This document shows positions 1 through 33,267 of a stretch of DNA of 33,267 bases, in pieces. The notes under the pieces are model-generated. The model was not told the origin of the DNA. It searched no databases and was given only the letters and a program-made list of their open reading frames with translations. Source of the stretch: Chthonomonadaceae bacterium (GTDB lineage: Bacteria > Armatimonadota > Chthonomonadetes > Chthonomonadales > Chthonomonadaceae); contig DAIDHN010000045.1 in the NCBI GenBank assembly GCA_027459665.1, positions 1-33,267 of the forward strand. Direction: 5' to 3'. Numbering within the stretch: the stretch's first letter is position 1; each line of letters begins with the position of its first letter. Position numbers and translations under genes: made by a program.

Positions 1-187
1 CGCAGAAGGCTGGTACAGCCCGGCAGCAAGTTCTGCAGCCCTCGAAGAGGGCTTGGCGTGTCAGCACGGGGTTTCAATCCCGTGCAACAGCCGACCGCGC
101 GTGTCAGAACAGGGTTTCGCAGTCAGGCATACAAAATGAAACCATCGCGGTATCAGCAACAATAATCAGGAAGCAGTCAGTATCTTG
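1..187. other. Gene-free edge region with several hairpins and a short direct repeat
   Basis: No gene could be assigned. All three plus-strand frames stay open from the window edge for some distance, and none looks clearly coding. The stretch is rich in perfect hairpins: GGCTG/CAGCC (8-20) inside GCAGAA/TTCTGC (2-36), GCCCTC/GAGGGC (38-52) and GCACGGG/CCCGTGC (63-84). A 20-nt direct repeat beginning GCGTGTCAG occurs at 56-75 and 99-118 with two mismatches. It lies downstream of the aldo/keto reductase stop and could be part of a structured RNA or untranslated region cut by the edge. A tRNA fold was tried and failed. Confidence 0.3.
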
Positions 188-1192
188 TCAGCGAAGCGCA
201 ATGCCGGGGTCGGCAGGCCGCGGAATTTTGTACCAAACTGCATTGCATGCTGCCAGCGTCTCCTCATCCAGCGCCAGGTTCACCGCATCCAGCGTTTCCT
301 CCAGCTGCTCAGGTCTGCTTGCCCCCAGAATTGCGCTGGTAACAGCAGGCTGCCGCAGCGTAAAGGCCAGAGCGGTTTGTGCAATAGAAAGGCTGCGCTG
401 TGTCAGAAATGCGTGCAGTTCGGCGACTGCCTCAAACTGCGCCTGCTGCCAGTATCTCTGATGATAGAGGCTTCCCTGCTGCATAATTTCAAAACGGGAG
501 CCTTTTTCGGGGGGCGCATCCGGGCGGAATTTGCCGGTAAGAAAGCCGCCTGCCAGAGGGTTGTACACTATTACGCCTATCCCTTCGGCCATGCAAAGCG
601 GCAGCAGCTCTTCTTCAATCTGGCGAAACAAAATGTTGTAGCGCGGCTGAACACAGTCGAAGCGGGCCATATTCTTGCGCTCGCTTATCCCGCAGGCCAG
701 CGCAAGCTGCCACGCAGGCGTATTTGAACAGCCAATGTAGCGCACCTTGCCGCTTCTCACCAGGTCATCCAGCGCGCGCAGCGTCTCTTCCTGCGGGGTA
801 TCTGCATCGGGAGAATGCGTTTGGTACAGGTCGATGTAGTCGGTTTGCAGGCGCTTCAGGCTCTGCTCTACAGCATGCAGTATGTGCTTGCGTGAAAGCC
901 CCTCATCCCATGGGCGGTCGCCCATGCGCCCTCGGCATTTGGTGGCCAGCACAAACTGATCTCGTTTGCCTTTCAGCCACTTGCCTACAATCTCTTCAGT
1001 GCTGCCGCGCCTCTCATCCGTCACAGGCACGGGGTACACATCGGCAACGTCTATAAAGTTCACGCCCGCCTCAGCGGCTCGGTTCATAATGGCAAATGCG
1101 GTTTCTTCTGAAGCCTGGTGCCCAAAAGTCATGGTTCCCAGGCAGATTTCAGATACTTTGAGGCCGGTGCGCCCCATTTTCTTTATTTTCAA
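188..1192 (-). CDS. Aldo/keto reductase
   Basis: A 334-residue cytoplasmic NADPH-dependent oxidoreductase of the aldo/keto reductase superfamily (TIM barrel); the substrate cannot be told. The sequence opens MGRTGLKVSEICLGTMTFG, typical of the family. The catalytic tetrad is visible as Asp48 and Tyr53 (FIDVADVYP), Lys85 (LATK) and His126 (DLYQTH). The start is taken as TTG at 1192 because GGAGG lies 7 nt upstream. An open frame continues further upstream to 1240, but that would run deep into the neighbouring gene. The TTG overlaps the TGA stop of the preceding acetyltransferase gene (TTGA), which implies translational coupling and a shared operon. Length is normal for the family. Confidence 0.9.
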   Translation of the reverse strand: MKIKKMGRTGLKVSEICLGTMTFGHQASEETAFAIMNRAAEAGVNFIDVADVYPVPVTDERRGSTEEIVGKWLKGKRDQFVLATKCRGRMGDRPWDEGLSRKHILHAVEQSLKRLQTDYIDLYQTHSPDADTPQEETLRALDDLVRSGKVRYIGCSNTPAWQLALACGISERKNMARFDCVQPRYNILFRQIEEELLPLCMAEGIGVIVYNPLAGGFLTGKFRPDAPPEKGSRFEIMQQGSLYHQRYWQQAQFEAVAELHAFLTQRSLSIAQTALAFTLRQPAVTSAILGASRPEQLEETLDAVNLALDEETLAACNAVWYKIPRPADPGIALR

Positions 1193-2031
1193 GGTTCTAC
1201 CTCCGCACACAGTTTTCTTGCCCGGCAGCACCAGGCGCATTCAGGATTGCTGCAGAGCAGGCTTTTAGAGTCTCCCCGCAGCATTGCCACAGCCATCGAA
1301 AGCAGCATGCGCTGAGGCATCAGGCAGGCTTCTGCATTGCCCAGCGTTCCGTTTTTTTGCACCCTGGCCTGCTTCAAAAGCGGCTCAATACGGCAAAACC
1401 CTTCGCTGCACTCAGGGCTGCCTTCCATCTCGGTCCACACGTCTTCCCCTGTTTTCACGCGAATCCTGCGGTGTATATAGGGTGCTTCCGCCCATACTTC
1501 GGCCAGATAGAGTGATGCGTTGCGGCGGTGGCCGGTACCGGCAAGCAGCACATATCCGTTCAGGTCATGCAGACGTGCCGGAGGGCTTTGCGAGCCGAGT
1601 GGATAGTGAAACGGCACATTGCGCGTAAGCGCTTCAGCCTTTGGGCCAATGGCCGCAAAAGAAAAAAGGGGATGCATGCTGCGCACTGCCCGCGGGTGAC
1701 GGCGCACGCATTCCGGCAGTTCGCCAACCAGAGCCGGGGCTGCAGGGGTGAGCTGTACATCGTAAAGCGGAACGCGGGCGCGCATACTCTCCAGGCCATC
1801 TTGCAGGGCTGCTTCGGGCAGACGTTCAAGAGGATCGACAGCATCGAAATTGAAGGCCGGTACAAGCAGAGTTCCTTCTGCCCCCAGCGCTTCCAGCAGT
1901 GCTTCCAGCAGAGTCTGCACTTCCTGCTCCATCGGCCCAATACACTGCAGGCAGGTATGCACCAGCAAAACTATGCCGGGGCGAACCCCCAGCTGCTGCA
2001 GCTGCTGTACCAGATATTCTTTGCTCCACAT
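1189..2031 (-). CDS. Aminoglycoside 3-N-acetyltransferase-fold (AAC(3)/YokD family) protein
   Basis: A 280-residue protein resembling the Antibiotic_NAT family, which transfers acetyl groups from acetyl-CoA to amino groups. Visible family features are the N-terminal LLVHTCLQCIGPM segment (normally LVHxSLxxIG), the MHPLFSFAAIGPKA segment carrying the conserved His, and VLLAGTGHRRNASLYLAE. Many chromosomal members do not confer resistance, so the substrate is left open. The C-terminus is unusual: a cysteine-rich tail (CSNPECAWCCRARKLC) that could bind a metal. The ATG is preceded by GAAGGAGGGG. A TACAAT -10-like box lies about 45 nt upstream, and the downstream aldo/keto reductase gene is translationally coupled to this one. 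Confidence 0.8.
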   Translation of the reverse strand: MWSKEYLVQQLQQLGVRPGIVLLVHTCLQCIGPMEQEVQTLLEALLEALGAEGTLLVPAFNFDAVDPLERLPEAALQDGLESMRARVPLYDVQLTPAAPALVGELPECVRRHPRAVRSMHPLFSFAAIGPKAEALTRNVPFHYPLGSQSPPARLHDLNGYVLLAGTGHRRNASLYLAEVWAEAPYIHRRIRVKTGEDVWTEMEGSPECSEGFCRIEPLLKQARVQKNGTLGNAEACLMPQRMLLSMAVAMLRGDSKSLLCSNPECAWCCRARKLCAEVEP

Positions 2032-2064
2032 AGCCCCTCCTTCGCTTTAGGGCTTCAACATGAC

Positions 2065-2082
2065 TGCCATTATTGTACCCCT
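2065..2082 (-). promoter_or_regulatory. Putative -10 promoter element for the acetyltransferase operon
   Basis: On the minus strand the sequence GCAGGGGTACAATAATGGC contains TACAAT at 2077-2072. The same GCAGG-TACAATAA arrangement stands before mfd and, with TAAAAT, before the PmoA-like gene. No convincing -35 hexamer was seen. Confidence 0.4.
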
Positions 2083-2096
2083 GCAGAGGCAGAAGC

Positions 2097-3299
2097 TTAC
2101 TGTTTCTGCCTGGCACGGTAAGCCATCCAAAGTGTCCAGAGCAGACCACATAGTGCAATGCCCATGCCGGTCACGCACACTCCAGTCCAGCCAGCTCTCT
2201 CCCAGCCCAGAGTGCCTGCCAGAGTTCCCAGTGAACCGCCAATAAAGTAACTCACAATGTATGCAGTATTCAGCCTGCTTTCTGAGCCGGGCCGCAGGCT
2301 GTACACGCGTGTCTGGTTCGAAACATGGCCGCCCTGCACTCCCAAATCGAGCACTATCACCCCCAGCACCAGCCATGCCATCGAATGCCCTCCTGCCAGC
2401 AGCATAAAAAACGAAAGCAGAATGGCGGCCATGCCCATGCCTACCTGAAACCTCGCCCCCAGCGTATCGGCCATGCGGCCGGCCCCCTGCGCCGCGCCCG
2501 CGCCCGCTGCGCCCACCAGCCCAAACATGCCCGCAGTTTCAGACCCCAGGTGATAGCTGGAAGAGTGCAGAAGGTACGAAAGCGTTGCCCAAAACACGCT
2601 GAAAGCCGCAAACAACACTGCCCCGGTAAGGCATGCTTCCTGCAAAAGAGGTTCTTCACGCAGCAGGCGCAAAGTAGAACCAAGCAGGGCGCTGTATGCT
2701 TCCTCTGCCTCGCCGCCGGTATTGGGCAGCGCCAGATAGAGCAAAATGCCCAGCCCGGTCATGCCAAGCGCCGCCAGTCGAAACACAGCCTGCCAGCCCA
2801 GCAAATGCCCCACCCAGCCGCTTACAGTGCGCGAGAGCAAAATGCCCAGCAGCAGCCCGCTCATAATGCGCCCCACCGCCGGGCCGCGCTGTTCCGGCCT
2901 GCAAAGGCGCGCTACGGCAGGCAGCAGTATTTGCGGCGTAGCGCAAGAAACCCCTATACCCAGGCTGAACAGGGCCATGGCAGTCACACTTCGCGCCATG
3001 CCTGCCCCGGTGAGCAGCACAACGCTTGCGGCAAGCAGCCAAAGCGTGAGCGGACGAATGCGCATGCGGTCGCCCAGCGGCACAAACAGAAGAATGCCCA
3101 GCGCATAACCAATCTGCGTAAGCATGGGCACTGCGCTCACTGCCGTATCTGAAACCGAAAGCGATCGCGCCATCTGATCGAGCAGCGGCTGGCAGTAATA
3201 CAGGTTGGCCACAACGGCCGCGCAGGCAAGTGCCGAAAGCCAGATCAGGCTTTCGGGCGCACCTTCTCCGCGGCGAAGGGTAGAAGAAGTTTGCGACAT
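2097..3299 (-). CDS. MFS transporter (drug-efflux-like)
   Basis: A 400-residue inner-membrane protein with about twelve hydrophobic segments, belonging to the major facilitator superfamily. The N-terminal half shows ANLYYCQPLLDQMA and the loop motif FVPLGDRMRIRPL (MFS motif A, GxLaDrxGrkxxl-like), as in YgaY/NepI-type sugar or drug exporters. The substrate is unknown. Start: ATG at 3299 with AGGAG 4 nt upstream; a TTG five codons earlier overlaps that ribosome binding site and is less likely. A terminator hairpin ends only 12 nt before the ATG, leaving no room for a separate promoter, so expression probably depends on read-through from sodA. Confidence 0.87.
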   Translation of the reverse strand: MSQTSSTLRRGEGAPESLIWLSALACAAVVANLYYCQPLLDQMARSLSVSDTAVSAVPMLTQIGYALGILLFVPLGDRMRIRPLTLWLLAASVVLLTGAGMARSVTAMALFSLGIGVSCATPQILLPAVARLCRPEQRGPAVGRIMSGLLLGILLSRTVSGWVGHLLGWQAVFRLAALGMTGLGILLYLALPNTGGEAEEAYSALLGSTLRLLREEPLLQEACLTGAVLFAAFSVFWATLSYLLHSSSYHLGSETAGMFGLVGAAGAGAAQGAGRMADTLGARFQVGMGMAAILLSFFMLLAGGHSMAWLVLGVIVLDLGVQGGHVSNQTRVYSLRPGSESRLNTAYIVSYFIGGSLGTLAGTLGWERAGWTGVCVTGMGIALCGLLWTLWMAYRARQKQ

Positions 3300-3310
3300 T
3301 CTGCTCCTGC

Positions 3311-3346
3311 ACAAAACAGCGTCCCGGTGCCATGACCGGGACGCTG
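3311..3346 (-). terminator. Rho-independent terminator of sodA
   Basis: A perfect 12-bp stem (CAGCGTCCCGGT / ACCGGGACGCTG) with a 6-nt loop is followed on the minus strand by TTTTGT. It lies 22 nt after the sodA stop. The short T tract may allow read-through into the MFS gene. Confidence 0.8.
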
Positions 3347-3368
3347 CAAGGCAAATTGAAATGAGGTG

Positions 3369-3983
3369 TTAACCCAGCGCAGACTGATAAAGCTTGCCGA
3401 TTACATCCCAGTTCACGGTATTCCACCAGGCTGCAAGATAGTCGGGCCTGCGGTTCTGGTACTTCAGGTAGTAGGCATGCTCCCACACGTCAACACCCAG
3501 AATAGGGGTTTTGCCTTCCATCAGCGGGCTGTCCTGGTTTGCGCTGGAAATCACTGCCAGTGCGCCGTTTTCCACCACCAGCCAGGCCCACCCGCTTCCA
3601 AAGCGTTTTGCACCGGCGTCGTTCACCTGCTGCTTCAGCGCATCCAGACCGCCGAAAGTGCCTGTGATGGCCTGAGCAAGCGCTCCCTGGGGTTCTTTGC
3701 TGCCGCCTGGGGTCATAATCTCCCAAAACAGGGTGTGGTTGGCATGGCCGCCGCCGTTGTTGCGCACTGCAGTGCGCACTGCTTCAGGCACCGACTGTAT
3801 GTCGGCGAGAATCTGCTCAACGCTTTTTTCCAGAAACGCCGGATGGTCTTTCAGTGCAGCATTCAGGTTGTTCACATAAGCCTGATGATGTTTGTCGTGG
3901 TGCAAATGCATTGTATCCGTATCAATGTAAGGCTCCAGAGCCTCATATGCATACGGCAGGGGAGGCAGAGTGAATTCAGGCAT
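3369..3983 (-). CDS. sodA: Superoxide dismutase, Mn-type
   Basis: A 204-residue enzyme that dismutates superoxide to oxygen and hydrogen peroxide in the cytoplasm. The metal ligands are His28 (MHLHHDKHH), His83 ([11 protein letters not shown]), Asp165 and His169 (DVWEHAYY). Gln150 in the NQDSP segment and the Gly-rich GGGHANH stretch favour manganese over iron. The frame is open for a long way upstream, but homology begins at [11 protein letters not shown]. The ATG at 3983 has AAGGAG 9 nt upstream, and an extended -10 promoter sits just before it. It is monocistronic or leaky into the MFS gene, given the terminator that follows. Confidence 0.95.
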
Positions 3984-4009
3984 GTTATTGGTCTCCTTCT
4001 CCATCGAGA

Positions 4010-4038
4010 AATGTATCAGCGGTATACGCTCTCTACAA
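4010..4038 (-). promoter_or_regulatory. Putative sodA promoter (extended -10)
   Basis: On the minus strand TTGTAG (4038-4033) and TACATT (4015-4010) are separated by 17 nt, and the -10 box is preceded by TGA, an extended -10 TGn motif. The start of transcription would fall about 20-25 nt before the sodA ATG. Confidence 0.45.
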
Positions 4039-4047
4039 TGTACCTGC

Positions 4048-4068
4048 TGAAACAGAAGAATTGTTTCA
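4048..4068. promoter_or_regulatory. 21-bp dyad upstream of the sodA promoter, candidate operator
   Basis: A perfect inverted repeat TGAAACA-N7-TGTTTCA lies about 10 nt upstream of the proposed -35 box. This is a usual position for an activator of a stress gene. It could also be a weak stem after the LD-carboxypeptidase gene, but no T tract follows. Confidence 0.3.
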
Positions 4069-4099
4069 CAGAGGCAGAAAAAGCAGGCGCGTGCAGGCG

Positions 4100-5017
4100 T
4101 CAGTCCGGCAGCAGCGTGAGGGAGCGCGCATCTGCATTTAGCGCGGCGCGCCTTCCCAGCGGAATGGTAAGCGGGTCTGGCTCGTGGCCAAACGGAAAGC
4201 CTGCCAGTATGGGCTTGTTCAGCGGGCCAAGCCTGTCGAGCCACAGCTGCAGCAAATTGTCGGGGCGCGGGCTGGCTTCCTCGTTTTCCCATCGTGTTAC
4301 AGTGCCGGCCACAAATCCGGCTGCATTCTGCAAAACACCGCTCAGCAGCAGCTGGGTAATAAAGCGGTCTATGCGGTACAAAGGCTCTCCCACATCCTCC
4401 AGCGCTACAATGCATCCATCCAGGTTCGGCTGCAGCGGGGTACCGCATGCATGGGCCAGCAGACAGAGGCAGCCGCCTGCCAGCCTGCCTTCTGTGCTGC
4501 CGCCCTGCAGGGTCTGCATGCTCTCTGGTTCTGCAGGCAGCACGCCTTGCATGGTTTGTTCCAGCATTCCCCACAGGCAGGCAGATGCTGCTGCATTCAA
4601 ACGCTGCAAACCGCCTGCATTGGGGCCGTAATAAGTGGCCAGGCCGCCTCCGTTGAGCAGCAGGTGCAGGGTTGTAATGTCTGAATACCCCAAAAAAGGC
4701 TTGGTCACGCGCTGCATTGCCTGCACATCCAGCAAAGGCAGCAGGCGCATGGCGCCATACCCGCCCCGCAGGCAAAAAAGCGCATCTACCTGTGGGTTCA
4801 GCCAAAGCTGCTGCAGGTCATGGGCACGTTCGTGGTCTGTGCCGGCCAGGTAGCCAAACTGCGCATCGCGCTGCAGGGCATGCGCCCCCACTGCCGTGCT
4901 GTAGCCGCGCTGTTCCAGGTAGTGTACTGCTTCCTGCAGTTCCCTGCCGGGCACGGGGCCGGAGGGCGCAGCCAGCCCAATGCAGGCGCCGGGTGCGAGC
5001 GGAGGGGGCAGCCGCAT
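4100..5017 (-). CDS. LD-carboxypeptidase (peptidase S66, LdcA-like)
   Basis: A 305-residue serine peptidase of family S66, which removes the terminal D-Ala from muropeptide tetrapeptides during wall recycling. The catalytic triad is recognisable: Ser112 in FLGYSDIT, Glu207 in ALEDVGE and His278 in FPFGHEPD. The [12 protein letters not shown] segment is also diagnostic. No signal peptide is seen, as expected for the cytoplasmic recycling enzyme. The ATG overlaps the murB stop by one base (TAATG), with GGAGG 10 nt upstream, so the two wall genes are translationally coupled. Confidence 0.9.
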
Positions 5018-6012
5018 TAGTCTGCTTCCTCCCAGTCTCCCAGGCTCAGCACCTCGGCCTCCAGCTCTACGCCAAACCTTTCGCGTACGCGCTGCCTCAC
5101 TGTATTGGCAACCCTGCGAATATCCGCTGCAGCGGCGCTGCCGTAATTCACAATAAAGTTTGCATGCCTCATCGAGACCCCTGCATCACCAATACGCAGC
5201 CCTTTGCAGCTGCACGCCTCGGCAAGAAATGCGGCAGGCACCACTCCCGCCTGCTTAAGAGCAGCAGGCAGGCCGGGCAGCGAAGCGGCCAGAGGGCTGC
5301 TGTTGATATTCTTGAAATAGCTGCCCGCCGATGGAATCCAGGGTTGTTTGGCAATGCGCTGCCGCTGATAATCGCGGGCGCGGGCGCGCAGCAGCGCCGA
5401 ATCGCAGGGAGCAAGCGCAAGTTCTACCTGCAGCAAAGCGGCAAAGGGTGCATCCGGGCAGCGCAGCCTGCTGTTTCTATACGAAAACTCCATCCATTCC
5501 GGCCCCACCCATTTTCGTTCCCCTTGTTCCACCACTTCCAGCCGCCTCACCAGCGGGCCAATGTTGCCGCGGTAGGCGCCTGCATTAGATACCAGCGCCC
5601 CTCCCACCGTGCCGGGTATGCCAATGGCCCACTCAAGCCCGCCCAGCCCGGCCCGCACAGCGAGAAAGGCCAGACGCATCATGTTGAAGCCGCAGTCCAC
5701 CAGGGTAGTCTGCCCCAGCTGCAGCCCGGCGCAGGCATTTTGTATCACCAGCCCGCGCACCCCGGCATCTGCCACGCACACATTGCTGCCTTCACCCAGC
5801 AGCACGCAGGGGGCATGTGCGCGCTGCACCGCCTGCACGGCGGCGGCCAGTGCTTTGGTATCTTCCGCCCTGAAAAACATGTCGGCCAAACCGCCCACGC
5901 GCAGGGTTGTGTGAGCGCTCATTGGCTCTGCCGGCCTGGCCTGCGCGCGTACCTCTAACGGCAAAAGGGAGGTGATTTGCTGCAAGGTGAAATTTGGCGC
6001 AGTTGTATGCAT
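5017..6012 (-). CDS. murB: UDP-N-acetylenolpyruvoylglucosamine reductase
   Basis: A 331-residue FAD enzyme that reduces UDP-GlcNAc-enolpyruvate to UDP-MurNAc, the second committed step of peptidoglycan synthesis. FAD-binding signatures are LLGEGSNVCV (71-80) and GIPGTVGGALVSNAGA (131-146). Tyr178/Arg179 (YRNS) and the proton-donor Ser231 (SAGSYFKN) are present, as is a C-terminal catalytic Glu in VELEAEV. The start is ATG at 6012, where homology begins. It has no Shine-Dalgarno sequence, and a -10-like TACTAT ends 6 nt before it, so the transcript may be leaderless. It is coupled to the LD-carboxypeptidase gene and divergent from mfd. Confidence 0.95.
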   Translation of the reverse strand: MHTTAPNFTLQQITSLLPLEVRAQARPAEPMSAHTTLRVGGLADMFFRAEDTKALAAAVQAVQRAHAPCVLLGEGSNVCVADAGVRGLVIQNACAGLQLGQTTLVDCGFNMMRLAFLAVRAGLGGLEWAIGIPGTVGGALVSNAGAYRGNIGPLVRRLEVVEQGERKWVGPEWMEFSYRNSRLRCPDAPFAALLQVELALAPCDSALLRARARDYQRQRIAKQPWIPSAGSYFKNINSSPLAASLPGLPAALKQAGVVPAAFLAEACSCKGLRIGDAGVSMRHANFIVNYGSAAAADIRRVANTVRQRVRERFGVELEAEVLSLGDWEEAD

Positions 6013-6027
6013 AAAAGTATAGTACCC
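6013..6027 (-). promoter_or_regulatory. Putative leaderless -10 element for murB
   Basis: On the minus strand GGG-TACTAT-ACTTTT directly precedes the ATG. The hexamer at 6024-6019 is preceded by GGG, like other candidate -10 boxes here. Six bases separate it from the start codon, so transcription would begin at or next to the A of ATG. TATACT three bases later is an alternative. Confidence 0.4.
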
Positions 6028-6159
6028 GAAGAGGCATGCTGCACCATTCTGCGCTGCCCGCCGCAGGCGCTGAAACCGATTTTGACATATGGTAAGCGCT
6101 GAAGCGCCTTCTGCGCACGCTCTGCTGCTGCCCGCAGAAAAAAGGCAGTGAACTGGCAG

Positions 6160-6173
6160 GGTACAATAAGAGT
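6160..6173 (+). promoter_or_regulatory. Putative -10 element for mfd
   Basis: GGGTACAATAAGAG contains TACAAT at 6162-6167. The surrounding GGCAGGGTACAATAA closely matches the element before the acetyltransferase gene. There is no clear -35 box. The predicted leader is about 80 nt. Confidence 0.4.
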
Positions 6174-6252
6174 CTTGTATTTGCACCATGCCGGGCCTGT
6201 TGCGAGGCGCCGGCCAAAAAGCATGTGCTGCAAATTTGCTCTGGGAGATACC

Positions 6253-9200
6253 ATGCGACTATCCGACCTGCCTGCCCTGGCAGATGCCCTGCCCGGCTTT
6301 GATCTGCTGCTGCAAACCCTGCAGGCCCGAGGCGGAGTTCGTGCAGACGGCCTGGCAGGCACTGCACGGGCTTTCTTTCTTGCACGCCTCTGGCAGAGAG
6401 CAGCTGCTCCCATGCTGCTGCTTACCTATTCGCATGACCAGGCCAGACGCCTGTGCGACGATTTCGCACAGTTTGGCATTCCCGAAGAGGCCCTGACACT
6501 GCTGCCGGCGGCACGCAGCATGCATCTGGAAAATGAAGCCGCAGACCCGCGGGTAGCCGGAGAACGAATCGCCGCGCTCAGCCTGCTTGCCTCCGGCCAG
6601 CCCTGTGTCATTGTGGCGCCCCTCGAAGGAGCGCTGCAGTACACCACTCCGCCCTCTGCACTGCTGCCCCGCTCATTTGTACTCGAAGCCGAACAAGTAG
6701 TTGAGCCTGAGCAGGTGGCCAAACTGCTTGCAGAACTGGGCTACGTGCATGCATACACCGTAACACAGCCAGGCGAGTTCAGCAGACGCGGCGGCATACT
6801 CGACCTTTTTCCGGCAACGCAAACACACCCTGCGCGCCTTGAATGGGAAGGCGATCAAATCGAATCGATACGACTGTTTGATGTAGCCACGCAGCGCAGC
6901 ATTGCACGCCAGGCAATGGTAGAAGTAGCGCCGGCACGCGAAATGCGCATGGAAGGCATGCAGCCCGGCCTGCAGCGCATACAGCAAGTACTGCAGCAAA
7001 GAACAGCACTGCTCTATCTGGAAGGCGGCAGGGAAGCGGCACAGCGCCTGGAAGAACGAGTGGAACGCGATATTGCACTGCTGCAGCAAGCCGATTTTTT
7101 TGATGGAATGGAGCAGTACCTGCCCCTGCTGCTGGAAGAACCCTGCTGCGCGCTGCATTACCTGCCGCACAACGGAATACTGGTGCTGGATGAGCCGCGC
7201 CAGAATGCACTGCACTGGGAACGTTTTTATACAGACCTGATGACGGCCAGGGAAAAGCACTGGCAGCGAGGTGAACTGCTGCTCGAAACGCCCGCCTTTC
7301 TCACCTGGGAGCAAAGCCTGCAAATAATGCACCGGCACCCGCTGCTCACACTCGCCATGCTCGGCGCACGCGCAGAAGGAATACACACCAGCCTCCACCT
7401 CGAATGGCAAAGCGTACCGGCAGACATCTACCGGGGAAGACTGAAGGGCATGGCAGATGAAATTGGAACATGGCTCTCCAACGAATGCCGGGTAATGCTC
7501 ACCGGCGCACAGCCCCACCGGGTGCGTGAAATATGCGCCGAAATGAACCTGCCGCTCCAGCCGCAAAACGCCCCTCTCTCCAGTTCCGGCGCACTGCATG
7601 TGCTGGAAGGCGGTCTGCGAAGCGGATTCAAACTGGATGAACTGCGGCTCTACCTGCTCACCGATGCAGAACTGTTTGGCGCAGACCGCCCCATACAAAC
7701 TCGCAGAAAAGTGGCCGGCGGCACCGCTATCTCATCGGTGCTAGACCTGAGAGAAAAAGATTATGTGGTGCATATTCATCATGGCATAGGCATTTACAGA
7801 GGCATGGTGAAACGCAGAAGCGAAGGCAATGAGCGAGACTACCTGCTGATAGAATACCAGGGCGGCGACCGCCTGTTTGTTCCCGCCGACCAGATCGACC
7901 GGCTGCAGCGCTACCACGCCCTCGACAGCAACCCGCCGGCCGTCAACCGCATAGGAGGCGCCGACTGGCAGAGAACACGCCGCAAAGTGCGCGAACAGGC
8001 ACGCAAAATGGCGGCAGAACTCATTCAGCTCTACGCGGCAAGACAGGCGGCGCAGCGCCCTCCCTTTGCGGCAGACACACCCTGGCAGCAGGAAATGGAA
8101 GATGCCTTCCCTTACGAGGAAACCCCCTCACAGCTGCGAGCAATACGCGATGTGAAAAAAGATATGGAAAAACCACAGCCCATGGACCGCCTGGTGTGCG
8201 GCGATGTTGGCTTTGGAAAAACCGAGGTGGCCATACGCGCTGCGTTCAAGGCAGTGCTGGATGGCAAGCAGGTGGCCATTCTCTGCCCTACCACCGTGCT
8301 GGCGGCACAGCACCACGCCACATTCAGTCAGCGGCTCGCCCCCTACCCCATCACTGTAGAACTGCTTTCGCGCTTTCGCACCCGGCAGGAACAGTTACAG
8401 GTTGTGCAAAACCTGAAGGCAGGAACCGTGGATGTGGTAGTGGCCACGCACCGACTGCTTGGCAAGGATGTTGAGTTTGACAAGCTGGGTTTGGTGATTG
8501 TAGACGAGGAACAGCGATTTGGAGTGGCCCACAAAGAACGCCTGAAACAGCTGCGCACCTCGGTAGATGTACTCACCCTGTCGGCAACCCCCATTCCGCG
8601 CACCTTCTCGATGGCACTCACCGGCCTGCGGGATATGAGTGTAATAGAAGACCCGCCGGAAGGAAGACTGCCTGTTGCCACCACAGTGCGCGAATACGAA
8701 GACGACATGGTGCGCGATGCCATTTTGCGGGAGCTGGAGCGTGACGGCCAGGTTTACTTTGTACACAACCGCATAGAATCAATTACGCATGTAGAGCAGC
8801 ACTTGCGAAAGCTCTGCCCGGGCCTGCGCATAGAAATCGGGCATGGGCAGATGAGCGAGGATGACCTGGAAAATGTGATGCACAGGTTTTACCACCATGA
8901 AGCCGATGTACTGCTTTGCACCACCATCATAGAAAACGGGCTGGATATTCCAAATGCCAACACAATTATTATAGACAATGCAGACCATTTGGGGCTGGCA
9001 CAGCTTTATCAGCTTCGCGGAAGAGTGGGACGTTCTACGCGGCAGGCATATGCCTACCTGCTTTACAGGCGCAGCAAACTGCTCAACGAGACGGCAGAGC
9101 AGCGACTGGCCGCCATAAAAGAGTTCAGCGCACTGGGCAGCGGGCACCGCGTTGCCATGCGAGACCTGGAAATACGCGGGGCAGGAAACCTGCTGGGCGC

Positions 9201-9744
9201 TGAACAAAGCGGAGCCATGGTGAGCGTAGGGTTTGATATGTACTGCCAGCTGCTGCAGCAGGCAGTACAGGAACTCAATGGGGAAGAACCAGTGGAGCAC
9301 CTGCTGCCGCCAGTAGACCTGCCCGTCACCGCACTGCTGCCAGATACCTACATACCCAGCGAGGCAGAGCGGATATTCTTCTACAAACGCATGAGCGCAG
9401 TGCGAAACCACCAGGACATAAAGCACTTGCAGGAAGAACTGGAAGACCGCTTTGGCGACCCGCCCAAACCGGTATGGGAGGCACTGAATGTAATGCGGCT
9501 GCGCCTGAAATGCCAGGAAGTAGGAATCGCCTCGATACGCTGCGAAGGGGTGGAACTGCAGATACGATTTATGCCCCATATTCGGCTCAGCCCGCGGGCC
9601 ATTCAGCTGCTTACTACAGCATTTCGCGATTTTCGCTTTCTGTCCGACGGGGTGGCAACGCCCTTGCGCAGCAGTCGGGTTCTAGCCGAAGCTGAAGAAA
9701 GGGTAGACACGCTGGCAAAAGCGCTGCAGATGAAAAACAGGTAA
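6253..9744 (+). CDS. mfd: Transcription-repair coupling factor
   Basis: A 1163-residue ATP-dependent DNA translocase that removes stalled RNA polymerase at lesions and recruits UvrA. Domains in order: a UvrB-like N-terminal module (roughly 1-340, with FSRRGGILDLFP); the CarD-like RNA polymerase interaction domain (about 495-560, KDYVVHIHHGIGIYRG); a superfamily 2 helicase core with Walker A GDVGFGKTE (about 648) and DEEQ (about 750); the TRG region (GHRVAMRDLEIRGAGNLLG); and the C-terminal UvrA-binding domain (PSEAERIFFYKRM). ATG at 6253 with GGGAGA just upstream was preferred over an in-frame upstream start at 6148 that has no family match. It is divergent from murB and convergent with the lipoprotein gene, six bases apart. 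Confidence 0.97.
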   Translation: MRLSDLPALADALPGFDLLLQTLQARGGVRADGLAGTARAFFLARLWQRAAAPMLLLTYSHDQARRLCDDFAQFGIPEEALTLLPAARSMHLENEAADPRVAGERIAALSLLASGQPCVIVAPLEGALQYTTPPSALLPRSFVLEAEQVVEPEQVAKLLAELGYVHAYTVTQPGEFSRRGGILDLFPATQTHPARLEWEGDQIESIRLFDVATQRSIARQAMVEVAPAREMRMEGMQPGLQRIQQVLQQRTALLYLEGGREAAQRLEERVERDIALLQQADFFDGMEQYLPLLLEEPCCALHYLPHNGILVLDEPRQNALHWERFYTDLMTAREKHWQRGELLLETPAFLTWEQSLQIMHRHPLLTLAMLGARAEGIHTSLHLEWQSVPADIYRGRLKGMADEIGTWLSNECRVMLTGAQPHRVREICAEMNLPLQPQNAPLSSSGALHVLEGGLRSGFKLDELRLYLLTDAELFGADRPIQTRRKVAGGTAISSVLDLREKDYVVHIHHGIGIYRGMVKRRSEGNERDYLLIEYQGGDRLFVPADQIDRLQRYHALDSNPPAVNRIGGADWQRTRRKVREQARKMAAELIQLYAARQAAQRPPFAADTPWQQEMEDAFPYEETPSQLRAIRDVKKDMEKPQPMDRLVCGDVGFGKTEVAIRAAFKAVLDGKQVAILCPTTVLAAQHHATFSQRLAPYPITVELLSRFRTRQEQLQVVQNLKAGTVDVVVATHRLLGKDVEFDKLGLVIVDEEQRFGVAHKERLKQLRTSVDVLTLSATPIPRTFSMALTGLRDMSVIEDPPEGRLPVATTVREYEDDMVRDAILRELERDGQVYFVHNRIESITHVEQHLRKLCPGLRIEIGHGQMSEDDLENVMHRFYHHEADVLLCTTIIENGLDIPNANTIIIDNADHLGLAQLYQLRGRVGRSTRQAYAYLLYRRSKLLNETAEQRLAAIKEFSALGSGHRVAMRDLEIRGAGNLLGAEQSGAMVSVGFDMYCQLLQQAVQELNGEEPVEHLLPPVDLPVTALLPDTYIPSEAERIFFYKRMSAVRNHQDIKHLQEELEDRFGDPPKPVWEALNVMRLRLKCQEVGIASIRCEGVELQIRFMPHIRLSPRAIQLLTTAFRDFRFLSDGVATPLRSSRVLAEAEERVDTLAKALQMKNR

Positions 9745-9750
9745 ACCGGT

Positions 9751-10035
9751 TTAGCGTCCCTGGCGATTCGGCCCCGGGCTGGAAATCACCCCGGTAAACC
9801 CCGTGCTCAGCACTTCTGTGCTGCTGCCGCTGCGTGAAACTACTGGCCCTGCCTGGCTGATGCGCTTTACTCCGCTGCCCTCGGCGCCTCTTTGTGCACC
9901 ATAGCCGGAGTTTTCTACAATCAGACCGCTTTCGGGGCCGGGGGTGGAATGCGGAACCTGAAAAGCATCACAGCCGGTCAGCGCGCCAAGTACGGCAAAC
10001 GCCAGCATCGCTTTCCACAAACGGGATGCACTCAT
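9751..10035 (-). CDS. Small predicted lipoprotein
   Basis: A 94-residue protein of unknown function. It has a short basic N-terminus, a hydrophobic stretch and the lipobox LTGC ending at Cys22, so it should be lipid-anchored outside the inner membrane. The rest is low complexity, rich in Gly, Ser and Pro, with no recognisable domain. AAGGA precedes the ATG by about 8 nt; another ATG four bases upstream is out of frame. It has its own promoter and lies downstream of the rhomboid gene. Its stop codon and that of mfd sit in one 12-bp palindrome. Confidence 0.7.
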   Translation of the reverse strand: MSASRLWKAMLAFAVLGALTGCDAFQVPHSTPGPESGLIVENSGYGAQRGAEGSGVKRISQAGPVVSRSGSSTEVLSTGFTGVISSPGPNRQGR

Positions 10036-10080
10036 TCATTCAATCCTTTCTCAACGCTTTCAAGCAAAAGCCTCTTTACT

Positions 10081-10110
10081 ATTGTAGCCTTTTTTGGCGG
10101 TTTACTGCAA
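10081..10110 (-). promoter_or_regulatory. Putative sigma70-type promoter of the lipoprotein gene
   Basis: On the minus strand TTGCAG (10110-10105) and TACAAT (10086-10081) are 18 nt apart, about 45 nt before the ATG. This is the best two-box promoter in the window. Confidence 0.55.
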
Positions 10111-10149
10111 CTGCCGTTTTTGCAGATTGATTCCACCGCAGTCAGATGA

Positions 10150-11346
10150 CTACGGTTTTGGCGAATGCACAAAGCGTATGCTCTGCAGTATTAACATCAG
10201 CACGCTGTGAGCCTGCGGCCACGCTGCCCGCGAAGACTGTACCGTTACAGTAATCACCCGGTTGTATGCACTGGTCATCACTAAATCCTGCACACCGGCA
10301 GCCATAGCAAAATGTGCAAGCAGAGCAGGCTGGCCGCCTACCTGCAAGGTGCGGCAAACCCCTCCCTGTTTTGTCAGCTCGCGAGTGGCTTCAGGTATGT
10401 TTACATCGTTTACATGCGCTGGCAGATCAATCAAAAGTACTTCCTGCTCAGGTCCGCGCCATACGGTTACACTCCCTTTTGCTGAAATCTGCTTCCAGTT
10501 GGCAGGTAAATCAAAATGCCACCAGTGGTTTGACGGGGCATAGCGAACCAGTGCAACGCTCGCAGACTGCTCATGGGGATACACGCGCCACTGCATCAGG
10601 CCGGCTGCTGCGGTAAGTGCTGTAAGCGCTGCGCAGCCAAACCACAATGCCGCCTCGCGCACAGGGCTTTGTTCCCTGTCATCCAGCACATCGGGCAGCA
10701 GAAGCAAACCCAGCAGCGCACCGGCAATCAGACCGCCAAAGTGCGCATACTTGTCTATGCCTGGCGTAAAGCTGAAGGCAATATTGATCACCAGAAAAAA
10801 TGAAAGCTGTGAGAGTATAGATTTGCGCGCACGAGGGTTCATAAGCGATCCCCAGCGCAATGGAAAGGTGATGCCAGCACCGAGCAGACCAAAAATGGCG
10901 CCGCTTGCCCCCAGTGAGGCTACATTGGGGTGAGCCGAATGCAGTGTTACCTCGTAGCTGAGCAGGTTGCCGGCAATACCAGTAAGCAGAAAAATGATAA
11001 GGTAACGCCGAGCACCGTAAATGCGTTCCATCGAAGCGCCAAACAGATAAAGCGAAAGCCCGTTCATGGCAATATGCTCTACGCTGCCATGCAAAAAAAT
11101 AGAGGTGATCAGCCTCCACCACTGCCCGGCTTTAATCAGAGGGGCAAACTGATCTCCCCAGCGCAGAGCGGTGGCATCGGTAATCGTGCCATGCCCCTGC
11201 CGCATCATAGGTATAAAAATAGCAATAATCAGCGCAAGCAGTGTGTAGGTCACCCAGGGTTTGGGATAGTTGTACCGGGGAGACGAGGCAGAAGGCGCGG
11301 GCATAACTGGCGGAGGTTGTGGCGGACTCACTTGAAAAAAATACAT
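10150..11346 (-). CDS. Rhomboid-family intramembrane serine protease with C-terminal domain
   Basis: A 398-residue membrane protein. The rhomboid core shows WWRLITSIFLHGSVEHIAMN (His86, His91, Asn95), the nucleophile Ser148 in GASGAIFG and His202 in YAHFGG, so the catalytic dyad is complete and the protein should cleave transmembrane substrates. After the last membrane segment follow about 150 residues (from NHWWHFDLPANW) that look like a soluble beta-rich domain; a PsbP/DcrB-like fold is possible but not established. Start: ATG at 11346 with GGAAG close by. A GTG at 11403 would add 19 residues and lacks a ribosome binding site. A short hairpin (11378-11396) lies between it and the BlaI-like gene upstream. 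Confidence 0.87.
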   Translation of the reverse strand: MYFFQVSPPQPPPVMPAPSASSPRYNYPKPWVTYTLLALIIAIFIPMMRQGHGTITDATALRWGDQFAPLIKAGQWWRLITSIFLHGSVEHIAMNGLSLYLFGASMERIYGARRYLIIFLLTGIAGNLLSYEVTLHSAHPNVASLGASGAIFGLLGAGITFPLRWGSLMNPRARKSILSQLSFFLVINIAFSFTPGIDKYAHFGGLIAGALLGLLLLPDVLDDREQSPVREAALWFGCAALTALTAAAGLMQWRVYPHEQSASVALVRYAPSNHWWHFDLPANWKQISAKGSVTVWRGPEQEVLLIDLPAHVNDVNIPEATRELTKQGGVCRTLQVGGQPALLAHFAMAAGVQDLVMTSAYNRVITVTVQSSRAAWPQAHSVLMLILQSIRFVHSPKP

Positions 11347-11413
11347 AAGCTTCCAATTCTGAAGTTGAGCGCAGCAAGCCGGAAGACCCCTCCGGCCCTG
11401 CACAACGATTAAG

Positions 11414-11887
11414 TCAGGAAACAGTTTCCAGCAGGTTCTGTTCCCTGAGATGCAATTCGCTCACCAATTCAGCCAAAGACTGGTCTTCCTCGCCCTGCTG
11501 CTGACCGTTGTGCAGCAAATGCAGTACGTACCCAAGCGTGTGGCCGGTAAGACGGCGGGAAACATCATCCATCATGTGAGCAACCAGCTGCGCACGGGTG
11601 TAGGCTGGATAATAGTACCCTTTTCCACCACCAGGACGACGTTCTACAGTCAACAGCTTTTTCTCAACCATTCTGCTGAGCGTTACGGCTATGGTAGAGG
11701 GAGACTGCATCTCCCTGTTCTCCCTGCGGCGCATGTGAAACATGGCCTCATAAACTTCTACAGATGAATTTGGCGCTTTTGCATCCCAGAGTATCCTCAG
11801 GATATCCCCTTCCAGTACGCCCAAAGAGGGGATATCGTCCCCCCCAATGCCAACATATTTGCGGCGTTTTAAATTTGGTGTGTCCAA
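11414..11887 (-). CDS. BlaI/MecI-family transcriptional repressor
   Basis: A 157-residue winged-helix protein of the Penicillinase_R family. Such proteins are dimeric repressors, often inactivated by proteolysis. The core LEGDILRILWDAKAPNSSVEVYEAM matches the first helices and STIAVTLSRMVEKKLLTVERR matches the recognition helix and wing (TVxTxLxRLxxKGxL-like). No BlaR1-type sensor protease is next to it, but a rhomboid protease is. The first start in frame is TTG at 11887 (a stop lies 8 codons upstream). Oddly, an ATG five bases before it, better placed for the AAGGG motif, opens a 7-codon ORF in another frame. A second TTG about 21 codons in is another possible start. A 9-bp inverted repeat lies in the early coding region. 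Confidence 0.85.
   Translation of the reverse strand: MDTPNLKRRKYVGIGGDDIPSLGVLEGDILRILWDAKAPNSSVEVYEAMFHMRRRENREMQSPSTIAVTLSRMVEKKLLTVERRPGGGKGYYYPAYTRAQLVAHMMDDVSRRLTGHTLGYVLHLLHNGQQQGEEDQSLAELVSELHLREQNLLETVS
11801..11836. repeat. 9-bp inverted repeat inside the start of the BlaI-like gene
   Basis: GATATCCCC (11801-11809) and GGGGATATC (11828-11836) are perfectly complementary, with 18 nt between. It may act as an mRNA hairpin near the start or as an internal operator. Confidence 0.5.
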
Positions 11888-11915
11888 CTCATAGTCACCC
11901 TTCTCGTTTTAGTGC

Positions 11916-11936
11916 AGCGTTCGGGGTCTGAACGCT
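11916..11936. promoter_or_regulatory. Dyad AGCGTTC-N7-GAACGCT before the BlaI-like gene
   Basis: A perfect 7-bp inverted repeat placed between the 18-bp palindrome and the ribosome binding site of the repressor gene. It could be an mRNA hairpin in the leader or an operator half of a composite site. Confidence 0.4.
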
Positions 11937-11938
11937 TT

Positions 11939-11956
11939 TGCAACGAAACCATTGCA
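11939..11956 (-). promoter_or_regulatory. 18-bp palindrome shared with the flgF upstream region (copy 1)
   Basis: On the minus strand TGCAATGGTTTCGTTGCA. It differs at one base from the element 28 nt upstream of flgF and has the same orientation toward its gene. It is an imperfect dyad (TGCAAYG / CGTTGCA), suited to a dimeric DNA-binding protein. Confidence 0.5.
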
Positions 11957-12249
11957 TGGTAGAAAATACCTTTTCCACATAAATGCACACGTTTGAAAAC
12001 GCGTGCCCGCAATACATGCGTTGCAGTGTATGCCTTTATAGAATACGCAATATTTTTCTTATGTGTTAACTTTTTCTGTAATCCTTGCCCCCAATACAGT
12101 GCAGTAGTTCGTAAAAAATACAACCAGCTGCACATTCTGCTGCATAAACAAGAAAGCATGCTCACTATGCAAAATACTGCAGACCGAGGTGCCTGAGAAA
12201 AAAAACAGTTTTTTTAATGCGCATATGCCAAAAACATACACTAGGGGCG

Positions 12250-12260
12250 GGTATACTGTT
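12250..12260 (+). promoter_or_regulatory. Putative -10 element of the ABC exporter operon
   Basis: GGGTATACTG with TATACT at 12252-12257. There is no good -35 box, but the A8-CAG-T7 tract lies 37-54 bases upstream of it, where UP elements act. Transcription would begin near 12264, just before the leader ORF. Confidence 0.4.
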
Positions 12261-12275
12261 TCAATCTGAATTGAT

Positions 12276-12395
12276 ATGAATATACGCCTTTGCAGCAGAG
12301 GACGCTGTAAAGGCTTTTGTTTTTGGCGCAGTACTTACGGCTGTGTCTCAGGAACCAGAAGGGCCAGACCCTTCTCACTGGATACCGGACCATGA
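12276..12395 (+). CDS. Putative 39-residue leader peptide of the ABC exporter operon
   Basis: An ORF of 39 codons beginning MNIRLCSRGRCK, rich in Arg and with four Cys. Its TGA stop overlaps the ATG of the first exporter gene (ATGA at 12392-12395). The terminator-like hairpin covers its codons 4-13. It has no Shine-Dalgarno sequence; if transcription starts near 12264 it has only about 12 nt of leader. The exporter start codon also lacks a Shine-Dalgarno sequence, which is what one expects if it depends on ribosomes arriving from this ORF. The architecture is that of leader-peptide attenuation; the peptide itself has no recognised homologue. Confidence 0.4.
   Translation: MNIRLCSRGRCKGFCFWRSTYGCVSGTRRARPFSLDTGP
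12286..12325 (+). terminator. Terminator-like hairpin inside the exporter leader (candidate attenuator)
   Basis: Arms GCCTTTGCAGC (12286-12296) and GCTGTAAAGGC (12304-12314) form an 11-bp stem with one G-U pair and a 7-nt loop, followed by TTTTGTTTTT. It faces the plus strand, where no gene ends nearby. It therefore most likely controls read-through from the leader into the exporter genes. Confidence 0.6.
12357..12375 (+). promoter_or_regulatory. Second leader hairpin just before the exporter start
   Basis: AGAAGGG-CCAGA-CCCTTCT, a perfect 7-bp stem ending 16 nt before the exporter ATG. It could limit independent initiation, so that ribosomes must come from the leader ORF. Confidence 0.35.
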
Positions 12396-14179
12396 GAAAC
12401 TTTTTACGATTTTTGAAAGAAGTGCGCACCTACTGGCGTCTGCTCTGTATTATCGCCTGCCTGACGCTGGTTACATCGGCCGCCAGCCTGCCGCCGCCTT
12501 ACCTTATTAAAATTCTCACAGACAGCCTGCTGCCTTCTGCCATTCAGCAGCACAAACCAACCCATCTGCCGCAAATTTTTCTTGCCTATGTTCTGCTGGC
12601 CAGCCTGGGAGCGCTGGCAGGCTACTGGCTTACCTACAGCATTACCCTGCTGGGACAGCGCTTCAAAATGGATATGCGCCGCAAACTCTACGCGCATATG
12701 CAAACCCTTTCCCTTGGTTTTTTTGAAAAAAGCCAAACGGGAAAGCTCATGTCCAACATCACAAACGATGTAGCTACCCTCGACCAGCTCATCAGCGGCG
12801 GCTTTGTAAACGTACTGCAAGACAGCGTGACGCTCATCGCAGTGCTGTTTCTGCTGTTTCACCTCGACTGGAAGCTGGCGCTTGCAGCGCTTTCGGTGTA
12901 CCCTGTTTATGTGCTGAACTACCTGGTGTTTATCGGGCGCATCAAAAACACCAGCGCCGATGTGCGGGAACAGCGCGAAATAATTTACGGCGACCTGCAA
13001 GAAAAACTGGCAGGGGTGCAGGTGGTTAAATCGTATGCGCGCGAACGCTCTGAAGTAAGGGCGTTTTCAGGAGAAACCCGCAGCCTGCTCTCTCTCAACG
13101 TACGCGCAAACACTCTCAGCACCGCACTCTGGACTCTGGCGGAGTTTATAGGAGCCATCGGCACTGCCATTCTGCTCTGGTACGGAGGCATGCAGGTGAT
13201 GAGAGGGCAGGAAACTGTAGGAACACTTATGGCATTCTACGGTTACATAGGCGGCTACCTGTATCAGCCAACCCTGCGCATGATTCAGCTCAACGACCAG
13301 ATTGCGCGCACCAACGCAGCGCTCTGGCGCATCTTTCTCACCCTCGATACACAGCCCACTGTATCAGACACCCCGCAGGCAAAACCGCTGCCCACCATTC
13401 AGGGCAATGTGAGCTACAACGATGTCTGGTTTGAATACCAGCAGGGGCAGCCGGTGATCAAGGGGGTGAACCTGAAGGTAAAAGCAGGCGAAATGATAGC
13501 CCTTGTTGGCCCCTCTGGTTCTGGAAAAACCACTATGGTCAATCTGCTGCAGCGCCACTACGATGTAACCGAAGGAAGCATATGCATAGACGGCCATGAC
13601 CTGCGCGCAATCACACTCTCTTCCCTGCGCAGGCAGGTGGGAGTGGTGATTCAGGAAACCATGCTCTTCAACACAACGATTCGTGAAAACCTGCGCTACG
13701 GCCGGCTGGATGCCACCGATGAAGAGATAGAAGAGGCGGCTGCCATTGCAAATATTGCACATGTCATACAAGCCATGCCGCGCGGATACAATACCCGGCT
13801 CGGCGAGGATGGCGTGAAGCTTTCGGGCGGAGAAAAGCAGCGCATTGCCATAGCGCGCGCGGTGCTTGCAAACCCGCGCATACTGATTTTGGACGAGGCA
13901 ACCTCTGCACTCGACTCGGAAACCGAAGCGCTCATTCAGGAAGCGCTCGACAGGCTGATGGCAGGCAGAACCAGTTTCGTAATTGCACACCGACTCTCTA
14001 CTATTGTGAAAGCAGATAAAATTGTGGTGATGGAGCGAGGCATGATTAGAGAAACAGGCAGCCATGCAGAGCTGCTGACGCAGGGAGGCATTTATGCCGA
14101 ACTGTATAACCAGCAGTTCAAAGCTGCACTGGAAGCACAGCACGAAGCGGCCGCTGTGCAGGCCGCAGAAGCCGGATAG
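12392..14179 (+). CDS. ABC exporter half-transporter, subunit 1 (MsbA/LmrA-like)
   Basis: A 595-residue fused membrane and ATPase protein of the type IV ABC exporter class. Six membrane segments span roughly residues 15-300, including the intracellular coupling-helix regions. The nucleotide-binding domain follows: Walker A GPSGSGKTT (about 373), signature LSGGEKQR (about 477), Walker B ILILDEATSALD with the catalytic Glu, and a switch His in FVIAHRLST. All motifs are canonical. It probably pairs with the next gene product to export a lipid or drug. The ATG overlaps the stop of a 39-codon leader ORF and has no ribosome binding site. Its stop TAG runs into the ribosome binding site of the second subunit gene. 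Confidence 0.93.
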   Translation: MRNFLRFLKEVRTYWRLLCIIACLTLVTSAASLPPPYLIKILTDSLLPSAIQQHKPTHLPQIFLAYVLLASLGALAGYWLTYSITLLGQRFKMDMRRKLYAHMQTLSLGFFEKSQTGKLMSNITNDVATLDQLISGGFVNVLQDSVTLIAVLFLLFHLDWKLALAALSVYPVYVLNYLVFIGRIKNTSADVREQREIIYGDLQEKLAGVQVVKSYARERSEVRAFSGETRSLLSLNVRANTLSTALWTLAEFIGAIGTAILLWYGGMQVMRGQETVGTLMAFYGYIGGYLYQPTLRMIQLNDQIARTNAALWRIFLTLDTQPTVSDTPQAKPLPTIQGNVSYNDVWFEYQQGQPVIKGVNLKVKAGEMIALVGPSGSGKTTMVNLLQRHYDVTEGSICIDGHDLRAITLSSLRRQVGVVIQETMLFNTTIRENLRYGRLDATDEEIEEAAAIANIAHVIQAMPRGYNTRLGEDGVKLSGGEKQRIAIARAVLANPRILILDEATSALDSETEALIQEALDRLMAGRTSFVIAHRLSTIVKADKIVVMERGMIRETGSHAELLTQGGIYAELYNQQFKAALEAQHEAAAVQAAEAG

Positions 14180-14190
14180 GAGGGTAAAAA

Positions 14191-15948
14191 GTGGGACATT
14201 TCCCCAGGCTGCTGGGATACCTCAAGCCCTACAAAAAAAGGGTGATGCTGGCGGTAACTCTGCTGCTCTGCATTACCTTCACCCCCATTGTACTGCCCAA
14301 GCTCATCGCATACACCGTAGACACAGCCCTGCCCCGCCGCGATGTGCATGCGCTCACAGCCGTGTTCCTGGCCATCATCGGCCTCTACGCATTCAGGGGC
14401 GTGGTCTCGTTCTGGCTCAATTTCACCATTGGCTGGCTGGGGCAGAGGGTGGTGTTCGACCTTCGATTTCAGTCGTACAGGCACCTCAACCGCCTCTCGC
14501 TGGCATACTACGATTCACGCCAGACGGGCAAGATCATGGCGCGCCTGATGGGCGACATAGACTTTATTCAGCAGATGATCTCCGGCGGGTTTGTTACCTT
14601 CCTAGCCGACATGCTCAGCGTGGCGGCCATTCTTGCTGTGCTGTTTTCCATGCAGTGGCGGCTCGCGCTGGTGGCCGTGGCAGGCATTCCGTTTTATGTT
14701 ATCAACTTCAAGCTCTTTATTCGCCACATTCGCCCGCTCAGCATGGAACTGCGAGAGCGCTGGGATGCCATGCTGGGAGTGCTGCAGGAAAAACTGGCGG
14801 GCATTGCAGTGGTAAAGGCATTTGCACGCGAAGAATACGAAGTGGAACGCTTTGTGCATACAGTGCGCGAAAACTTTGACATTGGCATGAAGCAAATGCG
14901 CCTCAACCGCAAACTGGGTGCAAATGCCCAAATTATACGCGCTGCATTCACAGGCATTGTACTCTGGTATGGCGGGGCGCTTATACTGCGGCGCCAAATG
15001 CAGATTGGAGACCTGCTCGCCTTCAATGCACTGGTGAACCAGCTGTACGACCCGGCAGTGCGAATAGTAGACTTCAATGTTACCGTGCAGTGGACTATAG
15101 CCGCCATGGACCGCGTGTTTGAAACCCTCGATACCCTGCCTGAAATTGTAGATGACTCAGGCGCCATACCGGTGAGGCAGATGAACGGCCGGGTAGAGTT
15201 TGAGCACGTTACCTTTGGCTACGAAAAAGGCCAGCCGGTTTTGCACGACATCAACCTAAAGGTGGAACCAGGTGAGGTAATTGCCATTGTTGGCCCATCT
15301 GGCGCAGGCAAAACCACTCTGGTCAACCTGATTGCAAGGTTTTATGAACCGGCGCAGGGGCGTATTCTCATTGATGAGTACGAACTAAAAAAAGTACGCC
15401 TCGAATCTATTCGGCGGCAAATTAGTATTGTGAGCCAGGAAAGCCTGCTTTTTTCGGTAACGCTGAGAGAAAACATACGCTACGGCTTTCACGATGCCAG
15501 CGATTTACAAGTGCTGCAGGCAGCAAAACATGCCGATATGCATGACTTTATCATGAGCCTGCCCTATGGCTACGATACAAAAATAGGGGAAGAGGGAATC
15601 AAGCTTTCGGTGGGCCAGAAACAGCGCATGTCTATTGCACGCGCTGCCATCACCGACCCGCGCATTTTAATACTCGACGATGCAACCTCGGCGCTCGACA
15701 GCAAAACAGAAGCCAATGTGCAGGCCGCACTAGAATACCTTATGCGGGGGCGCACCAGCTTCGTAATAGCACACCGCCTCTCTACCATCATGAATGCAGA
15801 CCGCATTGTGGTGCTCGATCAGGGGCGCATCGTAGAAATAGGCACGCACGAAGAGCTGGTGGCCGCGCCAGGCGTGTATCAAACCCTCTACAACGAACAG
15901 TTCAGGTCTGCCCAGGAGCAGCAGGGCATACAGGCCCTGCTTGCCTGA
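14191..15948 (+). CDS. ABC exporter half-transporter, subunit 2, with non-canonical ATPase motifs
   Basis: A 585-residue half-exporter with six N-terminal membrane segments and an ATPase domain: Walker A GPSGAGKTT (about 368), signature LSVGQKQR (about 472) instead of LSGGQ, and Walker B ILILDDATSALD, where Asp replaces the catalytic Glu. His of the switch loop is present (FVIAHRLST). Such deviations are the hallmark of heterodimeric exporters such as TM287/288 and BmrCD, supporting pairing with the upstream subunit. The GTG start has AGGAGG 7 nt upstream, and only 11 nt separate the genes. It converges with the DUF74 cassette; the stops are 11 nt apart and no terminator was seen. Confidence 0.93.
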   Translation: MGHFPRLLGYLKPYKKRVMLAVTLLLCITFTPIVLPKLIAYTVDTALPRRDVHALTAVFLAIIGLYAFRGVVSFWLNFTIGWLGQRVVFDLRFQSYRHLNRLSLAYYDSRQTGKIMARLMGDIDFIQQMISGGFVTFLADMLSVAAILAVLFSMQWRLALVAVAGIPFYVINFKLFIRHIRPLSMELRERWDAMLGVLQEKLAGIAVVKAFAREEYEVERFVHTVRENFDIGMKQMRLNRKLGANAQIIRAAFTGIVLWYGGALILRRQMQIGDLLAFNALVNQLYDPAVRIVDFNVTVQWTIAAMDRVFETLDTLPEIVDDSGAIPVRQMNGRVEFEHVTFGYEKGQPVLHDINLKVEPGEVIAIVGPSGAGKTTLVNLIARFYEPAQGRILIDEYELKKVRLESIRRQISIVSQESLLFSVTLRENIRYGFHDASDLQVLQAAKHADMHDFIMSLPYGYDTKIGEEGIKLSVGQKQRMSIARAAITDPRILILDDATSALDSKTEANVQAALEYLMRGRTSFVIAHRLSTIMNADRIVVLDQGRIVEIGTHEELVAAPGVYQTLYNEQFRSAQEQQGIQALLA

Positions 15949-15959
15949 GGTGCGCCCGG

Positions 15960-16781
15960 CTAGCCGCTGAGAGGCAGGGTAATGGTGGGAGCGGGAATCT
16001 GGTGAGTATCGGAAATAGAGCGAATGGCAGTGCCTATGGCAAAGTACTCTATTACATGACTGCCCCAGCCATGGTTGCTTTCAGAAACCTGCGCACCCAC
16101 AATCCCCTCGGCCTGTGCCGACTCTGCTTCCGCCTGCATGCGCGACAGCGCCAGTTCGCGGGCATCGTACAAACCCTGCGTATAGTTCTGCATCTCAACA
16201 TTGCGCCCTACCTGCCCCAGTGCCTGCATAAAGCCCTGTTTGGCTACATGGTACACGCAGGTTCCCATTACCAGCGAAACAGGCCGGTAGCCGGCGCGCA
16301 GCAAAGTCCAGAAATCCTGGCCCGAAAGGTCAGAGGTAAACGGGCGGTTGTCTACTGTGCGGTAATGCTCGCCCTGCCGATGCCTGATGGCAGTGCCAAT
16401 GGCCATAAACTCCGCCAGGCTTTCTCCCCAGGCATAGCGGTTCACCATCAGGCGCACGCCTACAATACCGTCTGCGCCCAGCACATCCGCCTCTTCTTCC
16501 ATGCGAGTCATGGCAAGCTCGCGCGCATGGTACATGGCCTGGGTAAGCACCGTCATCTCCTGGCTTTGAAACATACCGGCAAACTGGTAGCCAATGTGGT
16601 AAATAGAGCTTCCCATCACCAGACCAACCGGATCAAAGCCCGCCTCGCGTACCAGCAAAAACTCATTTACCGAAAGGTCGCTGGTAAACAGCCCAGCACG
16701 CCCCTGCCCGCCCCGCATAGACTGCAGTCTTTTGCGTGCTGCTTCCGGCAGTCCCTGCTCAGAACCAGGTACATACGTCAT
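15960..16781 (-). CDS. Protein with two YbjQ/DUF74 (heavy-metal-binding-like) domains, paralogue A
   Basis: A 273-residue protein with tandem YbjQ-like domains (about 32-133 and 147-255). Each unit shows a FTSDLS lead-in, a VMGSSIYHIGYQ-type strand, an alpha segment with ARELA-x-RM and the strand-turn GADGIVGVRL, then an AIGTAI end. YbjQ proteins form ring-shaped oligomers; a metal role is only suggested by the family name. The domains are paralogous to those in the preceding gene in the same order, so a two-domain ancestor was duplicated. The start overlaps the stop of that gene (ATGA), with GGAGG 6 nt upstream. There is no signal peptide. Confidence 0.8.
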   Translation of the reverse strand: MTYVPGSEQGLPEAARKRLQSMRGGQGRAGLFTSDLSVNEFLLVREAGFDPVGLVMGSSIYHIGYQFAGMFQSQEMTVLTQAMYHARELAMTRMEEEADVLGADGIVGVRLMVNRYAWGESLAEFMAIGTAIRHRQGEHYRTVDNRPFTSDLSGQDFWTLLRAGYRPVSLVMGTCVYHVAKQGFMQALGQVGRNVEMQNYTQGLYDARELALSRMQAEAESAQAEGIVGAQVSESNHGWGSHVIEYFAIGTAIRSISDTHQIPAPTITLPLSG

Positions 16782-17716
16782 GAAATGCCTCCTTCATCAT
16801 CTTTCAAAGAGAGTACAGGCACAACCTGCAAAGGGTTGTGCAAATCAGCATAGGGTTTAATGGCTGTGCCAATAGCAGTAAAATGAAACATCATGGCAAT
16901 GCGACGGTTGTTCTCATCGCCCAGTTCTACGGGGCGGGCATCCATTTCCACTTTCACCCCCACTATTCCACCCGCACTTGCCTGCCTCGCCTCATGCTCC
17001 ATGCGGGTCATGGCAAGTTCGCGCGAAAAATAAAGCGCCTGCGTAAAATCGGTCAGCTCCTGGTTCACAAAACCAGTTCCCCAAAAACCGTTGTTTCCTG
17101 TTGCAGACTGGGTGCTCCACGAACCAATCTGAAAATAAGTGCAGTTGCCCAGACAAAACCCTGCAGGCTCATACCCGGCCTGCCGCAGCGCCATAAACTC
17201 CTGGCCAGAAAGATCAGATAAAAAGGGAACTTTCTTCGAGGGGGGTGAATTCACTTCGCGAATGGCAGTGCCAATGGCAGCAAACTCCAGCAGGCTACCC
17301 CCCCATTCGTAGCTGCGCTGCTCCAGCCGCACCCCCACCACCCCGCTGGCACCCAGCAAAGCCGCTTCCTGCTGCATGCGCGACAGCGCCAGATGACGCA
17401 CGCTGTAATGCGCGCGGGTCAGTACATCCATCTCCTGCCCCTGGCCGCTGAAGTAGGCGTTCTGCCACTGATAGCCAATATGAAATACCGAGCTGCCCAT
17501 CACCTGCCCCAGCGGCTCACAGCCTGCAGTGCGGGCAAGCAGCAGCTCATTCACCGAAAGGTCACTGGTAAAAATATGCTTACTAGTACCCTGGCGCGCC
17601 GCCTGATCGCGCAAACGGTCAATGGCATTCAGAGGCAGCCCTCCCTGCTCCATGCTGCGCTGACTTGCTTCTATGCGCGCCAGGGCTGCTGGGTCGACAT
17701 TGTTGCTGTTGGGCAT
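16778..17716 (-). CDS. Protein with two YbjQ/DUF74 domains, paralogue B
   Basis: A 312-residue paralogue of the next gene product. A 45-residue N-terminal stretch precedes domain 1 (about 48-150, FTSDLSVNELLLARTAGCEP), which is followed by domain 2 (about 158-290, FLSDLSGQEFMALRQAGYEP). Domain 2 carries an insertion rich in Ser, Thr and Asn (around SWSTQSATGNNG) that paralogue A lacks. Function is unknown. ATG at 17716 with AAGGAG 5 nt upstream was chosen; an upstream in-frame start at 17788 would run into the preceding gene. It lies 13 nt after the small first gene of the cassette. Confidence 0.8.
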   Translation of the reverse strand: MPNSNNVDPAALARIEASQRSMEQGGLPLNAIDRLRDQAARQGTSKHIFTSDLSVNELLLARTAGCEPLGQVMGSSVFHIGYQWQNAYFSGQGQEMDVLTRAHYSVRHLALSRMQQEAALLGASGVVGVRLEQRSYEWGGSLLEFAAIGTAIREVNSPPSKKVPFLSDLSGQEFMALRQAGYEPAGFCLGNCTYFQIGSWSTQSATGNNGFWGTGFVNQELTDFTQALYFSRELAMTRMEHEARQASAGGIVGVKVEMDARPVELGDENNRRIAMMFHFTAIGTAIKPYADLHNPLQVVPVLSLKDDEGGIS

Positions 17717-17729
17717 CTGTTCTCCTTTC

Positions 17730-18131
17730 TCAGTCAACCAGTCGTGCCAGAGCTTCGCGAATGGCCTGGCTCGCCTGGGCGCGGGCATCCAGTTCGGCCC
17801 CCAGGGTTTCCAGCACTTCGCTTACCTGCAGGCTCTCTGTTTTTAGGGCTATGCCGCGCACAACCCGGGTCACACTGGCCTGCAGGTTGCCATAGCCGGG
17901 GTTTTCTAAAGTATAGCGGTTCTCCCCCAAATGCAGCACAATGCGCTGCACAGGCTTGCTTCGCACAAACAGCCCTCCCTTGCGAACCACTTCCGTCTCC
18001 TGAGGCAGAGCTGCAGAAAGCATGCTGGCCAAACGCTCCAGAAATACACGCTGATCAGTGGCATACTGTTTTGCCAGCTCGTTCGCTACCCCAAAACGAA
18101 CCCAGTCCTGCTGCTCAAAATCATCGCTCAC
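17730..18131 (-). CDS. Conserved-looking small protein of unknown function, first gene of the DUF74 cassette
   Basis: A 133-residue soluble protein that I do not recognise. It appears to have an N-terminal helical part (DWVRFGVANELAKQYATDQRVFLERLASML), a central beta part with a repeated RIVLHLGENRYTL-type strand pattern, and a C-terminal amphipathic helix (EVLETLGAELDARAQASQAIREALARL) that could mediate assembly. No signal peptide, membrane segment or cysteine is seen. The GTG start has GAGGA a few bases upstream. Its place as the first gene of a tight three-gene unit suggests it works with, or regulates, the two DUF74 proteins. It is divergent from the S9 peptidase gene. Confidence 0.7.
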   Translation of the reverse strand: MSDDFEQQDWVRFGVANELAKQYATDQRVFLERLASMLSAALPQETEVVRKGGLFVRSKPVQRIVLHLGENRYTLENPGYGNLQASVTRVVRGIALKTESLQVSEVLETLGAELDARAQASQAIREALARLVD

Positions 18132-18275
18132 TTTTCCTCAACCCCCTTACACAGTTTCCATGCCAGAAGTTTCGCGCAGTTCCCCCCATTCTCCTGCCTG
18201 CACAGCAATAGAAAAAGGAAAAAGCCGTCAGCAGGGCGAAACAGTCACCATCTTTTACTGCACAGGAGAAACCCC

Positions 18276-20261
18276 ATGACCAGCAAGGTTGCTCTGGAAG
18301 ATTTTGCTTGTATTGCCATACCAGGTGCGCCGCAGGCATCGCCAGATGGAAAGCGCGTTGCATTCACAGTCCGCACCACAGACCTCGCCAAAAACATCTA
18401 TCGCACCCGCATCTGGCTGGCAGCACCCGGCACAGAACCCCGCCCGCTCACCAGCGCCGACTGCAGCAGTTATACCCCCAGATGGTCGCCAAATGGCGCG
18501 CACATTGCGTTTCTTTCAGATCGCACCAAACCTCTCAGCCAGATATGGCTGCTTCCCATGGCAGGCGGCGAGGCATCTGCGCTCACTACCCTGCAGCAAG
18601 AAGGGAGCATCAGCTCGATCTGCTGGTCGCCAACTGGCAAGCACATCGCGTTTCTCTTTCATGCAGTGCCAGACGAATGGCGCACAGAAGCCAAACAGGA
18701 TCGTGAGAAACGAGGGGCATCCTCACCAGTGCGCACCCATGCCAGGCTGCCCTACCGCATGGATGGCGACGGATACATAGACGGAACATATACACAGGTT
18801 GCACTGCTGGAGACGGCAACAGGCAAATGCAGCTTTCTTACCGAAGGCCCCTATTCATGCAGCGATCTGCTCTGGACGCCCGAAAACACCCTGCTGTTTC
18901 TCTCAGACAGGCGGCCAGACTCAGACCTGCTTCCCTACCACACCGGCATTTATGAAGTAGATATTCAGGGCGGCCCGCTGCGCGAAATTCCCTCCCCGCC
19001 CGGCTCCAAAAGCAGCCTTGCCATCAGCCCGGATGGCGCCCGGCTTGCCTGGGCAGGCAGTCTGGATGACCGCGATGCCTGGGGTACGCGCAACAGCAGG
19101 GCGCTCTGCATGCCCCGATCGGGAGGAGAGGCGGCAGACCTTACCGGCCGCACCGACCTCTGTCTGGGATACAGCACGCTGAGCGACTGCCGCGATGCCG
19201 GGCAGAACCCGCCTCTGCAGTGGCTGCCAAACGGGCAGATAATGGCCGCCTTCAGCGTGCAGGGCACAGTGCGCCTCATGCGTTTTGCCGACGATGGGCA
19301 GATGCAGCTTTTCTCGCATGAACAGGGGGACGCCGCAGACTTTCATGTAAGCGCAAATGGCGAAAGCTGCGCTTTTCTATGGGGAGATGCCGTACGGCCT
19401 GCAGAGCTTTACCTTGCCGAAATCACTGGCGGTGCGCCAACTGCCCTCACGCGTCTCAATGAGCAGTACCTGGCGCAAACCAGCCTGCAGCAGCCAGAAC
19501 CGGTGCAGTTTCCCGGCGAGCCGCCGCTGCACGGCTGGCTGCTGCATCCGCCGCAAAGAGGTTCAGAGCCCCTGCCCCTGCTCATCTACGTACATGGCGG
19601 CCCGCATGCACAGTATGGAGATGTCTTTTTTCACGAAATGCAGCTGCTGGCAGCAGAAGGCTTCAGGGTGTTGTACACCAACCCGCGGGGCAGCAAGGGC
19701 TATGGGGAAGCACACACGCGAGCCATACTTGACAAATGGGGCACCGTAGATTTTGAAGACATACAGCGCGCTGCAGACTACGCTGCCGCACGCCCCGATG
19801 TAGATGCGCAGCGCATGGCCATTCTGGGCGGATCGTATGGCGGATACATGACCGCATGGGCCATAGGGCACACCAACCGCTTCAAATGCGCCATTGCCGA
19901 TAGGCTGGTAGCCAATATGGTGAGCATGAGCGGCACCACCGACTTTCCCTGGAAGCATGGGTATGTTTTCAGCGGCAATTCCTGGAGCGACACCGAAGCC
20001 CTGTGGCGGCAGTCGCCGCTTGCCAGTGCAGGCAATGTACAGACGCCGCTGCTGCTGATACACAGCGACGGCGATATGAGGTGCCCGGCAGGGCAGGCGG
20101 AAGAATACTTTGCAGCGCTTCGGCTGCAGGGAAAACCGGTGGAATATGTGCGCTACCCAGCCGAAAGCTCGCACGGCATGTCGCGCAATGGCCCGCCCGA
20201 TCTGCGCATAGACCGGCTGAAGCGCAACATCGAGTGGCTGCACAGGCATTTAACGCCCTAA
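18276..20261 (+). CDS. S9-family serine peptidase (prolyl oligopeptidase / acylaminoacyl peptidase-like)
   Basis: A 661-residue enzyme with an N-terminal beta-propeller (WD40-like TolB repeats such as SPDGKRVAF, SPNGAHIAFLSDR and SPDGARLAWAG) and a C-terminal alpha/beta hydrolase domain. The catalytic triad is Ser520 (GGSYGGY), Asp600 (HSDGDMRCP) and His633 (SSHGMSR), and the oxyanion segment is YVHGGPHAQYG. It should cleave short peptides or release acylated N-terminal residues. No signal peptide, so probably cytoplasmic. ATG at 18276 with AGGAGA 6 nt upstream; an in-frame open stretch upstream to 17931 overlaps the opposite gene and has no family match. A palindromic terminator follows. Confidence 0.93.
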   Translation: MTSKVALEDFACIAIPGAPQASPDGKRVAFTVRTTDLAKNIYRTRIWLAAPGTEPRPLTSADCSSYTPRWSPNGAHIAFLSDRTKPLSQIWLLPMAGGEASALTTLQQEGSISSICWSPTGKHIAFLFHAVPDEWRTEAKQDREKRGASSPVRTHARLPYRMDGDGYIDGTYTQVALLETATGKCSFLTEGPYSCSDLLWTPENTLLFLSDRRPDSDLLPYHTGIYEVDIQGGPLREIPSPPGSKSSLAISPDGARLAWAGSLDDRDAWGTRNSRALCMPRSGGEAADLTGRTDLCLGYSTLSDCRDAGQNPPLQWLPNGQIMAAFSVQGTVRLMRFADDGQMQLFSHEQGDAADFHVSANGESCAFLWGDAVRPAELYLAEITGGAPTALTRLNEQYLAQTSLQQPEPVQFPGEPPLHGWLLHPPQRGSEPLPLLIYVHGGPHAQYGDVFFHEMQLLAAEGFRVLYTNPRGSKGYGEAHTRAILDKWGTVDFEDIQRAADYAAARPDVDAQRMAILGGSYGGYMTAWAIGHTNRFKCAIADRLVANMVSMSGTTDFPWKHGYVFSGNSWSDTEALWRQSPLASAGNVQTPLLLIHSDGDMRCPAGQAEEYFAALRLQGKPVEYVRYPAESSHGMSRNGPPDLRIDRLKRNIEWLHRHLTP

Positions 20262-20268
20262 GCCGTAA

Positions 20269-20306
20269 AAGTGCACCGCCCTCCTGTACAGGAGGGCGGT
20301 GCACTT
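20269..20306. terminator. 38-bp perfect palindrome, bidirectional terminator
   Basis: An uninterrupted 19-bp inverted repeat with no spacer (arms AAGTGCACCGCCCTCCTGT and its complement) stands between two convergent genes. On the minus strand it is followed by four Ts, as at the sodA terminator; on the plus strand the T tract is minimal. Confidence 0.7.
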
Positions 20307-20332
20307 GAGGAGGGAAACAGATCACAGGCGGC

Positions 20333-21085
20333 TTATGCAGCAGTTCTGCCTGTTTTGCGGCGGCGAAGAGCCAAACCGCCTACGCCCAGCATGCCTGCCA
20401 GGCCAAACACCGAAGATGCCTCTGGGGCCGGAGGAGGGCTGTTGGGTATATTCGAGGTAGCCCCGTTCTCAAGCAGCACGTTGCCGGCATAGGCGCTGAT
20501 GGTATAGTATTTGTAGGTGCCAAAGTCAGGCACATTGAAAAACTTGCCATTGGTGCTAGACCCGCCATTAGAAAGCAGAGTGCCGGGCGTGTTCAGGCTG
20601 TTGCTTCCCCAAAGGTCAAAACCTTCACCATTCTGTACGCTTGCTATGGCAATGTTGAAGTTTTTAATGTTGTTGCTCAGCAGATTGGAAACATTGAGCT
20701 GCAGAAAGGAATAGTTCTTCTGCCCAGAATTGCCTTTCGCCTCAATTTCATGGTTGCCTGTCGTATCGTTGTTCAGACCCAGGCCGGTTTCGGTAGGATT
20801 GCCGCCGGTGTATTTTGCATACAGGTTCACCGAATTTACATCAGAGGGGTTCCAGGTATCGCCGATAGATGTGCCCGACGGCCCATGGCTGGTTTCATAA
20901 CCATAGGCAGTGATGAATGGATTGCTGGTATTGCCATTCGCATAAAATATTTGCGATACGGCAAGTTCTCCATTGGATGAGTTGGTTGCGAAGTTCCAGG
21001 TATAGCTGGATTGTGCCAGCGAGGGCGCAGCTGCGCAAACACCCGCGGCGAGCATCGAGACGAGCGAAAGCTTCAGTTTCATCAT
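20333..21085 (-). CDS. Secreted protein with PEP-CTERM-like sorting signal
   Basis: A 250-residue exported protein. A signal peptide (about 1-25, cleavage after LAQS-like Ala) is followed by a Ser/Asn/Gly-rich body with many short beta-type strands (YTWNFATNSSNGELAV). The C-terminus has the three parts of a PEP-CTERM anchor: a PEA motif (PPPAPEASS), a hydrophobic helix (VFGLAGMLGVGGLAL) and a basic RRRKTGR end. Exosortase would cut there, but none is encoded in the window. The role is probably surface or extracellular matrix. Two tandem ATGs start the frame; GGAAG lies about 9 nt upstream of the first. Confidence 0.8.
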   Translation of the reverse strand: MMKLKLSLVSMLAAGVCAAAPSLAQSSYTWNFATNSSNGELAVSQIFYANGNTSNPFITAYGYETSHGPSGTSIGDTWNPSDVNSVNLYAKYTGGNPTETGLGLNNDTTGNHEIEAKGNSGQKNYSFLQLNVSNLLSNNIKNFNIAIASVQNGEGFDLWGSNSLNTPGTLLSNGGSSTNGKFFNVPDFGTYKYYTISAYAGNVLLENGATSNIPNSPPPAPEASSVFGLAGMLGVGGLALRRRKTGRTAA

Positions 21086-21128
21086 AATATCTTTCTTCCT
21101 GCTTCAGGAATAGATTTGGCCATTCTGC

Positions 21129-21157
21129 TTTATGCATTCTGCACCAAAAACTGCCAA
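21129..21157 (-). promoter_or_regulatory. Putative promoter of the PEP-CTERM gene
   Basis: On the minus strand TTGGCA (21157-21152) and CATAAA (21134-21129) are separated by 17 nt, about 45 nt before the ATG. A loose resemblance to a sigma54 site in the same stretch was rejected on spacing. Confidence 0.35.
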
Positions 21158-21320
21158 AGGTATTTTATTTTGCTGGCAGCTACAAGAATAAGTGTACAGT
21201 ATGCTTAAAAGCATGAAAACTGCAAAAATACCTGTAAATACCGCACTGGTGGCAAATACTGGCAACCAATACAGGATGAAGATGTATTTTTTTGAGATGA
21301 GTAGTTTCTACAGTGAGATG

Positions 21321-21338
21321 GATGCCCGGCAGGGCATC
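21321..21338 (-). repeat. Hairpin at the stop codon of the HD-GYP gene
   Basis: GATGCCC-GGCA-GGGCATC, a perfect 7-bp stem that overlaps the TGA stop. No T tract follows on the minus strand, so a terminator role is uncertain. Confidence 0.3.
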
Positions 21339-22740
21339 AGGCCGCAAGAGGAAGCGCGCGCTCTGCGGGCTGTATCTCATGCAAAGAGGGCGCGTATTCG
21401 CCACTGTAGCACTGCCTGAACGCATCTATGCACACAGGGTCTAGGGCATTGCCTGCATCCTTGTCCATAATGGCAAACACTTCTTTCAAGGGCAGGGCAT
21501 CGCGGTAGGGGCGTTTGGCAGAAAGGGCATCAAAAACATCGGCACAAGAAAGTATGCGCATATCAAGCGTAAGCTGCTCTGCCCCCAGCCCCATGTAGTA
21601 GCCCCTGCCGTCAAGCCTCTCATGGTGTGCTGCGGCAATTGCCCGTATCGGCTCAAAGCCGGGTATGCGAGCCAGTATCTCGCTGGTGTGGCGCGGGTGC
21701 TGCCGTATCGTGTTCCACTCTTCGTCGCTGGGCTTTCCGTTTTTATCCAGAATAGAGTTTGGCACGCCCAGTTTGCCCAGGTCGTGCAGCAGAGCTGCAC
21801 GGCTCAGCCGGGTAAGGCGCTCGCCGGTAAAGCCCAGCGCCTTTGCTGTCTCTACCGCATAATGATGCACTCGGGTGGAATGCTCGGCCGTAAAGCTTGA
21901 TTTGGCATCTACCACATCGGCAAACGCCTGGCACACCGCATCTACGCGCATTTCATTTGCACGAACCAGCACCGCTTCTACAGGCATATGCAGCAGGGCA
22001 TCGGCGGTGTTCTCAAACACATTGCGCCAGAAATCGGTATCGTTTTCAAACACAGCGGCTATCTTCACCAGCTGCGGGTCAAACCATTTACCGCTTCGCC
22101 TGCGAATCACTTCGTATGCGGCAGAAACATCAAAGGTAGAGGCAAAAGCATCTATGGTCTGCGAAATGCTGGCAATGCGCGCAAGCATCGAAATCGCCTC
22201 TTTTTGCAGGTGCAGCGGGCCGCCGCGGCCGTTCCAGTGCTCATCCAGCCCCTGAATGCATTCGATAGAGGCGTCATTCAAACCCAGCTTCTGCGCAATC
22301 ACTGCACCGCGCTCGCAGCGGGCATGCATCAGGGCATCTGATGTTTCCTTCTGGTGAGTGGCAATGTGCAGAATGCGCTGGGCACGCGCCAGCAGCGAAC
22401 CATTCGGAAGGGTGTTGGCAGCTACATACCCTGCTGCCTCCAGCAGATTGCTCCAGTCTGTTATTTTTGACATCCGCTTCATACTGATTTCATCGGTGCC
22501 AAAAATTTGTGCCATGCGCGCAGCATTGCTCGAACAACCCACATCTTTCATAAGAAGGGCAAGATACAAACTGCCCATTTCCTCTTCACAAAGACCTGCC
22601 TCCGCTCCTATGCGCATGCCAATCAGGCAGGTGCGCTGGCAGTGCCCCGATACCTGGGCGCTGGTGAGATCGAGGGCATGACTGAGGCAGGAGAGCAGTT
22701 CGGCATACGAAAGCCCCATTGTGTCTAATGCAAGCTGCAT
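21337..22740 (-). CDS. Tandem HD-domain protein with C-terminal HD-GYP domain
   Basis: A 467-residue signalling protein. The C-terminal half is an HD-GYP domain, which in other bacteria degrades cyclic di-GMP: TAEHSTRVHHYAV, ALLHDLGKLGVP (HD near 318), HHERLDGRGY (about 370) and ADVFDALSAKRPYR. GYP reads GYY here. The N-terminal half is a second, degenerate copy: SGHCQRTCLIG, LLMKDVGCSSN (HD replaced by KD) and DEHWNGRGGP (about 165). The first copy is probably inactive and regulatory. Start: ATG at 22740 with AAGGA 7 nt upstream; an ATG eleven codons earlier has a weaker site. It follows the metallo-hydrolase gene by 88 nt, likely in one transcript, near the flagellar operon. Confidence 0.85.
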   Translation of the reverse strand: MQLALDTMGLSYAELLSCLSHALDLTSAQVSGHCQRTCLIGMRIGAEAGLCEEEMGSLYLALLMKDVGCSSNAARMAQIFGTDEISMKRMSKITDWSNLLEAAGYVAANTLPNGSLLARAQRILHIATHQKETSDALMHARCERGAVIAQKLGLNDASIECIQGLDEHWNGRGGPLHLQKEAISMLARIASISQTIDAFASTFDVSAAYEVIRRRSGKWFDPQLVKIAAVFENDTDFWRNVFENTADALLHMPVEAVLVRANEMRVDAVCQAFADVVDAKSSFTAEHSTRVHHYAVETAKALGFTGERLTRLSRAALLHDLGKLGVPNSILDKNGKPSDEEWNTIRQHPRHTSEILARIPGFEPIRAIAAAHHERLDGRGYYMGLGAEQLTLDMRILSCADVFDALSAKRPYRDALPLKEVFAIMDKDAGNALDPVCIDAFRQCYSGEYAPSLHEIQPAERALPLAA

Positions 22741-22828
22741 GGCTGTTTCCTTCCAATCGGTAAAAACATACATGGTTGTTCCATCAAATACAGCCCCGCA
22801 CAGCCTGCCAATATTACCAGCCTTCGCC

Positions 22829-23653
22829 TCAGCGCAGTGAAACCCGCTCTCCCACCAAACCCACATGGCAGGGGGTTTCGGGGTATTTCGCCTGCAAAAA
22901 CTGCACAAAACGGTCGGGGTCTTCCTGATTGCCCACAAACATGTCGTAATGTGCCGGCACTGCCAAAGAGGGCTGCAGTTCACCAGCCAGTTCCGCTGCT
23001 TCCTGAAAAGTGAGGTTGCCCATGCAGTTGCGGCGAAACCGCTCTGCATCGCGCCCGTTGATGGGCAGAAACATTATATCAAAATGCGGCCACTGCTGCA
23101 GGGTGGTCAGCAGCCCTTCATACGGTATGGTGTCGCCCGAATGATAGAAGGTAATTCCTTCTGCCTCTACCACATACCCCAGATAAGGAAACCCCAAATC
23201 GGGGTGCCGGTCGAAAAACTCATGTTTGCTCTTAATGGCGGTAATGCGCACCCCATTTTGCTCAATGGTCTGGCCGGCATCCAGCGGGTAAAGGCGCTCT
23301 GACGCTATGCCCGCCTCCTCGCGCAAACGCTGCGCCTCTGTGCGGGGGCATACAAACCCCGCTTCGGGCGAAGCCGCTGCCAGGCCGCGCAGCGTTTCTG
23401 GGCAAAGGTGATCGTCATGCCCATGCGAAACCAGCGCCCAGCGGGCGCTGGCCGCCTCATCATAACGCAGCGGGGCGGCAGACTGGCGGCTGGGCCAGGG
23501 CGCCAGCCACGGGTCAAGGTAAAACGCAAGCTTGCCGGTGCGCACAACAAAAGAATGCTGTCCCAGCCACCAAAAGGCCGCGCGCTCGCCGGTTTCAAGA
23601 GGAAGGGAGATGTCGATGCGCAATGCTGCGCCGCTTTGCGAAAGAGAGACCAT
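22829..23653 (-). CDS. UlaG-like metallo-beta-lactamase-fold hydrolase
   Basis: A 274-residue metal-dependent hydrolase. The key motifs are SHGHDDHLCPET (His77-x-His79-x-Asp81-His82, zinc or manganese binding), HSGDTIPYEGL with a further ligand Asp, and PAHYDMF with the last His. The GQHSFVVRTGKLAFYLDPW opening is typical of the L-ascorbate-6-phosphate lactonase (UlaG) and NAPE-PLD group. The substrate cannot be predicted; no ascorbate genes are nearby. ATG at 23653 with GGAG 6 nt upstream. An extended -10 box lies about 30 nt upstream, just beyond the flagellar operon terminator, so transcription starts independently. Confidence 0.85.
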   Translation of the reverse strand: MVSLSQSGAALRIDISLPLETGERAAFWWLGQHSFVVRTGKLAFYLDPWLAPWPSRQSAAPLRYDEAASARWALVSHGHDDHLCPETLRGLAAASPEAGFVCPRTEAQRLREEAGIASERLYPLDAGQTIEQNGVRITAIKSKHEFFDRHPDLGFPYLGYVVEAEGITFYHSGDTIPYEGLLTTLQQWPHFDIMFLPINGRDAERFRRNCMGNLTFQEAAELAGELQPSLAVPAHYDMFVGNQEDPDRFVQFLQAKYPETPCHVGLVGERVSLR

Positions 23654-23681
23654 AATCTGCTCCGAAAAATAAAGTTCTGGC

Positions 23682-23690
23682 TTTATACCA
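23682..23690 (-). promoter_or_regulatory. Putative extended -10 promoter of the hydrolase/HD-GYP unit
   Basis: On the minus strand TGG-TATAAA, an extended -10 box 29 nt before the ATG. The -35 position would fall at the edge of the fliW terminator and has no consensus. Confidence 0.45.
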
Positions 23691-23710
23691 TAATTCGCAG
23701 CAGCAGAGGC

Positions 23711-23746
23711 AAAAAAACAGCGGGAGAGGAAAAACCTCTCCCGCTG
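23711..23746 (-). terminator. Rho-independent terminator of the flagellar operon
   Basis: A perfect 12-bp stem (CAGCGGGAGAGG / CCTCTCCCGCTG) with a 5-nt loop is followed on the minus strand by seven Ts, 11 nt after the fliW stop. It is the strongest terminator in the window. Confidence 0.92.
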
Positions 23747-23756
23747 CACAGCGGCT

Positions 23757-24347
23757 TCAGGCCACGCGTTTCTCTCTGCTGCGCACCGGCGCAAGTGCCG
23801 GCGGGGCCGGAGTGTCGGTGAGTCTCATCAGCAGCTCATCCATCACGCGATGTCGGGTGGTGTACCCTTCATCTTGTACTATCACCTGCTTTCCGCGCCG
23901 CGTCAGCGGATTGATTACCAGCGGTCCAAGCAGATTTGCCGTCATTTCGCGCGGGTTGCCATGTGGTATAGTGACCACTACAAACACCAGGGCGGGCGTG
24001 CTGTGATCCAGGCCAAGAAAGCGCGCATCGCTGTCTGGAATGGTAGGCGAATAGCCAGACCGGAAAATTCCCGGCGATAGCACCGGAAATGCCAGTGAAG
24101 GCTCATCCAGTGACTGCAGCCAGCGAAATGCACTCTGCAAATCAGAGTGAAGCACAGCAAACCGCCGCATCTTCTCAAAGCCAATCATGCCTTCCGGAAA
24201 GGTGATAACCAGGTCCCGCTCTACCTCCAGCGTTCCAAAACGGGTGGTTGGCACCCGTTCCGTCTGGCGCGCTGCAGGCTCCGCCGCAGGATTGCTGTCC
24301 ATCTGTACCTCTATGGTCGGTGTATCAATCCGATTGTCCAGTATCAT
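23757..24347 (-). CDS. fliW: Flagellar assembly factor FliW
   Basis: A 196-residue protein matching FliW, which in Bacillus and Campylobacter binds both flagellin and the RNA-binding regulator CsrA, linking filament secretion to translation. The core runs from TRFGTLEVERDLVITFPEGMI through GFEKMRRFAVL, WLQSLDEPSLAFPV and NLLGPLVIN to QVIVQDEGYTTRHRV. The protein is longer than the usual 130-150 residues: about 35 extra at the N-terminus and 25 at the C-terminus, both rich in Pro, Ala or Arg. The ATG has only a weak GGAAA nearby. csrA, a common neighbour of fliW, is absent here; a terminator follows. Confidence 0.9.
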   Translation of the reverse strand: MILDNRIDTPTIEVQMDSNPAAEPAARQTERVPTTRFGTLEVERDLVITFPEGMIGFEKMRRFAVLHSDLQSAFRWLQSLDEPSLAFPVLSPGIFRSGYSPTIPDSDARFLGLDHSTPALVFVVVTIPHGNPREMTANLLGPLVINPLTRRGKQVIVQDEGYTTRHRVMDELLMRLTDTPAPPALAPVRSREKRVA

Positions 24348-24379
24348 TGAAGTTGTTTCCAGTTTCCTTCAGTATAAAT

Positions 24380-25279
24380 TTAGGGGAAATAGTTCAGCAT
24401 GCTCATCTGAAATAGTTTCGAGTTGGCAGCCAGCGCCGCCTGATAGGCAGTCTGCGCACTCTGCAGCTGAATAGATACCTGCGGAATGTTGGCGTCCTCT
24501 ACCTGAGAAAGAAAACTGGTTACGTTTTCCTGAGAAAGAGTGTTTTGCTGCGCCGCCGCCTGCACTTGCTGTATCTTCGCGCCCATATCCGCCTGCGAGG
24601 TAAGGGTGGTATTCAGGGTGTTTTGCAGATTGGCCAGATCTGCGTTGGATATGTTTGAAAGTGCACCAAAACCAACATCATTCTGCAGCTGCTGCAAATT
24701 TTGCAGAGCAGGCAGAAACACTTTGTCGGCGGTGGCGTTTACCGTTATGCTCTGGTTCTGGCTTATCTCCAGATTGATATTGGCATCGCCCGTGGCGCTG
24801 GTGCCGCCCTGATAGGCAAACGAGTTGCTGCTGGTAACTATAGGCTGCGTAGAAGTACGCTGCCCCGAAAAGATGTAGTTGTTGCCATAGCGGGTATTGG
24901 CAAGGCTCACTACCTGGTTGATGATGTCGCCTATCTGCTGCGATATTGAAAGGCGGGTGGCAGAATCAAGCGTGCCGTTGGCAGCCTGTATCGCCAGAGC
25001 CTGCGATTGACGAATGAGCGAGGTCAAACCGCCCAGCGCAGTCTCGCCAGTGGTAAGATAGCTGTTGGCCTGGTTCAATATGCTCGAGTACTGATTAATC
25101 TGGGCGCTCTGCTGCTTGAGGGTAAGCGCCTGGTCCATGCCTGTCGGATTGTCCGAAGGCTGATTGATGCTCAGACCGCTGTCAAGCTGAAGCTGCGCGT
25201 TCTGTATGTTGTAGGCAGTCTGGTTCACGCTGTATATGGCGTAATTGGTCATTTGCAATGTACTGACACGTACGGACAT
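24380..25279 (-). CDS. flgL: Flagellar hook-filament junction protein FlgL (HAP3)
   Basis: A 299-residue protein related to flagellin that forms the second junction layer between hook and filament. The N-terminal coiled segment shows the family pattern (SVRVSTLQMTNYAIYSVNQ, LDSGLSINQPSDNPTGMDQAL) and the C-terminal helix (VEDANIPQVSIQLQSAQTAYQAAL) completes the D0/D1 core. ATG at 25279 with AGGAGG 7 nt upstream; the longer open frame upstream runs into the flgK gap and is not used. It is preceded by a long hairpin with a GGA loop and followed 32 nt later by fliW. Confidence 0.93.
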   Translation of the reverse strand: MSVRVSTLQMTNYAIYSVNQTAYNIQNAQLQLDSGLSINQPSDNPTGMDQALTLKQQSAQINQYSSILNQANSYLTTGETALGGLTSLIRQSQALAIQAANGTLDSATRLSISQQIGDIINQVVSLANTRYGNNYIFSGQRTSTQPIVTSSNSFAYQGGTSATGDANINLEISQNQSITVNATADKVFLPALQNLQQLQNDVGFGALSNISNADLANLQNTLNTTLTSQADMGAKIQQVQAAAQQNTLSQENVTSFLSQVEDANIPQVSIQLQSAQTAYQAALAANSKLFQMSMLNYFP

Positions 25280-25306
25280 TGTTTTGCCTCCTGTATGGGT
25301 TGTCCC

Positions 25307-25357
25307 TGCAAGGCAAAGGCAGGACTTCCGTTTCTCTGCCGGGCGTATTGCCTTGCA
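25307..25357 (-). promoter_or_regulatory. Intercistronic hairpin with GGA loop before flgL
   Basis: Arms TGCAAGGCAA and TTGCCTTGCA (10 bp, perfect) enclose an inner stem GGCAG/CTGCC whose 13-nt loop reads AGAAACGGAAGTC on the mRNA strand. The loop contains ANGGAN, the core of CsrA sites. No T tract follows, so it is not a terminator. The flgL ribosome binding site begins about 12 nt after it. Confidence 0.5.
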
Positions 25358-25367
25358 TCCTGTGCAT

Positions 25368-26822
25368 TTACGGGCCAATGGGCGAAGAGCTGCCCAGGTT
25401 ATTGATCACAATGCTTACAAACGTATCTGCAGTATCCACCACTCGGGCAGCCGCCTCATAAGAGCGCTGGTACTGCAGCATTTTCGTAAGTTCCTCATCC
25501 ATATTCACGCCGGAAATGGAAGACTGCTGGTTTTGCATTTGCAGCAGCACCTGCTGTGTGTTGTTAGAAAGGTTCTGGTAGGTTTGCGTATCAGACCCCA
25601 CCTGAGCCACTGTGTTGTTGTAGTAGCTGCCAATGGTATCGCTGCCCAGCACCGTCTGGTTGGCAAGATTGAACATGGCCGTGGCGTTGTCGCCGTTGCC
25701 GGGCGCAGGGGTAGCAGGCGGCGCAGGCAAGGTGGCGGCGGCTATCTGGGCCGGATTGCTGATGAGCTGCGGGTTCACGGTTATGTCGGCTGCAGCGCCT
25801 GTTCCCGGCGGCGGCGGAGCATTGAAAAAATTGATCCCGGTGCTGCCATCCAGCCCTGCACCAGTAGATTGTATTGAATTTACCTGCGTAATCAGCGTGC
25901 TGGCCAGCGTATCCAGCCGGTTCTGATAACCGGTAATCAGTGAATTGGCTTTCATCAGGCCATACAGCTGCCCGCTTTGCACAGGGACAAAGGTGCCGCT
26001 TGCAGTGGTAACTCCAAATACGCCGTTGTGGGTAGAGGTAGTGGTGGGCAGTGCATTTGTGCCGCTGCCCTGCACCAGGGCAAATCCCCCTACATTTATG
26101 TTGATGGCGCCATCCGTCTGCCCGGTCACCGGGTTCGTCTCATTGGTGGTCTGCACACCCACCAGCTGGCTCAACTGGGTAATCATCTGTCCCCGCTGAT
26201 CCATCAGGTCATTGGGAGTCTGCCCCGAAGCCAGCGACTGCTCTATCTGGCCGTTCAGAGTGGCAATCTGGCTGGCAAGCTGGTTTACCTGCCCCAGTTT
26301 GGCCCCTATCTGCTGATTTATCTGAGGGCCAAGCGAGGTGAGCGCATTGGAAACCGAATGAAACTGGCTGGTAAGCGACTGCGCGGTATCGAGCAGAGTG
26401 GTGCGAAGGCCCATGTCCTGCGGGTTTGCCGACAGCGTGCTGAATGCATTGAAAAAATTGTTGAGCTGTGCCGAAAGGCCTGATGTGCTTGGTTCGCCAA
26501 AAGCGTTCTGCGCCTGGGTAAGCTCTGTGGTCAGAGTATTCTGCGCACTCTGGTCTGAAGTACTTGACCAGATATTCTGGTCAATATACTGGTTGCGAAT
26601 GCGCGTCACGCTGGTCAGGTCTACCCCGGTACCCAGCTGCCCCAGCATAGGCGAACCAATGCCCGGCAGAGTATAGGGTGTTCCCTCGGTAAGGTTCACC
26701 TGCTGGCGCGAGTAGCCGGCGGTGTTCATATTCGAGATGTTGTTTGACGTAACATCCAGGGCGGTCTGATTGGCAGACAATGCGCTTGAGCCAATCTGCA
26801 GCCCGAAGAATGTGGATGGCAT
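25368..26822 (-). CDS. flgK: Flagellar hook-associated protein FlgK (HAP1)
   Basis: A 484-residue protein that forms the first layer of the hook-filament junction. The N-terminal rod-type motif is SALSANQTALDVTSNNISNM-NTAGYSRQ; the C-terminal LQYQRSYEAAARVVDTADTF is the matching HAP1 helix. A central region rich in Pro and Ala (TLPAPPATPAPGNGDN) probably forms the exposed domain. ATG at 26822 is preceded by AAGGAGA about 10 nt upstream and, farther up, by a hairpin with the hexaloop ACGGAT. It is secreted by the flagellar export apparatus, presumably with FlgN from the preceding gene as chaperone. Confidence 0.93.
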   Translation of the reverse strand: MPSTFFGLQIGSSALSANQTALDVTSNNISNMNTAGYSRQQVNLTEGTPYTLPGIGSPMLGQLGTGVDLTSVTRIRNQYIDQNIWSSTSDQSAQNTLTTELTQAQNAFGEPSTSGLSAQLNNFFNAFSTLSANPQDMGLRTTLLDTAQSLTSQFHSVSNALTSLGPQINQQIGAKLGQVNQLASQIATLNGQIEQSLASGQTPNDLMDQRGQMITQLSQLVGVQTTNETNPVTGQTDGAININVGGFALVQGSGTNALPTTTSTHNGVFGVTTASGTFVPVQSGQLYGLMKANSLITGYQNRLDTLASTLITQVNSIQSTGAGLDGSTGINFFNAPPPPGTGAAADITVNPQLISNPAQIAAATLPAPPATPAPGNGDNATAMFNLANQTVLGSDTIGSYYNNTVAQVGSDTQTYQNLSNNTQQVLLQMQNQQSSISGVNMDEELTKMLQYQRSYEAAARVVDTADTFVSIVINNLGSSSPIGP

Positions 26823-26854
26823 TTCTTAATCTTCTCCTTGAGTGTCGGTTGCCA

Positions 26855-26870
26855 AACCCATCCGTGGGTT
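26855..26870 (-). promoter_or_regulatory. ANGGAN hexaloop hairpin before flgK
   Basis: The mRNA strand reads AACCC-ACGGAT-GGGTT, a perfect 5-bp stem with a six-base loop matching ANGGAN, the known CsrA/RsmE recognition loop. It lies about 15 nt upstream of the flgK ribosome binding site, which itself contains AAGGAG. Confidence 0.5.
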
Positions 26871-26883
26871 CGGGGTCTTGTTT

Positions 26884-27387
26884 TCAGGCGTGGCTGTCTA
26901 TATAGAAAGCCGGGTTGACGATTCGGGTGAGATTCGACCCGTAGGCAGGTGTTTGAAGCGCTGTGGCAGTAAGCAGATTGATATGAAATTTGGTAATGTG
27001 CAGTGCATTTTCTATCAGGGTGCGGTTTCTGTTTTGCGCCTGTGCAAGCTGCTGCTGCAGCTGCAGCAGATGGTGGCGCACACGCGCCAAAGGCAGCTTC
27101 TGCCCCGAAGGAAGCGCACCAATGATTTGAAGCAGCCCGCTGGAGGGCGGCAGCTGCACGGCCCAGGCCATGGCGCGCGCTGCAGAAATACGTTCCCGCT
27201 CAAGCCCGCGGCACTGCAGCACAACCGTTTCCTGCTCGGCAATAAGGGCCTGCAGATGCTCAATATCCTGCTCTATTACCGCAGCGCTCTGCGCCTCAGA
27301 CAGTTCCAGCAGCTTCTCTATCAGTTTTGCTTCCTGCTGCAGTATCTGCAGCAGAGGGGTGATATTCACTACTTGCGGACGGGGCAT
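26884..27387 (-). CDS. flgN: Flagellar export chaperone FlgN
   Basis: A 167-residue, mostly helical protein (long Gln/Leu/Glu-rich coiled segments such as LLQILQQEAKLIEKLLELSEAQ and LLQLQQQLAQAQNRNRTLIENAL). Size, helix pattern and place directly before flgK fit FlgN, the cytoplasmic chaperone of FlgK and FlgL. Sequence conservation in this family is low, so context weighs heavily. GGAAAG lies 8 nt before the ATG, and only 5 nt separate it from the rod-binding protein gene upstream. Confidence 0.82.
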   Translation of the reverse strand: MPRPQVVNITPLLQILQQEAKLIEKLLELSEAQSAAVIEQDIEHLQALIAEQETVVLQCRGLERERISAARAMAWAVQLPPSSGLLQIIGALPSGQKLPLARVRHHLLQLQQQLAQAQNRNRTLIENALHITKFHINLLTATALQTPAYGSNLTRIVNPAFYIDSHA

Positions 27388-27392
27388 TGCGA

Positions 27393-27839
27393 TTACTTTC
27401 CTTTCTCCAGATCGGCGGCCAGTGCAGCTGCCGACACCACAGAAGCGGGCGAAACCGGCGCAGGCAGAACAGAAGCTGCAGCGGGCGCAGGCACGGCAGA
27501 CGGCGGCGAAGCGGCGCCAGGAGAGGCCGGTACAGGCGCGCCAGGCAGCAGGGGCTTCATCTCTCTGTACAGCTGCTGAGCCATTCCCAGCGATCCGCTC
27601 TTGCTCATCAGCCGGGCCAGCTGCGCATCCATCATGCCCTGGTAAGTCTTGTCTTCATAGCTGCTGCCGTACAGGCTCTGGCCCTGCTGCACAGAATGGC
27701 GCATCTGCTTCAGCACCATGCCTAAAAACACCCCTTCAAACTCCTGGCAGGCTTTCTTAAGCCTGTCGCACTGCTTCTGGTACGGGGTAAGCGCAGCAGC
27801 GCCTGCAGAGGCGGCAGCGGTTGTTATCGAATTAGTCAT
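27393..27839 (-). CDS. flgJ: FlgJ-type rod-binding protein without muramidase domain
   Basis: A 148-residue protein with the N-terminal Rod-binding domain of FlgJ (CQEFEGVFLGMVLKQMRHSV, DKTYQGMMDAQLARLMSKSGSLGMAQQLY), the rod-capping factor. The C-terminal peptidoglycan hydrolase domain of gammaproteobacterial FlgJ is absent; instead about 50 residues are rich in Pro, Ala, Ser and Val, as expected of a linker or extended tail. Another enzyme must open the wall for the rod. The gene lies between flgI and flgN, with short spacers, in the common order. Confidence 0.88.
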   Translation of the reverse strand: MTNSITTAAASAGAAALTPYQKQCDRLKKACQEFEGVFLGMVLKQMRHSVQQGQSLYGSSYEDKTYQGMMDAQLARLMSKSGSLGMAQQLYREMKPLLPGAPVPASPGAASPPSAVPAPAAASVLPAPVSPASVVSAAALAADLEKGK

Positions 27840-27852
27840 CTCAATCTAACTC

Positions 27853-29034
27853 CTACATAATCTCAATCTGTGCCTGTATCAGGCCGGCTGCATGCATTCC
27901 CTGCAAAATCGAAATCAGGTCGCGGGGGGTCACTCCCAGTGCATTCAGCGCATGCACCAGCTGAGCTACCGTAGTGGTGGCGGGTATCACCGCCAGCTTG
28001 CCGCCGCTCTCTGTGGCCTGCGTAGATTTCTGGGGCACCACAACAGGCGGCGGTGCATTCACCGACATGGGCGGGGCGGGCACTACCACAGGCGTATTGG
28101 TAACCTGTATGTTGATGTCGCCGTGCGCAACCGCTCCGGCAGCAAGGCGCACATTGCCGCCAATTACCACCGTGCCCGTGCGTTCATCTACCACAATGCG
28201 CGCCTCTACATCGGGGGTTACGGTAACATGCTCCAGCCGGGCAACAAAAGCCACCGGGTCATCCTGCAGGGCAGAAGGGATGGAAACGCGAATGGTATCG
28301 GCATCCTGGGCCAGAGCGCTCACGCCCGGCACCTGCTGCTGAATGGCCTCGGCAACACGATTTGCCGTGGTGAAATCTGGCGTGAACAGCGAAAGCGAAA
28401 GCGTGTCGCCCGTGCGTGAAATGGGCATGGGCACGCCCTGCTCCACATACGCTCCGTTGGGAATGCGCCCTACATTCACATCATTTTTCTGCACCGAAGA
28501 GCCGCCAGAAGAGTAGTTGAAGCCTCCAATAGAAAGCGGCCCCTGCGCCACCGCGTAAATCTGCCCGTTTGCAGCGCGCAGCGGGGTTTGCAGCAAAGTG
28601 CCGCCCTGCAGCGACTTGGCATCGCCAATAGAAGAAACCACCACATCTATGCGGCTGCCCGGCTTGGCATAGGCAGGCAGAGTAGTGGTTACCATGACTG
28701 CCGCCACATTTTTTACCGTAACCTGCGCCGCCGGAGCGTTGATGCCCATGCGCCTCAGCATATTGACCAGAGAATCTACCGTAAACTGCGTAGACTGGCC
28801 GTCGCCGGTGCCCTCCAGACCAACCACCAGGCCGTAGCCAAACAACTGGTTGCCCCGCACGCCCTGCACATTGGCAATGTCTTTTAGCCGCACCAGCCCA
28901 GAGGCCAGGGGCATGGCAGACATGCCGGCCGACTGGCTGACAGCGGCCTGAGGTTCACCCACCACCGGCCCGCTCTGGCAGAGAGCGGAAACCGGTATGA
29001 GCAGCAGCATAAACAAAAGCAGTGTCTGTTTCAT
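27853..29034 (-). CDS. flgI: Flagellar P-ring protein FlgI
   Basis: A 393-residue periplasmic protein that forms the P ring in the peptidoglycan layer. A signal peptide (about 1-20, MKQTLLLFMLLLIPVSALCQ) is followed by family motifs VRLKDIANVQGVRGNQLFGYGLVVGL, GTGDGQSTQFTVDSL, GSRIDVVVSSIGDAKSLQGG and the C-terminal LVHALNALGVTPRDLISILQ. A proline-rich stretch (VVVPAPPMSVNAPPP) precedes the end. AAGG lies a few bases before the ATG, 9 nt after flgH. Confidence 0.95.
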   Translation of the reverse strand: MKQTLLLFMLLLIPVSALCQSGPVVGEPQAAVSQSAGMSAMPLASGLVRLKDIANVQGVRGNQLFGYGLVVGLEGTGDGQSTQFTVDSLVNMLRRMGINAPAAQVTVKNVAAVMVTTTLPAYAKPGSRIDVVVSSIGDAKSLQGGTLLQTPLRAANGQIYAVAQGPLSIGGFNYSSGGSSVQKNDVNVGRIPNGAYVEQGVPMPISRTGDTLSLSLFTPDFTTANRVAEAIQQQVPGVSALAQDADTIRVSIPSALQDDPVAFVARLEHVTVTPDVEARIVVDERTGTVVIGGNVRLAAGAVAHGDINIQVTNTPVVVPAPPMSVNAPPPVVVPQKSTQATESGGKLAVIPATTTVAQLVHALNALGVTPRDLISILQGMHAAGLIQAQIEIM

Positions 29035-29043
29035 AAATGCACC

Positions 29044-29673
29044 TTAAAACAAAAAGTGAAAGATACGAGAGAGTATGCCTTCGGTTTCGGTATGTGCCAC
29101 CACTCCCTTGCCATCCAGGCGCACCTTCACGTTGGCCACCAGGTTGGAAGGAACCGTGTTGTCGGCGCCTATGTCTTCAGGGCGCACCAGGCCGGTAAAC
29201 ACCACCTTCTGGCTTTCTTTGTTGATGTCTACCACGCGTGTGCCCTGCACCTTCAGCACCCCGTTTGGCTCTACTTCTTTCACCACCACCGAAAGCGTAG
29301 TGTTTAGCGTGCCTGTGCGCGCCGTAGAACCGTCACCGGTGCCTGTGCGCGAATTGGCCGCGGTCATCCCCAGGCCTCCGAAAAGCGTGCTAAACAGGCC
29401 CGTTCCGCCAAACACATTCACCGAATCGCTCTGGGCGAGTTTAGTGGTTGCGGTTGCCGTTGCGGTCGTGTTTTCGTTGATGGTAATGGTAAGCACATCG
29501 CCTACATTGTGCGCCCTCAGGTCGCTGAACAGCGAGGCAGGGTCAGCGCTGCTGCTGCCGCGCAGCGCCTGGTTCGCTTCCTTGATAGGAAACAGCGATT
29601 GCGCAGAGGCGGCAGGTGCGGCTGCGCCAATCAGCGCGGCCAGCAAAAAGCAGGCAGAGTTGCAGCATTTCAT
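29044..29673 (-). CDS. flgH: Flagellar L-ring protein FlgH, without lipobox
   Basis: A 209-residue protein that forms the L ring in the outer membrane. Family motifs are SLFSDLRAHNVGDVLTITINENTTA, VVVKEVEPNGVLKVQGTR and VVFTGLVRPEDIGADNTVPS, ending in GILSRIFHFLF. Most FlgH proteins are lipoproteins. Here the N-terminus has Cys at positions 3, 4 and 8, ahead of the hydrophobic core, and the signal seems to end at AASAQS, a signal peptidase I type site. The start overlaps the flgA stop by one base (TGATG). Confidence 0.94.
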   Translation of the reverse strand: MKCCNSACFLLAALIGAAAPAASAQSLFPIKEANQALRGSSSADPASLFSDLRAHNVGDVLTITINENTTATATATTKLAQSDSVNVFGGTGLFSTLFGGLGMTAANSRTGTGDGSTARTGTLNTTLSVVVKEVEPNGVLKVQGTRVVDINKESQKVVFTGLVRPEDIGADNTVPSNLVANVKVRLDGKGVVAHTETEGILSRIFHFLF

Positions 29674-30659
29674 CAGCTATGGTCTCCATAGGCGCCGGTT
29701 CCGGCCGCCTGAAACAGCACAGTGCGCGAATCAATAATGCGGGCATTCAGAATCTTGCTGGTGCTAGAGGTAAGCACGCGTATAATGTCGCCAACATGAC
29801 CGCTCTGCTCGGCGGTTGCGCTCGCAGTAATGCGCACCGAGCCAACCACGCAAAGCAGGGTAATTACCTGGCCCGGCAGCACATCGGGCGGGGTCTCCAG
29901 CCCATCGGCGGGCACGGGCATTCCGGCCATAATGCGCCGGGTAGTGCGCTTGCCTATCACAGCCCGCAAATGCGTAGCCGGGTTAGCCATGCCGGGCGGC
30001 AGGTCGGTGTCAAGCAGGGTCACATCCTGCGGGCCAATAATCTCATGCGCCTCAATCACCTTGTTGGCCACCACCACCAGCTCATGGCGCACCACATGCA
30101 GGGTCACCACCACGGTCTGAACGCTTACCCCATTTACCTGAATGCTCACCGGCACAAACAATGTGCCCTGCACCGGGTCTCCCCCTGCCGCGCCGGGCAG
30201 CAGCGTGAGCTTTCCCTCTGCTACCGGAAAGCTGCCCAGGGCGGGCACAGGCTGCAGCTTTGCATCGGGCAGGCTTTTAATTGCGCCCTGTGCGGCAGTC
30301 ATGGCAGCGGCGGCAAGCTGTGCGGCAGTCACCATCACAGCCTTGCGCTCCACCTGAATCAGCGGGGGCAGGGTAAGCCGCCAGTGCGCATTGTACACAT
30401 GGTCGGCGCGCAGGTGCATCACTACATCGCCGGGCAAAAGCTGGCGGGTAAGGCCCGGCAGCGGCGAAACGCCAATCACTGCAGCGCGCAGTTTTGCAGC
30501 AAGTGCAGGCGGTGCGCCCTGTATGGCGGCAATATCGCCCAGGGTAAACTGTGCGCCGCCTACCACACTGAGTGCGCGTACCGTAATAGCAGGCGCACAC
30601 AGGGCGGGCAGCGGCAGCAGCCAGAAAGCAAGCAGAGCTGCCGTACGAGGAAGGTTCAT
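29673..30659 (-). CDS. flgA: Flagellar P-ring assembly chaperone FlgA
   Basis: A 328-residue periplasmic protein needed for P-ring assembly. A signal peptide (MNLPRTAALLAFWLLPLPALCA) leads to a long N-terminal part (TLGDIAAIQG, LPGDVVMHLRADHVY). The SAF-type C-terminal module has VVVANKVIEAHEIIGPQDV, IGKRTTRRIMAGMPV and VLPGQVITLLC. It is longer than the 220 residues of enterobacterial FlgA, as in many other phyla. ATG at 30659 with GGAGG 8 nt upstream; the TTG five codons earlier lies in that ribosome binding site. Confidence 0.9.
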   Translation of the reverse strand: MNLPRTAALLAFWLLPLPALCAPAITVRALSVVGGAQFTLGDIAAIQGAPPALAAKLRAAVIGVSPLPGLTRQLLPGDVVMHLRADHVYNAHWRLTLPPLIQVERKAVMVTAAQLAAAAMTAAQGAIKSLPDAKLQPVPALGSFPVAEGKLTLLPGAAGGDPVQGTLFVPVSIQVNGVSVQTVVVTLHVVRHELVVVANKVIEAHEIIGPQDVTLLDTDLPPGMANPATHLRAVIGKRTTRRIMAGMPVPADGLETPPDVLPGQVITLLCVVGSVRITASATAEQSGHVGDIIRVLTSSTSKILNARIIDSRTVLFQAAGTGAYGDHS

Positions 30660-30684
30660 GCAGAATGCCTCCAATATGCCAGGG

Positions 30685-31473
30685 CTACTGCACCACCGAA
30701 TTGGTGGTGGCCATCATCTGGTTGGCCGCGGTAATCACTTTGGAATTGGTGTCGTAGGCGCGCTGCGTAATGATCATGCGCACCATTTCAGATACAATGT
30801 CTACATTCGAGGTTTCAAGCATATTCTGCTGCAGCGTGCCTGCCCCCTGCGTGCCGGGGTTGGTATCTGTAGGTTGTCCTGAGGCCGCCGTTGGCGTAAA
30901 CAGGTTGCCGCCATTGGCCAGCAGGCCGGCAGGGTTCACAAAAGTAGTAAGCTGTATCTGGCCAACTACCTGGGGCTGCGTCTGGCCGGGCAGCATAACA
31001 GTCACCTGTCCGTCGGGGCTGATAGAAATCTGCTTGCTGTTGGCAGGCAGCACAATTTCAGGCTGAATGGGGTAGCCCTGCGGGTTCACCAGGCGGCCGG
31101 TGCTGTCTACCGAAAAATTGCCCGCGCGAGTGTACGTGGTGCTGCCGTCGGGCATCAGTATCTTGAAAAAACCGTCGCCCACAATCGCCACATCAGTAGG
31201 GTTGCCCGTCTGCTGCAGAGTACCCTGGGTATTCACCGTACGGGTAGTGCCGTTTGATACCCCCAGACCAATCTGCTCGCCCGTAGGCAGAGCGGTGTTG
31301 GCGCTGGTCTGGCTGCCGGGCGCCGCCATGTGCTGATAAATCAAATCCTGAAAATCTGCACGGCTCGACTTAAAGCCCACAGTACTCACATTGGCGAGGT
31401 TGTTTGCAATTACATCCAGGTTGGTCTGCTGTGCTGCCAGCCCGGTTGCTGCGGTAAAAAGCGCGCGATCCAT
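30685..31473 (-). CDS. flgG: Flagellar distal-rod protein FlgG
   Basis: A 262-residue protein of the distal rod. It shows the N-terminal rod motif (RALFTAATGLAAQQTNLDVIANNLANVSTVGFK), the FlgG insertion region and the C-terminal helix (NVDIVSEMVRMIITQRAYDTNSKVITAANQMM). Length and motifs match the family. The AAGGAG ribosome binding site is 11 nt before the ATG and directly follows a GC-rich hairpin (31494-31512). The gene is separated from flgF by an unusually long structured gap. Confidence 0.95.
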   Translation of the reverse strand: MDRALFTAATGLAAQQTNLDVIANNLANVSTVGFKSSRADFQDLIYQHMAAPGSQTSANTALPTGEQIGLGVSNGTTRTVNTQGTLQQTGNPTDVAIVGDGFFKILMPDGSTTYTRAGNFSVDSTGRLVNPQGYPIQPEIVLPANSKQISISPDGQVTVMLPGQTQPQVVGQIQLTTFVNPAGLLANGGNLFTPTAASGQPTDTNPGTQGAGTLQQNMLETSNVDIVSEMVRMIITQRAYDTNSKVITAANQMMATTNSVVQ

Positions 31474-31648
31474 AAGTTTGCCGACTCCTTCAGGGCAGCG
31501 CTCGGCGCTGCCGGGTAAGGTGCGCGCATTCCATCAGGCCGGCGCGGAATTACCCGCTCCCCGGCATGGGGAGAGTGCGCGCAGTACGGCCTCCGCTGCG
31601 ACAGGCGCAGACAGTCCAGCCGTCTATATCATGATTTACAACTGCCTG
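31474..31648 (-). promoter_or_regulatory. Structured 175-nt leader-like region before flgG
   Basis: No gene. On the minus strand an extended -10 box TGA-TATAGA (31631-31623) could give flgG its own start. Downstream lie GGCCG paired with CGGCC, two copies of self-complementary TGCGCGCA (31576-31583, 31521-31528), the hairpin CTCCCC/GGGGAG (31556-31573), GGGTA/TACCC, ATTCC/GGAAT, and GGCAGCG/CGCTGCC (31494-31512) abutting the ribosome binding site. Several pairings exclude one another, as in switching RNAs. It does not match the consensus of c-di-GMP or cobalamin riboswitches as far as I can tell. Confidence 0.45.
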
Positions 31649-32395
31649 CTATGCAGAGCCTACCTGCGTGGTAACAGCGCTCAGCAGCTTGTCTTGAGAA
31701 GTAACCGCCTTCTGGGCAGTATCAAAGTTGCGCTCCACCATAATCATCTCAATCAGGCTGCGCGCAATGTTTACATTCGACTGTTCCAGCGTGCCCGGAT
31801 ACACCTGCGGGCTGGCTGCCTGCTTCACTACAGCAGGATTGCTGACCACAAACAGAGAGGCCCCCTGCTTCTGCAGCGCACTGTCTGGAATGGTAACAAT
31901 GCTGAGCTGAGCCGCGGGCCTGCCCTGAGACACCACACTGCCCTGCGAATCAATCGAAACGTTTTTCGCCTCTGTCAGAGAGATGGGCTGCCCCGAACTG
32001 TCAAGCACAGGCTGCCCCGCAACAGTAACCAGATTGCCGCTGCCATCCAGCGAAAGGGCGCCTGCCCTTGTGTAGCGCACCCCATTCGGAGTAGAAACCG
32101 CCAGGTACTGGCCGGGCGCCAGGCTGATGTCCAGCGGGTTGTGGGTGGTTTCCAAAGCACCGGGGCGAAAATCTGTGTAAATCTGCCCCGGCTGCACCCC
32201 TGTGCCAAGCAGGCCAATGGGCGAGCTGCCGTTTGAGGTCAGCCTGCTCAGCTGCATGGTGTGCAGAGCCTGAAAAGTGGGTACATCCTGCTTGAAACCA
32301 ATGGTGGAGGCATTGGCAATGTTGCTTGCCAGCGTATCCTGAATGGTCTGCTGTGCCATCATTGCTGTTGCTGCGGCATAAAGACCTCGCTCCAT
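31649..32395 (-). CDS. flgF: Flagellar proximal-rod protein FlgF
   Basis: A 248-residue rod protein, first gene of the flagellar operon. The N-terminal rod motif is MERGLYAAATAMMAQQTIQDTLASNIANASTIGFK; the C-terminal NVNIARSLIEMIMVERNFDTAQKAV matches the FlgF/FlgG family. Order before flgG and the lack of the FlgG-specific segment favour FlgF. ATG at 32395 with GGAG 8 nt upstream; an earlier start in frame is out of register with the family. An 18-bp palindrome ends 28 nt upstream. Confidence 0.9.
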   Translation of the reverse strand: MERGLYAAATAMMAQQTIQDTLASNIANASTIGFKQDVPTFQALHTMQLSRLTSNGSSPIGLLGTGVQPGQIYTDFRPGALETTHNPLDISLAPGQYLAVSTPNGVRYTRAGALSLDGSGNLVTVAGQPVLDSSGQPISLTEAKNVSIDSQGSVVSQGRPAAQLSIVTIPDSALQKQGASLFVVSNPAVVKQAASPQVYPGTLEQSNVNIARSLIEMIMVERNFDTAQKAVTSQDKLLSAVTTQVGSA

Positions 32396-32423
32396 GCAAA
32401 TTGCTCCATAAAAAGGGATTTTG

Positions 32424-32441
32424 TGCAACGAAACCGTTGCA
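32424..32441 (-). promoter_or_regulatory. 18-bp palindrome shared with the BlaI-like gene (copy 2)
   Basis: On the minus strand TGCAACGGTTTCGTTGCA, a dyad with 7-bp arms, identical at 17 of 18 positions to the element at 11939-11956 and in the same orientation toward its gene. Just upstream lie two CAATTG boxes 18 bp apart (32455 and 32473). Confidence 0.5.
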
Positions 32442-32499
32442 GTGAGTTTCTTTCCAATTGTGGCTCACAGTGCAATTGTCGGAAATCTTGAGGCGCTTT

Positions 32500-32518
32500 T
32501 GCAGGTAAAATAACAGTC
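32500..32518 (+). promoter_or_regulatory. Putative -10 element of the PmoA-like gene
   Basis: TGCAGGTAAAATAACAGTC with TAAAAT at 32506-32511. The flanks match the mfd element (GGCAGG-GTACAATAAGAGTC) closely. There is no -35 box. The predicted leader is about 20 nt. Confidence 0.4.
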
Positions 32519-32538
32519 AGATCAGAAAGAGGACAATC

Positions 32539-33267
32539 ATGGCAGAGATACTGGAAGAAAAAACGCAGCTCATCGTGCGCATAGACGGGCAGGAATTTGC
32601 GCGCTATCAGTTTGGCCCCGAACGCTGGAAGCCCTGCCTCCTGCCTCTGAGAGCCGTCAACGGACTTTCCCTGCTGGCAGACGCTCCCACCGACCACAGG
32701 CACCACCACGGCTTCTGGGTAGGGCATGGCAGAGTGAATGAGCAGGATTTCTGGGGCGAACGCCACAACTGCGGACGCATACTGCACCAGCAGTTCACCA
32801 GAATAGGCAAAAGCGGCAAAAGCTGCGCATTCACCCAGCAGTGCCGGTGGGAAGACCCCGAAGGAAACTGCCTGCTTACCGACCAGCGCACCTTTACCTT
32901 TTATGAAACCCCAGCAGAGGCGCGGCATTTTGATTTTGAAATCATACTGAGCGCCCCCTCTGCCGAGCCGGTGCTGCTGCACCCCACCAACGAAGCCGGG
33001 CTGCCGCATATACGGGTGGCCGAAAGCCTCAGCGTAAAGGCAGGCGGAATACTGCGCAATGCAGCAGGGCAGATCAACGAGCGGGGCACCTACCGCCAGC
33101 GCTCGCCGTGGCTCGACTGTTCTGGCAAACTGGGGCGCATTCCCTGCGGCATCGCACTCTTCGATCATCCCGAAAACCCTGCCCACCCCACCCCCTGGTT
33201 CACCCGCGACTACGGCCCGTTCTCGCCCAACTACGCCCTGTTTCAAGAAGACCCCGTGCAAATCACC
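32539..33267 (+). CDS. PmoA-family (DUF6807) protein, 3' end cut by the window
   Basis: An open frame of at least 243 codons running off the right edge. It begins MAEILEEKTQLIVRIDGQEF and contains the family segment DHRHHHGFWVGHGRVNEQDFW and, later, NEAGLPHIRVAE. This matches the group annotated as methane oxygenase PmoA-like, DUF6807. Despite the name, such proteins are unlikely to be part of methane monooxygenase and often occur near sugar-metabolism genes; the function is unknown. GAGGA lies 5 nt before the ATG. It is divergent from flgF. Confidence 0.8.
   Translation, partial: MAEILEEKTQLIVRIDGQEFARYQFGPERWKPCLLPLRAVNGLSLLADAPTDHRHHHGFWVGHGRVNEQDFWGERHNCGRILHQQFTRIGKSGKSCAFTQQCRWEDPEGNCLLTDQRTFTFYETPAEARHFDFEIILSAPSAEPVLLHPTNEAGLPHIRVAESLSVKAGGILRNAAGQINERGTYRQRSPWLDCSGKLGRIPCGIALFDHPENPAHPTPWFTRDYGPFSPNYALFQEDPVQIT

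Follow-up and report, generated by a model that had tools for sequence, protein, structure and literature searches.

A conserved hairpin in the flgK leader of the Chthonomonadaceae and its probable role as a two-site CsrA operator

In a flagellar gene run of a Chthonomonadaceae bacterium (Armatimonadota), the leader of flgK is most likely a two-site CsrA operator, at which CsrA would block flgK translation and FliW would relieve the block. A hairpin of the CsrA-binding type is conserved before flgK, so that FlgK, a hook–filament junction protein, is probably subject, like flagellin, to the known CsrA–FliW brake. In the proposed mechanism, a CsrA dimer would dock on an ACGGAT hexaloop in the flgK leader and then reach the GGA of the flgK Shine–Dalgarno sequence, approximately 26 nt further downstream, shutting the ribosome out of flgK. 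FliW, whose gene is the second one downstream of flgK in this run, would bind CsrA and lift the block during flagellin export; synthesis of FlgK would thus follow the cytoplasmic-flagellin signal to which flagellin itself responds. The structure, conservation, covariation and spacing of the flgK leader, the presence of csrA and fliW, and a related flagellin layout in the same genome are seen in the sequence, and from these we infer CsrA binding, repression and FliW relief at flgK.

The window, by which we mean the whole analysed stretch of 33,267 nucleotides, carries on its minus strand the genes flgH, flgI, a rod-binding flgJ-like gene, flgN, flgK, flgL and fliW, in this order. The named sequences closest to its FlgL come from MAGs of the Chthonomonadaceae and Chthonomonadales, which places the window in the Chthonomonadaceae, a little-studied family. 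The relevant features of the window are:

26884–27387, minus strand: flgN, export chaperone for FlgK and FlgL (PF05130, E = 1.7e-19)
26852–26873, minus strand: flgK-leader hairpin CCGAACCC-ACGGAT-GGGTTTGG, loop at 26860–26865; proposed high-affinity CsrA site 1 (sequence, fold, hexaloop scan, conservation and covariation, leave-one-out covariance model)
26834–26839, minus strand: flgK Shine–Dalgarno sequence AAGGAG, overlapping proposed CsrA site 2, CAAGGA (sequence)
25368–26822, minus strand: flgK, hook–filament junction protein (TIGR02492, E = 3.4e-106; FlgK_D1)
25307–25357, minus strand: flgL-leader stem-loop with a 10-bp outer stem, an inner stem and ACGGAA (25326–25331) in a large loop; weak CsrA candidate (fold)
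24380–25279, minus strand: flgL, hook–filament junction protein (TIGR02550, E = 2.6e-56)
23757–24347, minus strand: fliW, CsrA antagonist, last gene of the run (PF02623, E = 6.7e-39)
23717–23747, minus strand: strong terminator-like hairpin and T run just after fliW

The 61-nt gap between flgN and flgK holds the hairpin, then AAGGAG, then the flgK ATG, which begins at 26822 and is separated from the Shine–Dalgarno sequence by 11 nt. The original prediction described an exact ANGGAN hexaloop at this site and understated the structure: the stem (minus strand 26873–26852) has 8 bp, including one G–U, rather than 5 bp, and closes the hexaloop ACGGAT. The loop of this 8-bp stem is of the CANGGANG type. 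Its GGA lies 26 nt from the GGA of the Shine–Dalgarno sequence, inside the established range of 10–63 nt over which CsrA bridges two sites, a hairpin anchor and a Shine–Dalgarno site (PMC7652899). In a hexaloop scan of the window, this is the only ANGGAN hexaloop with an 8-bp stem; first-order Markov simulation predicts 80 ANGGAN hexaloops per 3 Mb with a stem of at least 5 bp, and one with a stem of at least 8 bp. That the hairpin arose by chance, or that it terminates transcription, is hardly credible. Some GGA in a hairpin loop is common, occurring in 20% of flgK-leader shuffles, but strict hexaloops are rare: 2000 dinucleotide shuffles of the flgK leader never matched the observed stem, and an ANGGAN hexaloop of at least 5 bp is absent from all 26 of the more distant flgK leaders. 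The terminator reading was ruled out because no T run lies 3′ of the hairpin. An Rfam scan of the window and of the loci of ten relatives gave no match to a curated RNA family. A search of the genome for the pattern CACGGANG...AGGAG...ATG with a gap limit of 4–10 nt also gave no match, which is uninformative given that the gap at flgK itself is 11 nt.

Leaders of flgK and flgL were taken from relatives in the same order and phylum. The flgK hairpin recurs before flgK in six other sampled Chthonomonadaceae genera, in one case with a bulged stem and in another with a looser heptaloop, and a hairpin is also found in one member of another family:

G010: hexaloop ACGGAG, 8-bp stem
G005: hexaloop ACGGAT, 8-bp stem
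G007: hexaloop ATGGAT, 8-bp stem
G002: hexaloop ACGGAA, 5-bp stem
G004: AGGGAT, one-base bulge in the stem
Genus g2 (G011, G001, G014): heptaloop ACGGATT, stem mismatches
G027 (another family): ACGGAC, 10-bp stem

The imperfect stem of genus g2, and its loop, which is predicted to be less open, count against a CsrA operator. The G027 hairpin may be independent in origin, because the covariance model did not pick it out. Among the hairpin bearers of the family, the spacing from GGA to GGA is 24–26 nt; the exception is G002, at 43 nt, with a further hairpin between the two sites. Covariation with retention of GGA, which had been suggested as a check, is found: pair counts across six leaders reveal both-side changes at three pairs of the flgK stem, while the loop GGA is kept. 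Paired cells make up 83% of the stem alignment versus 71% in shuffles; one shuffle in 500 attains the observed value, and the slid controls fall below it.

Two covariance models were built. The first included the flgK leader of the window and scores it at E = 8.8e-9, a value that is not independent because the sequence is part of the model; its second match in G010 (contig C163) is not before a recognisable gene start. The second, a leave-one-out model, excluded the window's leader and was built from five other genera. Its best match anywhere in the 3.67-Mb genome is this leader (E = 1.0e-5; next match 3.4), which is a further argument against a chance structure, and the model also recovers the unseen flgK leader of G014, whose genus is shared with one training sequence. 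We take the leave-one-out result as evidence of conservation, not of CsrA binding.

The distribution of the hairpin is patchy. It is absent from Chthonomonas (genus g4: G003, G015, G016), where csrA and fliW are present, and from the other members of the order that were tested, G027 excepted; since these lineages lack the hairpin yet possess csrA and fliW, it is not essential to the CsrA–FliW system. A relative from the phylum, G047, has a 5-bp ACGGAG hexaloop around the flgK Shine–Dalgarno sequence. In a tree of FlgK, FlgL and FliW, the hairpin bearers are divided between two groups, one of which has g4 next to it. Support for the backbone is 39–65 at several nodes, and because of this weakness a single gain of the flgK hairpin, lost again in g4, is no more than the simplest interpretation.

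The flagellin genes offer a comparison within the order. Most canonical flagellin leaders examined combine a GC-AGGAN-GC hairpin with the Shine–Dalgarno sequence CANGGAGGA; the two are 22–61 nt apart, the distance being longer where a second hairpin intervenes, and for the longer leaders a three-way-junction fold is predicted from single sequences. There is at least one exception, a flagellin leader termed G007a that has no clear hairpin. In the genome that contains the window, the pattern of the flagellin layout matches only twice, both times in flagellin leaders, and the reversed-pattern control gives 0 matches. The flgK leader shares this plan, though its loop differs in size. A joint covariance model of flagellin and flgK leaders was dropped, the two loop types having aligned out of register. 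The AGGAN-loop hairpin motif of the flagellin leaders (L136 on G000:C54, L162 on G000:C76, and across the order) has no Rfam match, and the layout may be an RNA motif not described before. A third flagellin-like gene (MDFSMVTNLN..., from L094:7389 onwards, G000:C52) is without the canonical leader hairpin; similar paralogues occur in G002, G011, G001, G014 and G004.

Conservation by itself does not name a binding protein, and the flgK hairpin could be a general element of RNA stability or processing, or the site of a protein other than CsrA. We consider this improbable: the C-ANGGAN-G loop is held across most genera while the stem sequence varies, the loop is paired with a Shine–Dalgarno GGA at a spacing compatible with CsrA, and the leader resembles those of flagellin.

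The window has no csrA, as originally observed, and the search elsewhere in the genome yielded a single copy, at G000:C4:15808–15963. It encodes a protein of 77 amino acids whose core aligns with CsrA of solved structures, the best entry being 5dmb, which we take to be the Geobacillus CsrA–FliW complex. R44 aligns with an R of 5dmb. With regard to a C-terminal extension of the FliW-binding type, N55 aligns with an N of 5dmb, in an alignment that stops at residue 63 of 77. Across the order, csrA is present in every genome with FlgL at E ≤ 1e-40, and fliW is detected in all of these except G004, in which a contig break falls inside flgL. Flagellum-less members, for example G008, G022 and G023, gave no match for fliW or for csrA. 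G006, G013 and G009 have csrA, but fliW and flagellin genes were not detected in them; csrA likewise stands without detected fliW in G004 and G014, where flgL is broken or was not found. In the genome under study csrA is apart from fliW and adjoins an isocitrate/isopropylmalate-dehydrogenase-like gene; in several relatives (G007, G010, G003, G025) it comes after fliW, and G027 has a second flgL–fliW–csrA set at C7:1571–3152. The Shine–Dalgarno region of csrA itself (L197, G000:C4) reads CCATGGAGGGC, in which ANGGA overlaps the Shine–Dalgarno sequence, and for this reason CsrA may regulate its own gene.

The original prediction extended CsrA control to both junction proteins, flgK and flgL each being governed through its own leader hairpin. 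For flgL this is doubtful. The gap between flgK and flgL is 88 nt, and its fold beats 97% of shuffles in stability. The 10-bp outer stem, in which TGCAAGGCAA/TTGCCTTGCA pairs 25357–25348 with 25316–25307, is present in the predicted fold, as are the inner stem and the ACGGAA of the inner loop, all as first described. However, 0 bp directly close the ACGGAA, so that its GGA sits in a large loop and not in a hexaloop closed by a stem, and 19% of flgL-leader shuffles have GGA in some predicted hairpin loop. True hexaloops before flgL do exist in G002 (agacggc-ATGGAG-gccgttt, 7-bp stem) and G005 (ATGGAT, 8 bp), and in G007 the flgL Shine–Dalgarno sequence itself is inside a 5-bp ACGGAG hexaloop; the ACGGAA of the window is 52 nt from the start, similar to the 54 and 61 nt of the hexaloops in G002 and G005. 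The nearest genera (G011, G001, G004), by contrast, have no ANGGAN hexaloop before flgL. The flgL-leader structure therefore does not hold up as a conserved CsrA feature, and control at FlgL is supported in some relatives only, namely G002, G005 and perhaps G007. Of the wider claim, the FlgK part stands on comparative sequence: csrA is present and the flgK loop GGA is conserved across most genera, and control beyond flagellin is thereby supported for FlgK. The FlgL part fails for this lineage because the loop GGA is not kept in the nearest genera.

The operon was predicted to end with fliW, and the terminator-like hairpin at 23747–23717, directly after this gene, agrees. Compatible with a two-site operator, although tentative, is the possibility that CsrA at flgK mainly lowers the whole flgK–flgL–fliW message and in this way represses its own antagonist, forming a switch-like circuit. 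The position of fliW downstream in the same run, with the terminator at its end, fits this arrangement, and in other bacteria loss of translation under CsrA often destabilizes the message (PMC7652899). A promoter scan of the minus strand from flgK to fliW, limited to the sigma-70 type, gave no promoter-like site, but fliW has a start region of its own. We consider it rather unlikely that CsrA acts at two tiers, flagellin and FlgK, while also throttling FliW through the flgK–flgL–fliW message, which would make the system a switch-like checkpoint and not simple flagellin homeostasis.

Taken as a two-site operator, the flgK leader is one concrete, conserved candidate for a CsrA target other than flagellin in a lineage that bears FliW, and the CsrA–FliW system is extended to Armatimonadota. 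Whether braking by CsrA determines how much joint protein is made relative to filament protein, or acts back on FliW, thereby becomes testable. A search of open full texts yielded no study of CsrA in Armatimonadota.

Comparison with known systems highlights both similarities and differences. The hag leader of Bacillus subtilis likewise has two CsrA sites, one of them over the Shine–Dalgarno sequence, and FliW antagonizes CsrA in the Hag–FliW–CsrA partner switch (PMC7652899); the described target there is flagellin, whereas here there is a further leader within the operon, ahead of flgK, and csrA and fliW are not neighbours. In Campylobacter jejuni, another user of CsrA and FliW, CsrA has ANGGA-loop binding sites in many flagellar mRNAs and is able to act between the genes of a single message (PMC4894983). 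Unlike the arrangement proposed here, however, flgK mRNA of C. jejuni is not enriched with CsrA (0.7× and 1.0×), which counts against the operator reading, and flgL is enriched at most about twofold (PMC4894983). The glgC leader of Escherichia coli combines an upstream high-affinity hairpin site with a Shine–Dalgarno site, the two being bridged by one dimer (PMC7652899), but the gene and the phylum are different and FliW is absent. The flgK mRNA of E. coli co-purifies with CsrA and is reported as a probable direct target (PMC7652899); the evidence there is a binding survey, and a search for the FliW family gave no match in E. coli. With flgK already reported as a probable CsrA target in E. coli, the Armatimonadota case extends a known kind.
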